This document shows positions 1-64,000 of a stretch of DNA of 64,000 nucleotides, one piece after another (within the stretch, counting starts at the first letter, position 1; the number at the start of each line of letters is the position of its first letter). The stretch is taken from the NCBI RefSeq assembly GCF_001050275.1, contig NZ_BBYA01000008.1:496001-560000 (forward strand), in the 5' to 3' direction. The notes below the pieces were generated by a model. The model had not been told where the DNA came from. It saw only the letters and a program-made list of their open reading frames with translations, and searched no databases. The DNA comes from Leptolinea tardivitalis. Its GTDB lineage: Bacteria > Chloroflexota > Anaerolineae > Anaerolineales > Anaerolineaceae. The position numbers were made by a program, and so were the translations under genes.

Positions 1-134
1 AAATTCTCTTTTACGGCAACCGGACTTCCAAGCCGTTCATCAACCGCACGATATACAGCTCCCATGCCTCCCTGGCCGAGAACGGAGATGATGCGGTAAC
101 GATTGTTTAAAATAGCGCCGGGTTCGAGAATCAT
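1..134 (-). CDS. Ser/Thr protein kinase, N-terminal fragment (runs off the window)
   Basis: Only the first 44 codons are in the window. Read on the minus strand from an ATG at 134, the protein begins [20 protein letters not shown] and continues with the glycine-rich loop GQGGMGAVY (about residues 20-28) and then VAVKE, which holds the ATP-anchoring lysine. This is the start of a Hanks-type (PknB-like) kinase, which would phosphorylate Ser/Thr residues in target proteins at the membrane or in the cytoplasm. A GGAG lies about 8 bases upstream of the ATG. It is divergent from the Thr-Pro-rich membrane protein at 241. C-terminal domains cannot be judged. Confidence 0.85.
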
Positions 135-240
135 TCCGGAATCTCCATACTGCTATAGATTTTACACCATGGTTTCAACAAATTTGAACATGGATTTGAC
201 GTGCTATAATCAAAAATCATTTTCAAGGTTGGATCACGGA

Positions 241-1245
241 ATGCCCGTTTCTCTTCATCTCGACATTGAAACAGCTTTACAGGTATTGTTCTTCCTATCT
301 GTTATTGGAGGCATCCTTGCCATAATTGTAGGACTTCAATCGATTCGGTCTGGCTCACGATTGATGTTCTTTCGCAAGAGGCAGGAGATGATCATGCGTG
401 GTTGGCGCAATATTGGCCTGGCAGTTATTCTTGCCGGAGTGGCTTTTTCATTGAATCAATATGCAAGGCCGGCAATTTATAGAGTGTTCCCGCCATCGCC
501 TACGATTACTCTAACACCAACCATCACATTAACTCCTACCATTTCCCTTACACCTACGATTACCTTTACGCCGACTATCACTACAACGCCGTTGTTTTCT
601 CCAACCCCGGTGATCCCAACACAGTATGCCGCCAGGTTTACTGGCAAGGTGACACCAAGTTCCAATGCTGTGTTCAGCAGCCTGCAATTCAGCCGGAAAA
701 TTGAAGGCAACTTACCGGTAGACCCTCTGGTTGAATTTGCGAACCCGATTGATCATATTTTTGGCACATTTTCATATGACAAAATGACAGACGGTTCTCA
801 ATGGACAGCGATCTGGCTCCGGGGTTCTGATATCGTTTGTGATGAAACGAAACCATGGGATGGCGGAACCGGTGGATATGGTTATACGGATTGCCTTCTT
901 CCCGGTGACCAATGGCTTCCAGGACAATACGAGGTTCAAATATTTCTCGGCAGCCAATTCATAACTGGCGGCAAGTTTACAGTGACGGGAAATGCACCCA
1001 CATCCACCCGCACACCTGTACCCACAAAGACTCCTGCGCCGACCATTACACGGATTCCTTCTGCAACACCTGTTCCTTCAATCACCCGGACTACACGGCC
1101 AACAGATACCCGTCAGCCGACAATTACTGCCATGTCTACATTAAAAGGTACGCCTGTGCCATCATCGACCAGTATTTCTACATCCGTTCCGGATGTGATG
1201 GTAGTCACCTATACCGGAACACCTCCTTCCGGTCTCATTCCATAA
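241..1245 (+). CDS. Membrane protein with Thr-Pro-rich linkers, function unknown
   Basis: A 334-residue protein is read from the ATG at 241. An in-frame ATG at 103 would overlap the divergent kinase start and add an unhelpful leader, so 241 is preferred. Two hydrophobic segments lie near the N-terminus (about residues 12-34 and 57-76), separated by a short basic loop. They are followed by a stretch of TITLTPT-type repeats (about 82-110), a folded region with Cys and Trp residues (about 120-250), and a second Thr/Pro/Ser-rich tail. The layout suggests an anchored protein that holds a small domain away from the membrane on a flexible, possibly glycosylated stalk. I do not recognise the central domain. 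Such linkers are common in surface proteins of Chloroflexota. Confidence 0.7.
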   Translation: MPVSLHLDIETALQVLFFLSVIGGILAIIVGLQSIRSGSRLMFFRKRQEMIMRGWRNIGLAVILAGVAFSLNQYARPAIYRVFPPSPTITLTPTITLTPTISLTPTITFTPTITTTPLFSPTPVIPTQYAARFTGKVTPSSNAVFSSLQFSRKIEGNLPVDPLVEFANPIDHIFGTFSYDKMTDGSQWTAIWLRGSDIVCDETKPWDGGTGGYGYTDCLLPGDQWLPGQYEVQIFLGSQFITGGKFTVTGNAPTSTRTPVPTKTPAPTITRIPSATPVPSITRTTRPTDTRQPTITAMSTLKGTPVPSSTSISTSVPDVMVVTYTGTPPSGLIP

Positions 1246-1276
1246 AAAAGCCGCCCTTCTTATTAGAGAGGGCGGC
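1243..1276 (-). terminator. Intrinsic terminator of psuG
   Basis: A perfect 8-bp stem (GCCGCCCT at 1250-1257 with AGGGCGGC at 1269-1276) is followed on the minus strand by six T residues (A-run 1244-1249 on the plus strand). It sits just past the psuG stop at 1298. The plus-strand gene ending at 1245 reads directly into the stem but lacks a U-tract. Confidence 0.85.
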
Positions 1277-1297
1277 AAGATAATTTATTCCAGCGGA

Positions 1298-2230
1298 TTA
1301 AATCACCTGTTGTTTTTCTGGAAACAACGCACAGGCTATTTTTGCCGCCAACTCAGCATTATTGCGCAGTAGAGCAAGGTTGGTTTTTAATGTGGCATTT
1401 CCACTAATTTCACTCAACCGGGAGAGCAGGTAAGGTGTAAGAGCATTCCCGTGAACTCCGGCCAGGTGTGCGTCTTTTTCTGCCCGTGTTATCCAGGCTT
1501 CCACGATTTGGGTTGGGATCGCATCTGCAGGGGGTGGGGGATTGACCACCAGTACAGCCGACTTTAAGCCAGTCTGCCAATGGGCTAGGGCTACATTGGC
1601 TACTTCTTCCGGAGTGTCCACCCGGCATTCCAGACGAAGTCCGCTGGAGGTGGAATAAAATGCAGGAAATTCATCCACGCCATAACCAACTACCGGTACA
1701 CCCTGAGTTTCAAGAAATTCAAGCGTTGCAGGAAGGTCAAGAATTGATTTGGCACCGGCACAAACCACGACGACTGGACTGCGTCCCAATTCAATCAGGT
1801 CGGCTGAGATATCAAAATTGGATCCCCGGTGAACACCACCAATCCCGCCAGTGGCAAATACACGGATACCGGCATTGCGGGAGACAATTAATGTGGCTGC
1901 CACTGTCGTTCCGCCGTCCCATTTTCGCGCGGCTGCTGGACCAAAATCACGGGCACTGATTTTATGAGTGGATCGCGATTTTGAAAGATTTTCCAGCTCG
2001 TCGGCTTCAAGGCCAACATGCACCTGGCCGCCTAAAACCGCAATGGTCGCCGGGGTGGCATTTCCATCGGAGACGATTTTTTCCATACTTTGAGCGAGTT
2101 CAAGATTGACCGGTTCTGGCAGGCCGTGGGTGATCACAGTTGATTCCAGAGCCACAACAGGTCGTTGATTTCGTAATGCGGCGCTCACCGTTTTGGTAAA
2201 GGCGAAGGTACTACTACTGGCTGAATCCAT
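1298..2230 (-). CDS. psuG: Pseudouridine-5'-phosphate glycosidase
   Basis: A 310-residue cytoplasmic enzyme that reversibly splits pseudouridine 5'-phosphate into uracil and ribose 5-phosphate, using a Mn-dependent Schiff-base mechanism in characterised members. Family signatures are visible in order: ALESTVITHGLP (about residues 27-38, with the conserved Glu), KISARDFG, VFATGGIGGVHRG, and CAGAKSILDLPATLE with the conserved lysine. Length matches the family. The ATG at 2230 has a GGAG about 8 bases upstream. No pseudouridine kinase (psuK) lies next to it, so the usual psuK-psuG pair is not complete here; a strong terminator follows the gene. Confidence 0.92.
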   Translation of the reverse strand: MDSASSSTFAFTKTVSAALRNQRPVVALESTVITHGLPEPVNLELAQSMEKIVSDGNATPATIAVLGGQVHVGLEADELENLSKSRSTHKISARDFGPAAARKWDGGTTVAATLIVSRNAGIRVFATGGIGGVHRGSNFDISADLIELGRSPVVVVCAGAKSILDLPATLEFLETQGVPVVGYGVDEFPAFYSTSSGLRLECRVDTPEEVANVALAHWQTGLKSAVLVVNPPPPADAIPTQIVEAWITRAEKDAHLAGVHGNALTPYLLSRLSEISGNATLKTNLALLRNNAELAAKIACALFPEKQQVI

Positions 2231-2372
2231 TAAATCTCTCCTGATAGAGTTGATTTTACAATTTTTCTTTTTATTCTAACATGTTGGGTGATGAGGTTGA
2301 ATGGGTGCGGTATAATCTGTACCTGACTGTACGACTTAACGTTAACGAAATCTTGCCATTGGGATTTTTATA

Positions 2373-3041
2373 ATGACAGAGGAACTGATTAAAGTTGATT
2401 TTCATTGCCATAGCGATGCTTCACCAGACAGCCTGGTAAAACCTGCCGAATTGATCGCTACGGCCCGTGAACGGGGAATTACCCGCATGGTGGTGACTGA
2501 TCATAATACCATCCGGGGTGCATTGCGCTGCAAAGAATTGGATCCCGAACTTATTATTGTAGGAGAAGAAGTACAGACAACCTGCAGCGAATTGCTGGCA
2601 TCATTTGTAACAAAAGAAGTACCCCGCGATCTTGAACCAAAAGAGGCAATTGCGTGCCTGCGTGACCAGGGAGCATTTATCAGCATTTCGCATCCTTTTG
2701 ATCCGCATCGCGGATGGCAGATTAAAGACCTTTTAGCGATAATCGATCTGGTGGATGCTGTTGAAGTGTTCAATGCCAGGTGTTACAAGCCTGAATGGAA
2801 CCTTCAGGCAATGGAATTTGCCGGAGAGCATGGCAAACCTGGAACGGTGGGCTCAGATTCGCATTCTTTGTATGAAATAGGCGGCGCCGGTCTCATGGTT
2901 CCGGCCTTCGAAACGGCGGATGAATTGCGGGCTGTGATTCACCGGGGAAAAGTGGAAGCCGAGCTGGCTTCACCGCTTGTGCACCTCGGCTCACGTTATG
3001 CCAAGTGGGTCAAGAGTTTTTTTCCAATTGAAGAGAGCTGA
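2373..3041 (+). CDS. PHP-domain metal-dependent phosphoesterase
   Basis: A 222-residue protein of the PHP family (the fold of histidinol phosphatase and of the RNase AM/TrpH group). Metal-binding motifs are in order: DFHCHSDAS (about residues 9-17), TDHNT (about 42-46), SHPFDPH (about 108-114) and GSDSH (about 166-170). The members closest in layout hydrolyse phosphodiesters or nucleotide monophosphates, but the substrate cannot be read from the sequence. It is divergent from psuG across 142 bases, and its stop falls just before the tRNA-Leu promoter. Confidence 0.85.
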   Translation: MTEELIKVDFHCHSDASPDSLVKPAELIATARERGITRMVVTDHNTIRGALRCKELDPELIIVGEEVQTTCSELLASFVTKEVPRDLEPKEAIACLRDQGAFISISHPFDPHRGWQIKDLLAIIDLVDAVEVFNARCYKPEWNLQAMEFAGEHGKPGTVGSDSHSLYEIGGAGLMVPAFETADELRAVIHRGKVEAELASPLVHLGSRYAKWVKSFFPIEES

Positions 3042-3046
3042 TTCTC

Positions 3047-3074
3047 TTGACGAAGGAATCGAATGGTGTAGAAT
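3047..3074 (+). promoter_or_regulatory. Sigma70-type promoter of tRNA-Leu
   Basis: TTGACG (3047-3052), a 16-base spacer and TAGAAT (3069-3074) lie immediately upstream of the tRNA gene that begins at 3087. This is the best textbook promoter in the window, and it differs clearly from the nitrogen promoters near 26-29 kb. Confidence 0.75.
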
Positions 3075-3086
3075 TAGACAAGTCAT

Positions 3087-3170
3087 GGGGCGATGGCGGA
3101 ATCGGCAGACGCAACGGACTTAAAATCCGTCGATGGTGACATCGTGAGGGTTCGACCCCCTCTCGCCCCA
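3087..3170 (+). tRNA. tRNA-Leu (anticodon UAA)
   Basis: The acceptor stem GGGGCGA (3087-3093) pairs with TCGCCCC (3163-3169). The anticodon arm is ACGGA/TCCGT (3114-3118 with 3126-3130), with loop CTTAAAA giving anticodon TAA at 3121-3123. A long variable arm (about 3131-3145) marks it as class II, and the T-loop GGTTCGACCC is present. The discriminator is A3170; the following bases are CACA, so the 3' CCA is not encoded. A short T-rich stretch without a convincing hairpin follows. Confidence 0.97.
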
Positions 3171-3455
3171 CACAGAGTTTTTGATTTTTTAATAGCATAA
3201 AAGTGTTTGAATTTGCTGTTTAGTAAGTAATAAAATTTTCTGTAGAAGTTGTTCAAACATTATATTTATTCCAATTTTCCAGGTAATCAATTGGTTAGAT
3301 TTAATCATTTTTATTGCCAAATAGATCTATGAAATTGTTGGATAAAAAACACAACATACAGAAAACCACTCTGGTGGTTTGTAGATAAATCAATTAGCAA
3401 GATAGAATCTGGATAAAATAATAGAAGTAGAAATTTTCAACCTGTCGAGGTTCTC
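3171..3455. other. AT-rich intergenic spacer
   Basis: About 285 bases between tRNA-Leu and the first pentapeptide gene. It holds T-rich runs just after the tRNA and a small hairpin (AAACCAC/GTGGTTT, near 3363-3382) with no U-tract. I see no further gene. A promoter for the downstream gene is likely here, but no hexamer pair stands out. Confidence 0.5.
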
Positions 3456-4193
3456 ATGGAATTCACCGAAGAACAGATTCTTGACCTCATCAACAGCAAT
3501 AAACCAGCTCAGTTGGCTGGAAAAGACCTTGAAAATGCCAATCTGGAGGGAGTAAATTTAAAAGGCGCCGTACTGCACGATGCCCGATTATCTGGTTCGA
3601 ACCTGAGCAAGGCGATCCTGACAGATGCCGACCTTCGGAATGCCAATCTGATGATGGCTAACTTGAAGGAAGCCATCCTGCAAAATGCCAATATGGTGGA
3701 GATATTATTAATCGGCACATCCATGAAAGATGCCTTCCTGTGGCGCGCCAGAATGCAAGGCGCCAATCTTGATAATGCTGACCTGGAAGGTGCCAACGCG
3801 GATGAAGCTGATTTTCAAATTGCCAAAATGCGGACCTGCAATCTGGTGAAGACGAGTCTGAAAAATGCAAATCTCTGGGGATCCATTCTTCAGTTCTCCT
3901 ACCTGGAAGGAGCCAACCTGGAGGGCGCAAATCTGCAGGCAGCCAATTTGCGGGGTTGTTTTCTCATTTCTGCGAACCTGAACCACGCAGATCTGAAGGG
4001 TGCCCGCCTGGTGAATGCAAATCTCGAAGGTGCTGATTTATCTTCGGCGAACCTGAAGGATGTGCATTTTAATGGAGCGAACTTAAAAAATGTCAATCTG
4101 TCTGGTGCTAACCTTGATGGGGTGGAATTGGATGGTGCTGTGATGCCCGATGGTTTGGAGTACGATCCGCAAAATCCGGGCAGGGGGCTATAA
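3456..4193 (+). CDS. Pentapeptide-repeat protein (paralogue 1)
   Basis: A 245-residue protein made almost entirely of A(N/D)Lxx repeats from about residue 18 to 230 (for example ANLEG, ANLKE, ADLRN), after a short helical start (MEFTEEQILDLINSNKPAQL). Such repeats fold into a right-handed quadrilateral beta-helix. Known members include DNA-gyrase-protecting DNA mimics, but most have no known role, and nothing here supports gyrase binding. There is no signal peptide, so it is probably cytoplasmic. A GAGG lies about 9 bases before the ATG. It ends with the tail MPDGLEYDPQNPGRG, shared with the next paralogue. Confidence 0.85.
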   Translation: MEFTEEQILDLINSNKPAQLAGKDLENANLEGVNLKGAVLHDARLSGSNLSKAILTDADLRNANLMMANLKEAILQNANMVEILLIGTSMKDAFLWRARMQGANLDNADLEGANADEADFQIAKMRTCNLVKTSLKNANLWGSILQFSYLEGANLEGANLQAANLRGCFLISANLNHADLKGARLVNANLEGADLSSANLKDVHFNGANLKNVNLSGANLDGVELDGAVMPDGLEYDPQNPGRGL

Positions 4194-4387
4194 CGCGCAC
4201 ATTTTTGTGTTCTTAACCTGATGAGACTTTCGAGGATAGACATCATCTTTTGATCATGCCTTCCGGCTCTTTTTTGAAAACACCACTTGCTATACAATTT
4301 TTATATTGTAAAAAATTGCTGACTCCCCGGCAAATTACTGATCCATAATCCATCGATAAAAAAGCAAGGATTCATAAACATAGACAA

Positions 4388-5092
4388 ATGGCGACCAATG
4401 TTATGAACCAACCCGGACCTCTTCAAATGAAGGGGATCAGCCTTGCAGGGACAAATTTAAAAGGACGTGACCTGACCAAATCGGTCCTGGTAGATTGTGA
4501 TTTAAGCAGTGCCATTTTGCATGGTGCAATTCTGGTAAAAGCCGATCTGACCAATGCCAATTTAAATGATGCAATTTTGCAAGATGCCGACCTGACTGAA
4601 GTCTGCCTGAAGAATGCCCGTCTAATCGGAGCTTATCTGTGGAGGGCGAATCTTCAAAAGAGTAATTTGGAGAATGCCAATTTTGAACGTGCCTTTCTAG
4701 AATACACCATTCTAAAAGAAGCAAATATCAAGGGTGGAATCCTCAGGGAAGCGAAATTGAAAGGTTCCAATCTGGCAGGTGCCATCCTTCAGGGGGCCAA
4801 TTTGGATGGAACCGACCTGGTGAAAAGCAATATGCAGTCCGTCACCTTGCGGGATGCCAGCCTCAAAAAAGCCGATCTTCGCGAAGTGGACCTGAAAGGA
4901 GCACGGTTGATGGATGCTGATTTTTATCAGGCAAATCTGGCAGGTGCCATACTCAAGAATACCCACCTTGAAAGGGCAAATCTGGCTGGCGCCAACTTAC
5001 GTGGGGCTGACCTTTCAGGGGCTGACCTGGAAGATGCCATTATGCCTGATGGCAATCCATACGACCCCAAACATCCCCGGCGGGGATGGTAA
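4388..5092 (+). CDS. Pentapeptide-repeat protein (paralogue 2)
   Basis: A 234-residue pentapeptide-repeat protein built like its upstream neighbour, with A(D/N)LxxA-type repeats over about residues 20-220 and nearly the same C-terminal tail (MPDGNPYDPKHPRRG). The pair looks like a tandem duplication that has since diverged; the N-termini differ (this one starts with a short Gln/Pro-rich leader). The chosen ATG has no clear ribosome-binding site, and an ATG at 4403 is an alternative. A GC-rich palindrome (5070-5087) lies inside the 3' coding end. It converges with the lipoprotein gene ending at 5119. Function unknown. Confidence 0.83.
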   Translation: MATNVMNQPGPLQMKGISLAGTNLKGRDLTKSVLVDCDLSSAILHGAILVKADLTNANLNDAILQDADLTEVCLKNARLIGAYLWRANLQKSNLENANFERAFLEYTILKEANIKGGILREAKLKGSNLAGAILQGANLDGTDLVKSNMQSVTLRDASLKKADLREVDLKGARLMDADFYQANLAGAILKNTHLERANLAGANLRGADLSGADLEDAIMPDGNPYDPKHPRRGW

Positions 5093-5118
5093 TCGACTGG
5101 TGCATTTTACGCCTGCCT

Positions 5119-5634
5119 TCAGGGAAGCGGACTGTATACATATCCTTTGAAGACGACCTGTCCGGTTGAACGTTCTACAACCTTGAACAGGATATTTTCA
5201 TCTACTGCCGGAATTCGGCCAACACAATACAATCGTTCCGGGTGGTTATATTCTACAAGTGGACGGCAGGTGAATTTTTTGGGGGGATCATCCACCAGTG
5301 CATCGTATTCACCTTTGATTTCATCCGGCAATTGGATTGTTATTCCAAAATCCCAGCCCGGCCGTGGGCCGAAGGAATACAAGCGCGCTTTTGAGAAATC
5401 GTCTACAGGTGGAAGAAGAGTTGGAGTGGGCGTAATTGTAGGAGTATTGGTAGGTAGTTCAGTTTTTGTCGGTAGTGGTGTTGGAGTACGTGTAGGTTTT
5501 GGTGGACGGATGGTTGGTCTTAATGTGGCTGTTTCAGTCGGTTTGGAAAATGAGAGATTCGAACATCCGGCCGTTGTGAATAGACTGGATGAGAGTAAAA
5601 CAAAGAGAATGAAGATTTTGAATTTCTGGATCAT
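5119..5634 (-). CDS. Lipoprotein with Thr-Pro linker, last gene of export cassette A
   Basis: A 171-residue protein from the ATG at 5634, which overlaps the upstream stop as ATGA (5631-5634). A longer reading from 5697 would add residues before a perfect signal peptide and is rejected. The signal peptide runs to the lipobox TTAGC. A Thr/Pro linker (about residues 30-75) leads to a small domain (about 78-171) with two Cys (FTCRPLVEY and LYCVGRIP) that could form a disulfide. The domain is not recognised. Its translational coupling to two adaptor genes suggests it is an accessory of the ABC export system. Confidence 0.75.
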   Translation of the reverse strand: MIQKFKIFILFVLLSSSLFTTAGCSNLSFSKPTETATLRPTIRPPKPTRTPTPLPTKTELPTNTPTITPTPTLLPPVDDFSKARLYSFGPRPGWDFGITIQLPDEIKGEYDALVDDPPKKFTCRPLVEYNHPERLYCVGRIPAVDENILFKVVERSTGQVVFKGYVYSPLP

Positions 5635-6860
5635 GGTAGCGGGGTCTCCGATTTGGTTCGAGTAACTGGGAAAGTCACTCGGGCTGTCATGTTCCATAAT
5701 AACCGTTCATCTGTTCCCTGTAAATCGATAGTAACTGTGTATGTGTTATCTCCTCGCACTGACACTCCATAACCTTTCACCCGATTGACTGTTCCTTTCA
5801 TCTCAAGACCAGGAATGGCGTCAAACGTTATGGTAACAGGCATGCCAGCTTCAATGCCCACGATGTCAACTTCTTTCAAATCAGTGGTTTCAACCTGCCA
5901 GGCAGAAATATCTCCAATCATTACCTGCCCGGCTGAAGCCAATTCTCCGATTGCAAGGTTATTCACAATGATCTGGCCGTCAAAAGGAGCGGTCAATTCA
6001 AGGTCAGCCAAAGATGAACGGGCGGCATCCACCTGTGCTGTGGCATTCTTGACGTTGGCTTCGGCTATAGCAAGATCTTTGGGATCCGGGCCAGTTTTCC
6101 GGCGCTCATAGGTTCGTTGGGCATCTTCCAGGGCGGCTTGAGCTTTGGATACTCGGGCATCTGCTTCGGCAATGTCCTGGCTCGTTGGTGGCCCTTCTGC
6201 ATATTCCAGGTTACGTTTCACCTGATCCCGGGCCAGGCGGGCCTGTGATAGATACATCAATGCTTTGGCTCGGTCGGCATCATCTTCAGGCCTGTCTTGG
6301 ACGTAACTGAAAGCAGTTTCAGCATCATCAACAGCCTGCTCGGCCATGGTTAATTGAGCCTGGATACTTTCCAACATGTACTGATTTACCCGTTTGTAAT
6401 TCAGGTCTTCACGATGGTCCTTAGCGTCCTTGAGTTCCTGTGATGCTACGGCTACAGCCATTTCTGCATCAGCTTCGGCCAGTTTGGCTTTCTCTTTCAA
6501 ATCGTCCAGCGCTTTTTTTGCCGAAGCTTCCTGCAATTCAGCAGCTGCAATGGCAGCCTGGGCATGTTCACTGCCTTCCAGATGGGCAATGGGATCTCCT
6601 TTTTTTACGAAAGAACCTTCCGGTGCCTGGATGGATTCAATTTTGCCTGTAGCAGCAAAACTTAACGTTGAACTTCGGATAGGGATGACTTTTGCTTCAG
6701 CCGCTGCACCTGCACCAGTTTTTACAGGCACTGCCGGGGTTGGCGTGGTTTTCGTAAAAGTATTGCATCCTGCAAGCAACACAAAGCCAGAGATCAAGAC
6801 GATGATCCCGATTGACAGATATTTCTTTTGAAGATGGGTTCGTGAAAATGCTGTCTTCAT
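5631..6860 (-). CDS. Lipoprotein HlyD/MacA-type adaptor, cassette A, second
   Basis: A 409-residue efflux adaptor. The signal peptide ends in the lipobox LLAGC (about residues 28-32), so it is lipid-anchored outside the membrane. Then come a first barrel/lipoyl half (FAATGKIESI, EGSFVKKGDPIAHLEG), a long alpha-helical coiled-coil hairpin rich in Ala, Glu, Asp and Lys (about 100-285), the second lipoyl half (DLELTAPFDGQIIV) and a beta-barrel (VTITFDAIPGLEMKGTVNRV). Known adaptors of this family link an inner-membrane ABC permease to substrate or to an outer channel. It overlaps its neighbours by 4 bases on both sides (ATGA at 6857-6860 and at 5631-5634), so the group is translationally coupled. 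The hairpin has no cysteine, unlike the cassette B adaptors. Confidence 0.85.
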   Translation of the reverse strand: MKTAFSRTHLQKKYLSIGIIVLISGFVLLAGCNTFTKTTPTPAVPVKTGAGAAAEAKVIPIRSSTLSFAATGKIESIQAPEGSFVKKGDPIAHLEGSEHAQAAIAAAELQEASAKKALDDLKEKAKLAEADAEMAVAVASQELKDAKDHREDLNYKRVNQYMLESIQAQLTMAEQAVDDAETAFSYVQDRPEDDADRAKALMYLSQARLARDQVKRNLEYAEGPPTSQDIAEADARVSKAQAALEDAQRTYERRKTGPDPKDLAIAEANVKNATAQVDAARSSLADLELTAPFDGQIIVNNLAIGELASAGQVMIGDISAWQVETTDLKEVDIVGIEAGMPVTITFDAIPGLEMKGTVNRVKGYGVSVRGDNTYTVTIDLQGTDERLLWNMTARVTFPVTRTKSETPLP

Positions 6861-8032
6861 TTTTCAAATGCCACAAACGCTTTCATATTCCATAGCAAAC
6901 GTGGATCAGATTCATCAAGATCAATGGTGACTGTGTATGTGGTATCACCCTTGCTGGCGACACCCATTTGCTTGATGCGGTTAACCACCCCTGAAATTTT
7001 CAATGAGGGGATGGCGTCAAAAGTGACTACGGCCTTATCACCCGGATGGATATTGACTATATCCAATTCCACCAGATCTGTTGTTTCAACCTGCCAGGCA
7101 GAAACATCTCCCAGCATTACTGTGTTCGCTGGACTGACAGCTTCTCCAATTTTTAGATCATTTGAGATCACTGTGCCTGAGAATGGGGCAATAAGTTCAA
7201 GATCGTTCAGGCTGGATTGGGCGGATTTTAATTGAGCATCTGCATTGGTTACGGCTGCTTCCAGAATGGATAATTGTGACGCGTCAGGGCCGTCTTTGAC
7301 TTTGTCATACGTCGATTGTGCGTCATTAAGAGCTGCCTCAGCCAGTGCCAACCGCGCATCCGCCTTTGCTATTTTCTCGGGATCAGGCATCTCCAGTGCT
7401 TTATTCAAGTTATACAGGGCTTTGTCTTTAGCCAGCCTGGCATTTGAGAGTTTGGCCAGGTATTCAGCCCTTTCAATATCTTTTTCTCCGCGATCTTTGT
7501 ATGGTTCATAATCATCTTCTGCCTCTTTGAAATCAGAGAGCGCCATGTAATATGTGGCACGCAATCCATCCAGTGCGGCACCGGACACTTGCTGATAATC
7601 GAGGCTTTTTCGAGCATCACGGGCATTTTTTAATTCTATTTGCGCTTTTGCCAGAACAAGTTCCGCCTCTGCTTTTGATACATTCGTCTTGTCTCGAAAG
7701 TCGTCCAGATTTTTCTGGGCAGTAAGCTTAAGAACTTCTGCCTGCGTGATGGCGGCTTTTGCCCGATCAATCCCCTTTAAGCGTGCGATGACATCGCCTT
7801 CTTTAACAGACTGACCTTCCGTAACGAGGACTTCATCAACTATACCGGGAACGGAAAAGCTCAATGCTGCATTATGTACGGGAATTACTCTGGCTTCTGT
7901 CAGAGTACGAGGGGCAACAACTGTTGCAGATGAAACAGTCTGGGTTGGTTCCGGGGATTTTCCGATGACTGCACAACTGGATAACAAGACCATTGCTGGA
8001 ATTATTACTAAACCATTGATAATACGATTCAT
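6857..8032 (-). CDS. Lipoprotein HlyD/MacA-type adaptor, cassette A, first
   Basis: A 391-residue adaptor read from the ATG at 8032. That start gives a clean lipoprotein signal peptide (MNRIINGLVIIPAMVLLSSC) with an AAGAAGAAAG purine tract before it. An upstream ATG at 8122 would place 30 charged residues ahead of the signal and is rejected. Domain order is as in its tandem paralogue: lipoyl half (EGQSVKEGDVIARLKG), helical hairpin, second lipoyl half (LELIAPFSGTVISNDL), beta-barrel (AVVTFDAIPSLKISGVVNRI). The two adaptors probably arose by duplication and may act as a mixed ring on the permease encoded just upstream. Confidence 0.85.
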   Translation of the reverse strand: MNRIINGLVIIPAMVLLSSCAVIGKSPEPTQTVSSATVVAPRTLTEARVIPVHNAALSFSVPGIVDEVLVTEGQSVKEGDVIARLKGIDRAKAAITQAEVLKLTAQKNLDDFRDKTNVSKAEAELVLAKAQIELKNARDARKSLDYQQVSGAALDGLRATYYMALSDFKEAEDDYEPYKDRGEKDIERAEYLAKLSNARLAKDKALYNLNKALEMPDPEKIAKADARLALAEAALNDAQSTYDKVKDGPDASQLSILEAAVTNADAQLKSAQSSLNDLELIAPFSGTVISNDLKIGEAVSPANTVMLGDVSAWQVETTDLVELDIVNIHPGDKAVVTFDAIPSLKISGVVNRIKQMGVASKGDTTYTVTIDLDESDPRLLWNMKAFVAFEK

Positions 8033-8114
8033 TTCTTTCTTCTTACAATTCCTGAATGAGTTCTCTTTCAGGGAAGAGCAAATTAATTCTAGCCGAAATA
8101 TCCGTGATTTGAGG

Positions 8115-10523
8115 TTATTCATACGCTAACACTTCTCGGATCGTTAGATGTGCAGCATTGCGGGCAGGAATAACGCTGGCAGATACCGACAGGATAATTA
8201 CAAGCACAAGCCAGACAATGAAACCCGTGGGGGTAATGGAGAGGACTGACGGTGCATCAAACAATGCCCGGCTGAGGATATCAGAAAGGGCGTTACTGAT
8301 TGGAAATGATAGAAGGCTGCCGAGAATCCAACTGATAATCCCGATCAGCAGACCTTCAACAATCACCAGGGACATAACGGTTCGATCCGATGCCCCGATT
8401 GCCCGCATGATCCCGATTTCGCGGGTTCGGTCCATGACATTCATACTCATGGTACCCATTAATCCAATTGCGCCGACAAGGGCTGTAAGGAAGGCCATAA
8501 ATACAAGAAAGGTTGTGAGGATATTAAGCCCTTCCGTACTCGAATTTAATGCGAACAGACCTGCATTTACACTGGCCACTTTATAACCTCTGGTGCGCAT
8601 ATATTTCTCAATGGTACTGCCAAATTGACGTTGTTGTTCGATATTTAAATTTGGCGTTTTTGAACTGATTTGGAATGATATGGCTTTATCTGGGCTGCCG
8701 ATGAAATGAGAAAGGTATTCATAATTGCTGTATGCCCTGAAACCGGTACTTTTTCCCGCCAGTTGGAAGAACCCGACGACAGTCCATTTACTCTTGACGC
8801 CGTTCACCCGAAGATCAAGCGTATCCCCGACCTTAAGATCGGGTTTGGCTGAAAGAAAACGTTCACTCAAAACAATGGCATTTTCGTCGCCTGGAATTAT
8901 CCAACGACCTTTAATTAAAATAGGTGTGATCAACCGGCTTTGGGGATCGACACCCAGCATTTCCACCGGTTCACCCGGTTTGTCATTGGCCTCCATTACT
9001 TCACATTGTGCGTAAGTCCAACCTTCAATGATGTCGATCCCAGGTAATGTCTTCAAATCTTTCTGTACCTGGTCGATTCGATAGAACTGATCCATAGTCA
9101 TGCTGACATCAGCTATGAAGTATTTGCTAACTCGCTTTATATAAAGGGTCAGTGCCCCCTGAACATTAAATGTGGCGATAAAAATGGCGCCACCCAGAGT
9201 AAGAGTGAACAAAGTCAGAGCCAGACGACCTTTATGCCGGAATGTGTTTCGCAGGGATATCAACATAGGATGAGATATGCCGCGGATGCGATTTATCCAT
9301 CGATCAAAAGCATCGTCTTTATGATCTGAAGCGATATTACTTCCACCGCTTATAGCCTGAACGGTTTTTATCTTTGCACCGCTGTAAATTGGGAAAAAGG
9401 CGGCTACCTGCGGAACAATCAGGGCGATACCAGCCTGTAAGAATACTGTTCGGGCAATCAACCGGTACCCCTGGACATCAAAATTCAAGGTCCCGGAAAG
9501 GAAATTTACCAGTGCATACGCAGACCAATTGGCTGTTGGAATGGCCAGAGCGAGAGCGATGGCTCCATATAACGCGATTAACACCATGTAAATGGTGATG
9601 ATAGACATACGCCGAGCGCCGATTGTTTTCATCACTCCAATTTGTCTGATTTGTTGGTTCATTAATGCCGATAAGGTATTTGTAATCAGGAATCCACTCA
9701 GGAATACAACCAACATACCCAGAATAAACAACACTCCGGACAGCGCATCGATATAAATAGAATTGGGGTGACTTTTCGTCGTACGAATTACAGTAGATGT
9801 AACCACACCACCATAATCCTCAATCTCTTTATTTACATCTTTTGATAGATCTTTTAAGTGCTCTTCATCGTTTTTTCCGGTTTTTGACGTGATCAGCATT
9901 TCATTATAAATAGCCGGCTGTTCCAACCAGTCGAGGGTATGTACAGTGATGTATCCATTTACTGGAGCAATGAAATAGCCGCCGCCTCCTCCGGTAGCGC
10001 CTATTGTTTGATCATGCACAATCCCTGTGAGTTTGACTTCGCGGGTTTTTCCAGATGGAAGCTGTATTTCAATCATCTCCCCGAGGTTTGCGGCTACGTC
10101 ATTGCGCTTACTGATATCAATGGAAATTTCCCTATAGTCAGGCGGCCAGCTGCCCTGTAACAGCTTTACTTTATTTATAACAGTCTCATCAATTTCAGGA
10201 ATAGCCTGTATTGCCAGCCTGTCCCACTCACCGTTTTTATTTTTATAACGCAGGGTCATGGACCGCCGGCCTTCAACTTCAGCCACATCTGGTAAATCCC
10301 GAATTTTGTCGATAAGTGAATCTGTAAATCCGGGAATAAAAATATGCAGATTTGCCGGATTGACAGCTGTATAACCGATCTCCATATCCTTATTAATTAT
10401 CTCGTTGATACTGGAGATGATTCCCACGGCATATAATCCGACGGCGATGGAAGCAATCACCAGCAAGGAACGGGTCTTATTTCCCCACAAATCTGCAAAA
10501 ACCTTTTGCCAGCGAGGCCTCAT
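8115..10523 (-). CDS. ABC transporter permease with two FtsX halves, cassette A
   Basis: An 802-residue inner-membrane permease of the MacB/LolC/FtsX class (type VII ABC). Each half has one helix, an extracytoplasmic domain and three more helices. Helices are at about residues 15-38, 263-290, 305-330 and 355-378 in the first half, and about 425-450, 670-695, 715-740 and 770-795 in the second. Both halves show the FtsX helix-2 pattern followed by IRQIGVMKTIGA (first half) and REIGIMRAIGA (second half). A fused pair of halves needs two ATPase subunits, and exactly two ATPase genes precede it. Such systems use ATP to drive extracytoplasmic work or export rather than moving substrate through the membrane helices. 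The start overlaps the upstream ATPase stop as ATGA. Confidence 0.88.
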   Translation of the reverse strand: MRPRWQKVFADLWGNKTRSLLVIASIAVGLYAVGIISSINEIINKDMEIGYTAVNPANLHIFIPGFTDSLIDKIRDLPDVAEVEGRRSMTLRYKNKNGEWDRLAIQAIPEIDETVINKVKLLQGSWPPDYREISIDISKRNDVAANLGEMIEIQLPSGKTREVKLTGIVHDQTIGATGGGGGYFIAPVNGYITVHTLDWLEQPAIYNEMLITSKTGKNDEEHLKDLSKDVNKEIEDYGGVVTSTVIRTTKSHPNSIYIDALSGVLFILGMLVVFLSGFLITNTLSALMNQQIRQIGVMKTIGARRMSIITIYMVLIALYGAIALALAIPTANWSAYALVNFLSGTLNFDVQGYRLIARTVFLQAGIALIVPQVAAFFPIYSGAKIKTVQAISGGSNIASDHKDDAFDRWINRIRGISHPMLISLRNTFRHKGRLALTLFTLTLGGAIFIATFNVQGALTLYIKRVSKYFIADVSMTMDQFYRIDQVQKDLKTLPGIDIIEGWTYAQCEVMEANDKPGEPVEMLGVDPQSRLITPILIKGRWIIPGDENAIVLSERFLSAKPDLKVGDTLDLRVNGVKSKWTVVGFFQLAGKSTGFRAYSNYEYLSHFIGSPDKAISFQISSKTPNLNIEQQRQFGSTIEKYMRTRGYKVASVNAGLFALNSSTEGLNILTTFLVFMAFLTALVGAIGLMGTMSMNVMDRTREIGIMRAIGASDRTVMSLVIVEGLLIGIISWILGSLLSFPISNALSDILSRALFDAPSVLSITPTGFIVWLVLVIILSVSASVIPARNAAHLTIREVLAYE

Positions 10524-11713
10524 TTTTTGAGTTTTACCTCCCGAGAGCCTGATAGTTCGAAATCAAATCCGGCTTCCAATTTTTGTATATAATCCTGAAA
10601 ACTTCGTGATGATGTGATGATGTTCTGTAAATTATCTGTAGAGATATATTTCATACGTGCAGATGATCGGTTGCTAATTCGGAAGTTTCTCCTGGCTTCC
10701 AGGTTTTTCTTAATAAAACCTCCTGGCAGCACAGAACCACTTTCATAACTGGCTTGTCTTTTTCCATCGTCGGATCGCATTTCAACCTGACCATCGACCA
10801 CAAGTAGAAGGCCTGGTAATTCGTTGGATTCGAAAAATAAGTTTTCTCCAGGTTCCTTCCTGATTTCGAGTGCTTCATGTGATAAACGTAACATTGAACG
10901 GTGTGATATATGCGGCAAAATACGGGAAATATCTTCATCCACCAATTCACCATCACAAATCACTAGTGTTCGAGATGCCCTTTGTGCCACAGCTTCATCG
11001 TGGGTAACCACAAGAACAGTTTTTCCTTGTTTTACGAGTTTATCGATAAGCTGTAAAACCAGATCAGCTGTCTTTGAATCAAGGTTTCCCGTGGGTTCAT
11101 CGGCAACAATGATCGGGGGGTCATTCGCCAATGCCCGGGCAATGGCTGCACATTGCTCCTGGCCTCCAGATACTGCCGCTGGGAGTTTGTCTTTGAAATC
11201 GTGAAGGCCAACCAGATCCAGCAATTCCTCTGCCCGAATATCACGTTCAGGCGGAGTGTACATATTACAAAAATCCATCGGTAAGATGGTGTTTTCTTTC
11301 AATGTCAACATGGGCAGTAATTGAAAAAACTGGAAAACAATTCCCAGGTTTCGTCCACGCCATTCTGAAAACTCACTCTCTGTCAGATCCTGTAGATAGG
11401 TTTCACCGATCAGGATTTTTCCCGAGGTTGGCCGATCGATGCCGGTGATCATATTCAACAGGGTAGATTTTCCGCTTCCAGATTTTCCAATTATGCTGAC
11501 AAATTGACCGGGGAAAAAACGCGCCGAAACACCTTTCAAGGCTGTAAATTCACCGGCATTTGTCTTATATACTTTGTAAATATCCTGCATCTCTATCAGA
11601 GGCTGAAGGTCTGATTTCCCATTGGCATTTTCTTCCGGCTTCCGATCAATGATTTCGATGGGTTTCTTTATAGAGTGGGATCTTAAGCGTGTGGGAATTT
11701 GTATTGGACGCAT
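10520..11713 (-). CDS. ABC ATPase with degenerate signature and C-terminal cNMP-binding-like domain, cassette A
   Basis: A 397-residue protein. Residues about 40-260 form a MacB/LolD-type ATPase: Walker A GKSGSGKST, Q-loop VFQFF, Walker B IIVADEPT, D-loop GNLDS and H-loop VVTHD are intact. The signature reads SGGQEQCAAIARAL, where this family normally has [14 protein letters not shown], so the conserved Arg is Cys. Residues about 270-390 look like a cyclic-nucleotide-binding beta-roll (LRLSHEALEIRKEPGENLFF, LLLVVDGQVEMRSDDGK, SVLPGG). No clear phosphate-binding cassette Arg-Ala pair was recognised, so ligand binding is uncertain. It follows the other ATPase by 25 bases and overlaps the permease gene by 4. 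Confidence 0.85.
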   Translation of the reverse strand: MRPIQIPTRLRSHSIKKPIEIIDRKPEENANGKSDLQPLIEMQDIYKVYKTNAGEFTALKGVSARFFPGQFVSIIGKSGSGKSTLLNMITGIDRPTSGKILIGETYLQDLTESEFSEWRGRNLGIVFQFFQLLPMLTLKENTILPMDFCNMYTPPERDIRAEELLDLVGLHDFKDKLPAAVSGGQEQCAAIARALANDPPIIVADEPTGNLDSKTADLVLQLIDKLVKQGKTVLVVTHDEAVAQRASRTLVICDGELVDEDISRILPHISHRSMLRLSHEALEIRKEPGENLFFESNELPGLLLVVDGQVEMRSDDGKRQASYESGSVLPGGFIKKNLEARRNFRISNRSSARMKYISTDNLQNIITSSRSFQDYIQKLEAGFDFELSGSREVKLKK

Positions 11714-11738
11714 TTATCGAAGTCCAGATGAAAAGGGA

Positions 11739-12602
11739 TCAGGCGGTTGCGACGATGGATTTCATGGAGATATTTGTTGAATCTCCTGTTTTTAGTTCAC
11801 CATCGACGATCTCCAGCACCCTGCTGGCACGTTGGGCGGCACTGGCGTCATGTGTAACCATAATAATGGTTTTGCCTTCTTTAACCATGTGCTCAAATAT
11901 ATCAAGTATTGTCTCTGCCGTGGTTGAATCCAGCCGACCAGTGGGTTCATCAGCCACAATTACCGGTGGATCATTGGCTAATGCACGGGCAATAGCCACA
12001 CGCTGCTGCTGGCCGCCAGAGATGGCGTTGGGTAGTTTATTCATATGTTCTTCCAATTCGACCATACGCAGCAATTCACGGGCACGTTCGCGGCTTTTAC
12101 CTGGTGTATAGAGATGACAGAAATCCATGGGAAGCATTACATTTTCAAGAAGGGTAAGCATGGGCATTAACTCAAATGACTGGTAGATGATTCCCAGATT
12201 CAAACCCCTCCAAAGGGCCTGCTCATCCTCAGACATATCATGAACTGAGATGCCATTCACATTCACTTTACCTGATGAGATCGAATCAACTCCGGTAATC
12301 ATATTAAGCAGCGTAGTTTTACCCGCACCGGATTTCCCGACGATACAGAGAAACTCATTCGGGTCAATTGATACCGTAATCCCTTTTAATGCTTGAAAAT
12401 CTCCTGCTGGGGTTTGGTAATTTTTTTTGACATCCTGAAGTGTGATAATAGATCCAACAACGGTAGAATCAATTTTATTTGATTCAACGGCATGGATTTC
12501 GTTGGAGGAGTTATCTGAAATGGTTGAAGGAAACCATTTCGGCTTTATTATTTCAAGATTTTTTAAAACAGCATACTTCATTATATTTTCTTGCCCGGTC
12601 AT
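11739..12602 (-). CDS. ABC ATPase with intact motifs, first gene of cassette A
   Basis: A 287-residue ATPase of the MacB/LolD class. An N-terminal extension of about 50 residues precedes the domain. Walker A GKSGAGKTT, Q-loop IYQSF, signature [14 protein letters not shown], Walker B VIVADEPT, D-loop GRLDS and H-loop MVTHD are all canonical. The ATG at 12602 has AAGG 4 bases upstream; a TTG at 12605 and an ATG at 12581 are alternatives. Since the downstream permease is one chain with two halves, this subunit probably pairs with the degenerate ATPase as a heterodimer (inference). Confidence 0.87.
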   Translation of the reverse strand: MTGQENIMKYAVLKNLEIIKPKWFPSTISDNSSNEIHAVESNKIDSTVVGSIITLQDVKKNYQTPAGDFQALKGITVSIDPNEFLCIVGKSGAGKTTLLNMITGVDSISSGKVNVNGISVHDMSEDEQALWRGLNLGIIYQSFELMPMLTLLENVMLPMDFCHLYTPGKSRERARELLRMVELEEHMNKLPNAISGGQQQRVAIARALANDPPVIVADEPTGRLDSTTAETILDIFEHMVKEGKTIIMVTHDASAAQRASRVLEIVDGELKTGDSTNISMKSIVATA

Positions 12603-12870
12603 CAAGCCTTAACACTAACATGCAAAATCCCAGGAAGGGATTTTTATTTCGTAAATGGAAGGATATGAGTACTGTACATCACCTGTGACGATATTCCGTA
12701 TCCCTTGCGTCATAATTCAAGGTCATATATAGATATAGTCGTTCCATTCATGAAAAGCCGAAGTCAATTTAACCATTCCTCGGATAAATTTCGATTAAGA
12801 GTTTTATAAGAATTAATCAAAAAGAAGCTGACACAGAAGAGAATCCTTATATTTGTATCTCCTACTTTAA
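12603..12870. other. Spacer between export cassettes A and B, cassette A promoter region
   Basis: AT-rich spacer upstream of the cassette A ATPase. On the minus strand a TTGACT (near 12764) and TATATCTATAT (near 12727-12737) occur, but they are about 24 bases apart, too far for a good sigma70 pair, so the promoter is not assigned. On the plus strand a weak CTGACA (12828-12833), 16 bases, TATTTG (12850-12855) pair precedes the two hairpins at 12877-12984. Confidence 0.35.
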
Positions 12871-12912
12871 AAAAAACGACGAAAATTGGGTGTAAGACCC
12901 AATTATTCGTCG
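12871..12912 (-). terminator. Intrinsic terminator of cassette B
   Basis: A hairpin of two 7-bp arms around a one-base bulge (12877-12891 with 12897-12912; loop GTAAG) is followed on the minus strand by a long T tract (A run ending at 12876). It ends the minus-strand transcript of cassette B about 90 bases past the lipoprotein stop at 13003. Confidence 0.8.
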
Positions 12913-12938
12913 ACTTTTGCACGTTACTTCCCACTTTT

Positions 12939-12984
12939 GGCCGTCTCGTAAGTCAGTAAATGACTTTTGAGACGGCCTTTTTTT
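12939..12984 (+). terminator. Plus-strand intrinsic terminator without an evident gene
   Basis: GGCCGTCTC (12939-12947) pairs with GAGACGGCC (12969-12977), with an inner AGTCA/TGACT stem and loop GTAAA, and is followed by seven T residues on the plus strand (12978-12984). No plus-strand gene lies upstream within 7 kb, so it may end an antisense transcript or a small RNA. Confidence 0.75.
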
Positions 12985-13002
12985 CTGGCGAATATCCAAT
13001 TA

Positions 13003-13683
13003 TTATTTCGATGAAGTCTTGCTCTCCAGGAGTTTGATGATAGGTTCCGCAAAGATCAGGTTATAACCGCCAGCACTTTTACGGGCTGTTGTCATCGCAG
13101 CTGCTGCGTTTGGTGTGGATTTGGTTGACGAGCTGCTTCCGCCTGCTGCCATCATCATTCCGGGCATTCCGCCAGGGCCGCCGGGCCCGCCCATCATGTC
13201 TCCGCCATTATTGGAACTACTAGACGAAGAGGATGAAGACGAAGTTAGACCATAGGAATCCATTAAATTTTTCAGATCTGAATAGGAGAGTTCCATTTTT
13301 TCAATAGCTGCCAGCTGGTCTGCTGTCATTGTATTTTTAATCTGAGTATTTAGAGCACGGATTTCGTCTACGGCTGTGTTATTGTTTGAGCTCAATGTTT
13401 TCAGAGCTTTAAATAAAGGAAGCAATTCTTTTGCTTTCGCTTCATCTACTGCCTGATCAGTTCCTTCCAGTTTCAATATCCCGATGCCCACTTTTGATTC
13501 GAGATTAAGTTGCGTGTTTTGACCATTACCGTCCGGCTGGCCTGCACCAGCATTGAATGAAGGATTCTGACTGTTGCTCTGAGTTCCGTTGGTGGAATTG
13601 CGTGACCAGGATTGTCTTGTGCTGCAGGCAGCCAGAACACCGATCAAAATCAGGATAATAGCGATAACGAATGACTTTTTCAT
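13003..13683 (-). CDS. Lipoprotein with Ser run and Gly/Met-rich tail, last gene of cassette B
   Basis: A 226-residue secreted lipoprotein: signal peptide MKKSFVIAIILILIGVLAAC with lipobox, then a Ser/Asn/Gln/Gly-rich linker. A helical domain (about residues 60-145; KAKELLPLFKALKTLSS, LNTQIKNTMTADQLAAIEKM) resembles metal-sensor and CpxP/Spy-like helical segments only in general character. A run of ten serines and a GGPGGPGGMPGMMMAAGG segment (Gly/Met-rich) follow, and then a C-terminal piece ending KLLESKTSSK. The Met-rich stretch could bind soft metals or be a plain linker. It follows the cassette B permease by 27 bases and is probably its accessory. Family not recognised. Confidence 0.75.
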   Translation of the reverse strand: MKKSFVIAIILILIGVLAACSTRQSWSRNSTNGTQSNSQNPSFNAGAGQPDGNGQNTQLNLESKVGIGILKLEGTDQAVDEAKAKELLPLFKALKTLSSNNNTAVDEIRALNTQIKNTMTADQLAAIEKMELSYSDLKNLMDSYGLTSSSSSSSSSSNNGGDMMGGPGGPGGMPGMMMAAGGSSSSTKSTPNAAAAMTTARKSAGGYNLIFAEPIIKLLESKTSSK

Positions 13684-13710
13684 AAGGATTGACCTTTCAT
13701 TTTCTAGAAA

Positions 13711-14952
13711 TTATTCGTGCCGGAGAGCCACGATTGGATCTAATTCAGCGGCATTTTTTGCCGGTACATATCCAAAGAAGATACCTACAAGGGCCGCGGA
13801 TAAGAAGGAGAGAAATACCGAATAGGGGAGGACGACCGTGCGCATTCCACCAACTGCATTGAAAATATACGATCCTCCCACACCTACAATGACACCAAGG
13901 ATTCCTCCGAAGAGACTTAGCATCAGAGCCTCTGATAGGAATTGAACACGAATATCCAATGGCGTAGCACCAATTGCCTGACGAAGACCAATTTCACGTG
14001 TACGTTCGGTAACGCTCACCAACATGATATTCATGATACCGATACCACCAACGATCAACGATACACCCGCCACGCCGGCTAACAGGGTACGGAAGGATTC
14101 GGTTGTGGATGACGCTGTGGCGATAATTTCATCCTGGGTTCTGATATTAAAATCCAGAGAATCTGTGCTGACTTTATGCCGGTTGGCCAAGAGAATGGTG
14201 ATTTGATTGATCACATTCTGCATGTTGGTGCTGTCAGCTACCGATACATAAATCATTCTCACGCGGTCACCCACAATACGGGCAAACATGGATGGTGTGA
14301 ATTTTTTAAACACCAGTTGAATAGGACAGTACATCTGTTCGTCAAAATCAGTACCAGAAACCAATCCCTTTGGCGAAAGCACTCCGATGACTGTGAGTTT
14401 GACATCATTCACCATAATTACCTGCCCAAGTGGATCACCATCAGGGAAAAGGCTTTCGGCAACGGAGCTGCCCAGCACAACCACTTTTGAAGCTTTGGTA
14501 ACCTCTTCATCGGTAAAGAAACGACCAGAACCTACTTCAAGCTCACGGACAGTGGTGTAATCTGGCGTAGTACCCACAAGAGTCAGGTCTTCCAGAGTAA
14601 TATCGTTCACTTTTGCTGTTAGGCTTGATTCTGATTGTTCCACAGCCACGCCGGCGATACCAGACACCTGATCACGAATGGCCGCAACATCTGAATATTT
14701 CAAGCCGCCTTTTTGATTGGTTGGTCCCTGACCTGGTCCACCACGGTTAAAGGATTCATTGATAAAAATCAGGTTGGAACCCAATCCGTTAATCTGTTCT
14801 GAAATTGTGGCCTCAGTTCCAGCGCTGATAGCAATCATCATGATTACAGCTGCCACACCAATAATCACGCCAAGCATTGTCAAAATGGAACGGAGCTTGT
14901 TTGAAAGAACACTCTGCCAGGCAGTATGGATAATTTCACGATAGTTCATCAT
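13711..14952 (-). CDS. MacB-type ABC permease, cassette B
   Basis: A 413-residue four-helix permease with the standard MacB/YknZ layout: an N-terminal helix (about residues 19-45, LTMLGVIIGVAAVIMMIAIS), a periplasmic-type MacB domain (about 50-280) and three C-terminal helices (about 290-315, 335-360, 375-400). The classic REIGLRQAIGA loop and the C-terminal ending LDPIVALRHE are present. The ATPase is a separate gene rather than fused as in proteobacterial MacB. Two ATGs start the gene (14952 and 14949); GAGGTG lies so close to the first that 14949 may be the true start. The family exports peptides, antibiotics or lipoproteins; the substrate here is unknown. Confidence 0.9.
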   Translation of the reverse strand: MMNYREIIHTAWQSVLSNKLRSILTMLGVIIGVAAVIMMIAISAGTEATISEQINGLGSNLIFINESFNRGGPGQGPTNQKGGLKYSDVAAIRDQVSGIAGVAVEQSESSLTAKVNDITLEDLTLVGTTPDYTTVRELEVGSGRFFTDEEVTKASKVVVLGSSVAESLFPDGDPLGQVIMVNDVKLTVIGVLSPKGLVSGTDFDEQMYCPIQLVFKKFTPSMFARIVGDRVRMIYVSVADSTNMQNVINQITILLANRHKVSTDSLDFNIRTQDEIIATASSTTESFRTLLAGVAGVSLIVGGIGIMNIMLVSVTERTREIGLRQAIGATPLDIRVQFLSEALMLSLFGGILGVIVGVGGSYIFNAVGGMRTVVLPYSVFLSFLSAALVGIFFGYVPAKNAAELDPIVALRHE

Positions 14953-14957
14953 TCACC

Positions 14958-15716
14958 TCAAATTTTCTGGGGCTGCATATCAATTGGTTGCAGAACCCGG
15001 CGGGCATAGTGATGTCCGTTTTTCTCATCGGAATGCAATCTACCATCACGAATATGAAGGATTCGTTCAGTATGAGCAGCAATTTCTGGTTCATGCGTAA
15101 CCATCACAATGGTGCGTCCGCGATCATGTAATTCATGCAGCATGTCCATGATCTCTTCACTGGATTTGGTATCCAGGTTACCGGTAGGTTCATCAGCCAG
15201 AATAAGGATAGGATCGTTGATCAATACCCGGGCAATGGCAACACGTTGCTGCTGACCACCTGAAAGTTCACTCGGAAGGTGATCGGCTCGTGCGCCCAGC
15301 CCGACACTTGTTAAGACCTTCATAGCCATTTCTTTCCGTTCTTGCATTGTCGTGGGTTTATCTGGCCGATACATCAGAGGCAGCATAACGTTTTCAATGG
15401 CCGTCATTCTTGGAAGCAGGTTGAAGGATTGAAAGACAAATCCAAGTTCTCGACCGCGAATTCTTGCCAATTCTGTGCGGCTATGGTGACTTACATCTTC
15501 TCCATTCAGAATGTATTGGCCGCTGGTGGGCCGGTCTAGACAGGCAAGAATGTTCATCAACGTGCTTTTGCCGGAACCGCTTGGACCCATGATGGCGACA
15601 AATTCACCTTCTGTGATGGTGATGCTGATAGAGTTGACTGCTATAACTTCATTGTCTCCGTCACCGTAGGTTTTCATCAAATTGATTGTTTCTATTATTT
15701 TCTTTTTCGGTTCCAT
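14958..15716 (-). CDS. MacB-type ABC ATPase, cassette B
   Basis: A 252-residue ATPase with canonical motifs: Walker [11 protein letters not shown]-loop [12 protein letters not shown], signature [14 protein letters not shown], Walker [10 protein letters not shown]-loop GNLDT and H-loop MVTHEPEIA. The start overlaps the upstream adaptor stop by one base (TAATG, 15714-15718), and the permease follows 5 bases after its stop, so the two are made together. It energises the permease as a homodimer, in contrast to the two-ATPase arrangement in cassette A. Confidence 0.92.
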
Positions 15717-17137
15717 TACTTTGTCTCCGTAATACCGGTAGTCACAGTTTGACCTTTTTCAAGCCCGGTCAAAATCTCGACGTAAGACGTATCCTTAAGG
15801 CCGATAGTGACTGTGTTCAACTTCAATGAACGGTCTTTCTCTACAGTAAATACACCATACTGGCCATCTCCGATTTCTCGTAAGGCAGCTATTGGCACGA
15901 GCAGTGTGTTTTCCGATTTTCCTTTATAAAGCGTTACCGAAGCTGTCAATCCCTGAAACAAGTTGGGAACTTCTGTCAAGTTTTCTGTATTCAGGGAGAT
16001 AATACCCTGTACTGTCGAGTAACCGCTGGTTGAAACCAGAGTTGGATTAACCTGGGTTACTGTTCCTTTGAAGGTGATACCTTCAATAGCATCGAAAGTG
16101 ACTTCGGCTTCTTCATCGACAGCTACATTTTGCAGATCAGTTTCGTCTACTACAAATTCGACCTGTGGATGAACATCATCCGCAACCGTCATGAAAACGG
16201 TATCTGAATCAACCCGGTCGCCTTCAACACCAGCTATGGTCAGAATGGTTCCATCAAATGGTGCAACGAGGGTGGCATTATCAAGATTGGTCTGAGCTAC
16301 ATCATACGCCGCCTGGGCTACTGCTACTTTATTTTCTGCTGTAGCCAGATCAACAGGGTCAATGCCATCATTCTTTAGAAGGGTTTCAAGCTTGGTTTCG
16401 TCGATTTGCAACTGGGCTTTGGCCAGATTCAAATTTGCCTGAGATTTATCTACCTCATAAGATTTATATTCCGCACAGTACTGGTATGTAGCGTAAGCCT
16501 GCAATGCAGCATCTTTGGCTGGAACAATAACGGTAAGATAATAGTTGCCGTCAACAGAACCATCATTCAATTCGTTATATTTGTTCTGAAGCCGAATGTA
16601 ATTATCATAATAAGCGGACGTGGTTTTTTGATCACACCGGATTTGACCTTGTTTAATTAATCCAGCTTCAGCATCTGCCAGATTCTTTTTATCCGTGGAA
16701 ATAGCCAATTGGGCATTGCCAATGGCGGCACTGGCGTTATCTTTGAGATCCTGGAGTTCCTTTTGCGCTGTTACCAGTGCAAGTTTTGTGGAGGTTACTT
16801 CGGAAGATAGTGTAGAAAGGTTTTCAAGTTTGGCCAGAACATCACCTTTTTTTACCTTTTCACCAACTTTCACGTTGATCTTTTCAACCGTACCATCGAT
16901 AGAGAACGAGAGTTTTGCCTGCCGGTTGGCCACCAGTGTTCCTGTTCCCGTAGCCGTGACCGATATTTCTCCTTCTCTGACAGTAGATGTTCCGTACCTT
17001 TGACCAAAAACAGCGGTTGTAGGCATTTGTGGACGTCTGGTCATTAAGTAATATGTTGCTCCACCTGCGATGGCCAAAATGACAACACCGATGATGATCA
17101 ATACTTTACGAGACGGTAATTTTATCTTTTTGAACAT
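15716..17137 (-). CDS. Membrane-anchored HlyD/MacA-type adaptor, cassette B, third
   Basis: A 473-residue adaptor with an N-terminal membrane anchor (about residues 12-32), lipoyl half (IDGTVEKINVKVGEKVKKGD), a helical hairpin (about 108-275), second lipoyl half (ATLVAPFDGTILTIAG), beta-barrel (AEVTFDAIEGITFKGTV) and a membrane-proximal domain ending in GLEKGQTVTTGI. Two cysteines (Cys168 in IRCDQ and Cys221 in YQYCAEY) bracket the hairpin tip, a feature shared with both sister adaptors upstream. GGAG precedes the ATG. It is immediately followed by the ATPase gene. Confidence 0.9.
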   Translation of the reverse strand: MFKKIKLPSRKVLIIIGVVILAIAGGATYYLMTRRPQMPTTAVFGQRYGTSTVREGEISVTATGTGTLVANRQAKLSFSIDGTVEKINVKVGEKVKKGDVLAKLENLSTLSSEVTSTKLALVTAQKELQDLKDNASAAIGNAQLAISTDKKNLADAEAGLIKQGQIRCDQKTTSAYYDNYIRLQNKYNELNDGSVDGNYYLTVIVPAKDAALQAYATYQYCAEYKSYEVDKSQANLNLAKAQLQIDETKLETLLKNDGIDPVDLATAENKVAVAQAAYDVAQTNLDNATLVAPFDGTILTIAGVEGDRVDSDTVFMTVADDVHPQVEFVVDETDLQNVAVDEEAEVTFDAIEGITFKGTVTQVNPTLVSTSGYSTVQGIISLNTENLTEVPNLFQGLTASVTLYKGKSENTLLVPIAALREIGDGQYGVFTVEKDRSLKLNTVTIGLKDTSYVEILTGLEKGQTVTTGITETK

Positions 17138-17189
17138 TGGATATTAGCTCCTCTCCATTGCTGGAGTATTTTTCTTGATTAAGTCAAAC

Positions 17190-18659
17190 CTATTTGATCG
17201 TGCTAATTACCACTTTGTCACCGACTTTCAAATCGCCGGTAACTTCGGCTTCTGAAGATGATTTTTCTCCAACACTCACAGTGTGGGCGGTATATGTTCC
17301 ATCCGAATTCATTACATAAACCTGTGCCTGATTATTGTCTTCGTTTTTTAAGGCCTGCAGGGGTACTTTCAAGACATTACTTGCAATCGTGCAATTTAAT
17401 TCAACAGTGGCATTCATTCCCACTGGCATGTTGGTTATGCCGGATGAAGAATCATTCTTTACACTGATATATGTTGCAATAGAAGTAACGCTGTTTGAGT
17501 CTGTCAATGACGGATTGATTTGAGTGATTACACCGTCGAATGTCCTGTCAGTAATGGCAGTAAAGGTTATTTTTGCCGGGCACCCCGTCTTCACGCTGGC
17601 AAGGTCTGATTCGTCAAAATTGGCTAACAGAACCGGCTGACTCAAATCGGCTATTTCTATGAAAGGCGATTTATAGGTATCCTTATTGAGAATTTCTCCT
17701 ACAGCAGAGGCCACGGTAATAACGGTTCCATCAATCGGTGAAATCAATGTAGCGCCATTCAGTGTGTTTTGAGCCTGCTCCAACTGCAATTCGGCATTCT
17801 TCTTTTTCGCCTGAGCAATGGCTAGCTCATCAGGGTCAATCCCATCATTGGCTTTCAACTTCTCGTAATACTCTTTTGCTTTGTCATAATCTGACTGGGC
17901 TTTTTCTACCGCTGCTTTAGATTGTTCAATCTCAAGATCAGAATAACCTTCACAATATTTCCAGTTGGCAAAATTTTGATCCATGGATTTTTTGAAAGGA
18001 GCCATTCTTTCCTGAATATACATATCGCCGTAACCCGTATTATGTTTTATCAGGGCGTTGTACCAGTAAAGATAGTCATGCCGGGCGTACATATAGTCAT
18101 AGTAGTACTGCTCAGTCGTGTCTTTTCCACAACGGGATGAATATTTATTGACTTCGCTTTTTTGGGCAGTTTCCAAAGCTTTAGCCGCATCTGATTGGGC
18201 AATCAGAGCATTTGACAGGTTAACTTCTTTATTTGTTTCCAGATTGTCCAGTTCCTGCTGAGCTTTGGCCAGGTCAAGTTTGGCATTTTCGACGGCTTCC
18301 TGGAGCGTTGATATTTGATCAAGTTTTGCCAGGATATCTCCTTCTGATACTGATTTTCCGGGATTTACATTGAGTTCTGCTACTTTGCCTGTGGTGGAAA
18401 AAGCTAGATCAATTGCATTGGGCGCAACGATTTTGCCTGTGCCCGAAATGTCGGTGGTTAAGTCTCCCTGAGTGACTTCGGCTGTCTTGATAGTCTGTGT
18501 TGTTTTTGCCTGGCTTTTTCCAGATGATTGGAATTGGATAAAAGCCAGACTGCCTATCGCAAGGAGAACGATGATCAACCCACCGATAATCAGGCGTTTG
18601 TTTTTTAATTTCATAAACGCATCCATGATACGATCCTTAATGGTTCGGGTAGACATCAT
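17190..18659 (-). CDS. Membrane-anchored HlyD/MacA-type adaptor, cassette B, second
   Basis: A 489-residue adaptor: anchor helix at about residues 22-42, lipoyl half (LNVNPGKSVSEGDILAKLD), helical hairpin with Cys177 (SSRCGKD) and Cys236 (WKYCEGY) around a Tyr-rich tip, second lipoyl half (ATLISPIDGTVITVAS), beta-barrel (AKITFTAITDRTFDGVI) and C-terminal domain. It also has Cys in TGCPAKI and LNCTIAS. The start overlaps the preceding adaptor stop as ATGA (18656-18659), with a doubled ATG. It is the most divergent of the three and may occupy a distinct position in a mixed adaptor ring (inference). Confidence 0.9.
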   Translation of the reverse strand: MMSTRTIKDRIMDAFMKLKNKRLIIGGLIIVLLAIGSLAFIQFQSSGKSQAKTTQTIKTAEVTQGDLTTDISGTGKIVAPNAIDLAFSTTGKVAELNVNPGKSVSEGDILAKLDQISTLQEAVENAKLDLAKAQQELDNLETNKEVNLSNALIAQSDAAKALETAQKSEVNKYSSRCGKDTTEQYYYDYMYARHDYLYWYNALIKHNTGYGDMYIQERMAPFKKSMDQNFANWKYCEGYSDLEIEQSKAAVEKAQSDYDKAKEYYEKLKANDGIDPDELAIAQAKKKNAELQLEQAQNTLNGATLISPIDGTVITVASAVGEILNKDTYKSPFIEIADLSQPVLLANFDESDLASVKTGCPAKITFTAITDRTFDGVITQINPSLTDSNSVTSIATYISVKNDSSSGITNMPVGMNATVELNCTIASNVLKVPLQALKNEDNNQAQVYVMNSDGTYTAHTVSVGEKSSSEAEVTGDLKVGDKVVISTIK

Positions 18660-20074
18660 TTTGTACCAGATGAGATACCTGTGCTGATGACGTCGTTTTC
18701 CTGCAATCCCGATTTGATTTCGGCGGTTGAGCTATCCATTATTCCTACTTCAACGATTTTGAATATCAGGTTGCCATCATTTCCACGTACAAATACTCCA
18801 TACTGGTTGTCTCCTATGGCTCGCAGCGCATTGGCCGGAACAAGCAGGGCATCTTTTACTTCGGCAGAAGTAATAGTGACACTTGCATTCACGCCGAGCG
18901 GCATCTTTTCCAGGTTGCTGCCAGAGATGTTATCCAGACTAATGACTGCTGTAGCTACCCGGTATTGGCCGGAGCTGGATAGTTGCGGGTTGACCTGAAT
19001 AACTTCACCAGAATAGGTTTCGTTGGGGAGAGAATCAAAGATGACTTTTGCTTTAGCTCCCACATGTAATTTATCCACATCCGTCTCGTCAATACTGACA
19101 TTTACATCAGAGGTGGTCAAATCAGAAATTGTGATATACGTAGATGTGTCTACATACGCACCAACATTGGCCTTCAGATAAGTCACCGTACCATCAATAG
19201 TAGCGGTCAGCGTGGAACCAGCCAAATTCTCTTTTGAAAGGTCAAGTTTGATTTGGGCTTCATCGAGTTTTGCTTCTGCCAGTTTCAATTCATCTGGATC
19301 AATACCCGATGCTGCCTTCAAGGTTTCATATTTTGCTTTAGCCTGTTTTAGCGTAACATCCGCCACATTCAGAGATGCCTGAAAGTCTGTCTTTTCCTGG
19401 TCAGTATATTTGATACAGTATTCATAATTCGCCAGAGCGGTGTCATACACGTTCTTGGCCTCATTCCAGGCATCTGAACCCTGATACCGTAAACCGATTT
19501 CGTTCAGACGATCTTGAGCTCTTTGCAGTTTAGCCAGATTCTGGGTGTTTACAGTATCACTGCAACGGGCATAATCTTTTCGTTGCAACTTTTTTTCTGC
19601 CTCATCATATGCCTGTTGGGCAGTAAGGACAGCCTGATAAGCTTCCGCCAGATTGACATCTTTGGAGCTCTGAAGATCATTGAGGTTTTTTTGAGCTTGT
19701 AGAACATTCAATTCATTGGCCGCCACCTGTGCCTCCAACGTTTTAGCGTTGTTCATACTGGCCAATTTCATACCCTTTGTAACCTTATCGCCAGCTTTTA
19801 CATTCAACTCTTGAACAATGCCTTCGGTAGAAAAACTCAGGTCAACCGATTTCCCGGCGACCAGCGAACCAGTACCTGTAGCTGTTATTGTCAGGTCACC
19901 TTTTCGAACAAGGGATGTTTGATAGGAGGGTGATGCTTCAACGGCAGTCTTCTTACCAAACGATATCATTCCGCTATTCAAAAGCCAAAAACCTGTGCCA
20001 CCGATAATAATCAAAGCTACAATGGTGGGTATCCATATCTTTTTCTTTGAAGCAAAATTTTTTAGAAAACTCAT
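18656..20074 (-). CDS. Membrane-anchored HlyD/MacA-type adaptor, first gene of cassette B
   Basis: A 472-residue adaptor. Anchor helix at about residues 13-33, lipoyl half (LNVKAGDKVTKGMKLA), helical hairpin (about 112-282) with Cys171 (YARCSDT) and Cys220 (YEYCIKY), second lipoyl half (STLTATIDGTVTYLKA), beta-barrel (AKVIFDSLPNETYSGEVI) and a C-terminal domain ending near EIKSGLQENDVISTG. A strong ribosome-binding site, GGGAGGTAACTAG, precedes the ATG, fitting its place as first gene of the operon. No tolC-like gene is nearby. Confidence 0.9.
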   Translation of the reverse strand: MSFLKNFASKKKIWIPTIVALIIIGGTGFWLLNSGMISFGKKTAVEASPSYQTSLVRKGDLTITATGTGSLVAGKSVDLSFSTEGIVQELNVKAGDKVTKGMKLASMNNAKTLEAQVAANELNVLQAQKNLNDLQSSKDVNLAEAYQAVLTAQQAYDEAEKKLQRKDYARCSDTVNTQNLAKLQRAQDRLNEIGLRYQGSDAWNEAKNVYDTALANYEYCIKYTDQEKTDFQASLNVADVTLKQAKAKYETLKAASGIDPDELKLAEAKLDEAQIKLDLSKENLAGSTLTATIDGTVTYLKANVGAYVDTSTYITISDLTTSDVNVSIDETDVDKLHVGAKAKVIFDSLPNETYSGEVIQVNPQLSSSGQYRVATAVISLDNISGSNLEKMPLGVNASVTITSAEVKDALLVPANALRAIGDNQYGVFVRGNDGNLIFKIVEVGIMDSSTAEIKSGLQENDVISTGISSGTK

Positions 20075-20378
20075 CTAGTTACCTCCCTGAAATTTTTCAG
20101 GAATAATTCAGAATCAGTTGCTGGTGTCCAACTGTTTTCATGCTGATATTAGCCCTGCTGTATTCAGATTTTATTTAGATGAGATAAAAAACCATAACCC
20201 TTTACGAATAAATTCTTAATACTGATTCTGAAGGTTAACTCAGTGGGTTTTGAATGATCTGATCAAAGAATTTTGGATCAATATTTGTCAGAAAAAAGGT
20301 TGCAGGAATTTCATTAATCCATTCAAAAAGGTACAATTACCGATATCGAAATATCCACTGAGCACTAAGGAGAGCTGA
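20075..20378. other. Divergent control region between cassette B and fhs
   Basis: 304 bases between the divergent cassette B adaptor and fhs. On the plus strand TACAAT (20332-20337) is a plausible -10 for fhs, with only a weak -35 (TTTCAT, 20309-20314) at 17 bases. On the minus strand TAAAAT-like -10s occur but no convincing -35. No GGGTAAT element and no coding sequence seen. Confidence 0.4.
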
Positions 20379-22283
20379 ATGACCAAAGAATTTCGCCCCA
20401 TCCCATTGAAACGGAAAAATCCGGTTCCTTCTGATATTGAAATAGCCCAGGACTCAGACCTGAAGCCGATTTCTCTGGTAGCAGAAGAACTCGGTCTGTT
20501 ACCTGATGAAATTGAATTCTATGGTCCAGTGAAAGCAAAAGTAAAACTGGATGTGCTCGACCGATTGAAAGACAGACCAGATGGTATCTATGTGGATGTT
20601 ACTGCCATAACCCCGACTCCCCTTGGTGAAGGAAAAACCACAACAACGGTAGGGTTGAGTCAGGCTTTGGGTGCTCACCTTGGTAAGAAAGTGATGACTT
20701 GCATCCGGCAGCCAAGTCAGGGACCCACATTTGGCATAAAGGGCGGCGCTGCTGGTGGTGGATACAGTCAGGTCATTCCTATGGAAGATTTCAACCTGCA
20801 CCTTACCGGTGATATTCATGCCATCACAGCTGCCAACAACCTGATGGCGGCGGCTATTGATGTTCGCATGTTGCATGAATCTGAAGCAACCGATGAACAA
20901 TTATTCAACCGCCTGTGTCCGGCAGATAAATCAGGAAAGCGGAGATTCGGGCGTGGAATGCAAAACCGGTTGAAAAAACTGGGGATCACCAAAACAGACC
21001 CGGATGAGTTATCTATTGAAGAACGTAAACGTCTTTGCCGGTTGGATATTGATCCAGAATCGATCACCTGGCGTAGAGTTGTTGATACCAATGACCGCTT
21101 TTTAAGAGGTATCACGGTGGGTACCGGTGATGAAGAAAAGGGACATGAACGCAACACTGGATTTGATATCACAGTGGCCAGCGAAATTATGGCAATATTG
21201 GCTTTGACAACAGACCTTCGGGATATGCGCCGACGATTGGGTGAAATTGTTGTCGGGACCAGTAAGAGCGGAGAGGCAATTAATGCAGATGATCTGGGTG
21301 TTGCCGGTGCCCTTACTGTATTAATGAAAGATGCCATCAAACCCAATCTGATGCAAACCCTTGAAGGCACGCCAGTATTCGTCCATGCAGGTCCGTTTGC
21401 CAATATTGCCCACGGTAACAGCTCGATTGTTGCTGATCGCATCGCCTTGAAATTGGCCGATTATGTGATTACAGAGTCGGGCTTCGGTGCAGATATGGGT
21501 ATGGAAAAATTCTTTGATATTAAATGCCGTGCATCTGGATTGGTGCCTAATGTGGTGGTTCTAGTGGCAACCATTCGCGCCTTAAAAATGCATGGCGGTG
21601 GGCCCAAGGTTGTAGCCGGGAAACCACTGGATCCAGCCTATACGGATGAAAACCTTGAGCTGCTAAAAGCCGGTTTACCTAATATGGTTCACCATATCAA
21701 GACTGCCCGTAAATTTGGTGTTCCCGTAGTGGTAGCGGTCAATTCCTTTGCTACCGATACAGATGCTGAACTGGCTTTGGTTCGGAAAGCTGCCATTGAA
21801 GAAGGCGGTGCAGAAGATGCAGTAGTTTGCCGACATTGGGCATTGGGCGGTGAAGGTGCTATTGATCTGGCCAGGGCAGTGATCGAAGCCGGCAAGAAAC
21901 CTCGTAATTTTCACTTCTTATATCCGTTGGAAAAATCCATTAAAGAGAAAATTGAAACCATTGCCAGGGAAGTTTATGGTGCAGATGGTGTAGATTATTC
22001 ACCTGAGGCTGAAGAGCGGATTGCCAGTTATACCCGCCTGGGATTTGACAAACTGCCTATTTGCATGGCTAAAACCCACTTGAGCCTGAGCCATGATCCG
22101 ACGTTAAAAGGTGTGCCTACTGGTTTTCGCATCCCGGTGCGGGATATACGCGCATCTGTTGGTGCCGGTTTCCTGTATCCACTCCTGGGTAAAATGTCTA
22201 CCATGCCCGGATTGCCCACCAGACCGGCTTTCTATGATATTGATATTGATTTTGAAACGGGGCGGGTTGTTGGCATGTTTTAG
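20379..22283 (+). CDS. fhs: Formate-tetrahydrofolate ligase, long form
   Basis: A 634-residue cytoplasmic enzyme that makes 10-formyl-THF from formate, THF and ATP. The P-loop [14 protein letters not shown] (about residues 77-90), [43 protein letters not shown] and [10 protein letters not shown] are all present. It is about 75 residues longer than common bacterial enzymes of about 560. The extra N-terminal part, the segment [16 protein letters not shown] with [21 protein letters not shown], and the C-terminal end [20 protein letters not shown] recall the synthetase domain of eukaryotic C1-THF synthase. AAGGAG lies 6 bases before the ATG. It supplies one-carbon units that the MTHFR and MetH genes at 47-52 kb could use. 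Confidence 0.95.
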
Positions 22284-22304
22284 ATTTGCAGGTAGTTAAA
22301 AATT

Positions 22305-22336
22305 ACCGGTGAAGGGCAAATCCCTTCACCGGTTTT
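22305..22336. terminator. Bidirectional terminator between fhs and glnE
   Basis: A perfect 12-bp stem (22305-22316 with 22322-22333, loop CAAAT) is followed by TTTT on the plus strand, with a T-rich tract on the other side as well. It separates the convergent fhs and glnE genes. Confidence 0.85.
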
Positions 22337-22337
22337 A

Positions 22338-25300
22338 TTATCCAAGAAGCCGGGTATTGATTTCCTGTACATCTGTTTGATAAACAAGCAAATCGTCCCG
22401 TAAACGATCAATATCATTTCCATACCGCAGTCTACGCGCCAGAAATGAAAATTCTTCACTGCCGAATGGCGGAACGGTGATGTCTTTGGCATTTCCACGG
22501 ACAACACGAAGGGAGTCGATCAACCAGCGCAGGAAAGTGTGGGCTTTTCGCAATTTCGCGTAATCAATATCAGAGAGAATTTTATTTTCGTATAGACACA
22601 ACATGGCCTCTCGTATATTCGTTACACGGAGAGCTGGAATATCTTTGCCATAGATTATTTGAAGACCTTGGATCAGGTATTCCACATCAACCAATCCACC
22701 CGGGCTGTATTTTGCATTGAATGTGCCGCCGATCACCAGGTGACGAACCTGTCGTTCCCGCATTGCACGCATGGCTGTGACATCAAATATTCCGTTGCTA
22801 TAGATAAAGTCATCACGCAGTCTGCAGATTTCATCACCAAGCTGTTTATCACCATGGATGGGTCTGAGTTTTACCAATGCCTGACGCTCATATGCCCATG
22901 CCGGACCATCAGGGGAAAAATACCGCCGGAAAGCCTCCAGTGATACAGCCATGCTTCCTGCATTACCATATGGACGAAGCCGGAGATCGATCTGGAAAAT
23001 TCCTTCCTGTCTAGCATGAATTGAAGAGATGACGGACCTGACCAGTTTTTCATAGAATTCACTGATCTCTATTTTTTCCGGACCATCTGTATACCCTGTT
23101 CCATCATATATGAACATCAACTCAATATCTGAAGCAAAGCCTAATTCACGTCCGCCGCATTTTCCCAATGCGACGACTGAATATTTCCCTGCTGATCCAT
23201 CTTCCCCTGTTGGTTTTCCATACCGAAATGTTAACTCTTCAAGACACAGGTTTACCACGGAAGAAATGATCACTTCTGCCAGTTCAGTAAGTTCGGCGGC
23301 AAAGTCCCAGAATTCTGATGTAAGCTCTAAAATATGACGCATATCGATACGGAAGAGCTCACGATCTTTGTAGGCATTGATGGCAGCCCGCCAGTCGGGA
23401 TAACCAATACCTCCGACAATCTTTGTTTCTATGGCCAGAGTGACTTCATTCCTCAATTCCATGCGCGGTTTTGCCGCTGCCAGGGCACCCACATCTTTTA
23501 CCACCGGGAAAAGGTTGGCATATTGCATCCGGAGAAAATCATCCCACAGGAATTCACTCACGCCCAGAATGTGCGCCAGCGCCTTTAAGACATCCGATTG
23601 TTCCAACGATGCGATCTCATCCGTCCAATTGGGACGTTGAAAGAGATGGCCGAGGAATTCGCGGAAATGGAGCAGGGCAATTTCTGGGTTTGGCGAGTTG
23701 GGAAGCAAATGTGTGAAGTGTTTAATTAGAACGATCGCTGCCCGCAACTCGCGTTGTTTGCCGGGATCTTCGATCCGATTCCCATTTTCATCGGTCACAT
23801 AGAAAACATCCTGTGCGCGATTACCGATGGACCTGACTACCATGCGGGCAATATTGGTGCGTGTAAAAGCCAGAGCATTGGTAAATTCGTAAAGAAAACC
23901 GAATGTATCCGGGGCATCGATACGCAGGATCGTATACCGGCTGGAAGGTTCATTGATGATTTCGATGTCAATGGGCAGCAGGGGAGCAACCGTTCCGGGA
24001 ATAGATTGAAATGCCGCTCCTACTCGTTTTGCCAGCGATCCTCGTGCTTCTCTGCGAAGGCCGGACTGAAACATGTCCAACATTCGGTGAAGATCATCAC
24101 GGTAGTCGTCCCAAACAGATTGATCTACCGGTTTATGATTGGCCGGGCGAACGGTTAACACATCTACGATTTTTTGTCTTGTTTCCTCGTGATTCTTTTT
24201 TATTGCCGTATTTTTTGTTCCATTGGTCGTTGTGCCCGGGCTTAAAAGTCCTTTTTCAGATTGACCGGCTGCCTTCTCTGCCGGCTCATACGTGAAGGCA
24301 TACCCATCAATGATATTCATTCCATGCACAAACAGGAGACCACAAATCACTGATAATTCCCCTGGATAATCATAGGCAACGACAGTTACTCTATAGGTTT
24401 CATCTGATGAAAAAGATGTGTCTACGATCACAGGTTTGGATGGGGAAAGTTCACGCGCCAGTCTGGCATGGTTTTCTATCTCTTCTGGTGTAAAGGCTTT
24501 TATATATGAGGTATCCATGCGTGAGATATGCTGATGCACTTCTGGCGTAAGCGGTGGAGCTTTCTGAGGGACACCAATATATTTCATGAAAATTGCCCGT
24601 ATCGCCTGGCAATGTTCCTCATACCGTTCGATGAAATGATCCCCATCTTCAAAACCCAACCGGCGCGCCAGTATCCGAATAGCCATGGAATCTGATGGAA
24701 GAGAATAAGTCTGCCGGTAATCCATCATTTGCAGGTAATGTTCAATCGTCCGCAAGAAAATATAACCATCATGCAAAATCCGGGCATCAGCAGATGAGAG
24801 CAATCCGGCTGATCTCAGATAAGAGATCGCTTTCAATGATGCCCGGGTGCGGATTTGTGGATATTCCCTCAAATTTACCAATTGAAGATATTGCAGCACA
24901 AATTCAATATCACGAATGGATCCGACACCGAGTTTGACCTCTCCCCAATCGCGTCCCTTTTCACGGAGGATTTCTTCTGTTCGTTGTTTCATGGTAAAAA
25001 CTTCCGTTTTTACCTGTTGAGGAGGCAGGTTCACAATGAAAGGGTATGACATTTCACGGAATTCTTCCCCCAATGGAAGGTCACCGGCTATCGGGCGCAA
25101 TTTAAGCAGTGCCTGTTTTTCCCAGAGACGGGCATTTTTCTCGAGGTACTGGCAGAAACCTGCCAGGGTTGGAATCAATGGACCATCATTTCCCCATGGA
25201 CGCAGCCGCAGATCAATACGATATAAAAAGCCATTGGAAGTTGTTGATGCCAGATTATCGATTAATTTTTGTGCAAGTGGAATAAACCTGGATGGATCAT

Positions 25301-25964
25301 CACGGACAATAAACACCAGATCAATGTCTGAACTGTAATTTAATTCCCGACCGCCCAGCTTACCCATGGCAAGAACAGAAAAACCAGTGCTTGAGATTCC
25401 CGTCTGGGTGCATGCCAGGTTTAAACAGGTTCGTGTAAGGGCAATGGCTGTACGGGATATTTGAGAGACTACAGCCGAAAGATCATATAAATCAAGGAAA
25501 TCGCTGGCACCAATACGAAGTAACTCATTTTGTTGATACCGCCTGAGGGCATCTTTCTTTTCAATATCTGTTGATGCAGTTCGAACAGCTGCTTCTGCTT
25601 CAGTCTGTATTTGCTCGATTGTTTTTCGCTGGGTTAATTTTTGCCTGTCTAACAAAAGATCAACCGATCGTGGATTTCTTAATAGAATTTCTGTCAGAAA
25701 ATGACTGGCCGAGAATAAAGTAATGAGAATCTCAATAACCCTCGTATTCTCTTCCAGAAGAGGAATTAGATCGACACCGTAGTTTTCTATAAACCGTTCG
25801 AAATTCACGAGTGATCGATCCGGATCGGCGGCTGTTCCCAGTACACTCAAAAAAATCGGGGTTATCTGTTTAAAATTGGGATTTTTCGTTTCAATACGAG
25901 TTAAAACTGATCGGGCAGAATGTGGATCTGCAAACGGAATATCTTCCATCAAGGTTTCAACCAT
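22338..25964 (-). CDS. glnE: GlnE-type glutamine synthetase adenylyltransferase with internal ACT-domain pair
   Basis: A 1208-residue protein, about 260 longer than typical GlnE. The first nucleotidyltransferase module has MGKLGGRELN then SSDIDL (Asp213, Asp215) and IDLRLRPWG. The second has LGKCGGREL then SDIEL (Asp946, Glu948) and IDLRLRPYG. In classical GlnE the first module removes and the second adds AMP on glutamine synthetase. Between them, two ACT domains lie at about residues 522-640 (YRVTVVAYDYPGELSVICGL) and 676-750 (TILRIDAPDTFGFLYEF, DVFYVTDENGNR), laid out as in the glutamine-sensing tail of GlnD. This would let the enzyme sense glutamine directly (inference). glnA 3.5 kb away keeps the target tyrosine. 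Upstream lies a copy of the shared nitrogen promoter; a TATAAT (25971-25976) six bases before the ATG is also noted. Confidence 0.9.
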   Translation of the reverse strand: MVETLMEDIPFADPHSARSVLTRIETKNPNFKQITPIFLSVLGTAADPDRSLVNFERFIENYGVDLIPLLEENTRVIEILITLFSASHFLTEILLRNPRSVDLLLDRQKLTQRKTIEQIQTEAEAAVRTASTDIEKKDALRRYQQNELLRIGASDFLDLYDLSAVVSQISRTAIALTRTCLNLACTQTGISSTGFSVLAMGKLGGRELNYSSDIDLVFIVRDDPSRFIPLAQKLIDNLASTTSNGFLYRIDLRLRPWGNDGPLIPTLAGFCQYLEKNARLWEKQALLKLRPIAGDLPLGEEFREMSYPFIVNLPPQQVKTEVFTMKQRTEEILREKGRDWGEVKLGVGSIRDIEFVLQYLQLVNLREYPQIRTRASLKAISYLRSAGLLSSADARILHDGYIFLRTIEHYLQMMDYRQTYSLPSDSMAIRILARRLGFEDGDHFIERYEEHCQAIRAIFMKYIGVPQKAPPLTPEVHQHISRMDTSYIKAFTPEEIENHARLARELSPSKPVIVDTSFSSDETYRVTVVAYDYPGELSVICGLLFVHGMNIIDGYAFTYEPAEKAAGQSEKGLLSPGTTTNGTKNTAIKKNHEETRQKIVDVLTVRPANHKPVDQSVWDDYRDDLHRMLDMFQSGLRREARGSLAKRVGAAFQSIPGTVAPLLPIDIEIINEPSSRYTILRIDAPDTFGFLYEFTNALAFTRTNIARMVVRSIGNRAQDVFYVTDENGNRIEDPGKQRELRAAIVLIKHFTHLLPNSPNPEIALLHFREFLGHLFQRPNWTDEIASLEQSDVLKALAHILGVSEFLWDDFLRMQYANLFPVVKDVGALAAAKPRMELRNEVTLAIETKIVGGIGYPDWRAAINAYKDRELFRIDMRHILELTSEFWDFAAELTELAEVIISSVVNLCLEELTFRYGKPTGEDGSAGKYSVVALGKCGGRELGFASDIELMFIYDGTGYTDGPEKIEISEFYEKLVRSVISSIHARQEGIFQIDLRLRPYGNAGSMAVSLEAFRRYFSPDGPAWAYERQALVKLRPIHGDKQLGDEICRLRDDFIYSNGIFDVTAMRAMRERQVRHLVIGGTFNAKYSPGGLVDVEYLIQGLQIIYGKDIPALRVTNIREAMLCLYENKILSDIDYAKLRKAHTFLRWLIDSLRVVRGNAKDITVPPFGSEEFSFLARRLRYGNDIDRLRDDLLVYQTDVQEINTRLLG

Positions 25965-25996
25965 AAAAAGATTATACCTGAGAGGGGTATGTGAAA

Positions 25997-26038
25997 TTTA
26001 TACACAGATATTTTCGGGTACACATCACCCGCATGGGT
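25997..26038 (-). promoter_or_regulatory. Nitrogen-type promoter facing glnE
   Basis: Read on the minus strand: ACCCATGCGGGTGAT (26038 to 26024), 21 bases, then TATAAA (26002 to 25997), about 33 bases before the glnE ATG. It matches the CTCCATnnGGGTAAT element of the other three nitrogen promoters at most positions, with spacing one base shorter. Confidence 0.6.
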
Positions 26039-26050
26039 AATCGAGTTACC
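26027..26050. promoter_or_regulatory. Palindromic operator-like site in the glnE/permease control region
   Basis: ACCCGCATGGGTAAT (26027-26041) contains ACCC-GCAT-GGGT and overlaps the minus-strand glnE element. It continues into GGTAA-TCGAG-TTACC (26036-26050), a second inverted repeat. It carries the same GGGTAAT core as the promoter elements, but no -10 stands at the matching distance on the plus strand. Confidence 0.5.
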
Positions 26051-26113
26051 AACAACCCCGTTGAATCGATTCCTTTCAGGCAAATTTTGGAGATTCCAAT
26101 AAAGAAATACTCT

Positions 26114-26154
26114 CCATACGGGTAATTACAAAAAGGACTACCCATTTGTAAAAT
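26114..26154 (+). promoter_or_regulatory. Nitrogen-type promoter of the ArsB/NhaD-like permease
   Basis: CTCCATACGGGTAAT (26112-26126), exactly 22 bases, then TAAAAT (26149-26154), 32 bases before the ATG at 26187. The same design with the same 22-base spacing precedes amt and glnA. An inverted partial copy, TACCCAT (26139-26145), lies in the spacer. Confidence 0.7.
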
Positions 26155-26186
26155 GCTCTCATACATCAGAAAACCATGGGGTTCAT

Positions 26187-27488
26187 ATGATTAAATCTAT
26201 CGTAATTTTTGTCATTGCATATGCCGTAATCATCAGCGAGAAATTCCCCCGTCATTGGGTAGCCCTGATTGGAGGAGCCTTACTCATCATCACTGGTGTA
26301 TTGACTCCACAGGATGCCATAACCTATATCAATTGGGAAACCTTGGGATTGCTTTCAGGTATGTTTGTGCTGGTTTCCATTTTAAATGAAGCCGGATTCT
26401 TTTCATGGTTGGCTATGACGGCTATTCGGAAAGTTAACTACCAACCGATTGCTTTGTTTCTGGTGCTTGTTCTGATGGCGAGTGGCTTATCTATGTTTAT
26501 GGATAGTATTACAGTCATGCTATTCTTATCAGCACTCACACTGCAACTGACACGCCTGCTAAAAATTGATCCAATTCCAGTTGTTATCGCAGAAGTCTGC
26601 GCGGCCAATGTGGGTGGTGCAGCCACTCTCATGGGTGATCCACCCAATGTGATCCTGGGTACTACTTTGGGGTACACATTTAACGATTTCGCTATCAATA
26701 CTGGACCCATATCTGCTTCAATCGCTATTATGTTATTTGTTGTGTTCTATTTTATAAATCGAAACTCCTTGATGCATGCCCGCGAAATGCTTACACCGGA
26801 AACGATTGCAGAAATTGAAGGGTTGCAGACAGAAAAAGTGCATGTCCATATGACGCGTGTAGGTGTGGTATTTTTCAGCATTGCTGTTCTTCTGTTGGTA
26901 TTCCACCTGCCACTCAGTAAAGTGACCGGGCTGCCGATCAATGCAGCGACGGCTGCATTAGTCCCGGCGTTGATGGCTATTCTATTCTTGAAACCTGGTC
27001 AAGCTCGAAATGTGATTCTAAAAGTAGATGGTGAAAGCCTGTTATTTTTCGGAGGCCTATTTTTATTGATTGGTGGATTGGAAAAAACGAGGGTATTTGA
27101 AATGATGGCCGATATACTGGCGGGATCGACTACTACCAGTAATGGTATGGTGATGGCGTTACACTGGATACCCGGTTTGGCCAGCGGAGTGCTGGATAAT
27201 GTCCCACTGGCTCTGGCGATGAGTTATGTGTTGGAAGATTTAGCAAAAATCCCTGGAATGCCTGCCCTGGCGTTGATGGTATGGGCGCTCGCGCTTGGTG
27301 TAGATATCGGTGGTAACCTGACACCCATTGGTGCATCAGCCAATGTTGTAGCGTATTCGTATATGGAACGGAATTACAGTAAGGTCGGTTGGAAACGTTG
27401 GATAATGATTGCTGTCCCTCCCACGCTGATGGCAATGATTATGGCTTCACTCATGGTTGTTGGCAAGGGAATGATCGGTTGGTATTGA
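26187..27488 (+). CDS. ArsB/NhaD-type (ion transporter superfamily) permease
   Basis: A 433-residue integral membrane protein with about 11-12 predicted helices. Two inverted-repeat signature loops are seen: GGAATLMGDPPNVILG (about residues 151-166) and LDNVPLALAMSY with GGNLTPIGASANVVAYS, typical of the ArsB / P-protein / NhaD branch of the ion transporter superfamily. Members move arsenite, Na+/H+ or dicarboxylates. No ars genes are present, so arsenite export is not supported. Its promoter is of the same design as those of amt and glnA, which suggests a role linked to nitrogen supply, such as an organic acid, amino acid or ion needed with ammonium (inference). The ribosome-binding site is poor. 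Confidence 0.8.
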   Translation: MIKSIVIFVIAYAVIISEKFPRHWVALIGGALLIITGVLTPQDAITYINWETLGLLSGMFVLVSILNEAGFFSWLAMTAIRKVNYQPIALFLVLVLMASGLSMFMDSITVMLFLSALTLQLTRLLKIDPIPVVIAEVCAANVGGAATLMGDPPNVILGTTLGYTFNDFAINTGPISASIAIMLFVVFYFINRNSLMHAREMLTPETIAEIEGLQTEKVHVHMTRVGVVFFSIAVLLLVFHLPLSKVTGLPINAATAALVPALMAILFLKPGQARNVILKVDGESLLFFGGLFLLIGGLEKTRVFEMMADILAGSTTTSNGMVMALHWIPGLASGVLDNVPLALAMSYVLEDLAKIPGMPALALMVWALALGVDIGGNLTPIGASANVVAYSYMERNYSKVGWKRWIMIAVPPTLMAMIMASLMVVGKGMIGWY

Positions 27489-27514
27489 ATCTGCTTCAAG
27501 CCTTCTTCTTCAGA

Positions 27515-27549
27515 AAACAATAAAACCGCCATTGGCGGTTTTATTGTTT
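27515..27549. terminator. Terminator after the permease gene
   Basis: A 16-bp perfect stem (27515-27530 with 27534-27549, loop ATT) whose A-rich and T-rich arms provide a U-tract in either direction. It lies 27 bases past the permease stop. Confidence 0.85.
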
Positions 27550-27600
27550 ATGAGGTCTGGTCTGGAAATACATTCCTCTCTTTATTATTAAAAAATGTAC

Positions 27601-27614
27601 CTGTTTGGGTAATA
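27601..27614 (+). promoter_or_regulatory. Upstream GGGTAAT copy before amt
   Basis: CTGTTTGGGTAATA (27601-27614) with TACC directly before it, giving a TACC-six bases-GGTA inverted repeat. It lies 53 bases (about five helix turns) upstream of the promoter-proximal GGGTAAT at 27660, so both copies face the same side of the DNA. Confidence 0.5.
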
Positions 27615-27651
27615 AAAATAAAAGAGAAATGCTCCTAATTAATCCAATATC

Positions 27652-27694
27652 CTCCATCCGGGTAATTTCTCAATCCAGTTGATTTTCATAAAAT
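27652..27694 (+). promoter_or_regulatory. Nitrogen-type promoter of amt
   Basis: CTCCATCCGGGTAAT (27652-27666), exactly 22 bases, then TAAAAT (27689-27694), 30 bases before the amt ATG. No -35 hexamer is visible at the normal distance. If the -10 is right, the 15-base element is centred near -42, the usual place for a class II activator. Confidence 0.72.
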
Positions 27695-27724
27695 ACGACC
27701 AATAATTCACCAAAGGAGTGAGAA

Positions 27725-29332
27725 ATGAGCACCATATTGAAACATCGTATCAAATGGCTACGGATTTTGATTATGGCAAGTCTCGTAGCGGCTCTTTTTA
27801 TACCGTCTCTGGTGGTTTTCGCTGATGATGGCGGACCAACGGTGGAGAGTGTTAACGGGGCAGTCCAGGGCGTATCGCTGGATCTAAACACTCTCTGGCT
27901 TTTTATCGCGGCATTTCTGGTGTTTTTCATGCAGGCTGGTTTTGCTCTCGTAGAGACGGGATTTACCCGCGCAAAAAATGTCGCCCATACCATGATGATG
28001 AATTTGATGGTTTTTTGTGTGGGTGCTATTGGTTACTGGGCTACCGGTTTTGCCATTCAATTTGGGGGAATAAATTTCGTGTATCCTGAAATCAGTTCAT
28101 CACTTCCTGCCTGGTCGTTCGCGCCGGTCACGCTGAGCAACTGGGTTAGCGATAAACTGGTGTCACCGCTATTGATCGGTGGTTCAAATGTATTCGGATT
28201 GGACGGTTTCTTCTTGAATGGAGTGACCTTATCAAGCGGCATCCTGGCATTCTTTTTATTTCAGATGGTGTTCATGGATACAGCTGCGACGATCCCAACC
28301 GGTTCCATGGCAGAACGCTTGAAATTTTCTGGATTTGTTTTGATGGGATTATGGGTCAGCATGTTTATTTACCCATTGGTAGGCAACTGGGTATGGGGTG
28401 GTGGTTGGCTTGCTAACCTTGGGCGTAGTATTGGTTGGGGGAACGGCGTTGTAGATTTTGCCGGTTCGGGCGTTGTACACATGATTGGAGGTGCTGTGGC
28501 ATTAGCCGGAGCTATAGTGATCGGCCCCCGTATTGGCAAATTTAATAAAGACGGATCAGCGAATACCATTCCTGGACACAATATTTCCCTGGGTGTGTTG
28601 GGAACTATCATCCTGTTCTTTGGCTGGTTTGGTTTCAATCCGGGTTCGTCACTCGGCTTTACTGGCGGTCTCCGCAACCTGGCCATTCTAGCGGCCGTGA
28701 ACACCCTGTTGGCTGGTGCAGCCGGCGGTATGTCTGCCATGTTCTATATGTGGTGGTTCAGTAAAGCTAAAAAACCAGATCCTTCTATGTCTGTTAACGG
28801 AGTTTTAGCCGGTCTTGTGGCTATCACAGCTCCCTGTGCATTTGTTGACGTTTGGGCTTCTGTGGTAATTGGATTAATCGCTGGTGTGTGGGTTTGTCTG
28901 GCTTCAGTATTGCTCGAAAGGTTAAAAATTGACGATCCAGTGGGAGCCATTCCGGTTCACTTCTGCAATGGCCTGTGGGGTGTACTGGCGGTCGGTATTT
29001 TTGCCAATGGCAATCCGGATACGGCTGCATGGAATGGCATATCAACACCGGTGACCGGTTTGCTATATGGGGGAACAACCCAGATATTATCCCAAACAGC
29101 GGAGGCTCTTTCCATTATTGTCTTTGTAGGCGGCTTGTCATTCGTCTTCTTCAAAGTGATATCTGCTCTCGGTTTATTAAGAGTTTCTGCAAAAGACGAA
29201 TTGGCCGGGTTGGATTTACCGGAGATGGGTTCACTGGGATATCCAAAAGACTGGGAGCCTTCATCCACTGCTCTAAAAGGTTTACCTGGAGAAAAAGGAA
29301 AGGTCACATCGGTGCCAGTACCGGTGGATTAA
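27725..29332 (+). CDS. amt: Ammonium transporter
   Basis: A 535-residue Amt/MEP/Rh channel with a cleavable-looking signal peptide (about residues 1-33, ending VVFADDGG). Eleven helices follow. AFLVFFMQAGFALVETGFTR, the first pore histidine in VVHMIGGAVALAGAIVIG, DTAATIPTGSMAERLKF and the second pore histidine in IPVHFCNGLWGVLAVGIF are conserved. The trimer conducts ammonium/ammonia inward under nitrogen limitation. The C-terminal cytoplasmic tail (after about residue 480) lacks strong similarity to the PII-contact tails I know. Usually amt is followed by glnK; here no PII gene is present and glnA comes next. AAGGAG precedes the ATG by 6 bases. Confidence 0.95.
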   Translation: MSTILKHRIKWLRILIMASLVAALFIPSLVVFADDGGPTVESVNGAVQGVSLDLNTLWLFIAAFLVFFMQAGFALVETGFTRAKNVAHTMMMNLMVFCVGAIGYWATGFAIQFGGINFVYPEISSSLPAWSFAPVTLSNWVSDKLVSPLLIGGSNVFGLDGFFLNGVTLSSGILAFFLFQMVFMDTAATIPTGSMAERLKFSGFVLMGLWVSMFIYPLVGNWVWGGGWLANLGRSIGWGNGVVDFAGSGVVHMIGGAVALAGAIVIGPRIGKFNKDGSANTIPGHNISLGVLGTIILFFGWFGFNPGSSLGFTGGLRNLAILAAVNTLLAGAAGGMSAMFYMWWFSKAKKPDPSMSVNGVLAGLVAITAPCAFVDVWASVVIGLIAGVWVCLASVLLERLKIDDPVGAIPVHFCNGLWGVLAVGIFANGNPDTAAWNGISTPVTGLLYGGTTQILSQTAEALSIIVFVGGLSFVFFKVISALGLLRVSAKDELAGLDLPEMGSLGYPKDWEPSSTALKGLPGEKGKVTSVPVPVD

Positions 29333-29360
29333 GAGGATTGATCTTTCCTGACTGGAAGAC

Positions 29361-29393
29361 AGATACCGGCATGGGGTTGGCCGGTATCTGTTA
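29361..29393 (+). terminator. Terminator after amt
   Basis: A perfect 10-bp stem (29361-29370 with 29380-29389) with a 9-base loop, followed by GTTATT, a weak U-tract. It separates amt from the glnA promoter 16 bases downstream, so glnA is likely transcribed on its own. Confidence 0.65.
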
Positions 29394-29402
29394 TTAAATA
29401 TG

Positions 29403-29445
29403 CTCCATTTGGGTAATGTACGCGGGTAATATGGATGCATATAAT
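29403..29445 (+). promoter_or_regulatory. Nitrogen-type promoter of glnA with tandem GGGTAAT
   Basis: CTCCATTTGGGTAAT (29403-29417), exactly 22 bases, then TATAAT (29440-29445). A second core, CGGGTAAT (29423-29430), lies in the spacer 13 bases after the first. There is no -35 hexamer at 17 bases (TGTACG). The predicted transcript start near 29452 leaves about 53 bases of leader before the ATG. Confidence 0.72.
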
Positions 29446-29504
29446 CGGGAACATAAGTTTGAAAACGGTCTGAAATCAACGTATTCTATTAAGGAGAGTA
29501 ATTC

Positions 29505-30917
29505 ATGGCTAAGACAGTTGCAGATGTATTGGCTCTTTCCAAGAATGTAAAAATGGTGGACATCCGCTTCACCGATCTTCCCGGTCAGTGGCAGCATTTT
29601 TCCATTCCAGTACACAGACTATCTGCGGAGTTTTTTGAAGATGGTATTCCGTTTGATGGGTCATCCATCCGCGGTTTTCAAGAAATTCATGAATCGGATA
29701 TGCTTCTCAAAGCAGATCCCGAAACGGCGTTTATTGATCCTGTGGATGCAATTCCGACACTTGTTATTACGTGCGATGTGTATGATCCCGTAACAATGCA
29801 GCCGTACTTACGTGATCCACGCTATGTGGCCCGCAAGGCGGAAGCATATCTGAAACAGACTGGAATAGCCGATACTGTTTTCTTCGGTCCAGAAGCTGAA
29901 TTCTTCATCTTTGATAATGTTCGCTATTCAAACAACACCTACGAATCTTTCTATTACATCGATAGTGAAGAAGGCTGGTGGAACAGCGGCCGCGCAGACA
30001 GGCAAAACTTTGGTGGTCAAATTTCCCCGAAACGCGGTTATTTCCCTGTTCCACCGGCAGACACTCTTCAGGACATTCGGTCCAAGATTGTAATGGCTTT
30101 GGAAGAAGCCGGTGTTTCGATGGAAATTCATCACCATGAAGTGGCTACCGCCGGGCAGACAGAATTAGGTATGCGTTTCGATACCCTTACACGGATGGCT
30201 GATAATTTATTACTTTATAAATACATTGCCAAGAATATCGCCCGGCAGAACGGCAAGACTGTCACCTTTATGCCCAAACCGCTCTTTGGTGATAACGGTT
30301 CTGGTATGCATGTCCATGCTTCTCTGTGGAAAGGCAACACCAATGTATTTTATGATGCTGCCGGTTATGCTGGTATTTCAGATACGGCCAAGTATTACAT
30401 TGGCGGTCTATTAAAACATGCCCCGGCTTTGTTGGCATTAACCTCCCCGACGACAAACTCTTTCCGCCGCCTGGTTCCCGGTTATGAAGCACCGGTCAAT
30501 CTGGCTTACTCTCAACGCAACCGGTCAGCCATTTGTCGTATCCCGGTGACCAAGAGTTCAAAAGCAAAACGTGTTGAATTCCGCGCGCCAGATCCTTCCT
30601 GCAATCCGTACCTATGCTTCGCCGCTTTATTGATGGCCGGTCTGGATGGTATCCAGAATCGCATTGATCCCGGTGAACCACAGGACAAGGACCTTTACGA
30701 ACTCCCGGCGGAAGAAGCAAAATTAATCAAACAGGTTCCAGGTTCTTTGAGTGATGTTTTGCTGGCTCTGGAAGCAGATCATGATTTCTTGTTGAAGGGT
30801 GATGTGTTTACGAAAGATTTGTTGGAAGCCTATATTTCGTACAAACGGTATAACGAACTTGATCCTGTACGGATGCGCCCCACACCTTACGAATTCACTC
30901 TGTATTTTGACATCTAG
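29505..30917 (+). CDS. glnA: Glutamine synthetase type I
   Basis: A 470-residue type I enzyme that joins ammonium to glutamate using ATP, forming cytoplasmic dodecamers. Motifs: [20 protein letters not shown] (metal-binding Glu), [11 protein letters not shown], the ATP-binding block [16 protein letters not shown], and [22 protein letters not shown]. The adenylylation site is present as KDLYELP with Tyr398 (codon at 30696-30698), matching Tyr397 of the E. coli enzyme, so the glnE product 3.5 kb away is a fitting regulator. AAGGAG precedes the ATG by about 8 bases. A hairpin with a long loop follows the stop. Confidence 0.97.
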
Positions 30918-30956
30918 TCCTTTTTAGACGGACGACGAGCAAGCTGTATCGTTATG

Positions 30957-31018
30957 ACCGCCGACAACTGAGTGCCTACCTTCATTGGTTCGACATCAGC
31001 GGTCGGCGGTTTGATTTT
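30957..31018 (+). terminator. Possible terminator after glnA
   Basis: ACCGCCGAC (30957-30965) pairs with GTCGGCGGT (31002-31010), followed by TTGATTTTGAT. The 36-base loop makes it a weak terminator; read-through into the downstream kinase gene is possible. Confidence 0.45.
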
Positions 31019-31052
31019 GATAGGATAATTTTATCGTTGGGCACATGTTACA

Positions 31053-33356
31053 ATGAAAAACATTCACAGGTCTCAGGTTATGAAAATACAAGAATCCATC
31101 TCGCCCAATGAAGCCGATATTCGTCTATTGGAGGCTCTGGCAAGCCTCAATCAGATTAGCAAAACAATTAACGAGATTGGCTCAGCTGATGTCATCAGCA
31201 GCGTCGACAGCCTAAAACTAATTGTGGAAAGTGCCATCAGGGTTGTCCCCGGATCATCAGCCGTGATCTATACCTATAATGAAGCGAAAGCTATATTTGA
31301 ACCGGAATCACGTGTTTCTGCCGAACCGGATGGCAATGAAAATCTGGCTGCCGCCAGTATGAAGGATGATCTGCCGCGAGTTCATGGAATTGGGAATCGA
31401 GCAGTTAGCCGGCGAGACCGGGTTCTATCGTATGAGGAATCGGATGTGAATGTACATCCGTACTATGAATCTCTGGGTGTCAAAGCAGTTGGGTGTTTCC
31501 CAATGATTGTGGCTGATCAAGTTGTTGGTGTTTTATATGTTTATCTTTATGAAGAACGACCATTTTCTCGCCTTGAATTACTAATGCTAGAAAATTTTGT
31601 TCACCAGGCTGCAATGGCCATTTACCATTCACGACGTCTGGCTGATGTAAGAAAAGACCTGACACGAAAAGAAGACGACTTGAACCGGTTGAACCGCGCG
31701 GGAATGTTGATTTCATCCCGGTTAAAACTGGAAGAAACCCTGGAATCCATTCTTCATCTGGCATTAGATATGACGGGAGCTCATTACGGAATTTTCCGGC
31801 TATTGGATAAAAGCGGCAAAAATTTGGTCACCCATGCCTTCGCCGGTCAAGACATGACTCGGCCTTTAACGGAAGAATTGCCCCTTAATTCCAATAGTGT
31901 AATGGCTTTTGCCGCCAGAAGTCGACAGACCATACTTATTCCAGATTTGATGGCAGAACCGTGGGCCAAAGTATATTATCCGCTGGATGCGGGAATGCAG
32001 ATGCGTTCAGAACTGGCGGTACCGTTAATCAATGCCAGCGGCCGGTTGGAGGGTGTCTTAAATCTGGAAAGCCCCGAACCCGGTGCATTTGATGAAAACC
32101 ACAGCCACAATTTGCAGACCATGGCCACTTTTGCCGTGGCGGCGATCCAGGAAGTCAGATTGCTGGATGCCTTGCAGGAGGTTGCACAGCTTATCCTTTC
32201 ACAGCCATGCCAGAAGGTTTTAGATCACTTGACGTCTCTGGCGTGCGATTTATTAAATGCGTCTGTCAGTGCGTTGTGGTTGCGACATGAAAATGAACTT
32301 GTACTGGAATCTTCCTGCGGCGCTTATGTTCATGGTGAAACCATGCCCGTGGAAGGTAGTTTGACCGGCCTGGCAGTGCTCAACCGGCAAGCTGTTGTAG
32401 CAGATGATGTCCGTATTGATCCCAGGTTCCACCGGCGTGATCTGGCCAAATCTCAAAACTGGATGCGAGCCCTTATTGTGCCATTATTATCCAACGAGAA
32501 TGAACTTCCGCTCGGTGCCATCGGGGTTTACAGTTCAGAACCTGATCCTGGACTTTTTGCCGAATCTGATTGGGACAAAAAGGTACTGACATTCCTTTCG
32601 TATTATGCCGTAATGGCCATTCAAAATGAAAGCCGGCAACAGGCTCTGCGATCTGCACAGGAACAACGCTCAGTCGCAGAGACTTTCGCGGCTGTCGGAG
32701 ATATCGCCTCTAATCTGTTGCATCATTTGAATAATAAAGTGGGAACCATACCGGTTCGTGTTCAGAGTATTCAGGATAAATGCGCACCTGCTTTACAGGC
32801 AGACCCGTATCTGGCAAACAACCTGGGGGAGATAGAGCGGTGTGCTATGGAAGCCATGCAGACCGTACGCGACAACCTGTCTCACCTGAGACCTATCAGA
32901 CTTGAACCCGTGAATATAGAAGGCAGGATTGCAGAAGCGTTGCAGGCGGCAAAACTGCCACCCGGTATAAAAATCCAACTTAAGGGGTTATCAGATCTTC
33001 CTCTGGTGACCGCCGGAGGACAAAGTCTGGTATTTGTTTTCACGAACCTGATTGAAAATGCAGCAGATGCCATGCAGGGAAAGGGTATCATTTCGATTAA
33101 TGGTAAGGCTTTTGAGAAATGGGTCGAAATTACTATCAGAGATACCGGGCCGGGCATCCCGCCTGAATTGCATGACAGAATCTTTGAATTAACTTATTCA
33201 GGCCGTAGCGGTCAACGCCCTGGAAAATTAGGATTTGGCCTTTGGTGGGTAAAGACTTTGATGACGCGTCTGGGAGGATCTGTTAATATCGATAGCGATG
33301 GTGAGCACGGTACCGCATTCCGATTGCGTTTACCCAGAGTGGAGGAAGTAAAATGA
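31053..33356 (+). CDS. Soluble sensor histidine kinase with three GAF domains
   Basis: A 767-residue cytoplasmic kinase with no membrane helices. GAF domains lie at about residues 50-195, 225-372 and 385-530. The phosphoacceptor region reads GDIASNLLHHLNNKVG (His557 or His558), the N-box NLIENAADAM (665-674), the G1 box DTGPGIP and the G2 box GKLGFGLWW. GAF domains bind small ligands or signals such as cGMP, haem or 2-oxoglutarate-like molecules; the ligand here is unknown. It overlaps the response-regulator gene by 4 bases (ATGA), so the two form a pair. It lies next to glnA and is a candidate nitrogen-status sensor (inference). An ATG at 31080 with AGGT upstream is an alternative start. Confidence 0.88.
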   Translation: MKNIHRSQVMKIQESISPNEADIRLLEALASLNQISKTINEIGSADVISSVDSLKLIVESAIRVVPGSSAVIYTYNEAKAIFEPESRVSAEPDGNENLAAASMKDDLPRVHGIGNRAVSRRDRVLSYEESDVNVHPYYESLGVKAVGCFPMIVADQVVGVLYVYLYEERPFSRLELLMLENFVHQAAMAIYHSRRLADVRKDLTRKEDDLNRLNRAGMLISSRLKLEETLESILHLALDMTGAHYGIFRLLDKSGKNLVTHAFAGQDMTRPLTEELPLNSNSVMAFAARSRQTILIPDLMAEPWAKVYYPLDAGMQMRSELAVPLINASGRLEGVLNLESPEPGAFDENHSHNLQTMATFAVAAIQEVRLLDALQEVAQLILSQPCQKVLDHLTSLACDLLNASVSALWLRHENELVLESSCGAYVHGETMPVEGSLTGLAVLNRQAVVADDVRIDPRFHRRDLAKSQNWMRALIVPLLSNENELPLGAIGVYSSEPDPGLFAESDWDKKVLTFLSYYAVMAIQNESRQQALRSAQEQRSVAETFAAVGDIASNLLHHLNNKVGTIPVRVQSIQDKCAPALQADPYLANNLGEIERCAMEAMQTVRDNLSHLRPIRLEPVNIEGRIAEALQAAKLPPGIKIQLKGLSDLPLVTAGGQSLVFVFTNLIENAADAMQGKGIISINGKAFEKWVEITIRDTGPGIPPELHDRIFELTYSGRSGQRPGKLGFGLWWVKTLMTRLGGSVNIDSDGEHGTAFRLRLPRVEEVK

Positions 33357-34444
33357 ATCAATCCCAGCCTCAGGCGTTAGTCGTTGAAGATGACCGGTCC
33401 TGGCAGCAAATTCTATCTGAAATTTTAAGTGATTCCGGTTTGCAGGTGACGGTCACAAACAATCTAGATGATGCCATCTATGAACTTCGAAAAAATCCAC
33501 ATCGATTGGCGATAGTTGACTTATCCCTTTCTCCCAACGACCATAATAATTTCGATGGTTTGAGGGTGTTAGACGCGGTTCGAAAACTTGATCCTAATTG
33601 TAAAACGATCCTCCTGACTGGATTTGCCACCGTCGAACTGGCTGTGACAGCGCTTACCGATTATGGTGTTTTTACCTTTCTCAGAAAAGAGAGTTTCAAC
33701 CGTGGACAATTTCGTGAATTGATATCCCGTGCCCTGGCCAGTGCTCCCCAATCGGCTGGAGCCAGTATTTCGGAGTCACAGACTGTTGATCATTTCACTC
33801 AACCATTAAAAAATAGCAGCATATCTAAACGAGAATCCAACCGCGGAAAAGCGATGATTGTGGAAGATGATGCCGGTTGGCGCAGTATTATTGAGGAGTT
33901 ATTATCTGATGCCGGTTATCAGGTGCGTGTTTGTGGAAGTTTTGGCGAAGCACTCGGTTATTTACGCCGCGAGAAATTTACACTGGCTGTTGTTGACCTG
34001 TTATTAAATGGCTCCCTGACGAATTTATGGGAACAACGCATACCCAGCGAGAATCTGGAGGGATACCAACTTCTTGCCAGTACGCGTGCTGCTGGAGTTC
34101 CAACGGTTGTCGTCAGCGGAGTAGCCTCACCGGAAGATATCAAGCGAGCTTATGCTGAACAATCGATTTTTGCTTATCTGGAAAAACAGGCCTTTGATCG
34201 GGCTTCCTTTCTGAAGATTGTTGAAGATGCAGGCAATATACAAAATACATTCGATGAGCTGCGTGTACTGACCGAGCGTGAACGCGAGGTATTTGACCTG
34301 CTGGCTCAGGGGATGACCAACAAAGAAATTGCCGAAAAATTGGTCATTACGACAAACACTGTAAAACGTCACCTGAAAGCTATTTTTGAAAAGCTGGATG
34401 TCCACACCCGGTCGGCTGCTGCTGCGAAATCCATGGGAAAATAA
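33353..34444 (+). CDS. Response regulator with two receiver domains and a LuxR/NarL-type HTH
   Basis: A 363-residue regulator. Receiver 1 covers about residues 6-125 (VVEDD; phospho-acceptor Asp56 in AIVDLSLS; LRKES lysine). Receiver 2 covers about 166-290 (IVEDD; Asp215 in AVVDLLLN). A LuxR/NarL-type helix-turn-helix covers about 305-360 (LTEREREVFDLLAQGMTNKE, then VKRHLKAIFEKL). Tandem receivers on a LuxR output are uncommon; both keep the acidic pocket and acceptor Asp, so both may be phosphorylated. It is coupled to the upstream kinase through an ATGA overlap. It is the only DNA-binding regulator in the nitrogen island, so it is the first candidate to bind the GGGTAAT promoters (inference). 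Confidence 0.9.
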   Translation: MNQSQPQALVVEDDRSWQQILSEILSDSGLQVTVTNNLDDAIYELRKNPHRLAIVDLSLSPNDHNNFDGLRVLDAVRKLDPNCKTILLTGFATVELAVTALTDYGVFTFLRKESFNRGQFRELISRALASAPQSAGASISESQTVDHFTQPLKNSSISKRESNRGKAMIVEDDAGWRSIIEELLSDAGYQVRVCGSFGEALGYLRREKFTLAVVDLLLNGSLTNLWEQRIPSENLEGYQLLASTRAAGVPTVVVSGVASPEDIKRAYAEQSIFAYLEKQAFDRASFLKIVEDAGNIQNTFDELRVLTEREREVFDLLAQGMTNKEIAEKLVITTNTVKRHLKAIFEKLDVHTRSAAAAKSMGK

Positions 34445-34535
34445 ACCTGCGACCTGATTTGAATCCTGGTAAGAATTTCGTTTACAATAATTAAACAGGA
34501 TTATTCCCAAACAGGATTACTGGTTTTGCCTATCC

Positions 34536-35837
34536 ATGGATACTATTGACCTTTTCCCTGATACAGTTGAGATTCATAATGGTCATATTTCTCATATTGG
34601 TGGTTGTTCTCTGAAGGAATTGGCTTCAAAATATGGGACGCCATTATACATTTATGATGCTGTAACCTTTGCCTGGAATTACCGTTATCTGCATGATTTA
34701 CTTGCAGATACATACCCTGGTAATTTTGACATTGCCTATGCTTCAAAAGCGTACTTATCGCTGCCGTTTGCCCGCAAACTGGCAAATCTGGAAACATCCA
34801 TTGATGTCGCTTCCATCAGCGAATTGGAAATTGTTCTAAAAGCGGGAATTCCACCTTGCAGGATTCATTTACACGGGAACAACAAATCAGAAGCAGAAAT
34901 TCACAAAGCGATAGACTTGCAGATCGAATCTATTGTGGTGGATAGTCTGGATGAATTGCATTTTGTTGAAGAGATAAGCCGGAAAATGAATCGCATTCCT
35001 GCCATCTGGCTGCGTATTACCCCGGATATTACTGTGGATACCCACAAAGCTGTTCAAACAGGACACAGCGCCAGCAAATTCGGAATTCCTGTGGGAAATG
35101 GAGAGGCAGAAGAGGCGATTAAGCTGGGTTTATCCAGCGATGCAGTTCGATTAACCGGGCTTCATACACATCTGGGCTCACAATTATTTGATTCTGACCG
35201 TTATTCTGAAGCTATCAATATTCTTTTCAATTTGTGTCACAAAACTGACTGGCAACCCGAAATCATCAGTCCGGGAGGAGGGTGGGGTGTACCGTATACA
35301 ACCGGTTCACCTGACACAGATCCGTCTGATTGGATCGTGGCCATCAGCCACACTGTACAAAACTGTTGTGAGAAGTACCAAATAAAACTTCCCAAAATTA
35401 TCATTGAACCCGGCCGGTGGTTGGTTGCGAAGGCCGGTGTATCGATCTACTCAGTAGGCAGCACGAAATCTTTACCTACTGGGGAGTGGATCGCAGCTGT
35501 AGATGGAGGGATGTCGGATAATCCCCGGCCAGCCTTATATGACGCCCATTATTCCGCAGTGGTCATTGGTAATTCGGCAGACCGTCCGGTTGTGCCGACT
35601 CGACTGGTTGGGCGATTTTGCGAATCTGGTGATGAGTTGATCCATCAGATAGACCTTCCCAGACTCGAAAGGGGTGATATTGTTGCCATTCCCGTATCGG
35701 GGGCGTATCAACTTAGCATGTCATCCAATTACAATCTGGCAGATCGTCCGTGTGTATTATGGCTGGATAATGGTAAAGTCGAAGTGATGCAAAAACGGGA
35801 AAAAGCAAGCCAATCCAACTGGTGGCTTGGTGAGTGA
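34536..35837 (+). CDS. lysA: Diaminopimelate decarboxylase
   Basis: A 433-residue PLP enzyme that converts meso-diaminopimelate to lysine, the last step of bacterial lysine synthesis. The PLP lysine lies in YASKAYLS (about residues 68-75). HLHGNNKS, HTHLGSQ, the phosphate-binding SPGGGWG, EPGRWLVA, CESGDEL and the C-terminal MSSNYN are conserved. It has a normal family length. GAYQLSMSSNYN replaces the commoner GAYGFSM form, a mild change. It starts 91 bases after the response regulator and converges with the dinG-like gene, with 7 bases between stops. Ribosome-binding site weak. Confidence 0.93.
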   Translation: MDTIDLFPDTVEIHNGHISHIGGCSLKELASKYGTPLYIYDAVTFAWNYRYLHDLLADTYPGNFDIAYASKAYLSLPFARKLANLETSIDVASISELEIVLKAGIPPCRIHLHGNNKSEAEIHKAIDLQIESIVVDSLDELHFVEEISRKMNRIPAIWLRITPDITVDTHKAVQTGHSASKFGIPVGNGEAEEAIKLGLSSDAVRLTGLHTHLGSQLFDSDRYSEAINILFNLCHKTDWQPEIISPGGGWGVPYTTGSPDTDPSDWIVAISHTVQNCCEKYQIKLPKIIIEPGRWLVAKAGVSIYSVGSTKSLPTGEWIAAVDGGMSDNPRPALYDAHYSAVVIGNSADRPVVPTRLVGRFCESGDELIHQIDLPRLERGDIVAIPVSGAYQLSMSSNYNLADRPCVLWLDNGKVEVMQKREKASQSNWWLGE

Positions 35838-35844
35838 TAAAAAA

Positions 35845-38643
35845 TCAAAGATTTAGCCATTTCGCGGCTGTTCTGGGTAATTCCGAGAGCGAACCTGTCA
35901 CCATGTGACATTCTGGTATGGATTCAATAAATAACTTGCCATATTTTTTGGTGAGAAGGCGTTTGTCGAACACTGCTACAACACCGCGGTCTGACTGAGT
36001 GCGGATGAGACGGCCAAATCCCTGACGGAATTTTAGAATAGCTTCTGGAAGCGAATATTCGTTAAACGGATCCTCATATGTTTCAGAACGGGCAGCGATG
36101 ATTGGATCGGAGGGAACATCAAACGGTAATTTCGTTATGGCCAGAACAGAGAGAGCTTCACCGGGAATATCCACTCCTTCCCAGAAAGCTCTGGTTCCCA
36201 GCAGAACGGCTTTATCAGCTCCACGAAAGTTTTCCAACAGCGCATTGGCTGATGCCCCAACACCCTGTTCATATATCTGTATTCCTGCATCTGCCATTCC
36301 ACCGGCAATAGCCTGAGATGTCTTTTTCAATTGTGCATAAGACGTGAATAACACAAGCATACGGCCGTTTGTGGCTTTTGCCAGCCTGACCAGACCTGAT
36401 TCAAGAGATTTTTGGTAACCATAGGCGTCTGTGATCTCTGGAATATCATTGATTAAATAAAGGAGAGCGGAATTTTCATAATCAAATGGAGATCCCAAGG
36501 CAAGCTCGTCTGCTTCATCCGCATTCAACCGGCTGCGCAGGTAGTCAAACTCACCATGTGTAGTTAATGTAGCTGAGGTAAGTACAACGGATGTTTTCTG
36601 GTGCCAGAGGTGTTTTTCCATCAGAGGCCCGATATGCAGCGGCGCCATTTGCAGCGTTATACGGTTGGAGGTCGGCTGTTTTTCGATCCAGTAGATTTGA
36701 AGACTATCTGGTTTTGAAACCAGGGAGGTGATATTGGAGCTAATTTCAGAGAACCGGGATGCCACAGTAGCCAGATTACCAATGATATCTTCCAATTCTT
36801 CGTTGGAATTCTCTTCATCCGGGCTGCCTGCTCGAATTAAGCCGGTAATCAAATTCAACATTTCTTTTAGCTCTTCACTTTCGTCATACCAGATTTCTTC
36901 TACAAGATCCCATGACGGTAACGTTCTTGTAGAATTCTGTATTCTTTCCTGCTGCGGGTATGTCCCCATGGGACGGCCATCGCGCTGATCCGTCAGGAAG
37001 TTGTCAACAGCCTCAAAGAATTGATTATTAAGGCTGGTGATCTTGAAAGCCAGATCAGAAACCTGGCGCACAGTTGTTTGTACAGCCGCCAGATCAGATG
37101 GTAGGAGAATCCCTTGTAATTGGATAAGAAAACGACCCAGAAGACCGGAATTCAAGCCACCCAGTTCATGGATCAGGCGGTCGAAGTCATATTGGTTGAC
37201 CTTAAAGGCGAGTGCGCCGGTTGTTGCCTCTTCCATATGATGGCCTTCGTCAATGATCAGATAGTTATATTCCGGCAGAATCCGGTTTCCTGCGGCAACA
37301 TCAGATAACAGCAAAGCGTGGTTTACTATGATTAGATGGGCGATACTGGCAGCCTGCCTGGATCGGTAGAATGGGCATTCCCCACCTGTTCGGCTTAAAC
37401 AAGTCTCGGATTTGCAGCCTTCATCTTCTGCTGATATTTTCATCCAGACATCCCATTCGGGAGACTGGTTCAAATTGATCTCATTGCGATCGCCTGTGCC
37501 ACCTTCATGCAGCCAGATCATGACTTTACCAAGAACTCGCATCTCTTCTGCTGTTTCTGGACCTCGCTGCCGCAGCATTTCAAAGCGGCGAGGACAGAGG
37601 TAATTTGACCGACCTTTAAGAACAGTTGCCCGTAAATCAATACCAAGAGCTTCACGTAGATCGGGAATATCTTTATTAATCAACTGATCCTGAAGGTTTA
37701 TGGTATTTGTGGAGATGACCACACGCGTATTTGTCTGCATAGCCCACATAGCTGCCGGGACCAGATAGGCAAATGACTTGCCTGTCCCGGTACCAGCTTC
37801 TACTAACATATGTTGCCCCTCTGAAAACGATCGGGCTATTGCTTTTAACATTTCGAGCTGCTGCGGTCGATATTCATATGAACTAAAAAACTTTGAAAAT
37901 GGTCCTCCATGTTCTAAAATGGCAGATACTTCATCAATATCCAACCGGGCATTGCCATTTTCAGGTTCTGCTCCGATGACTATTTTCCCTGCAGGTTTTT
38001 CGAACAATGGGCCTGATGAAACATGCAGGGCTTTCCGTGCCTGGATTGGTTCACGCGATCTGGCACGTAACACCTGCTGAAGAGCAAAGGATCCAATCCA
38101 ATCGGTGCGATCACCCTGACGCACCAACTCGGCCAGGAGATCTATTGGAAGTTCACCAGCCTTACGGATCAGCTTTTCATATACCCCGCGAGTTGCGCGG
38201 GCATCATCGAGCGCGCGGTGCGTGGCAGGAAAAGGAATGGATAGAAGCTGCCCAAGGGCACCAAGGTTATATCGGCTGGCTGTAGGAAGAAAAACGGCTG
38301 CCAATTCATATGTATCAATTATGTCGTTATATTCCAGAATATTCTGCCGCCGAAGGAAACTCAAATCAAACCGGACATTGTGACCCAGAACCGGGCTGTC
38401 TCCGACAAAATCAGCAAAATCCTGAATAATCGCTTTGATCGGTGGTTCTTTATGTACCATCTCGTTAGTAATACCGGTCAATTGAGTGATCATCTGAGGG
38501 ATTGGCCGACCGGGATTAATCAATTGTGAAAATTCTGCTTCGATACGATTACCATTAAATTTAACGGCACCAATTTCAATGATGGCGTCATTCATCGGGT
38601 CTAGCCCGGTCGTCTCAATGTCGAGAGAAACAATGGATGTCAT
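35845..38643 (-). CDS. dinG: DnaQ-type exonuclease fused to DinG/XPD-type helicase
   Basis: A 932-residue fusion. Residues about 3-165 are a DEDDh 3'-5' exonuclease (DIETTG with Asp8 and Glu10, NVRFDLSFL, HRALDDA). Residues about 250-930 are an XPD/DinG helicase: Walker A AGTGTGKS (283-290), four cysteines suited to a 4Fe-4S cluster (Cys350, 410, 415, 423), DEGH instead of DEAH (465-468), motif V TRAFWEGVDIPG and motif VI FRQGFGRLIRT. This fusion is usual in Firmicutes and relatives and acts on DNA or RNA-DNA structures in repair. The G in DEGH is a small deviation. Function of the Gram-positive type may be mainly nucleolytic. Confidence 0.9.
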   Translation of the reverse strand: MTSIVSLDIETTGLDPMNDAIIEIGAVKFNGNRIEAEFSQLINPGRPIPQMITQLTGITNEMVHKEPPIKAIIQDFADFVGDSPVLGHNVRFDLSFLRRQNILEYNDIIDTYELAAVFLPTASRYNLGALGQLLSIPFPATHRALDDARATRGVYEKLIRKAGELPIDLLAELVRQGDRTDWIGSFALQQVLRARSREPIQARKALHVSSGPLFEKPAGKIVIGAEPENGNARLDIDEVSAILEHGGPFSKFFSSYEYRPQQLEMLKAIARSFSEGQHMLVEAGTGTGKSFAYLVPAAMWAMQTNTRVVISTNTINLQDQLINKDIPDLREALGIDLRATVLKGRSNYLCPRRFEMLRQRGPETAEEMRVLGKVMIWLHEGGTGDRNEINLNQSPEWDVWMKISAEDEGCKSETCLSRTGGECPFYRSRQAASIAHLIIVNHALLLSDVAAGNRILPEYNYLIIDEGHHMEEATTGALAFKVNQYDFDRLIHELGGLNSGLLGRFLIQLQGILLPSDLAAVQTTVRQVSDLAFKITSLNNQFFEAVDNFLTDQRDGRPMGTYPQQERIQNSTRTLPSWDLVEEIWYDESEELKEMLNLITGLIRAGSPDEENSNEELEDIIGNLATVASRFSEISSNITSLVSKPDSLQIYWIEKQPTSNRITLQMAPLHIGPLMEKHLWHQKTSVVLTSATLTTHGEFDYLRSRLNADEADELALGSPFDYENSALLYLINDIPEITDAYGYQKSLESGLVRLAKATNGRMLVLFTSYAQLKKTSQAIAGGMADAGIQIYEQGVGASANALLENFRGADKAVLLGTRAFWEGVDIPGEALSVLAITKLPFDVPSDPIIAARSETYEDPFNEYSLPEAILKFRQGFGRLIRTQSDRGVVAVFDKRLLTKKYGKLFIESIPECHMVTGSLSELPRTAAKWLNL

Positions 38644-38879
38644 AATAGGGTTGCCTGGATTAACCGGCTAATTCTCCCCGATCGAAAAGATATTTGTCTA
38701 GGTAATTTCAGCATCGAGAAATTTCCTGGTGTGAAATCATTCGATTGATGTATAAAAGTCCATTAGCAAGGAAAGAGTAATAGCTTTTTCCCCGGGGCTT
38801 ATTCAAGGAAAGATTCACCGATCTTTACTGTAGAAAAGATTTCCAATTATAGCATTCCAGCTGATAAAACCGAAAAAAG

Positions 38880-38912
38880 AGAGGGACTGGTTCATATGGA
38901 GCCAGTCCCTCT
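38880..38912 (-). terminator. Intrinsic terminator of the minus-strand met/coa/lipoprotein run
   Basis: A perfect 10-bp stem (38881-38890 with 38902-38911), extended by one A-T pair, with an 11-base loop and a T tract on the minus strand (A6 at 38873-38878). It follows the DUF4349 gene. Confidence 0.85.
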
Positions 38913-38935
38913 TGTGAAATACTTAGTAATTTAGG

Positions 38936-39907
38936 TCAGGATGTTTTCTTTGTTTCTTCCTCAACCTTTTGTGCTTCTTTTTTCGCTTTATTCTTCCGTA
39001 CGATTGCGCGGATAATCATAAATATAATCCAGACCGGGATAAAGAGAATAATGAGCACCGGCAGCAGGAAAAGAATAATCCAGATGGCGGCTTCAGCAAA
39101 GAACTTAAGTGCATTGATCAATGCCTGAATCGCATTCCGGGCGACACCACCCGGCTGCCAACCGCCAATGGACAATGGAGCGACGGATGATTTTGATTGA
39201 ATTGTGATATCAATCGCAGACATTGCGGCTGATTCTTCGTAGTATTTAATCTGCCCTTTGATCACTTCAATTTGTTCACGAACCTGAGTGAGTTGATTGA
39301 ATACAGACATCACATCTTCTGTACGTGTAGCCGAAGCCATAATTTCTCGCAACTGAGCTTCGGCATCCTCAAGGTTTTTCAAGCGGCTCTGGAGGTCAGT
39401 GTATTCCTTTGTAACATTCTGACCTGTACGGTTTTCGGATAAAACATCTGTATCTGGGTTGGGTGTGAGGTTCTTAATCTGTTCCATAGCAGTAGTTAAT
39501 TTGTCTGCCGGAACGCGGACGGTAATTCGAGCTTCAGGTAATTCAAGACCATTATCATTCCGGGTTTTATAGATGTTGGATGTCACTACAAAACCCTTCA
39601 TATTTTCTGTCATTTTAATAATTTCATCCATCGATGTTGCCGGGTCGACAACAACGATGGAAATGGACGCATTCTGTATGATCAATTGATCGACAGAGGA
39701 TTCATTGCCGCCATTGCCAGCTGTTGAACTGGTTATTGAATTCTCTTCTATAGGTGCGGCTGCCTGAGGAACCGCTTCCATTGCTTTGGGTGCCTGTTCG
39801 TCATAAGCCTTATTCTGGGCAGCAGCTGTAGGAATACTACTTTTTGCCTGTGCACAGCCAGACAGAAAAAACACCAGCAGACATAAGGATAACCACACAC
39901 GTTTCAT
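38936..39907 (-). CDS. DUF4349 lipoprotein
   Basis: A 323-residue protein from the ATG at 39907, which has GGAGGAAAAG directly upstream and begins a lipoprotein signal peptide (MKRVWLSLCLLVFFLSGC). A longer reading from 39988 runs back into the upstream gene and is rejected. After an Ala/Pro/Glu-rich linker, the DUF4349 region (about residues 75-250) has GFVVTSNI, ARITVRVPADKL and a coiled coil (DLQSRLKNLEDAEAQLREIM, QVREQIEVIKGQIKYYE). A C-terminal membrane helix (about 270-300) and a charged Lys/Glu tail follow. It would be tethered at both ends. Function of DUF4349 is unknown; it may act at the cell envelope. Confidence 0.85.
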   Translation of the reverse strand: MKRVWLSLCLLVFFLSGCAQAKSSIPTAAAQNKAYDEQAPKAMEAVPQAAAPIEENSITSSTAGNGGNESSVDQLIIQNASISIVVVDPATSMDEIIKMTENMKGFVVTSNIYKTRNDNGLELPEARITVRVPADKLTTAMEQIKNLTPNPDTDVLSENRTGQNVTKEYTDLQSRLKNLEDAEAQLREIMASATRTEDVMSVFNQLTQVREQIEVIKGQIKYYEESAAMSAIDITIQSKSSVAPLSIGGWQPGGVARNAIQALINALKFFAEAAIWIILFLLPVLIILFIPVWIIFMIIRAIVRKNKAKKEAQKVEEETKKTS

Positions 39908-39974
39908 CTTTTCCTCCACCACTGTTGATGATTTATGTTCTATTAACGATGAAACTGTAATGAAAGTTCCCTGG

Positions 39975-40703
39975 CTACCAGCCGCCAAAAAGCCGTTCCC
40001 CGTTACGAATAGGTAAGCCGGAACGAATGATCCGTTGTTGGACAGAAGAAATATCGTAAGCTATGCGCCTGAGGTCCCAGGTTTTATCCAGTAAGTCCAG
40101 TATGGCATAACATGCCCGCGGGTCAGCGTCGCGTGGTTGACCAACAGAACCCGGATTGAGAATTGCCCGACCGGTTAATTTTGTGCTCAGGGGATTGTCT
40201 GAATTCATTGCATAGAGAGATGATTTACCATTTTTTGTATGATAAATCACCGGGATATGTGTGTGGCCGATTAAACAAAAAGGCGTAACGAAATAATCAA
40301 GGTTATCGGCGGCGCTTTCCACATCCAGAATATATTCCCAGATGGAATTTCTTGGACTGCCATGTGTAAGGGTGAATCCATGCCTGACCGTCTTTTTCCT
40401 GAGACTGGTCAGATAGAGTTTGCTTTCTTTTGTAAGGTTTTCCTGGTTCCAGACTGTGGTTTCGCGTGCTTCAGTGTTAAAGCTATCAAGATCAATTTGG
40501 CCCAGAGCGGCGGCATCATGATTCCCAAGTACACATACGGTATAGGGAAGGTTGGCGATACGATCAATTACTTCATTGGGATCGGGTCCATACCCTACCA
40601 GATCTCCCAGGCACCAGACAGCATCCACTGAACCGGCATCCTCAAGAACCGCGTTAAGAGCGGTCAGATTGGCATGGATGTCAGAGATCACAAGAATGCG
40701 CAT
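39975..40703 (-). CDS. Calcineurin-like metallophosphoesterase (YfcE/MJ0936-like)
   Basis: A 242-residue cytoplasmic phosphoesterase. Dimetal motifs in order: ISDIHANLTAL (Asp and His, residues 6-16), LGDLVGYGP, LGNHD, LTHGSPRNS and IGHTHIPV, then NPGSVGQPRD. The last motif and the length fit the YfcE/MJ0936 group, which hydrolyses phosphodiesters in vitro; the natural substrate is usually unknown. It lies 12 bases after the DUF3048 gene and 67 bases before the DUF4349 gene in one minus-strand run. Confidence 0.88.
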   Translation of the reverse strand: MRILVISDIHANLTALNAVLEDAGSVDAVWCLGDLVGYGPDPNEVIDRIANLPYTVCVLGNHDAAALGQIDLDSFNTEARETTVWNQENLTKESKLYLTSLRKKTVRHGFTLTHGSPRNSIWEYILDVESAADNLDYFVTPFCLIGHTHIPVIYHTKNGKSSLYAMNSDNPLSTKLTGRAILNPGSVGQPRDADPRACYAILDLLDKTWDLRRIAYDISSVQQRIIRSGLPIRNGERLFGGW

Positions 40704-40715
40704 ATGATACCTGTT

Positions 40716-41954
40716 TCAGGGAATGGCGAATTGAACATTCCACTTACCCGGTTCTGATTGGTCAAGAGTGGATGCCAGACCTAAAATAACAAACCAGGTA
40801 TTCCCTGGTTTCAATGGAATAGCGTGATTATAGTCATCAAAGAAGACCATAGGACGGTCATTTGCCTGTGATTGCCAGTATCCGGTGATCATACGTCCAT
40901 CCCGGAAAAATACTGCTCTGCGGGCTTCCTTGTTTGCCCACAATTCAATATTATGGAGTGTTGGATTGTATTCATTGTAACGGGCATAGAGCAACACAAC
41001 ATTGTCAAAGGCAACTTGTTTTCCGGTTAATTTGTCCATCAACGGGACAAGTTTAACCGGATTTTCTGGGATATCAGTTTCAGTCCAGCGTTGGTATTTG
41101 CGTTGATTGGCATCATAAATCCACTGACTGAGATTTAGATCATTATACCGGATGAGAACAGAATTACCGGTATCATTTTCGGATTCTGATGGTTTAGAAT
41201 CAAAAACCATTCCGGTGACGATTTGACGATAATTATTGATCTTTTTCAACTTCGCATATTCATCGAATTTTGAAATATTAGCAAAAACTGAATTTACAGT
41301 ATGTTCACCCGTATCACATAATGCCGGGCATGTGGATTCTTTGACGGTAACAGCCAGACCATCCAGTTGGGCAATAAGGTTGTTTCGAACACGCGTATCG
41401 GCGCTGGCAAAAGCAAATATCGTTTGATACATGCTGGCTAATTGAACATCTGCCAATCTGGCAGAACGAACAGGTCCAACTTTTTCAGGTTTGCTGCCGT
41501 AATAAATTGCTGAGAATCGATTCATCCCTTCGCCGATGTAATGTTCGAAAACAAGATCTGCCAGTGATAAACCAAATTGTGGGCGGCCGGAGGGAGGAAA
41601 ATTGCTGACCTTTACCATAACAGGGCGACGGTCCAAAATAGACGGGTCATCGACTTTAAGGCCGGTAAAAGGATTGATATTTTTAGGGAACCTGTCTGGT
41701 CCATAATGTACGGCTTCTATGGTCGAGGTTAGTGTTGGCAGGGGCGTTTCAGTAGGTGAGGGTAGAGGTGTGGCTGTAATGACTGCCGGAGTCGGGGGTG
41801 TAGTTGCTGATGGAATTGGAGTTGATGAAGCAATATCCATCAGCGTCGGTTGGATACTTACGGTTGGCGTTGTCGCTGAAGTAGATTGACAACCGGTCAG
41901 ACTTACCGCGAGTAGGAATAAAAACAACAACGAAAATACTAATCGCCAGTTCAT
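40716..41954 (-). CDS. DUF3048 lipoprotein (paralogue 2)
   Basis: A 412-residue secreted lipoprotein: signal peptide with lipobox LTGC (about residues 19-22), a Thr/Pro/Ser linker (about 25-75), then the YerB-like DUF3048 domain. Marker motifs: INPFTGLKVDDPS, RPVMVKVSNFPPSGRPQFGLSLAD, VFEHYIGEGMNRFSAIYY, GPVRSARLADVQL. The C-terminal domain holds NEYNPTLHNIELW and PLKPGNTWFVI. DUF3048 proteins are widespread in Gram-positive bacteria and Chloroflexota with no assigned role. Two Cys (STCPALCDTGEH) are shared in position with the neighbouring paralogue (SLCPPICGDDTH) and may bind metal or form a disulfide. Confidence 0.87.
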   Translation of the reverse strand: MNWRLVFSLLFLFLLAVSLTGCQSTSATTPTVSIQPTLMDIASSTPIPSATTPPTPAVITATPLPSPTETPLPTLTSTIEAVHYGPDRFPKNINPFTGLKVDDPSILDRRPVMVKVSNFPPSGRPQFGLSLADLVFEHYIGEGMNRFSAIYYGSKPEKVGPVRSARLADVQLASMYQTIFAFASADTRVRNNLIAQLDGLAVTVKESTCPALCDTGEHTVNSVFANISKFDEYAKLKKINNYRQIVTGMVFDSKPSESENDTGNSVLIRYNDLNLSQWIYDANQRKYQRWTETDIPENPVKLVPLMDKLTGKQVAFDNVVLLYARYNEYNPTLHNIELWANKEARRAVFFRDGRMITGYWQSQANDRPMVFFDDYNHAIPLKPGNTWFVILGLASTLDQSEPGKWNVQFAIP

Positions 41955-41972
41955 GGTTATTCTTGTTGTCGG

Positions 41973-43130
41973 TTATGGAGTGTAAAAATAAAGTTCATAT
42001 CGGCCGCCTTGCGGATTTGCAATCTGTGAACTGATGCCGGCAAGAACAATCCAGGTATTGCCCGGTTTTAATGGCATGGGGGAACCGTCATTCTGTAGAA
42101 GTTCCAATGGTTGTGAATGATCTGAAATGCGCCATTTCCCATCATATTTCATTCCATCCCTGAAGTACATGGCATTTTGTGGACCGGCATTATTCCAAAG
42201 ATCAATATTGTGTAACGTGCGGTTGTATTCGATATAAAACGTTGTCAGAATAATGACATTCGAAAAACCGAGCTGAGCTCCCGTGTTCCGATCTACCAAT
42301 GGAATCATGGTTAGCGGCTCACCTTCATTCCCATCTTCAATCCAACGCAAATATTTTCCGGAAGTGGTGTCGTATTGCCATTCCCCCCGATTAATATCTG
42401 CATATTGGATCAACAATTGGATGGCAGTTTGTCCACCAGGAGGAGGTTCAGCTGAGAAGGTTGCAAATTGCAGGCCAGGCTTCTCTTGAGCGATGCCGAG
42501 AGATTGAGCATATTGCGTAACTCCGGCAGAGTCGGCAAAAACTCCTGTGACACTATGGGTATCATCTCCACAGATGGGTGGACAAAGCGAATATTTATAG
42601 GGTATTGCTCTCGCACCCAGCTGTTTGTCCAAGACGGTATCTACGCGTTCATCCGCATTTCCATAAACAAGGATACCCCGAAACATCTGGGTGATTTCCG
42701 AATCAACCAATCTTCCTGAACGGATAGGACCAACCTGCGGGGCATCATTACCGTAAAAAACCGGAAGAAAACGGTTGAACATCTCACCGATGTAATAATC
42801 AAAAACAATATCGGCTGCTGACAGACCAGCATGAGGCCTTCCCGTTCTCGGATAGTTTGATACTTTTATTAACACCGGCAAACGGTTTAATTTGGCCGGA
42901 TCATCCACCGGCAGCCCGGTCAATGGATTGATATTTTCCGGAACAGTCGTCGGTTCAACGGTAAGTGTCACATCTGGTACTATTATCGTGGCCGACGGAT
43001 CTGATGGCATTGCTGTTGTGGAAGCGATGGGTTGAGATTCAGAAGCGGCAGGCAAGGGTGTATTTATTGCCTGACATGATACCAGCAATGAAAGAAAGAA
43101 AACTACAAGGAAAATTCGTTTATTCTTCAA
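41973..43130 (-). CDS. DUF3048 lipoprotein (paralogue 1), TTG start
   Basis: A 385-residue tandem paralogue of the next gene. The start codon is TTG at 43130, overlapping the coaBC stop as TTGA. It directly begins a lipoprotein signal peptide (MKNKRIFLVVFFLSLLVSCQ) and AAAAGG stands just upstream; no ATG fits. The DUF3048 domain is complete (INPLTGLPVDDPA, RPHAGLSAADIVFDYYIG, GPIRSGRLVDSEI), as is the C-terminal domain (YNRTLHNIDLW, PLKPGNTWIVL). Overlap with coaBC implies coupling of translation, although no functional link is known. Confidence 0.87.
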   Translation of the reverse strand: MKNKRIFLVVFFLSLLVSCQAINTPLPAASESQPIASTTAMPSDPSATIIVPDVTLTVEPTTVPENINPLTGLPVDDPAKLNRLPVLIKVSNYPRTGRPHAGLSAADIVFDYYIGEMFNRFLPVFYGNDAPQVGPIRSGRLVDSEITQMFRGILVYGNADERVDTVLDKQLGARAIPYKYSLCPPICGDDTHSVTGVFADSAGVTQYAQSLGIAQEKPGLQFATFSAEPPPGGQTAIQLLIQYADINRGEWQYDTTSGKYLRWIEDGNEGEPLTMIPLVDRNTGAQLGFSNVIILTTFYIEYNRTLHNIDLWNNAGPQNAMYFRDGMKYDGKWRISDHSQPLELLQNDGSPMPLKPGNTWIVLAGISSQIANPQGGRYELYFYTP

Positions 43131-44347
43131 ACCTTTTCAAACCATGAAGCTGCTTTATTTAAAATGGACTGCGCCGCTTCTAATTTCGTTTGCAGTCCGA
43201 GCTCCTGTGACGAGCCGTCAGGGAAAAGCAGAACTACCCGGTTGGTATCTACCTCAAACCCGGCATCAGATGTTGAGATATCGTTGGCTGCGATCATATC
43301 GAGTCGTTTTTGTTTTATCTTTCGCCTGGCATTTTCAACAAGGGCTTCGGTTTCAGCGGCAAAACCAATAACCCGGCGAGGGAATCCGGTTTTTTCACGA
43401 ATGTTAGCAATTTCCTTCAAAATATCCGGAGTCTTTTCAAGATTGATTGCCGGTACTCCATCTTCTTTCTTGATTTTTTCATCGGCTGGATGAAATGGCC
43501 TGAAATCTGCCACTGCCGCAGCCATGATCAGTAAGTCTGCCTGATCGGTATGATTAATGACAGCTTCCATCATCTGTTGAGCCGTATCTACATGAACCAG
43601 GTTGGCTCCGGCTGGTGTCATTAAGTGATCTGTTGTACTGATTAAAGTGACATCACAACCCATATCCAGTGCGGCCTGAGCAAGGGCATATCCCTGTTTT
43701 CCTGAGGAACGGTTCGTAATCACTCTGACTGGATCAATGGGTTCTGAAGTGCCGCCTGCTGTGACCACAACTTTTCGGCCTTCCAGTCTGCCGCCGCGAC
43801 TCAAGACATACCGGGCCATGTTGACAATCTCTACCGGTTCTGACATCCGGCCAGGTCCAACCAGACCAGAAGCCAGGTGACCGCTTTCCGGCCCAACAAT
43901 AATGGCTCCCCGCTGGCGCAATTTTTCCACATTTTCCTGTGTGATAGGCTTCTGATACATGTCAACATCCATCGCCGGAGCAATAATCAGCGGGGCAGAA
44001 GAGGCCAGTACCGTAACGGTGAGCAGATTATCCGCAATTCCCGTGGCAAGTTTGGCCAAGGTATTGGCTGAAATCGGTGTAATCAGAACAAGATCGGCTT
44101 TATGGCCAAGGGACACATGCACTACGTGTCCTTCTCCACCCCAAAGATCGGCTTCAGTAGATGCTTTACGTCCGGTGACAGACTGAAATGTGAGCGGTGA
44201 CACAAATTTGCAGGCGGATTCTGTCAATACGACATCTACAATGGCGCCATTCTGGGTTAATTTAGAAGCAATTTCTACAGCTTTGTATGCTGCGATGGAG
44301 CCGGTTACTCCGAGAATGATGTGCTTATCCTGCAGCGGGTTAGTCAT
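43127..44347 (-). CDS. coaBC: Bifunctional phosphopantothenoylcysteine decarboxylase / synthetase
   Basis: A 406-residue CoA-pathway enzyme. The N-terminal CoaC half (about residues 8-180) is a flavoprotein decarboxylase: GVTGSIAAYKA, HVVHVSLGHKADLVLITPISANTLAK with the catalytic His region, and APAMDVDMY, where the E. coli enzyme has PAMN. The C-terminal CoaB half (about 188-400) joins phosphopantothenate and cysteine: VVVTAGGTSEPIDPVRVITNRSSGKQGYALA, AAAVADFRP, KLEKTPD-like INLEKTPDIL and IAANDIS. It overlaps coaX by 8 bases, so two steps of CoA synthesis are made together. Confidence 0.95.
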   Translation of the reverse strand: MTNPLQDKHIILGVTGSIAAYKAVEIASKLTQNGAIVDVVLTESACKFVSPLTFQSVTGRKASTEADLWGGEGHVVHVSLGHKADLVLITPISANTLAKLATGIADNLLTVTVLASSAPLIIAPAMDVDMYQKPITQENVEKLRQRGAIIVGPESGHLASGLVGPGRMSEPVEIVNMARYVLSRGGRLEGRKVVVTAGGTSEPIDPVRVITNRSSGKQGYALAQAALDMGCDVTLISTTDHLMTPAGANLVHVDTAQQMMEAVINHTDQADLLIMAAAVADFRPFHPADEKIKKEDGVPAINLEKTPDILKEIANIREKTGFPRRVIGFAAETEALVENARRKIKQKRLDMIAANDISTSDAGFEVDTNRVVLLFPDGSSQELGLQTKLEAAQSILNKAASWFEKV

Positions 44348-45113
44348 GCTTATGATTCATCTCCCAGATTATTCTTAAGCCGTCCAATGTCAACCAGGGG
44401 GCAACAATCTGGATGACATCTGTCTCGTTGGCGACAATTTCTGCCAATCCCCCGGTTCCAATGACTTTCAAATCATCTCCGGTTGTTTTTTGTATCCGGG
44501 CGACCATTCCTTCGACCATGGAGACATAACCGAAAAGGAGACCGGATTGCATGGCATGAACGGTGTTCTTTCCGATAACCGAAGGCGGACGGACGAGGTC
44601 AACGCGCGGTAATTTGGATGTACGTTGAAAGAGGGCGTCCGCCGAAATTCCAATTCCAGGAGCTATGGCACCACCCAGATAGTTACCCTTATTATCCAAC
44701 ACATCAAATGTGGTGGCTGTTCCAAAATCAACAATGCAGGCCGGGCCGCCATAAATTACCTGAACAGCAGCGGCATCCACCAAACGATCAGCACCGATTG
44801 CTGATGGATCATCCAGAGTGATATTGATTCCGGTTTTAACCGATGAATCCACAATAAAAGGGGATTGGTTTAAATACTGTTTGCAGGCCTGCACAAGTCG
44901 CCCGGTAAGAGGTGGTACTACTGATGCCAGGCAAACTGCCTGAATATCACGGATGTCTATCTTCCCATGGCCTAATAGACTGGCAAGCTGGATGCCGTAT
45001 TCGTCCGCCATTCTCTCGTGGTCCGTAGCAAGCCGCCAGCGTTTGCCCAACGTTTCAGCCTGATAGCAGCCTATGGTGATGTTTGTATTCCCAATATCAA
45101 TAGTAAGCAGCAT
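44340..45113 (-). CDS. coaX: Type III pantothenate kinase
   Basis: A 257-residue ASKHA-fold kinase for the first committed step of CoA synthesis. Motifs: phosphate-1 IDIGNTNITIGCY (residues 5-17), IGADRLVDAAA with the catalytic Asp, VDFGTATTFDVLD (phosphate-2), GGAIAPGIGISADALF and IGTGGLAEIV (adenosine). Type III enzymes need a monovalent cation and are not feedback-inhibited by CoA. No ribosome-binding site precedes the ATG; instead TATAAT lies at 45120-45125, six bases before it, a spacing that would give a leaderless mRNA. It overlaps coaBC. Confidence 0.95.
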   Translation of the reverse strand: MLLTIDIGNTNITIGCYQAETLGKRWRLATDHERMADEYGIQLASLLGHGKIDIRDIQAVCLASVVPPLTGRLVQACKQYLNQSPFIVDSSVKTGINITLDDPSAIGADRLVDAAAVQVIYGGPACIVDFGTATTFDVLDNKGNYLGGAIAPGIGISADALFQRTSKLPRVDLVRPPSVIGKNTVHAMQSGLLFGYVSMVEGMVARIQKTTGDDLKVIGTGGLAEIVANETDVIQIVAPWLTLDGLRIIWEMNHKHD

Positions 45114-45135
45114 AGAAAAATTATACCGCAGGGAA

Positions 45136-46548
45136 TTAAGTGAGATTGTGGTTGAACTCTTTTATACCTTTTTCTTTTTCGATGGGATGCAGGAACAGGA
45201 ATAATAATAGAATGAATGCCGGGTACATGTGCATCAACAACCTGGAATACGATTGATTAATGTGGGTTTGAAGATCATGCGGGGTGATAACGTAGATGAA
45301 GAAATAACCGGTCCATTGAAGCAGGAGAATGGCTGCGATGGAAAGAACCGAGGCTTTATTTTCTTTTGTCAGACGCGGCAAAAGAACCAATCCGCATAAG
45401 AAAAAGAAAACCGGGATCGCACCATACCATCCACCAAATATGGAGTAATACGGTTTCATGGTCTTAAGTACTTCACTATAACGGGAGAATATCGTCAGGT
45501 TTGTCAGAGCAGGTGAAAGATTGTTCGTATCAACAACATCATTGGCTGGCGCCAGTGTAAATTTAAACAGGAAGAGAACGAATACTGGTAATAGAAGACC
45601 TATGGCCAGGTAAAGAAAGCGTTTATTTCTTTCGCATTTCTCGAAGGAAAATATGAATCCAATCACGACCACGAAAATGAAAACCAGTAGAAAAAGCTGC
45701 CCTTCATTTTTCGTCCAACTGGCTAAACCGCAAAACAGACCCGCCAGAAATGCCCAGGTTAGTTTTGATTCTCGATCCATGAATACCATGCAAAGGCAAA
45801 CACTGGCTGATAGGATATTGGCTGCCAGCGGAACATCTGAAAACTGCACCGATCCAAAGAAAATCAACCATGGAGTGCTTAACAGAATTAATCCGGCAAG
45901 CCAGGATACCTGTTTTTTCCCCATTGATAGAAGGGCACCCGTGACGATCCCCGGAATGGAATACGTGAAAAGGAAAGCCACCATGGGAGGAATGCGCATT
46001 GATTCTGTGCCAGCCATCAGCCAGGAATGTGCAATGGTAAATGGAATCAGCATTGGATAATCGCCATGGAATAGTTGCGGAACAAATACGCTTTTCCAAT
46101 TTTCGCCGCCGCGGAAAATCATACGGGCACGAACATTCCATATAGCCCAGGCGTCATATCGACCGTGTGGATTGGTTTTTACATAATCCATGAATGCTAA
46201 TATACCGATCAAAGCGACGAGAATAAAACTTAATCTGAGAAGCCAATCAAGCCACGACCATTTTTTAACATTTGGAAGATAATATTTGATTTCGCTCCTA
46301 TTTTTCAAATTTATGTAGAAAAGGAAGCCAATCAAAAGAATTTCTATAATCCAGAAACCCGGAAATGAAGGAGAAAAAATAAAGGACCAGAGAAAAAGCA
46401 GGCAGGATATAATCCCAAATCCCATTGGGATACCCAGGGATGCAAGAAGCAGCAGGTTCCCTTTTTTTGTTGGGATGATCAACCAGGCCGCTAACAACAG
46501 GCCTATAAAGATGGGAGGAACAAGGGTAAGATAAACAAGGTAACTCAT
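45136..46548 (-). CDS. Polytopic membrane protein, GT-C glycosyltransferase-like
   Basis: A 470-residue protein with about 11-12 helices. The loop after helix 3-4 reads GRYDAWAIWNVRARMIF and later HGDYPMLIPFTIAHSWL, the acidic first loop and PxxIP pattern found in GT-C proteins that use lipid-linked sugars. Other loops (SWTKNEGQLFLL, HINQSYSRLLMHMYPAF) also fit that fold. Substrate is unknown. It overlaps the small upstream gene by ATGA (46545-46548). A role in glycosylating envelope proteins, perhaps Thr-Pro-rich lipoproteins, is possible but only inferred. Confidence 0.72.
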   Translation of the reverse strand: MSYLVYLTLVPPIFIGLLLAAWLIIPTKKGNLLLLASLGIPMGFGIISCLLFLWSFIFSPSFPGFWIIEILLIGFLFYINLKNRSEIKYYLPNVKKWSWLDWLLRLSFILVALIGILAFMDYVKTNPHGRYDAWAIWNVRARMIFRGGENWKSVFVPQLFHGDYPMLIPFTIAHSWLMAGTESMRIPPMVAFLFTYSIPGIVTGALLSMGKKQVSWLAGLILLSTPWLIFFGSVQFSDVPLAANILSASVCLCMVFMDRESKLTWAFLAGLFCGLASWTKNEGQLFLLVFIFVVVIGFIFSFEKCERNKRFLYLAIGLLLPVFVLFLFKFTLAPANDVVDTNNLSPALTNLTIFSRYSEVLKTMKPYYSIFGGWYGAIPVFFFLCGLVLLPRLTKENKASVLSIAAILLLQWTGYFFIYVITPHDLQTHINQSYSRLLMHMYPAFILLLFLFLHPIEKEKGIKEFNHNLT

Positions 46549-47000
46549 TTTTCGTTACCTTCCAGCAGGAAAATTTCGTTTGAATAGGCCTTGATCAATT
46601 TCACATTCAATTCTTTTTCAACTCTTTTAATTTTTTCCGGATCACCGTCATCTCGAAAATTACCTACTACCACCTTATGATTGGCACCTCGTTCCAGGAC
46701 TACAGGTGCAAGTGTATATTGAGTCAATATGAATTCGACTTCTTCGTCTCTGATTCCATATTTATATCCCGGAATATCCCGGTCAGATAGATAACCGACT
46801 ATACCCGATTCAGGTAAATCCAGCCTGAATTTTCGCAACCGCCTGTCCCAATCTGTCACCATATCAGTTTCAGGTGGATTTGATGAATATTCAATTGCTG
46901 CTTCATACCCTTTAATGGCAGAAAATATAGCCAGACCGCAACTGGCTACGCAGGCGAAGATCCCAGCGTACTTGATTATGATTTGGATTCTTGTATGCAT
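46545..47000 (-). CDS. Small membrane-anchored protein coupled to the GT-C-like gene
   Basis: A 151-residue protein from the ATG at 47000. A longer reading from 47087 would overlap the MTHFR fusion gene and is not favoured. One N-terminal helix (about residues 9-32) is followed by an outside domain with WDRRLRKFRLDLPESGIVGYLSD and EVEFILTQYTLAPVVLERGANHKVVVGNFRD. The second stretch suggests a small alpha/beta domain like those found next to GT-C or PMT-type membrane proteins. It is translationally coupled to the downstream membrane gene (4-base overlap), so the two probably act together. No named family recognised. Confidence 0.65.
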   Translation of the reverse strand: MHTRIQIIIKYAGIFACVASCGLAIFSAIKGYEAAIEYSSNPPETDMVTDWDRRLRKFRLDLPESGIVGYLSDRDIPGYKYGIRDEEVEFILTQYTLAPVVLERGANHKVVVGNFRDDGDPEKIKRVEKELNVKLIKAYSNEIFLLEGNEK

Positions 47001-47013
47001 AGAGTATGTGTAC

Positions 47014-48903
47014 CTATTCTTTGATAGCCTCAACCACTTCTGCAACCAGGTCATAGCGGTTGAAAGCCGGCATGATATACGCTCCATTGATCAGCGGGCG
47101 AAGCTCTTCTATCAATTCAACAGCTATCTTCACTCCCTCTTCACTACTTTTTTCCCCGGCTTTTCTCATCCGTTCTAACACCGATGGCGGAATGATAATT
47201 CCAGGAACTTCCTGATCCAGAAAATTGGCATGTCGTGTATTTGCAAGGGGTAATACTCCCCCTAGAATTGGGAGATTAAACTCCCCCATTTCATTCTTAA
47301 TTCTATTGATAAATTCTCTGGCAGCTTCAGGTTGGAAAACTGGTTGTGTAAGAGCAAAATCCGCTCCAGCTTTGATCTTTCGTGCCAGATTCTTAATTTC
47401 ATCTGCGGGGGAATTGGGAGTCAAGTTCAAAGCGCAACCAACAAAAAAATTGGTCGGCTGACCGATATTGGCTCCAGAATGGTCTATACCAGTGTTGAAT
47501 CCCTGTTTGATTAATTTGATCAAACCAGAAGGAACCAGGTCGTAGTTATCCATTGCGTCTGGATAATCGCCAATGGATGTCGGATCGCCCATAACAACAA
47601 ACACATTCCGCACATCAAGGGCATGGGCTGCCAAAAGGTCACCCTGAACACGAATAAGGTTGCGTCCGCGAGTTGGGAAGTGTAGCACAGTCTCAATGCC
47701 CACCTTTTGCTGGATGAGACTGCAAACTGCCCATGGGCTCATGCGCATGCGAGCCATTGGACTGTCTGCCACATTAATCACGTCAACACCTGCTTCAGCC
47801 AATAGACTGGCGCCGGCTATCAATTTTTGTGTAGCCAGACCACGCGGAGGATCCATTTCAACTGCGGTCACAAATTTCCCGGCAGAGATTTTTGCGCCAA
47901 ATTTCGTTGGCGCAAGAGCTTCTTCTTTTCTGGAGAACTCAGGTTCTTGTTCGGAAACCTCGAATGGTTCTGCTGATTCAAGCGGAACTGCCTTGGATAA
48001 TGCTTTTTTCATGGCAGAAATATGTTCGGGGGTCGTCCCACAACAGCCGCCAATTATGCGAGCACCGTTTTGGTGAAACAGAACGGCATAATCTCCGAAG
48101 TATTCCGGAGTTGCGGCATACATAATACGACCGCCAACCTGCTCAGGCCAACCGGCATTGGGCATTACAGAAAATTTGCCATTGGGAATAGCCGCATGCA
48201 TTTGCCGTAAAATCCGTAATATCTGTTGAGGACCGCCAGAGCAGTTGACACCAGTCAAATCTGCCCCTTCGTTGATTAATGTTCTGGCAACAATTGATGG
48301 CGAATCACCCAGTAAAGTACGGTCGTCGCGGGTAAAAGTCATGGAAGCAATTATGGGAATTGTCTGATTGAGTGACCGGGCAACTTTAACTGCCAGACGA
48401 GTTTCCTGCAGATCGGTCATCGTTTCGATCAACAACAAATCCACTCCAGCATCTAAAAGGGCCGAAATCTGTTCCGTAAAGGCCAAACGTGCTTCTTCGG
48501 GTTGAACCCGGCCATAGGGCGCCAGTCTGACGCCCAACGGACCGATGTCACCCGCGATGAGAATTTCTTTAAAAGTGCCCTGAATAACCCGTCTGGCAAG
48601 ATCAACCCCAGCAGTATTAATCTCTTTAACACGATTCCCAAGACCAAAACGGGCTAATTTATAACAATTTGCACCGAATGTATTTGTTTGAATAATCTGT
48701 GAACCGGCTTCGATGTAATCTCTATGGATTTCACCTACGATTGATGGATTAGTGATATTTAACTCATCAAAGCAGGCATCAAAACTCACTCCCTTTTGAT
48801 GAAGCATGGTACCCATGGCTCCATCAGATAGCAGGGGAAATGTCAGGTGGATGAGTTGATCCCGGGTCAAACGCCCGGCCGGTTCTTCTTTTAAATGCAG
48901 CAT
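47014..48903 (-). CDS. Homocysteine S-methyltransferase / methylenetetrahydrofolate reductase fusion
   Basis: A 629-residue fusion like Bacillus YitJ. Residues about 15-300 form a zinc-dependent homocysteine methyltransferase barrel: LLSDGAMGTMLH, IIQTNTFGAN, GVNCSGG and GGCCGTTPEHI (the three zinc cysteines). Residues about 335-625 form a MetF-type flavin reductase: VTAVEMDPPRG, VFVVMGDPTSIGDYP, KIKAGADFALTQPVF and the C-terminal GAYIMPAFNRYDLVAEVV. It makes 5-methyl-THF and may pass methyl groups to homocysteine. It lies 8 bases after metH, the obvious user of its product. Confidence 0.93.
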   Translation of the reverse strand: MLHLKEEPAGRLTRDQLIHLTFPLLSDGAMGTMLHQKGVSFDACFDELNITNPSIVGEIHRDYIEAGSQIIQTNTFGANCYKLARFGLGNRVKEINTAGVDLARRVIQGTFKEILIAGDIGPLGVRLAPYGRVQPEEARLAFTEQISALLDAGVDLLLIETMTDLQETRLAVKVARSLNQTIPIIASMTFTRDDRTLLGDSPSIVARTLINEGADLTGVNCSGGPQQILRILRQMHAAIPNGKFSVMPNAGWPEQVGGRIMYAATPEYFGDYAVLFHQNGARIIGGCCGTTPEHISAMKKALSKAVPLESAEPFEVSEQEPEFSRKEEALAPTKFGAKISAGKFVTAVEMDPPRGLATQKLIAGASLLAEAGVDVINVADSPMARMRMSPWAVCSLIQQKVGIETVLHFPTRGRNLIRVQGDLLAAHALDVRNVFVVMGDPTSIGDYPDAMDNYDLVPSGLIKLIKQGFNTGIDHSGANIGQPTNFFVGCALNLTPNSPADEIKNLARKIKAGADFALTQPVFQPEAAREFINRIKNEMGEFNLPILGGVLPLANTRHANFLDQEVPGIIIPPSVLERMRKAGEKSSEEGVKIAVELIEELRPLINGAYIMPAFNRYDLVAEVVEAIKE

Positions 48904-48911
48904 CTGTTTGT

Positions 48912-51900
48912 TCAGTCTTTCATCAACTGCTCGATCCTGCTTTCACCGATATTGTAATATCTTGCCTGCGGGTGGTGTACCACGATTGCCGCAGTGGATT
49001 GTTCAGGTACCAATTGAAAAGCTGATGTCAGGGTCATACCGAGTTCCTGTTCAACTGGCAGGAGGGAGAAGACCTTGGCATGATCTGCAAGTTCTGGAAT
49101 GGCAGGGTAACCCCAGGAATAGCGTTTGCCTTGCTCGGCATCTAAACCCAATTCTCGGCGGATGTGCCGATGCAGATATTCTGCTGCCGCTTCCGCCATC
49201 TGGACGGCCAGCCCGTGAGTAAAGTAGCCTTCACTGTAATCCCCGGCCTTTTGAAGACGGTCAAATCGATCGGTGGCTTCCTGCCCGACGGTGACAACCT
49301 GGAAGGCAACCACGTCCATCGTTCCGCTTTCAACAGATGCAAAATAATCTGCCAGACAAAGGAAGTCACCCGATGATTGCCGTGGGAATGAGAACCGCGA
49401 AATTTCCAGCGGTTTGCCGTTACGGACAGATGCCGGCTGATAAATGATTAAATCAGTCCCATTGGATTGGCAAGGCCAGTACCCATACATTCCCTGCGGT
49501 TTCAGCCACCCTTCTTTTTCTGCTTCTTTTATCATTATCTGCAGGCGATCTTCGTATTGCTGCTGCAGTTTTTTCCAATCATCTCCGTGAGCGTTCTTTG
49601 CACCCCAAGAAAGCCGGAACAGCTCGTTCTTTGAGAGACACTGGTAAACAGCTTCAAGTGGCATTTTCCTTACCAAACGGGGGCCATACTCATCCACTCT
49701 GGGAATGTATTTCGCTGGAGGCATGGACGAACCTTTGGTTTCCTGTGGTTGTTTCTCTACGGTTTTTTCTCTTACCAGTCCCAATTCGTATGATGCTTCA
49801 TGACGAATTTTCTCCATAAGGGCTGGTTTTTCTTTTGGATCAACAAGGCTGTCCATTGTGGCCAGTCCTTCAAACGCATCTCTGCAATAAAAAACACCGG
49901 GTTCATACAGTTCATTTTGTTCGGTCATTAAAATCCGACGGCCGAATTTCTCATTGATAGCCGCACCACCGATCAAAACCGGAAGGTTTAATTTCCGTCG
50001 GTTTAACTCATTGACGATTAATGGCATCTGTTTACTGGTGCTGACCAATAAGGCACTCAATCCGATGGCATCTGCATTCAATTCAACTGCTTTGGAAATA
50101 ATGGTTTCTGCTGGAACCTGCTTGCCCAAATCGTGTACGGTATAGCCGTTATTGGATAGGATGGTCTTTACCAGGTTTTTCCCAATATCATGAACATCAC
50201 CATATACGGTAGCCAGAACAAGCGTCCCTTTGGAAGCCCCTTCCTGTCTTTCCAGGAATTGTTCCAGGTAGGAGACGGATTTTTTCATTACTTCAGCAGA
50301 TTGAAGAACAAACGGGAGTATTAATTCTCCGGCACCGAATTTATCTCCTACATCTTTCATGGCTGGAAGAAGAATGGTGTTGAGAATTTCGACAGCACGT
50401 TCTGATTTGGAATCAGTTTCAGAAAGCAATTCATCCAATTCCTTTTCAACGCCGTCTTTCACACGGTGCAGAATTTTCCAGTGTATGCGTTCAGCAGCAG
50501 AAAGACCTTCTAATGGAGAAACCTGTGTATGCTGGACTTCAACTGCATTCTCAAAATGCTGGATCAGGCGTTCAAGGGCGTCTGGTCTCCGATTAAAAAT
50601 CAAATCATTGGCGAGTTCGCGCTCTTCCTCTGGAATATCGGAGTAGGGGGTGATCTGCGCTGGATTGACAATGGCCATATCCAACCCTGCCTGTACGGCA
50701 TGATATAGCATCGTACTATTAATCACTGCACGGGCCGCCGGTTTCAAACCAAAACTGATATTGCTTACACCCAGGGATGTCAACACTCCGGGAAGAGCCG
50801 CCTTGATCTGCCTGATGCCTTCCAAAGTTTCCATAGCCGATTGGGCGAATTCTGGATCACCGGTAGCCAGGGTAAACGTGAGGTCGTCATAGACCAGATC
50901 GCCAGGTTGAAGACCGTGATCTTTTGTTGCAATTTCATAAATTCTTCGGGCAATTTCCAATTTCCGGGCGGCTGTTTTGGCCATACCCTGTTCATCAATT
51001 GTCAAGACTATGACCGCCGCGTTATACTTTTTTGCCAGGGCAAATATCTTATCGGCTTTTGCCCGGCCAGATTCAAGGTTGGTTGAATTGATCAGGCTGC
51101 GACCCGGGGCTGTTTTTAATGCCGTTTCCAAAACTTCGGGTTCTGTAGAATCAAAGATAAAGGGGACTTTGACAACGGGTGCCAGTGCCTTGATGATGTT
51201 CCGCATTAAGACGGCTTCGTCGGTGCGTTCCGTTAATGCAACACATAGATCCAATCCGTGTGCACCACTGTCGATCTGGTCGCGGGCAATGGTGATCATT
51301 GAATCATAATCTTCAGCGATGAGTAATTGTTTGAACTTCCGGCTGCCTTGAGAATTCAACCGTTCTCCGATCAAGAAAGGCGCCGGTTCCTGATTCATGG
51401 TAGATATCTGTACCCCTGACGCCAGTCGAGGTGTTGGTTCCACCTTTCTTTCCAACGGTTTAATATCTTTTATCGATTCAACGAGTTTCTGAAGATGTTC
51501 CGGGGTGGTTCCACAACAACCACCGACTACATTAACGCCAAATTTTGTAACAAACTCAGTCATGGCTGTGGCAAAAGGTTCGGGTTTTAATGGATAGACT
51601 GCCTGACCGTCAATATTTAGTGGAAGACCGGCATTGGGAATGCATGAAACCGGAAGGCTGGTCTGACTGGTCAACATACTGATCGGATCACGCATGAAAT
51701 CCGGCCCAGTGGAGCAATTCAGGCCAATAACATCAATAGGCAGGCCTTCCAGAATGGCATCTACAGCATTGATATCTGTCCCCAGAAGCATACGTCCAGT
51801 GGTATCAAGAGTCACCTGAGCCTGGATGGGAAGCCAGATATCTGTTTCTTCAAATGCCTGATGGATACCCAGAATGGCTGCTTTTACTTCCAATATATCC

Positions 51901-52418
51901 TGAGAAGTCTCTATAAGGAGCAGGTCAACACCACCTTTGATTAAACCGGTTGCCTGTTCTTTAAAGATGCTCACCAATTCATCAAAAGTGATATCGGAAA
52001 GTTCCGGGTCATTCATGGAAGGTAATTTTCCGGTTGGGCCCATAGAACCGGCCACCAGTCTTTTCTGGCCGGTTTGACTGTATTCATCCGCAAGTCTTCG
52101 AGCCAGGGAAGCTGCCGTCTGGTTTATTTCACCAATTCTGTCTTGAAGTCCGTATTCTTTCATGGTCAGACGGTTGGCGCGAAAGGTACAGGTCTCGATT
52201 ACATCCACCCCGGCTTCCAGAAAGGCCCGATGAACATTTTCTACAGCTTTTGGATAGCTGATGACAAGGAAATCATTACAACCATTGGTTCGTTCTCCAC
52301 CAAAATGCTCGGCGGTCAAATTTTGAACCTGAAGATTGGTTCCCATGGCACCATCAAAAACGACAATCTTCTTTTTCAAGAGGTCAAGATACTGCCGGTT
52401 GGTATATTTTCGATTCAT
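48912..52418 (-). CDS. metH: Cobalamin-dependent methionine synthase
   Basis: A 1168-residue four-module enzyme, from the ATG at 52418 (AAGGG upstream; a longer reading from 52475 has no support). Homocysteine module (about residues 10-310): FDGAMGTNLQ, GLNCSTGPDFM, GGCCGTTPEH. Folate module (about 345-610): LIGERLNSQGSRKF. Cap and B12 modules (about 630-870): VYGDVHDIGKN holds the His that binds cobalt from below, then GLSALL and GGAAIN. AdoMet reactivation module (about 930-1165): the C-terminal YSWGYPAIPELADH and MTLTSAFQLVPEQST. It needs an outside B12 source or pathway. Only about 120 bases separate it from the upstream gene, and no cobalamin riboswitch is seen. Confidence 0.96.
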   Translation of the reverse strand: MNRKYTNRQYLDLLKKKIVVFDGAMGTNLQVQNLTAEHFGGERTNGCNDFLVISYPKAVENVHRAFLEAGVDVIETCTFRANRLTMKEYGLQDRIGEINQTAASLARRLADEYSQTGQKRLVAGSMGPTGKLPSMNDPELSDITFDELVSIFKEQATGLIKGGVDLLLIETSQDILEVKAAILGIHQAFEETDIWLPIQAQVTLDTTGRMLLGTDINAVDAILEGLPIDVIGLNCSTGPDFMRDPISMLTSQTSLPVSCIPNAGLPLNIDGQAVYPLKPEPFATAMTEFVTKFGVNVVGGCCGTTPEHLQKLVESIKDIKPLERKVEPTPRLASGVQISTMNQEPAPFLIGERLNSQGSRKFKQLLIAEDYDSMITIARDQIDSGAHGLDLCVALTERTDEAVLMRNIIKALAPVVKVPFIFDSTEPEVLETALKTAPGRSLINSTNLESGRAKADKIFALAKKYNAAVIVLTIDEQGMAKTAARKLEIARRIYEIATKDHGLQPGDLVYDDLTFTLATGDPEFAQSAMETLEGIRQIKAALPGVLTSLGVSNISFGLKPAARAVINSTMLYHAVQAGLDMAIVNPAQITPYSDIPEEERELANDLIFNRRPDALERLIQHFENAVEVQHTQVSPLEGLSAAERIHWKILHRVKDGVEKELDELLSETDSKSERAVEILNTILLPAMKDVGDKFGAGELILPFVLQSAEVMKKSVSYLEQFLERQEGASKGTLVLATVYGDVHDIGKNLVKTILSNNGYTVHDLGKQVPAETIISKAVELNADAIGLSALLVSTSKQMPLIVNELNRRKLNLPVLIGGAAINEKFGRRILMTEQNELYEPGVFYCRDAFEGLATMDSLVDPKEKPALMEKIRHEASYELGLVREKTVEKQPQETKGSSMPPAKYIPRVDEYGPRLVRKMPLEAVYQCLSKNELFRLSWGAKNAHGDDWKKLQQQYEDRLQIMIKEAEKEGWLKPQGMYGYWPCQSNGTDLIIYQPASVRNGKPLEISRFSFPRQSSGDFLCLADYFASVESGTMDVVAFQVVTVGQEATDRFDRLQKAGDYSEGYFTHGLAVQMAEAAAEYLHRHIRRELGLDAEQGKRYSWGYPAIPELADHAKVFSLLPVEQELGMTLTSAFQLVPEQSTAAIVVHHPQARYYNIGESRIEQLMKD

Positions 52419-52539
52419 GACATTCCCTTTCAAACAGAGTACATCACAGAATGGATGCATTATTAGCCAATCCATCTATGACATTCTGTCTGTTGCGATG
52501 TTTTTAATAAGGAAAACTAATTTACCGATATTACCACAA

Positions 52540-54540
52540 TTAGATTACCATTATCCGGTTGCGGCCGGCTTCTTTTGATAGATATAAAGCTCGATCTGCC
52601 ATATCGATTAGCTGGGTAAGGTTCTCTGTCTGATCATTCAAGGAGGCAATGCCGATGCTGATTGTTGTTGTCAGGTTGCCGGCATCGGTCCGAAATACCC
52701 GGTTTTCAATAGATTGGCGAAAACGATCTACAATCTGGTAAGCCTGTTGACTATCGTTTTCGATCAGTAAGACAACAATTTCATCTCCCCCATAGCGGCC
52801 AATAATATCAATCTCACGAAAACTCGCCCGACAACAATCTGCTACTTGATTTAGCAACTGGTCTCCAGCAACATGACCGTAGGTATCGTTTATCGATTTA
52901 AAATTATCCAGATCCATGATAGCCGCTGACAGAGGGTGATGGAAACGGCGGGCTCGGTCAACTTCGCGCCTGCCAAGATCCATCAAACCACGGCGGTTGA
53001 ACAGGCCGGTTAATTCATCGGATATGGCTAATTTTTGGGTTTCCCGTTGCAAATTGTCATTTTCTATGGCTGTAGCTGCCAGATCCACAAAAGATTGTAA
53101 CTTATCAATATGTTCTGCAGTATAAACACCCGGTTTGATACTTTCAAGACAAAGAAATCCGACGACTCTCCCTTTAACCTTGATCGGGCTGCCTAAATAT
53201 GATCGTGTGCCGTTATCTCCGGATATATCAACCCAGGCGGGATAATGTGAGATATCAGGTATAACTAGCGGATTCCCAGTCCGCTTCATAGTGCGCAGGG
53301 TCTGAAAATCATTGAGATTCATTTGTTGGAGAATTTCGATTTTTTTCTGAAATCCTGGAAGCCCTGATCGACCAAATCCGATCAGACTTCCGCGTTCACC
53401 CAACAAGATAATACTGGCTGCGTCCTGTGTTACAACTTCTCCTACAGCTGCCAGGACTCTGGTTAGAACCTCGTTGATATCAAGGGGACTGTTAACCAGT
53501 GATGCGGCATTTTTCAAGGCGTTTGCCAGGGCTCTCTGGTCGCGTTCACGTGAACTTGATTTTATGGTTTCCGTGATATCCCGACTGACCATCACTACTT
53601 TGTCCGTCTCAAACGGCGATATAGTGCCAGAGAACCAGCGTTCTCTTTCACCGTCATTTATACAATAATCAATCATCCGTGTTTGATGGGAATAAAGGGC
53701 TTCATGGATTTGTTCAAGCACTTCATTTGCTTGAGGCTGTGGAATAACGCGTAAAATATTTTTACGGTGGTTTTCTGCCACATTATCCGTTGTTTGAGAA
53801 TTTCCATCAGATGATTTCAGGATTCTTCCCTGGGCATCGATCACCAACACTCTATCACCGATGGCATTGAGTAAAGCCTGCAATTCAGCTTCTCTGGCTT
53901 GAAGACTTCCTGTAATCTGGCGCAGCATTTTTCCCTCAGAAACCAGCCGATTATTTTGCTGCGATGTATGTGTATTCATCCGGCTGAACTGCCAGATAAG
54001 AGCTACCAGACCAATAAGAACTGTTCCGAAAATAATGCCGGAAGATACCCACGTGAATTTATTAATGATTTTCTCTTGTGGAATGAACTGAATGGGCATG
54101 AAATCGAGATTAGGGACAAATCCGGCAAAGATATATGTAGAAAGGCTCAATGCAGTGAATATCCAGCAAGCGCGACTTCCTGAAAGCAGTAAGGCAACTA
54201 CAGGTGCTGCCAGAAAGAAAATTCGACCGTCACCTGTCAGCCCTGTAGAAAAAAGGTCAATCATACCTGCCAGATAAACCAGAACTGAAAGGCCTATTGC
54301 CCGAATCTGATAATCAATTGACCTGATGACTGCAAATATAAAAACAAACAGAATTAACAAGCAGAAAAAAAGGAAATTGATGGAATATTCTTGATTTTTT
54401 TCGAAAAATACAACCAGAAAACCAAATTCTATCAAACTGCAAATCAAGGCAATCGAATAGAGCAGATCCAGGGTCTTCCTGCGCCATTGGGAAATATCTG
54501 TATTTTCGTAATCAGTATGCTTTGAGGTAAAGTGACCCAT
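52540..54540 (-). CDS. Membrane-bound diguanylate cyclase (PAS-GAF-GGDEF)
   Basis: A 666-residue signalling enzyme: about six N-terminal helices (about residues 27-190), a PAS domain (about 215-335; LLNAIGDRVLVIDAQGRIL), a GAF domain (about 345-490; SIILLGERGSLIGFGRSG) and a C-terminal GGDEF domain (about 505-666; DELTGLFNRRGLMDLGR, DLDNFKSINDTYGH). The active site is RYGGDEIVVLL, and the inhibitory I-site R-x-x-D is present five residues before it (REIDIIGRYGGDE), so it should make c-di-GMP and be product-inhibited. It lies upstream of metH on the same strand but is probably unrelated in function. Confidence 0.93.
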   Translation of the reverse strand: MGHFTSKHTDYENTDISQWRRKTLDLLYSIALICSLIEFGFLVVFFEKNQEYSINFLFFCLLILFVFIFAVIRSIDYQIRAIGLSVLVYLAGMIDLFSTGLTGDGRIFFLAAPVVALLLSGSRACWIFTALSLSTYIFAGFVPNLDFMPIQFIPQEKIINKFTWVSSGIIFGTVLIGLVALIWQFSRMNTHTSQQNNRLVSEGKMLRQITGSLQAREAELQALLNAIGDRVLVIDAQGRILKSSDGNSQTTDNVAENHRKNILRVIPQPQANEVLEQIHEALYSHQTRMIDYCINDGERERWFSGTISPFETDKVVMVSRDITETIKSSSRERDQRALANALKNAASLVNSPLDINEVLTRVLAAVGEVVTQDAASIILLGERGSLIGFGRSGLPGFQKKIEILQQMNLNDFQTLRTMKRTGNPLVIPDISHYPAWVDISGDNGTRSYLGSPIKVKGRVVGFLCLESIKPGVYTAEHIDKLQSFVDLAATAIENDNLQRETQKLAISDELTGLFNRRGLMDLGRREVDRARRFHHPLSAAIMDLDNFKSINDTYGHVAGDQLLNQVADCCRASFREIDIIGRYGGDEIVVLLIENDSQQAYQIVDRFRQSIENRVFRTDAGNLTTTISIGIASLNDQTENLTQLIDMADRALYLSKEAGRNRIMVI

Positions 54541-54689
54541 GATCTACTGCGACGATCTTCCCCTGTATATTCTTTTGTTTCCATAACAATTATTGGGAGG
54601 GTGAATTGATTATGATTGCGGTAATTCTATTCTAATAAAAAGGCAATGTCAAAGCCGAATCAGTCAGATTTCCTAAATTTATGCATTTT

Positions 54690-55895
54690 TTACAGACTAA
54701 ACAGACTATTTTGTTTCTTTATCTGACGAATATGATTGTTATCATGGGCAATGATAAAACTGATCAGCTCTTTTAAGGTGGTAGGTCCAAATATAGAGTG
54801 CCGGATGGTCCGATTAAATTCATCTTCCTGTATTGTCTCAAGCAAATCAATCAGCATTTGGCGTGTAGATATAAATGCTTCGAGAGCTTTGCACCCATCT
54901 TGATGAATGTAGTCGCGTTCTACAGCCCAACGATCTGATTCAACCCCGGCAATAAATGGCTGTTTCTTTTGAAGAATTGTCTTGACACGCGGTAGGTTAA
55001 TATCACCATCCACATCACGTAAATGGCATACGACTTCTGTAGGGCACCATTCGGATTCTATCGGGCGCTTATTCCACATTTCGCAGGGAATTTGTCTGAA
55101 GGTTGTGTCAATGGCAGCCGCACCTCCCCGGAGAGAAGCCAGTAATGCTGATTTCGATGCAGGGGAATTCGGACAACAATTATTCTCAATTGTTTTCAAC
55201 CAGGGAATAATATCTTCCATCTTGCCTTTTGCAGAACCTATAGGCAGATCATCAGGTAGAGAGTCTTGAGATTCTGTCAACCAGAATGCTGGTAGTCCAG
55301 CCTTTCCTGCCGGAATAATGTCATCTTTCAAATCATTCCCAATCATAACGACTGGATGGTCAAAGGCTGAAATACGTGCGGCAACCTCAGTAAAGAAAGC
55401 TGGCTGAGGTTTCGCGAAATGATACGTGTCATATGATGTAATAGCGGCAAATGGGATGGTATTGGAATCAAGTCCAGCCCATTGCAGGCGGTGATGAACC
55501 GCAGCAACAGGGAAGAGAGGATTGGTTGCCACGGCTGTATTCCATCCGTAAGATAGGCACTTTTTTACAACAGATACAGCTTCGGGGCGGGGAGACGTTT
55601 CTGTTTTTAATTGTGGGAATATATCTTTATAGAAATTTGTCAGTCTTTCTGAAAGTTGTTCTTTACTCAATCCAATTTGCGGATAGAAGAACCGGTCAAA
55701 TTCATTTTCCAAAGTACCAGTTATGGTTGTTTTTGTAACCATGGCTTTGGTGCCGTCCATCAGGGCATCAACCAACTTTTGAGGTTCAACGAGATCTTCA
55801 AGGTATTTACCCAACAAGCCTAGATATACACGGGTAAAATGCTCGGCATTATTAGCTATGAGTGTATCATCGAGGTCAAAAAGAACCGAAATCAT
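54690..55895 (-). CDS. HAD-family hydrolase fused to a DinB-like domain
   Basis: A 401-residue fusion. Residues about 1-235 are a HAD phosphatase: motif I FDLDDTLI, motif II VATNP, motif III lysine in FAKPQPAFF, motif IV MIGNDLKDDIIPA. Residues about 245-400 look like a DinB/YfiT-type four-helix domain: MWNKRPIESEWCPTEVVCHL, an RD pair after it, FISTRQMLIDLLETI, and TLKELISFIIAHDNNHIRQI with the C-terminal His pair. Together the His residues could hold a metal; such domains act as thiol-dependent transferases in some families. The join is in one frame with no stop. Substrate unknown. Confidence 0.85.
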   Translation of the reverse strand: MISVLFDLDDTLIANNAEHFTRVYLGLLGKYLEDLVEPQKLVDALMDGTKAMVTKTTITGTLENEFDRFFYPQIGLSKEQLSERLTNFYKDIFPQLKTETSPRPEAVSVVKKCLSYGWNTAVATNPLFPVAAVHHRLQWAGLDSNTIPFAAITSYDTYHFAKPQPAFFTEVAARISAFDHPVVMIGNDLKDDIIPAGKAGLPAFWLTESQDSLPDDLPIGSAKGKMEDIIPWLKTIENNCCPNSPASKSALLASLRGGAAAIDTTFRQIPCEMWNKRPIESEWCPTEVVCHLRDVDGDINLPRVKTILQKKQPFIAGVESDRWAVERDYIHQDGCKALEAFISTRQMLIDLLETIQEDEFNRTIRHSIFGPTTLKELISFIIAHDNNHIRQIKKQNSLFSL

Positions 55896-56230
55896 GATTT
55901 ATCGATCCCTAAAAATACATCAGGCAGATTATGGCATTTACCGCAGCCAATGTGTGGATCAGTCACAGGTTTGTTCGTCTTTTGACAAAATGCCCTTATG
56001 ATCACCTTTTTTCGCAGACCAAAGAGTTGTCTTTCGACAGAACCTGTTAATACCATATCTGAACATGAATTTGCACGTTGAATTTCTGGTACAGGGCAAT
56101 TTTTACATAAATCCCTTGTCCAGTTATGTGGAGGAGCCACATTCCCAATTAGTCTGCATTCCTCCCGATTTTTCCCCCGGTAATAGTCACCGAAGAAATA
56201 GCTGCATTCAAAACCTGCTGGTGTGCGCAT
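55892..56230 (-). CDS. Small Cys-rich conserved protein
   Basis: A 112-residue protein from the ATG at 56230; a TTG at 56263 lies inside a hairpin and is less likely. Eight Cys are arranged as FECSYFF, REECRLIG, LCKNCPVPEI, NSCSDM, AFCQK and IGCGKCH, so one or two zinc or iron-sulfur sites are likely (inference). I do not know a named function. My recollection is that similar short proteins starting MRTPxGxEC occur in other Chloroflexota, but that is memory and not a search result. It sits between efp and the HAD-DinB gene, which it overlaps by 4 bases (ATGA). Confidence 0.7.
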   Translation of the reverse strand: MRTPAGFECSYFFGDYYRGKNREECRLIGNVAPPHNWTRDLCKNCPVPEIQRANSCSDMVLTGSVERQLFGLRKKVIIRAFCQKTNKPVTDPHIGCGKCHNLPDVFLGIDKS

Positions 56231-56247
56231 TGTTGAATTAATTAAAT

Positions 56248-56276
56248 CCGCCCATCCATACAATATGGACAGGCGG
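56248..56276 (-). terminator. Hairpin after efp, possible attenuator
   Basis: CCGCC (56248-56252) pairs with GGCGG (56272-56276), and TCCATA (55-60) with TATGGA (64-69), around a loop of CAA. The minus-strand sequence after it is ATTTAATTAATTC, so termination would be weak; partial read-through into the small Cys-rich gene is likely. Confidence 0.45.
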
Positions 56277-56293
56277 AAACAAAAATTGCAGCC

Positions 56294-56851
56294 TTATACA
56301 CGGGTAACGTAAGAACCTGTACGGGTATCAACACGGATAATATCGCCTTCAACAACAAAATAGGGGGTTTGAACTTCCTGACCAGTCTCTGTGATCACTT
56401 TTTTCGTCACACCGGTAGCGGTATCGCCTTTGACTGCCATTTCGGCATGTGTCACTTTCAGATCAACAGATGTGGGGAGTTCAATGTCTATAGGTTCATT
56501 ATTAAAGAAAGTCAATTTGACTTCCATATTTTCTTTCAAGAAACCAGCAGCCTCTCCAATGACGTCAGCGGGAATGGCTGGCTGTTCAAAGGTTTCCATA
56601 TCCATAAAGTAAAACAGGTCGCCATCTTTATAAAGATATTGAACGTTATGGAAGTCTAAACGTGCATCAGGAACGCGATCTCCAGACTGGAATGTCTTTT
56701 CCAGAGTCGTACCGGTCCGCAAGTCTCTGGCTTTAATCCGAATGGTGGCATTCCCACGACCAGGTTTATGATGGCTGTATTCCAGGACTTTATACAGACT
56801 GCCATCCAATTCAAAGGTTACACCTTTGCGCAAATCATTTACATCAATCAT
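56294..56851 (-). CDS. efp: Elongation factor P
   Basis: A 185-residue three-domain factor that rescues ribosomes stalled at polyproline. Domain I (about residues 1-62) ends its tip loop in HHKPGRGNA with Arg32 at the position modified in other bacteria (Lys34 in E. coli, Arg32 in Pseudomonas). Domains II and III follow (FMDMETFEQPAIP; VTKKVITETGQEVQTPYFVVEGDIIRVDTRTGSYVTRV, the usual efp ending). No modification enzyme gene (epmA, epmB, earP, ymfI) is in this window. GAGG lies 8 bases before the ATG. It matters here because many proteins in this window have Pro-rich linkers. Confidence 0.96.
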   Translation of the reverse strand: MIDVNDLRKGVTFELDGSLYKVLEYSHHKPGRGNATIRIKARDLRTGTTLEKTFQSGDRVPDARLDFHNVQYLYKDGDLFYFMDMETFEQPAIPADVIGEAAGFLKENMEVKLTFFNNEPIDIELPTSVDLKVTHAEMAVKGDTATGVTKKVITETGQEVQTPYFVVEGDIIRVDTRTGSYVTRV

Positions 56852-57044
56852 GACTCTTTCCTCTTTTCATCCAAAATAACCGATGAATTATATAACCTGT
56901 ATACCGGATTCACAAGGCGAAGACAAAGAAAGATTCTTTTAATCGATTCATGATAATTCTTCAAAAACCCCCAAGTTTTCTTTTAAATAAATTTAGTGGA
57001 TAATAATTTTATCCTTGCACACGAGTGTCGTTTATGGAGTGAAA

Positions 57045-57863
57045 ATGATGGACCGATATAGAATTGAACCAGGGAAAAAATTCAAACTATCTGATTATTC
57101 ACCTGATGATCTCGGAGATTTTGAAGGTAAAAAACAAAAAGGGAATGAAAAGCTGGCCGAATACAGGGCAGAGATTGACCGTCTACAAGAACTTCTTTAT
57201 TGTGAACATAAACATCGTCTTTTGGTGGTATTTCAGGCTATGGATGGAGGCGGGAAAGATGGAACTGTCAGGGCTGTGTTTGACGGTGTCAATCCCCAGG
57301 GTGTGAGGGTTACCAGTTTCAAAGTTCCAACAGAAATTGAACTTGACCATGATTACCTCTGGCGTATTCATGCTCAGACACCGGGGAAGGGTGAGATTGT
57401 TGTTTTTAATCGCAGCCATTATGAGGATGTTCTGGTGGTTCGTGTTCACAACCTGGTTCCAAAGGAAGTTTGGAAGAAACGCTACAAACAAATAAACGAT
57501 TTTGAGCAGCAACTGGCGGAAGAAGGTACGACAATACTTAAGTTCTTCCTCAATATCAGTTTGGATGAACAAAAAGAACGAATGTTGGAACGGTTGGAAA
57601 TGCCGGAAAAACGTTGGAAGTTCAATCCAGGCGATCTGGATGAACGTAAACTTTGGCCGGAATATATGAGTGCTTTTGAAGATGCTATTGAAAAAACCTC
57701 CACTAAATGGGCCCCATGGTATGTTATTCCGGCTAATCGAAACTGGTATCGCAATCTTGTAGTTGCTTCTGTTATTGCCGATACTATGCGGTCATGGAAA
57801 ATGCAGTATCCAGATCCCCAAATAGATGTGGAATTATACAAAAAACAGCTGATGGAAAGCTGA
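57045..57863 (+). CDS. ppk2: Polyphosphate kinase 2
   Basis: A 272-residue PPK2-family enzyme, from the ATG at 57045 with GGAG directly upstream (a doubled ATG; 57048 is an alternative). A longer reading from 57015 lacks a ribosome-binding site. Walker A-like AMDGGGKDGTV (about residues 65-75), GVNPQGVRVTSFKVPTEIELDHDYLWRIH, the Walker B-like IVVFNRSHYEDVLVVRVH and the lid region KRWKFNPGDLDERKLWPEYM fit the family. It moves phosphate between polyphosphate and nucleotides, regenerating NDP/NTP. It is divergent from efp. Its stop and that of dus abut in a single TGATCA. Confidence 0.93.
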   Translation: MMDRYRIEPGKKFKLSDYSPDDLGDFEGKKQKGNEKLAEYRAEIDRLQELLYCEHKHRLLVVFQAMDGGGKDGTVRAVFDGVNPQGVRVTSFKVPTEIELDHDYLWRIHAQTPGKGEIVVFNRSHYEDVLVVRVHNLVPKEVWKKRYKQINDFEQQLAEEGTTILKFFLNISLDEQKERMLERLEMPEKRWKFNPGDLDERKLWPEYMSAFEDAIEKTSTKWAPWYVIPANRNWYRNLVVASVIADTMRSWKMQYPDPQIDVELYKKQLMES

Positions 57864-58841
57864 TCAATCCAGCAGAATGGAGCGGATGATCTGCAAGAAG
57901 CGAATCCGGTCTCTGGTAGTTAATGCCTCATGACGAGTGGCTGGAGACGGCCATTCGTTTTTTACATATAAAACAGCCTGTTTTCGAAAAACCACCAGCC
58001 CGTGATCTTCTCCATAATAATTGATAGAAGCTTCTAAATGTTCAACCATTGTCCGGTAGATTTCTTCTTTTGAACAATCCTGTTGGTCTTTCCCGGAAAA
58101 TATCCAGGGGTTACCTATGGCACCACGGCCTATCATAATGGCATCACAATCTGTATGAGATAAAAACCGTGAAATATCATTTGCGGTTTTTACATCACCG
58201 TTGCCAATTACAGGAATTGAGACAACTTGCTTGACCTGGGCAATGGCATCCCAATCAGCCATTCCGGTATATGCCTGTATCTTTGTCCGACCGTGGACTG
58301 CTAAAGCTGATACTCCGGATTGTTCTACACGACGGGCTACCTCAAGATAATTTCTGTTCTTTTCATCCCAGCCTAGACGAATTTTCGCTGTTACTGGAAT
58401 ATCCAGATTTTTCACAAGAGAATCCAAAATTAGAGAAATCTTTTCTGGTTCTACAAGCAATCTAGCACCGGCACCGCGCGAACAGACTGATCGACTGCAA
58501 CATCCCAAATTAACATCAATGAAGTCAGGATTTCTTTCACGTAATATCTGGGCAGCTATCAAAATCCTGTCAGGTGAATTGTCCAGGATCTGGTACCCAA
58601 ATGGTCTTTCTTCCTCTGAAAAAAACAAGCGTCCTCCAATATGAGGATGTTGTTTGCCTTCCAGATCCATGGCATTGATAAATTCAGAGTACGTACACGC
58701 AGACCCCCAACGACGGCAAATCAAGCGGAATGGATGATCCGAATAACCATCCATTGGCGCAAGAATTAATTTCCTATAGATTGGAATTGCACCGATATGG
58801 AACGCAGGTGGTACAGACTGTTCAGGAGCAGACATGATCAT
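57864..58841 (-). CDS. dus: tRNA-dihydrouridine synthase
   Basis: A 325-residue flavin enzyme that reduces uridines in tRNA loops with NADPH. FMN-barrel signatures: LAPMDGYSDHPFRLICRRWG, VNLGC, AKIRLGW, VHGRTKIQAYTGMADW, GNGDV, MIGRGAIGNPWIF. The catalytic-Cys motif reads NLGCCSRSVCSRGAGARLL where most members have GCP, so Pro is replaced by Cys; the catalytic Cys itself is kept. The ATG at 58841 overlaps the upstream stop as ATGA; an ATG at 58835 is an alternative and a longer start at 58862 is not needed. Which Dus class it is cannot be told. Confidence 0.92.
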   Translation of the reverse strand: MIMSAPEQSVPPAFHIGAIPIYRKLILAPMDGYSDHPFRLICRRWGSACTYSEFINAMDLEGKQHPHIGGRLFFSEEERPFGYQILDNSPDRILIAAQILRERNPDFIDVNLGCCSRSVCSRGAGARLLVEPEKISLILDSLVKNLDIPVTAKIRLGWDEKNRNYLEVARRVEQSGVSALAVHGRTKIQAYTGMADWDAIAQVKQVVSIPVIGNGDVKTANDISRFLSHTDCDAIMIGRGAIGNPWIFSGKDQQDCSKEEIYRTMVEHLEASINYYGEDHGLVVFRKQAVLYVKNEWPSPATRHEALTTRDRIRFLQIIRSILLD

Positions 58842-61414
58842 GGTGTAGAAGAACAGGTCCATGGAATGGGCGGGTTGGCTGTAAAAACTGAGGGAGTTTC
58901 ATCAGGAAGAACGAGCATACGGGCTTTTATTGCCAGACCATCCATACAACCGACCAGATAGATTTCTTCTGAATTTCTCAAAGGCAAATCTGATTCAGTA
59001 TGAGGAAAAATGACCGTGCCTTCTGGTTGACCGGCAACCAGGAACACATAACGGGCATAGGGAAGAACTGTGTAGCCTGTCTTTCCGGTATTTTCTTCAC
59101 CGTCTTTGACATCATAAAAACGCGGATATAGCATGCGTCCATGCATAATGATGGAATCGGGATCTGAAAGAAGAACGGATACATCTTTTTGAAAATTATC
59201 CGGTAAATTTGAGGAGGCTTTAAGAATAATCTGGGAGATGGAATTCTTTTCCACGGCTGGATAGATACGTGGGAAAGAATTTTCCGCTATTATCGGAATG
59301 ATTCCGATCAGCAATAAGATCGAAGAAATACCAGCCATCACTGCAAATGGAAATTGGACATGTTGGCCAGATATGTCAGAATCGAGCAATGTTGATCTGG
59401 CTTTGACCCATAAACCATTACCCAGATTTACCAGGGCATAAATTCCGGCAGCAAAATACAAAATGAAGACCCAATCAACCGGTAGAAGATAACGCCAACC
59501 CGAATTGCGGGCGATTGCATTGGAAAAATTGTAGGCAAGGTTAACTGTCAAAGGGAAAAGGCTGATTATCGATGATCTTTTATAAAGATAAATCACACCG
59601 GCTGCCAGCACGGCCAGGTTGACCATCATTATGGCTGTCTGAAGAGGATTGGCCTTCCCTTTCCAGTCTTCCCAAAAAGCATGTTCAGGTTTGAGAAGCT
59701 CTCCAAAATCCTGAATACTGTAGCGAACCGGAAAGACTTGCAGATTGGCGATCTCGCTATTCAAAAAATGAGAAACAATAAAGTGTGCGACTTCTATTGG
59801 ATTGGTGAGGAGCTGCTGCCGAATTGCGGACGATAACCGTTGATTGTATGTTCCTGTAGTCTCACCGGGTTTGCGATCGAATTCAGTCAATTCCACATCT
59901 GGATAATACCGTTGTACCATGACGCGTGTCTGAGACTCCGGGTCATCAAAAACAAACTGTCCTGATATTCGATAACTGCGAATTAACCAGGGAGAGACTG
60001 TCAAACCAAAACCGACCAGAAAGCATATAGTTGCTAGAAGAACATTCATAAAAGCAGTTTTCTGGCGAAGGCAGACAAACCAATAAAATAGCCATATAAC
60101 CGGAAGGATAATAATAATCTGTGTACGAATCAACAAACTGATTCCTAAAATACCCCCGGTTAAAAGACTCAATACCCATTTCTTCGGATTTCGCATCCAA
60201 TAAATCGATACAAGAACAACCAGACTGATAAACAAAGCTGCTGGAAGATCTGCAAAAAGTAATTTGGAATTTGAGATATCAGATGTAAATGGAGTCGAAA
60301 CGATGGAAGTCCATTCGCGAAGAATTATGAAAAGGGAAGTAACAAACCCGATGGTTGTAGATGAAAGTTTTTTCCCGATCCAAAAGATGATTACCGGGAA
60401 AAATGCCAAAAGAGCTGTTTGCAAAAGGATGACCCGGGTGTAATCTTGCCCGGCAATCAAGTGGGCGGCGGCGAGAAATAGTATATAGAGAGGTCTAGGG
60501 GGAATAGACTCTCCCCTGTACCCCAGACCGATCAACAATGACTGGGCATGAAAATCATAATAGGCGGCATCTGAAAAGGGATAAATTTCATAATTGGGGG
60601 CGCGAGGTGGAGTAGCAAAGAAGCCGGGTGGAACAGGCTGGCTTGACCAGATTCCCATAGCCAGACACCAGATAAAAATTGAAATCAGCCAGGCAGACAA
60701 GACAGGTCTGTTATTCCACCAGTTGATGATCCGTTGAATTAGCGGTAGAGGTGACATAAGCCGGAAGAGAAGGCAGAAAAGAATGCCCATCCAGATTTGC
60801 CACTCCAATAATGGTACAGTTGGAGCTCCCCATCCCTTGAGATCGGGAATCAAACCAAGCCCGGTGATAACGAGAAGAATAACGAACAGCACTAATCCAG
60901 CGAAGACCACCCCCCAGAGTTTGAGGAATGATTTTTCTTCTTCGAAAATTTGAGAGATTCTGTTTTTATGTATGTTGAGTAAAAAGACACTCATCTGGAA
61001 AAACAGCGCCGCCAGATAGGCAAACAATGGCAACAGACGTTGAGAATAAGCAAGATATGAATAGTTTCCAGTCGATTGGTGAATTGTGGTCAGTAAAACT
61101 GGAAATAAAAAACAGATTATCGAAATCAAAAATGCAACCACAATCATGTAAGTTTTTGATTGCGTATAGCAAATATCAAAAATGGAAGATTCTGTTGAAC
61201 GAATAACAGTAATTAAGAGAAACAAACAAATAAATAAAGGAACCAGAATTCCAATAAGAATACCCATGCGGGTTGCAGAAAGACCAAAGAATGCCCCACT
61301 TTCTGATGGAAGACTGATTAAAAATAGGGAAGCTATTAACCCTTCCACTAAACCCAGAAAGAGAAAAATAATTGCCAATATTTTCGAAGGTATGTATGTT
61401 GGTTTTGTGTCCAT
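58838..61414 (-). CDS. Large GT-C-type membrane glycosyltransferase-like protein
   Basis: An 858-residue protein with about 16-18 helices. The long first luminal-type loop after helix 7-8 reads YPFSDAAYYDFHAQSLLIGLGYRGESIPPRPLYILFL, typical of PMT/ArnT (GT39/GT83)-like enzymes: an acidic residue for metal or substrate near SD(A)AxYD, and the RPLYIL motif. The fold transfers a sugar from polyprenyl phosphate to protein or lipid outside the membrane. A soluble C-terminal domain (about residues 740-858) ends in a Pro-rich tail. The neighbouring dus gene is coupled by overlap but is probably unrelated. Target unknown. Confidence 0.78.
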   Translation of the reverse strand: MDTKPTYIPSKILAIIFLFLGLVEGLIASLFLISLPSESGAFFGLSATRMGILIGILVPLFICLFLLITVIRSTESSIFDICYTQSKTYMIVVAFLISIICFLFPVLLTTIHQSTGNYSYLAYSQRLLPLFAYLAALFFQMSVFLLNIHKNRISQIFEEEKSFLKLWGVVFAGLVLFVILLVITGLGLIPDLKGWGAPTVPLLEWQIWMGILFCLLFRLMSPLPLIQRIINWWNNRPVLSAWLISIFIWCLAMGIWSSQPVPPGFFATPPRAPNYEIYPFSDAAYYDFHAQSLLIGLGYRGESIPPRPLYILFLAAAHLIAGQDYTRVILLQTALLAFFPVIIFWIGKKLSSTTIGFVTSLFIILREWTSIVSTPFTSDISNSKLLFADLPAALFISLVVLVSIYWMRNPKKWVLSLLTGGILGISLLIRTQIIIILPVIWLFYWFVCLRQKTAFMNVLLATICFLVGFGLTVSPWLIRSYRISGQFVFDDPESQTRVMVQRYYPDVELTEFDRKPGETTGTYNQRLSSAIRQQLLTNPIEVAHFIVSHFLNSEIANLQVFPVRYSIQDFGELLKPEHAFWEDWKGKANPLQTAIMMVNLAVLAAGVIYLYKRSSIISLFPLTVNLAYNFSNAIARNSGWRYLLPVDWVFILYFAAGIYALVNLGNGLWVKARSTLLDSDISGQHVQFPFAVMAGISSILLLIGIIPIIAENSFPRIYPAVEKNSISQIILKASSNLPDNFQKDVSVLLSDPDSIIMHGRMLYPRFYDVKDGEENTGKTGYTVLPYARYVFLVAGQPEGTVIFPHTESDLPLRNSEEIYLVGCMDGLAIKARMLVLPDETPSVFTANPPIPWTCSSTP

Positions 61415-61513
61415 AGATACGTGGGATTATAAACAAGAAATCCCGCTTTATAACGGGACAAAATGCAGAGAAATTTTCTATCGAGCTCAAAAAACTTATT
61501 ACGAGAGTTTTGC

Positions 61514-63754
61514 TTATTTGAAAGAAGATGAATTTTCCTGGTCTTGATAAATCTTTTCAAAAGCCGCAACAATTTGTGGATCGAATAATTTTCCGGAATT
61601 TTCTTTTAGATAATTGAAAGCGGCGTTTTTTGCCCAGGCGGGACGATAAGGACGATCAGAAATCAAAGCATCCCAAACATCCACCACGGCGAAAATTCGG
61701 GCAGACAGGGGAATTTCTTCCCCTTTCAAACCACGCGGGTAACCACTGCCATCCCATCTTTCATGATGCGCATAAGGAATATCCAGGGCTGGCTGTAGAA
61801 ATGGGATACGAGATAAAAGTTGATAGGCATATAACGGATGCTGACGCATGATTACCCATTCATCCGATGACAAAGGTCCGGGTTTTAATAGAATATTATC
61901 CGGGATGCCCATTTTCCCGATATCATGAAGCAAGGCCCCGCGTTGAATATGGGTCAATTCATGTTCCGGTAATCCCAACATTCGGCAAATTTGTAGAGTT
62001 AATTCGACAACACGTTTGCTGTGGCCGGCTGTTTCACGTTCCCGTAATTCCAATGCATTTGACCAGCCTTCCAGGGTAGCTTCATATGCATTGGCCAATT
62101 CAATGGATTTATGCTGAACAGCCTCTTCTGCTTTCTTCCGCTCTGTGATATCAAGAATGATACAAAAGACAAGATTCTCTTTTTTTATTTGAACAGGTGT
62201 TGCGTGGATTTCGACTACGCGAGTTTCTCCGTTGCTGAGTTGTAATGTTTGAACAAATTTAGTTTGCCCTTCTCCAAAAAAACTATTGGTCATGGATTGA
62301 ATAGGCCAATCAGAAAACTCATCTATTTCATCCAATTTCAATTTCCGCATTTGTTCAATTGTGTACCCGTAAAAATCTGCTGCAGATTGGTTTAAATCAA
62401 CAATTTGATTGTTCTCTGGAGAAATCAACACCATAGCGACATCATGATTTTCAAACATGATGTGAAAACGATGTTCACTTTCTATTAATGCTTCCTGCGT
62501 ATTTTTCCACTGGGTAAAATCTCGTGAAACAAGAAGCGCGCGTTTCTTATCCAAAGGCGAGATCACCCCGGAAAACCAGCTTGTTTTGCCATCGATGGAA
62601 ACCGTATATTCGGATATTTCGGGTTTCTGTGTCGATAGAACGTTTTTAATCACGTTCAAGACATTTTCACCGGATTTATCTGGAATAAGATCTTTTACAT
62701 GTTTCCCAACGATTTTCCTGTCTAATAAGGGAATCTTTTCCCTTGATTTGATCGGCAGGTCCAAAAAAAATCCATTTGTGTCAATGACAAGGACGAGGTC
62801 TTGCATAGCTTCGAACAGCGCATTAAGTTCTCTGGTTCTATCTGATACACGCTGTTGCAGGATTCTATTTGAGAATAATAACAAAAGTGCACAGAAAGAT
62901 ATGAATCCTGCACCTATCAACAGGTACCGAGAATTCTGCGGGGAGATCATTCGGGTCCCCAACCACCTTACATTGATCGTGTTGCTTTCCAAAGATGAAA
63001 TCTGTTTGAAACCACTTTCAACTGTATTCAAAAGTGTCAGATTCCCCTTTTTCACTGCACGATGAAATTGACCGGTATAAAGCGGGCTGGATGAATTGAA
63101 TTCGGATTGAATACCGTATTTATTTATGAAATATTCGGCAGGTGGTTTATCTACTACAAAGACCAATACTTGATGGTTTCTGGCAGCCTGGATAATGGAT
63201 TCATAGCTATCAAACTCGAGAAATTCTTCAATTCCTTGTGTTCGCAAATAAGAAACCGCATAATCCTGTTTTTTTACACCAACCTTGAAGCCTTTTAATG
63301 AAGCAGCATCCGTCAAACCGCTGATATTGTTTTTAAAATATATCGGAACTTCAATATCAGTATACGGTGCGGAAAAATCGAGATACTCCAGACGTTCTGC
63401 ATTCATGAAAGCAGTATCTATCACATCAAACTTCCCGGCTTTCATTTCTTGAATGGCTTTTTCCCATTTCATTGTAGAGATTTCTACTTTGATGCCAGTT
63501 TTTTGTTCCCACAGTCTCCATTCATCGATCAGGATACCCTGTGGATTCCCATTTTTATCTAGAAATGTATACGGAGGGTAGTTGTCATCCATTACAACAC
63601 GAATCGTCTCAATATTGGATGGATCGGAATTCTTTTTTGTCAGTCCCGAAAAAAAAGCAAAAAACAAAAGACAGAGCACAACTAAAGCACCTGTCTTAAA
63701 AATCCGACTTCTTGAGTCAACCGTTAAAACAAAATGTGGGAAGTTTGATCCCAT
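61514..63754 (-). CDS. Substrate-binding-domain sensor with PAS domains and HD-GYP phosphodiesterase
   Basis: A 746-residue membrane sensor: N-terminal signal anchor (about residues 20-40), a periplasmic solute-binding domain of SBP_bac_3 type (about 47-265; IRVVMDDNYPPYTFLDKNGN, DVIDTAFMNAERLEYLDFS), a membrane helix (about 278-298), two PAS-like domains (about 315-430 and 440-555) and an HD-GYP domain (about 570-740; HDIGK, HHERWDGSGYPRGL). It should sense an amino-acid-like ligand outside and break down c-di-GMP inside, the opposite of the GGDEF enzyme 9 kb away. The HD and GYP residues are intact, so catalysis is likely. Confidence 0.92.
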   Translation of the reverse strand: MGSNFPHFVLTVDSRSRIFKTGALVVLCLLFFAFFSGLTKKNSDPSNIETIRVVMDDNYPPYTFLDKNGNPQGILIDEWRLWEQKTGIKVEISTMKWEKAIQEMKAGKFDVIDTAFMNAERLEYLDFSAPYTDIEVPIYFKNNISGLTDAASLKGFKVGVKKQDYAVSYLRTQGIEEFLEFDSYESIIQAARNHQVLVFVVDKPPAEYFINKYGIQSEFNSSSPLYTGQFHRAVKKGNLTLLNTVESGFKQISSLESNTINVRWLGTRMISPQNSRYLLIGAGFISFCALLLLFSNRILQQRVSDRTRELNALFEAMQDLVLVIDTNGFFLDLPIKSREKIPLLDRKIVGKHVKDLIPDKSGENVLNVIKNVLSTQKPEISEYTVSIDGKTSWFSGVISPLDKKRALLVSRDFTQWKNTQEALIESEHRFHIMFENHDVAMVLISPENNQIVDLNQSAADFYGYTIEQMRKLKLDEIDEFSDWPIQSMTNSFFGEGQTKFVQTLQLSNGETRVVEIHATPVQIKKENLVFCIILDITERKKAEEAVQHKSIELANAYEATLEGWSNALELRERETAGHSKRVVELTLQICRMLGLPEHELTHIQRGALLHDIGKMGIPDNILLKPGPLSSDEWVIMRQHPLYAYQLLSRIPFLQPALDIPYAHHERWDGSGYPRGLKGEEIPLSARIFAVVDVWDALISDRPYRPAWAKNAAFNYLKENSGKLFDPQIVAAFEKIYQDQENSSSFK

Positions 63755-63858
63755 ATTGATTAACTTATCGTCTAATTTAGATAGAAGGTAAGAGAATTCG
63801 ACATCATTTTTCCTTACATTTTTGTTATATTTTTCAGGAAAAGAGGAATTAAGTAGAT

Positions 63859-63903
63859 AAAGGACAAGGCAACTTGGATTTTGTCAAAGTTGCCTTGTCC
63901 TTT
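63859..63903 (-). terminator. Hairpin after tRNA-Asp
   Basis: A 17-bp perfect stem (63859-63875 with 63887-63903) with an 11-base loop lies just past the 3' end of tRNA-Asp on the minus strand. The following minus-strand bases (ATCTACTTAATT) form only a weak U-tract. It could also shield the sensor gene downstream from tRNA read-through. Confidence 0.7.
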
Positions 63904-63917
63904 ACTTCAAAATACTC

Positions 63918-63993
63918 TGGCGGGAGCGACGGGGTTCGAACCCGCGATCTCGGCCTTGACAGGGCCGCATGTTAGCCGCTACACCACGCCCCC
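63918..63993 (-). tRNA. tRNA-Asp (anticodon GUC)
   Basis: Read on the minus strand: acceptor GGGGGCG (63993 to 63987) with CGCTCCC (63928 to 63922), one G-U pair, discriminator G, and the CCA tail encoded (63920 to 63918). The anticodon arm CGGCC/GGCCG has loop CTGTCAA, giving anticodon GTC, and the T-arm GCGGGTTCGAACCCCGT is standard. Total length is 76. Confidence 0.97.
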
Positions 63994-64000
63994 GAGCGAT

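Follow-up and report, generated by a model that had tools for sequence, protein, structure and literature searches.

The window, a stretch of 64,000 nucleotides from the genome of Leptolinea tardivitalis (3.69 Mb in 15 contigs), contains a compact minus-strand operon of six open reading frames (ORFs), encoding two ATPases (here ATPase A and ATPase B), a permease, two adaptors and a small putative lipoprotein (Table 1). ATPases A and B are spaced by 25 bases, and from B onwards every gene overlaps its neighbour (B/permease, permease/adaptor 1, adaptor 1/adaptor 2 and adaptor 2/last ORF). The segment 10520-12602 extends between the stop codon of B and an ATG of A, whose ORF has an alternative TTG start at 12605, 3 bases beyond that ATG. 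The adaptors carry putative lipoboxes recognized by eye, LSSC in adaptor 1 and LAGC in adaptor 2. A Pfam search with the small Pro/Thr-rich ORF gave no match; counterparts of this ORF lie at the same operon end in loci L038 and L039. PADLOC matches were generic ATPase matches.

Table 1. Features of the ABC transporter operon and of its two ATPases (positions in the window).
Feature	Position	Strand	Basis
ATPase A, tail-less LolD/MacB-type NBD	11739..12602	-	ABC_tran (Pfam) E 3.5e-32
Walker A of A, GKSGAGKT, Ala two before Lys	12315..12338	-	sequence
Signature Arg codon of A (residue 202 of P0002)	12000..12002	-	
ATPase B, LolD/MacB-type NBD with C-terminal CNB-fold tail	10520..11713	-	ABC_tran (Pfam) E 4e-33
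Signature Cys188 codon of B	11150..11152	-	
Tail of B, residues 263-397, 135 aa, CNB fold without cassette Glu/Arg	10523..10927	-	AlphaFold2 + structure matches
Fused permease, 802 aa, two MacB_PCD + FtsX halves	8115..10523	-	Pfam + hydropathy
Adaptor 1, HlyD/MacA-like, lipoprotein-type N-terminus	6857..8122	-	HlyD_D23 E 2.3e-12
Adaptor 2, HlyD/MacA-like, lipoprotein-type N-terminus	5631..6860	-	HlyD_D23 E 1.2e-10
Small Pro/Thr-rich putative lipoprotein, operon end	5119..5697	-	sequence

The permease matched FtsX (E 3.9e-25) and MacB_PCD (E 4.9e-15) in Pfam, each in two stretches, and a hydropathy scan predicted eight transmembrane segments in a 1+3 / 1+3 layout, four per half. The single fused two-half permease that the original prediction had placed beside the ATPase pair is therefore present, and its two fused halves recall YbbP, whose layout is given in excerpts of PMC5985334. 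LolD/MacB-type NBDs, an FtsX/MacB_PCD permease and MacA-like adaptors are features shared with MacB, LolCDE, FtsEX, YbbAP and BceAB, and the permease and NBDs of the locus are best read, by their sequence families, as a type VII (MacB/LolCDE/FtsX-like) transporter. By analogy with MacAB-like extrusion, the default guess for its substrate would be peptides, lipopeptides or drugs.

As had been predicted from the letters of this segment, the two ATPases are unequal. Both match ABC_tran and both retain the Walker A Lys, the Walker B catalytic Glu and the H-loop His, and their signatures are SGGQQQR in A and SGGQEQC in B (read in AVSGGQEQCAAIARAL), a Cys replacing the Arg. The degenerate signature ascribed to B holds for this Arg, the third residue after the Gln (SGGQxxR), but not for the core SGGQ, which is whole in the window protein. 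The best NCBIfam matches of A and B were LolD, FtsE and MacB, all under their equivalog cut-offs (for A, LolD at 210 bits against 307.75), so both proteins can be placed at subfamily level only. Their nearest small solved relative is the NBD of MJ0796 (1L2T, 1F3O; E 5e-55 for A and 1.6e-51 for B with 1L2T), which has SGGQQQR and no tail and differs from B in both respects. The full-length AlphaFold2 model of B had a mean pLDDT of 89.2. Decay of gene B was considered and rejected: the frame is open and the ABC domain is 81-87% identical within the genus (four genomes). The dN/dS of this domain (NG86) was 0.06 in the sole comparison of six with unsaturated dS. The tail evolves much faster: its identity across the same four genomes is 33-48%, and three of the six comparisons were unsaturated, giving a dN/dS (NG86) of 0.21-0.41.

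Relatives were collected from three sources: a scan of contigs from 84,980 species, from which the best 80 of at least 528 confirmed loci were taken; 147 genomes of the same family, with 30 loci requested; and 400 genomes across Chloroflexota (E up to 1e-65), which gave 86 regions outside the family. All the relatives compared belong to Chloroflexota and our claims are confined to that phylum. Named and unnamed loci overlap, and duplicates were dropped by identical ABC-domain sequence only. Single ATPases at contig edges, with their neighbours cut off, were left out (three from the first set, one with the Arg and two without; four from the phylum sample, three with and one without). Locus L195, discussed below, was excluded from the column statistics and included in the count of pairs. 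The class of tailed singles (51) contains four whose tail is absent or cut, and all unpaired ATPases were pooled as 89.

Two architectures were found: a lone ATPase, often of about 385-400 aa with a tail and sometimes short without one, and a tandem pair consisting of a short tail-less A and a long tailed B. The nearest relatives of the window B, among the best 80 of at least 528 confirmed loci, are Leptolinea records with 63-69% identity. The gap between A and B is 30 nt or less in 73 of 74 unfused pairs, and at some paired loci B is separated from the permease by other genes. In five distinct pairs A and B are naturally fused in one chain.

The distribution of the signature Arg follows these architectures. 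In the merged sets exactly one Arg-bearing ATPase was present in 79/79 distinct pairs; the Arg was found in 78/78 distinct A sequences, 0/78 distinct B sequences and 89/89 distinct unpaired ATPases, counts that come from related sequences sharing ancestry and so represent few independent events. The same pattern was seen in the first set, which includes the best 80 of at least 528 loci (58/58 A, 0/58 B and 35/35 singles, with the Arg in 5/5 A halves and 0/5 B halves of fused proteins), and in the phylum sample (21/22 A, 1/22 B and 60/60 singles, with the Arg in the A half and absent from the B half of the one fused pair). The original prediction had proposed looking for the Arg change in orthologues; loss of the Arg does recur, with a varied replacement (L, S, C, A, M, I, Q or T). 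Beyond the Arg, the second residue of SGG is altered in 54/78 distinct B sequences (T 47, S 4, N 2, R 1). All A (78/78) and all B (78/78) have the Walker B Glu and the H-loop His.

The sole exception to the A-B order is L195, a pair without tails in which Cys occupies the signature position of the first ATPase and Arg that of the second. The original prediction named a restored signature or a missing tail as findings that would count against it; none of the B proteins in pairs of the A-B type has regained the Arg, the roles in L195 being swapped, and a missing tail was seen in L195 and in the open frame of the B of L182.

In trees without distant outgroups, calculated from a random subset of rows, A forms one clade and B another. 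When distant ABC outgroups were added the root fell inside B and the program flagged long branches; this position of the root is probably a long-branch effect. By sequence, the A/B split corresponds to one duplication or very few, and since the trees fit a single one, the Arg losses in the pairs do not count as independent events. A separate second origin for L195 was considered and found unsupported: constraining its Cys member with B (p-AU 0.51) or its Arg member with A (p-AU 0.56) was not rejected. The lopsided pair recurs in many relatives and single-ATPase cousins keep the Arg, so that the imbalance between A and B has the look of an ancient, maintained feature and not of a chance mutation.

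We then mapped the changes onto the ABC domain. Of the 92 columns with at least 90% conservation among singles, B has mostly lost three, the Arg column being the only one lost without exception. ATPase A has its own set of changes. At the second position before the Walker A Lys, Ala replaces Ser in 76 of the 77 distinct A sequences with a letter there, versus Ser in 77/78 B; the Phe pair of the Q-loop becomes Tyr and Ser (second Phe retained in 0/77); in the helical part Ser takes the place of an Arg, in the D-loop Ser or Arg takes that of the Asn, and two further changes are conservative. The Walker A and Q-loop changes of A thus fall in one composite site with the signature change of B, and the other composite site, formed by the Walker A of B and the signature of A, stays ancestral. 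This complementary pattern is, at the level of sequence, the best evidence for a fixed heterodimer.

In CFTR, too, the residue two before the Walker A Lys is Ala in the degenerate site and Ser in the consensus site. The column of B Cys188 and the A Arg is, by position, that of CFTR R555. Excerpts of PMC4956468 report that R555 bonds T1246 of the partner Walker A in open channels, that positions 555 and 1246 co-evolved, and that an Arg-Thr/Ser bond is also present in crystal structures of nucleotide-bound NBD dimers. The pairing of a consensus with a degenerate site, put forward in the original prediction, agrees with the asymmetry in 79/79 pairs and the five fusions; it must be narrowed to the signature side, as Glu, His and Lys are kept.

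It could be argued that the heterodimer is functionally symmetric, the Arg loss in B being tolerated drift and both sites hydrolysing alike. The variety of replacing residues, the intact SGGQ of the window B and the intact Glu and His in both subunits would suit such drift. The Arg was, however, lost in 0/89 singles and 0/78 A, SGG itself is altered in most B sequences, and A co-varies in its Walker A and Q-loop; moreover, changing CFTR residue 555 to Q, A or C strongly lowered channel activity and opening, impairing gating (excerpts of PMC5626490). We consider functional symmetry unlikely. The varied replacements are nonetheless as compatible with relaxed constraint as with a new role for the altered position.

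Another arrangement would be that A2 and B2 homodimers share or swap on one permease, B2 being slow or regulatory. Both subunits retain the Walker A Lys, Glu and His, and sequence alone cannot reveal assembly. Contig C11 of the same genome also carries a second cassette of the A/B family, an internal control in which one short ATPase with intact SGGQQQR adjoins a related permease, so that a single ATPase of this kind does occur. Against separate homodimers stand the five distinct natural A-B fusions, the single Arg in each pair and the position of the derived A and B changes in one composite site, and we regard them as improbable.

The C-terminal extension of B had been described as a cyclic-nucleotide-binding-like regulatory domain, to be compared structurally with CAP-type domains. 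The window B matched Pfam cNMP_binding (PF00027) at E 0.047 and 14.1 bits, under the 27.5 cut-off, and 50/59 relatives match at E up to 0.05. The tail modelled alone by AlphaFold2 adopted a confident CNB topology (mean pLDDT 88.6), the alignments used for the tail models including better-kept relatives, which helps the model. It matched solved CNB domains (Foldseek best E 4.3e-08; VIA-align Z 13.9, rmsd 3.4 A over 132 aligned residues), and a profile of 68 tails searched against the PDB found the CNB domains of PKG, PKA, CAP and channels (best 1.3e-56). According to these models the tail is a CNB-derived domain, so the fold assignment has been upheld.

The regulatory role fared differently. 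The cassette Glu and Arg are pocket residues of CNB domains, the Arg being phosphate-binding. Both are absent from the window tail. The Arg is found in 0/77 distinct B tails versus 25/47 distinct tails of singles, and the Glu in 49/77 versus 47/47. Like the CNB domains of CAP/GlxR, PKG/PKA, HCN and CNG channels the tail keeps the fold along its whole length; unlike them it lacks the cassette Arg (77/77 B tails) and is fused to an ABC ATPase. The alternative that the tail still works as a cyclic-nucleotide sensor, turning the transporter on or off in this organism, would be in keeping with the CNB fold, with the Pfam matches of the relatives and with the cassettes often kept by the singles' tails. 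We judge it very unlikely: both pocket residues are lost here and the Arg is gone from every distinct B tail, and no PF00211 cyclase was found in this genome or in the three other genomes of the genus searched (four of four without). From its cassette, the window tail most likely does not sense cNMP. The tail is also not peculiar to the weak half, as had been supposed, since many single ATPases with an intact signature carry it, which makes it ancestral, older than the pairing and lost by A. We dropped the idea that pocket decay tracks cyclase loss because the link fails outside the genus: a cyclase is encoded in 23/31 family genomes, including several in which the pocket has decayed, and the FGE motif is retained in genus g39 although it lacks a cyclase.

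Taken jointly, these results make it probable, in our estimation, that the pair forms an obligate A-B NBD heterodimer on a fused 4+4-TM type VII permease, with one signature-degenerate site. This reading draws on the single Arg per pair, the fusions and the changes falling in one composite site, and also on A and B being single clades, the two-half permease adjoining the pair, the short A-B gaps, the CFTR bond and substitution effects at the same position and the CNB fold of the tail. The gene set, its conservation, the complementary changes, the fusions and the fold of the tail are established by sequence or model, and from them a mechanism can be proposed. The Arg of A would bond the Walker A Ser of B, closing the consensus site, which would do most of the hydrolysis. 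The Cys of B (elsewhere Leu, Ser, Ala or others) would be unable to make an Arg-type bond, and the degenerate site would bind ATP but close weakly or turn over slowly, serving as a hinge or an ATP clamp. Impairment of the altered site may be slight, since A and B both preserve Glu and His. The heterodimer would drive a MacB-like stroke together with the lipoprotein-type adaptors, spending about one ATP each time, and its polarity with respect to the halves of the permease would be fixed.

For the origin of this arrangement, we give an even chance to a whole lineage of type VII (mechanotransmission) transporters having moved from a CNB-tailed NBD homodimer to an obligate heterodimer with one signature-degenerate ATP site, while single forms with an intact signature, paired forms and fused forms survive in present-day genomes. 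The ancestor with a single ATPase would already have carried the tail, perhaps in the role of a genuine cyclic-nucleotide switch; in B the tail would have lost the phosphate-binding Arg and been retained for an interaction or scaffold role, its pocket decaying further in this genus.

In the excerpts available to us, the LolD dimer consists of copies of one protein (PMC8277102), and so do the NBDs of all eight Bacillus subtilis type VII systems (PMC11466899 Table 6). Heterodimeric or fused type VII permeases are described, with identical NBDs where these are listed, and the degenerate sites covered belong to type IV exporters and to two fused NBDs of type II importers (excerpts of PMC5985334, PMC10094684, PMC8277102 and PMC11466899). 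Whereas the type VII systems listed in those excerpts use two copies of one NBD, the present locus has two diverged genes, one of them CNB-tailed. Within the excerpts of the open-access PubMed Central literature that were covered, neither a heterodimeric NBD pair in a type VII system nor this CNB-tailed ATPase family is described, and a search of the available text of PMC12646458 for dimer terms gave no match. Like CFTR, TAP, TmrAB, BmrCD and TM287/288, the pair combines one consensus and one signature-altered site; those proteins, however, have the type IV fold and often a changed Walker B Glu, a residue preserved in both A and B. Excerpts of PMC7756269 likewise state that classical degenerate sites often lose this Glu too. 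The fused type II NBDs of RbsA and NupO also have one degenerate site by sequence but belong to importers and have lost Walker A and Walker B residues as well (excerpts of PMC11466899).

The degenerate ATP sites of ABC proteins have long been puzzling and have been studied mainly in type IV exporters, and a similar asymmetry seems to be present in the different fold of type VII transporters. If the heterodimer and its mechanism are true, they would amount to a polar, roughly one-ATP MacB-like drive in which a former nucleotide sensor is reused as an asymmetric part of the dimer, a mechanism new for this superfamily within the excerpts of open-access literature searched. The persistence of unpaired relatives allows a direct comparison of what the asymmetry adds, and the family provides, at the position corresponding to CFTR R555, a natural series (Arg, or Cys, Leu, Ser, Ala and others) in which the partner is always Arg-bearing.

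The tail and the layout of the ATPase pair vary among related Chloroflexota loci (cited below in their own coordinates). Four of these, L138, L157, L171 and L191, encode single ATPases of about 500 aa with tails of 257-276 aa, and the ATPase of L138 (1592-3094) contains two cNMP_binding stretches (Pfam, E 1.9e-41). The B-type ATPase of L182 (1610-2377) carries the signature STGQQQL, and its open frame stops without a tail. At L195 (910-2326) neither member of the pair is tailed and the roles are reversed relative to the A-B pair: the first member presents SGGQQQC, and the second SGGQQQR together with an A-like Q-loop.

Genes are also found between B and the permease in some relatives. At L108 (7887-12376), two large proteins with GAF, histidine kinase and response regulator domains (Pfam) separate them; L078, L104 and L117 have large ORFs in the equivalent position, the likeness being one of size and place.

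A search for class III cyclases (PF00211) detected none in the four genomes covered from the genus of the window (G000, G064, G065, G066) and found them in 36 of the 37 other genomes covered.

Immediately upstream of the A-B operon lies another MacAB-like cassette (13003-20074, minus strand), whose gene order is conserved beside the A-B pair at the related loci L038 and L039. Just past the other end of the operon, a pentapeptide-repeat gene is encoded on the opposite strand.

Features flanking the A-B operon (window positions)
Feature	Position	Strand	Remarks
Pentapeptide-repeat protein	4388-5092	plus	E 3.2e-66 (Pfam)
Second cassette, Ser/Gly-rich protein		minus	226 aa; within 13003-20074
Second cassette, FtsX/MacB_PCD permease	13711-14952	minus	
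Second cassette, ATPase	14958-15716	minus	LSGGQQQR
Second cassette, adaptor	15716-17137	minus	
Second cassette, adaptor	17190-18659	minus	
Second cassette, adaptor	18656-20074	minus

Follow-up and report, generated by a model that had tools for sequence, protein, structure and literature searches.

The GlnD-PII-GlnE-GlnA cascade is the textbook case of layered control of nitrogen assimilation. Classical GlnE (E. coli ATase; NCBIfam PRK11072) is bifunctional and made up of two nucleotidyltransferase halves, a deadenylylase-type half (AR) followed by an adenylyltransferase-type half (AT). E. coli GlnE is directly responsive to glutamine although it has no ACT domains, so direct glutamine sensing by a GlnE is not in itself new. 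In GlnD, the [protein-PII] uridylyltransferase (TIGR01693), the C-terminal ACT domains are considered the glutamine sensors of the enzyme (PMC3173338).

A gene combining features of both enzymes is present in a 64,000-nucleotide stretch of Leptolinea tardivitalis DNA (hereafter the window). Its product resembles classical GlnE in possessing AR and then AT, which group half by half with their classical counterparts, and in its probable substrate, a tyrosine of a GSI-beta glutamine synthetase (GS). It differs from classical GlnE in having ~260 aa inserted between the halves, made up of a GlnD-type linker and a tandem of ACT domains, in its D-x-E AT motif, and in that the Chloroflexota bearing it are without GlnD and usually without PII. 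Over their entire length the linker and both ACT domains share homology with the C-terminus of GlnD, but the uridylyltransferase and HD arrangement of GlnD is missing, and the ACT pair lies inside the chain, on a GS-modifying rather than a PII-modifying enzyme. In Streptomyces, adenylylation of GS by GlnE is not known to depend on the PII relay, but there the enzyme is classical, without ACT domains, and the genomes do have GlnD and PII.

Architecture of the fusion protein

The open reading frame (22338..25964, minus strand) begins with ATG and encodes 1208 aa in the order AR, GlnD-type linker, ACT1, ACT2, AT. PF03710 (GlnE) matches in two stretches (E 7.5e-92) and PF08335 (GlnD_UR_UTase) likewise, together marking both catalytic halves. 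The protein scores 534.5 bits against PRK11072, above the cut-off of 487, but its 97.7 bits against TIGR01693 fall below the cut-off of 519.4, so that, judged by family scores, it is not a GlnD overall. It is a GlnE in which a GlnD C-terminal module separates AR from AT. The original prediction had proposed a GlnE with a GlnD-like tandem ACT region between its catalytic halves, and Pfam and NCBIfam matches, hhalign and AlphaFold all agree with it; the boundaries given for the linker and the two ACT domains (520–750) hold with a slight shift, the module spanning residues ~476–750.

The AR half (residues ~79–464; 24573..25730, minus strand) is covered by PF03710 and PF08335 and matches the E. 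coli GlnE structure 1v4a (E 1.9e-43). Within the AT half (residues 760–1208; 22341..23687, minus strand), residues 890–1149 match the GlnE structure 3k7d (domain E 1.5e-34). In a maximum-likelihood tree of 67 halves, the fused N-terminal halves group with classical N-terminal (AR) halves and the fused C-terminal halves with classical C-terminal (AT) halves, each with support of 98/96. Each set also forms one clade (100/100 and 100/97, respectively), which points to a single origin of the architecture within the tree sample. The idea that the C-terminal half is a duplicated AR had arisen because, against each half of classical planctomycete GlnE, the window AR gave better matches than the window AT; it is rejected by the same tree.

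Acidic motifs are intact in both halves of the 62 fused sequences compared. The AR nucleotidyltransferase motif GKLGGRELNYSSDIDL (residues 201–216; 25317..25364, minus strand) is D-x-D with both aspartates invariant (n=62). The corresponding AT motif GKCGGRELGFASDIEL (residues 934–949; 23118..23165, minus strand) is D-x-E, again with D and E invariant (n=62), whereas D-x-D is found in the classical GlnEs examined. D-x-E is compatible with nucleotidyltransferases in general and may be functional here, but the departure from the classical motif counts against rather than for the reading proposed below.

Between the halves, the GlnD-type linker RMDTSYIKAFTPEEIENHARL (residues 476–508; 24441..24539, minus strand) aligns with GlnD C-termini in hhalign and contains an invariant motif Y and H (n=72). 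ACT1 (residues ~512–633; 24066..24431, minus strand) is delimited by AlphaFold, VIA and hhalign and includes a poorly ordered loop of ~40 residues (~559–597), while ACT2 (residues ~666–750; 23715..23969, minus strand) is picked up by Pfam (below its cut-off), NCBIfam, AlphaFold and VIA. TIGR01693 aligns residues 474–744 with positions 618–845 of its 850, which is the register of the GlnD C-terminus. When residues 476–761 are excised, TIGR01693 still matches over 621–845 (7.8e-18) and PRK05092 matches at 1.8e-23; GlnD models match the ACT region in all 72 relatives scanned. Profile comparison by hhalign with the C-termini of 16 GlnD proteins, among them those of E. coli K-12 and Planctomycetota, spans the linker plus both ACT domains over 218 columns, with a probability of 99.8, an E-value of 1.9e-29 and a score of 204, against scores of 11–29 for 20 column-shuffled control profiles. 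No Pfam ACT model passes its cut-off in the window copy, where ACT2 falls just below (E 1.4e-5, 25 bits against a gathering score of 27) and ACT1 diverges more, and Pfam ACT matches 53 of the 72 relatives at E 0.01.

Structure prediction of this region had been proposed as a check on whether it folds as ACT, and AlphaFold returns two ACT units (pLDDT 85.7, pTM 0.83; input alignment of 72 sequences). A sequence search of the PDB with the region gave no significant match, so no solved GlnD ACT template was usable. The clearest neighbors in VIA-align are ACT pairs, namely those of aspartate kinase (3l76, Z 11.5), threonine deaminase (8y1j, Z 9.7) and CASTOR1 (5gs9, Z 8.8). Foldseek alone returns mixed matches with low TM, probably because the two ACT units are placed differently relative to each other. 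The full-length model has a pTM of 0.57, too low for domain placement to be read from it. Across the 72 sequences the ACT region has 22 invariant columns and a mean column identity of 50%; the aspartate of the β1-α1 loop is invariant in both ACT domains (D57 and D211, region numbering), as is G214. Separately, the linker and ACT1 (residues 476–647; model 1–172) resemble a region of the M. smegmatis 180-kDa glutamate dehydrogenase (9hv0, Z 8.7), perhaps a module of this type used by a further enzyme of nitrogen metabolism.

Distribution and the glutamine synthetase partner

A scan of genome contigs found 479 relatives, of which the best 80 were examined. ACT-ACT-AT is present in 80/80 of these; 77 have at least part of AR in frame and three are cut by a contig end. 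Frame and order are the same throughout these best 80 of 479 loci, contig-end cuts aside, among them those of Leptolinea sp. HRD-7, whose genome is complete, and Anaerolinea thermolimosa, which excludes an assembly or frameshift artefact. Record titles place most of the best 80 in Anaerolineae, with others in Planctomycetota including Gimesia; single MAGs bearing the fusion are labelled Calditrichaeota, Thermoanaerobaculia (Acidobacteriota), Spirochaetales and Nitrospinota, although MAG labels can be wrong. The nearest relative of the window fusion among these 80 is that of Leptolinea sp. HRD-7. At the 3' side of the window gene, a 12-pair stem (22305–22333), terminator-like on both strands, lies between glnE and a convergent formate-THF ligase gene.

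All GlnE-type proteins found among 301 sampled Chloroflexota have the ACT pair (five full fusions and three ACT-AT proteins). Among 99 Planctomycetota, the spacing of PF08335 stretches identifies six fusions beside many classical GlnEs; five of the six were confirmed on their sequences, and the sixth is itself one of the best-80 loci (G323, L134). The two PF08335 stretches are ~1.5 kb apart in classical genes and ~2.1–2.24 kb apart in fusions, in agreement with an insert between the halves. One further genome, otherwise without GlnE, retains a weak trace of PF08335 that contains an in-frame TAG (L032; G064:C15:82861-83118), a possible relic of a lost glnE.

The three shorter Chloroflexota proteins (G153, L053:9179-11773; G137, L054:7128-9167; G013, L055:8483-11128) lack an AR half, consisting of ACT-ACT-AT, and in the tree they fall next to the fused C-terminal halves; the G137 copy is interrupted by a contig end, and GSI-beta is also present in all three genomes. 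The retention of ACT-ACT together with AT in these monofunctional relatives links the sensor with the AT half, and suggests that it acts on adenylylation. If the AR-less proteins are real, they would be adenylyltransferases whose chain has no deadenylylase half.

What does the fusion protein modify? The likely substrate is encoded nearby by glnA (29505..30917, plus strand), a GSI-beta GS whose best solved match is an M. tuberculosis-type glutamine synthetase 1 (E 1.6e-188). Site comparison identifies Tyr398 (DKDLYELP; codon at 30696..30698, plus strand) as the equivalent of the adenylylation site, and this tyrosine is present in 37/37 GSI-beta proteins encoded adjoining fusions. In a survey of 28 Chloroflexota genomes, which are phylogenetically non-independent, GSI-beta (counted as matches of ~60% identity or more) was found in all eight genomes with an ACT-bearing GlnE (five full, three ACT-AT) versus 1/20 without one. 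The site residue is Tyr in all eight, as read from hits covering the site (the G137 gene is split over two contig pieces, and one of them spans it), and Phe in the other matching synthetases of this survey. The two genes are often close: in four of the five fusion genomes sampled, glnA lies within a few genes of glnE, and 27 of 45 long fusion loci have a GS gene in the flank. A second GS in the window genome is of a different, more distant type. The window also holds an ammonium transporter gene, amt (27725..29332, plus strand), with no adjoining glnK. Directly downstream of glnA, the product of 31053–33356 (plus strand) contains three GAF stretches and a histidine-kinase-type ATPase domain, with no HisKA-type domain match.

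GlnD and PII in fusion-bearing genomes

The window genome is 99.3% complete and has no PF08335 match outside the fusion gene, and hence no GlnD. It also has no classical PII; its sole P-II family match, at 24 bits, resembles a DarA/PstA-type receptor for c-di-AMP. The lack of glnB or glnK beside amt, pointed out for the window at the outset, thus extends to classical PII genome-wide, and neither part of a separate GlnD and PII set, named as possible counter-evidence to the original prediction, was found. With both absent, a GlnD-PII relay to GlnE in its known form is impossible in this organism.

Among 25 fusion-bearing Chloroflexota (five sampled and 20 named), GlnD is found in none. Of the 25, 21 have no classical PII and four do have it (G307, G315, G322 and G325), all four without GlnD. 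Many fusion genomes have no PII-family match whatever, and others have divergent PII-like proteins. Weak PII matches were considered as hidden PII partners and set aside, the sequences read by eye resembling DarA/PstA-type receptors or other PII-like proteins. One fusion-survey locus (L038, genome G136; 1480–2187, minus strand) contains a 236-aa frame with tandem PII-like domains, lacking the usual T-loop text, that scores 39.7 bits.

In the sampled Planctomycetota and in some MAGs of other phyla the fusion coexists with GlnD. All six sampled fusion-bearing Planctomycetota and three MAGs (G314, G317 and G321) also encode a GlnD-sized PF08335 protein; eight of these proteins were read and match E. 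coli GlnD, and an Acidobacteriota MAG and a Spirochaetales-labelled MAG are among the genomes concerned. PII is present in these GlnD-keeping genomes wherever it was searched for. In the Spirochaetales-labelled MAG (G314, L105), a single contig carries glnD, glnB, amt, glnA and the fusion, the relay and the fusion thus standing side by side.

It would be tempting to regard the fusion as the cause of GlnD loss, but this inference is rejected: Anaerolineae without GlnE are without GlnD as well, so that its absence is a lineage trait and not evidence for replacement. The only sampled Chloroflexota genome with a clear GlnD (G081; n=301) has an adjoining glnK and no GlnE. The proposal that a built-in sensor removes the need for a GlnD-PII relay therefore fits the window genome but does not stand as a general rule, given the lineage-wide absence of GlnD, the four Chloroflexota with PII, and the Planctomycetota (6/6) and MAGs that keep GlnD. 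The accompanying question of whether fusion genomes are without glnD is answered yes for the fusion-bearing Chloroflexota (25/25) and no for these Planctomycetota and MAGs. In GlnD-keeping genomes the ACT sensor may have another role, or work alongside the relay.

Proposed control of GlnA and its alternatives

These observations favor a bifunctional GlnE in which a GlnD-type tandem ACT region would serve as the central glutamine sensor, switching adenylylation of GlnA without GlnD or classical PII in L. tardivitalis, a reading to which we assign a probability of about 0.7. Glutamine is the presumed ligand by homology to GlnD, and would push the enzyme towards adenylylation. At high concentrations it would bind the ACT pair and favor the AT half, which would place AMP on Tyr398 of the neighboring GSI-beta GlnA and turn it off; at low concentrations a block on the AR half would be released, AMP removed and the synthetase turned on. 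In a circuit lacking GlnD and classical PII, glutamine would act on GlnE directly and no further protein signal would be required.

ACT domains bind many amino acids, and the pairs of aspartate kinase, threonine deaminase and CASTOR1, the best structural neighbors of this one, bind ones other than glutamine. The pair could thus respond to glutamate, to some other end product of glutamine metabolism or to more than one ligand, placing GS under feedback by a non-glutamine signal. We consider this unlikely, since the homology is specifically to GlnD, whose models match every relative scanned, and the target enzyme is glutamine synthetase itself. It is very unlikely that the pair has only a structural role, as a hinge, or is a degenerate insert, with GlnE controlled through a glutamine site outside ACT, as has been proposed for E. 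coli GlnE, or by GS and ATP levels alone. The direct response of E. coli GlnE to glutamine and the long disordered loop of ACT1 would fit such an arrangement, but the strong conservation of the region, the retained loop aspartates and the occurrence of the pair in every Chloroflexota GlnE-type protein found speak against it.

A relay by a PII-like protein, with the PII-family matches as partners of GlnE and the ACT pair merely a co-sensor, would accommodate the four Chloroflexota with classical PII, the divergent PII-like proteins of others and the GlnD retained in fusion-bearing Planctomycetota. It is nevertheless distinctly unlikely, as the only PII-family match of the window genome looks DarA/PstA-type and many fusion genomes have no such match at all. 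The preferred reading, direct glutamine control through the ACT pair, can be extended beyond L. tardivitalis: it seems somewhat probable that the fusion is a one-protein nitrogen switch operating without GlnD or PII in many Chloroflexota, and that the same enzyme functions beside a complete GlnD-PII relay in Planctomycetota.

A search of the open-access literature found no description of a GlnE with ACT domains. What is new beside E. coli GlnE is the transplanted ACT sensor, together with a circuit that lacks both GlnD and PII. That the glutamine sensor of the first enzyme of the cascade is built into the last, in a form both stable and widespread, suggests that the cascade can shrink to a single protein. 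In such an arrangement glutamine would be read by ACT, apart from the 2-oxoglutarate/energy signal read by PII, so that the need for PII in GS adenylylation could be tested directly; it would also provide a compact switch to reconstitute. For the Anaerolineae, it suggests a possible route by which GSI-beta is regulated without GlnD.
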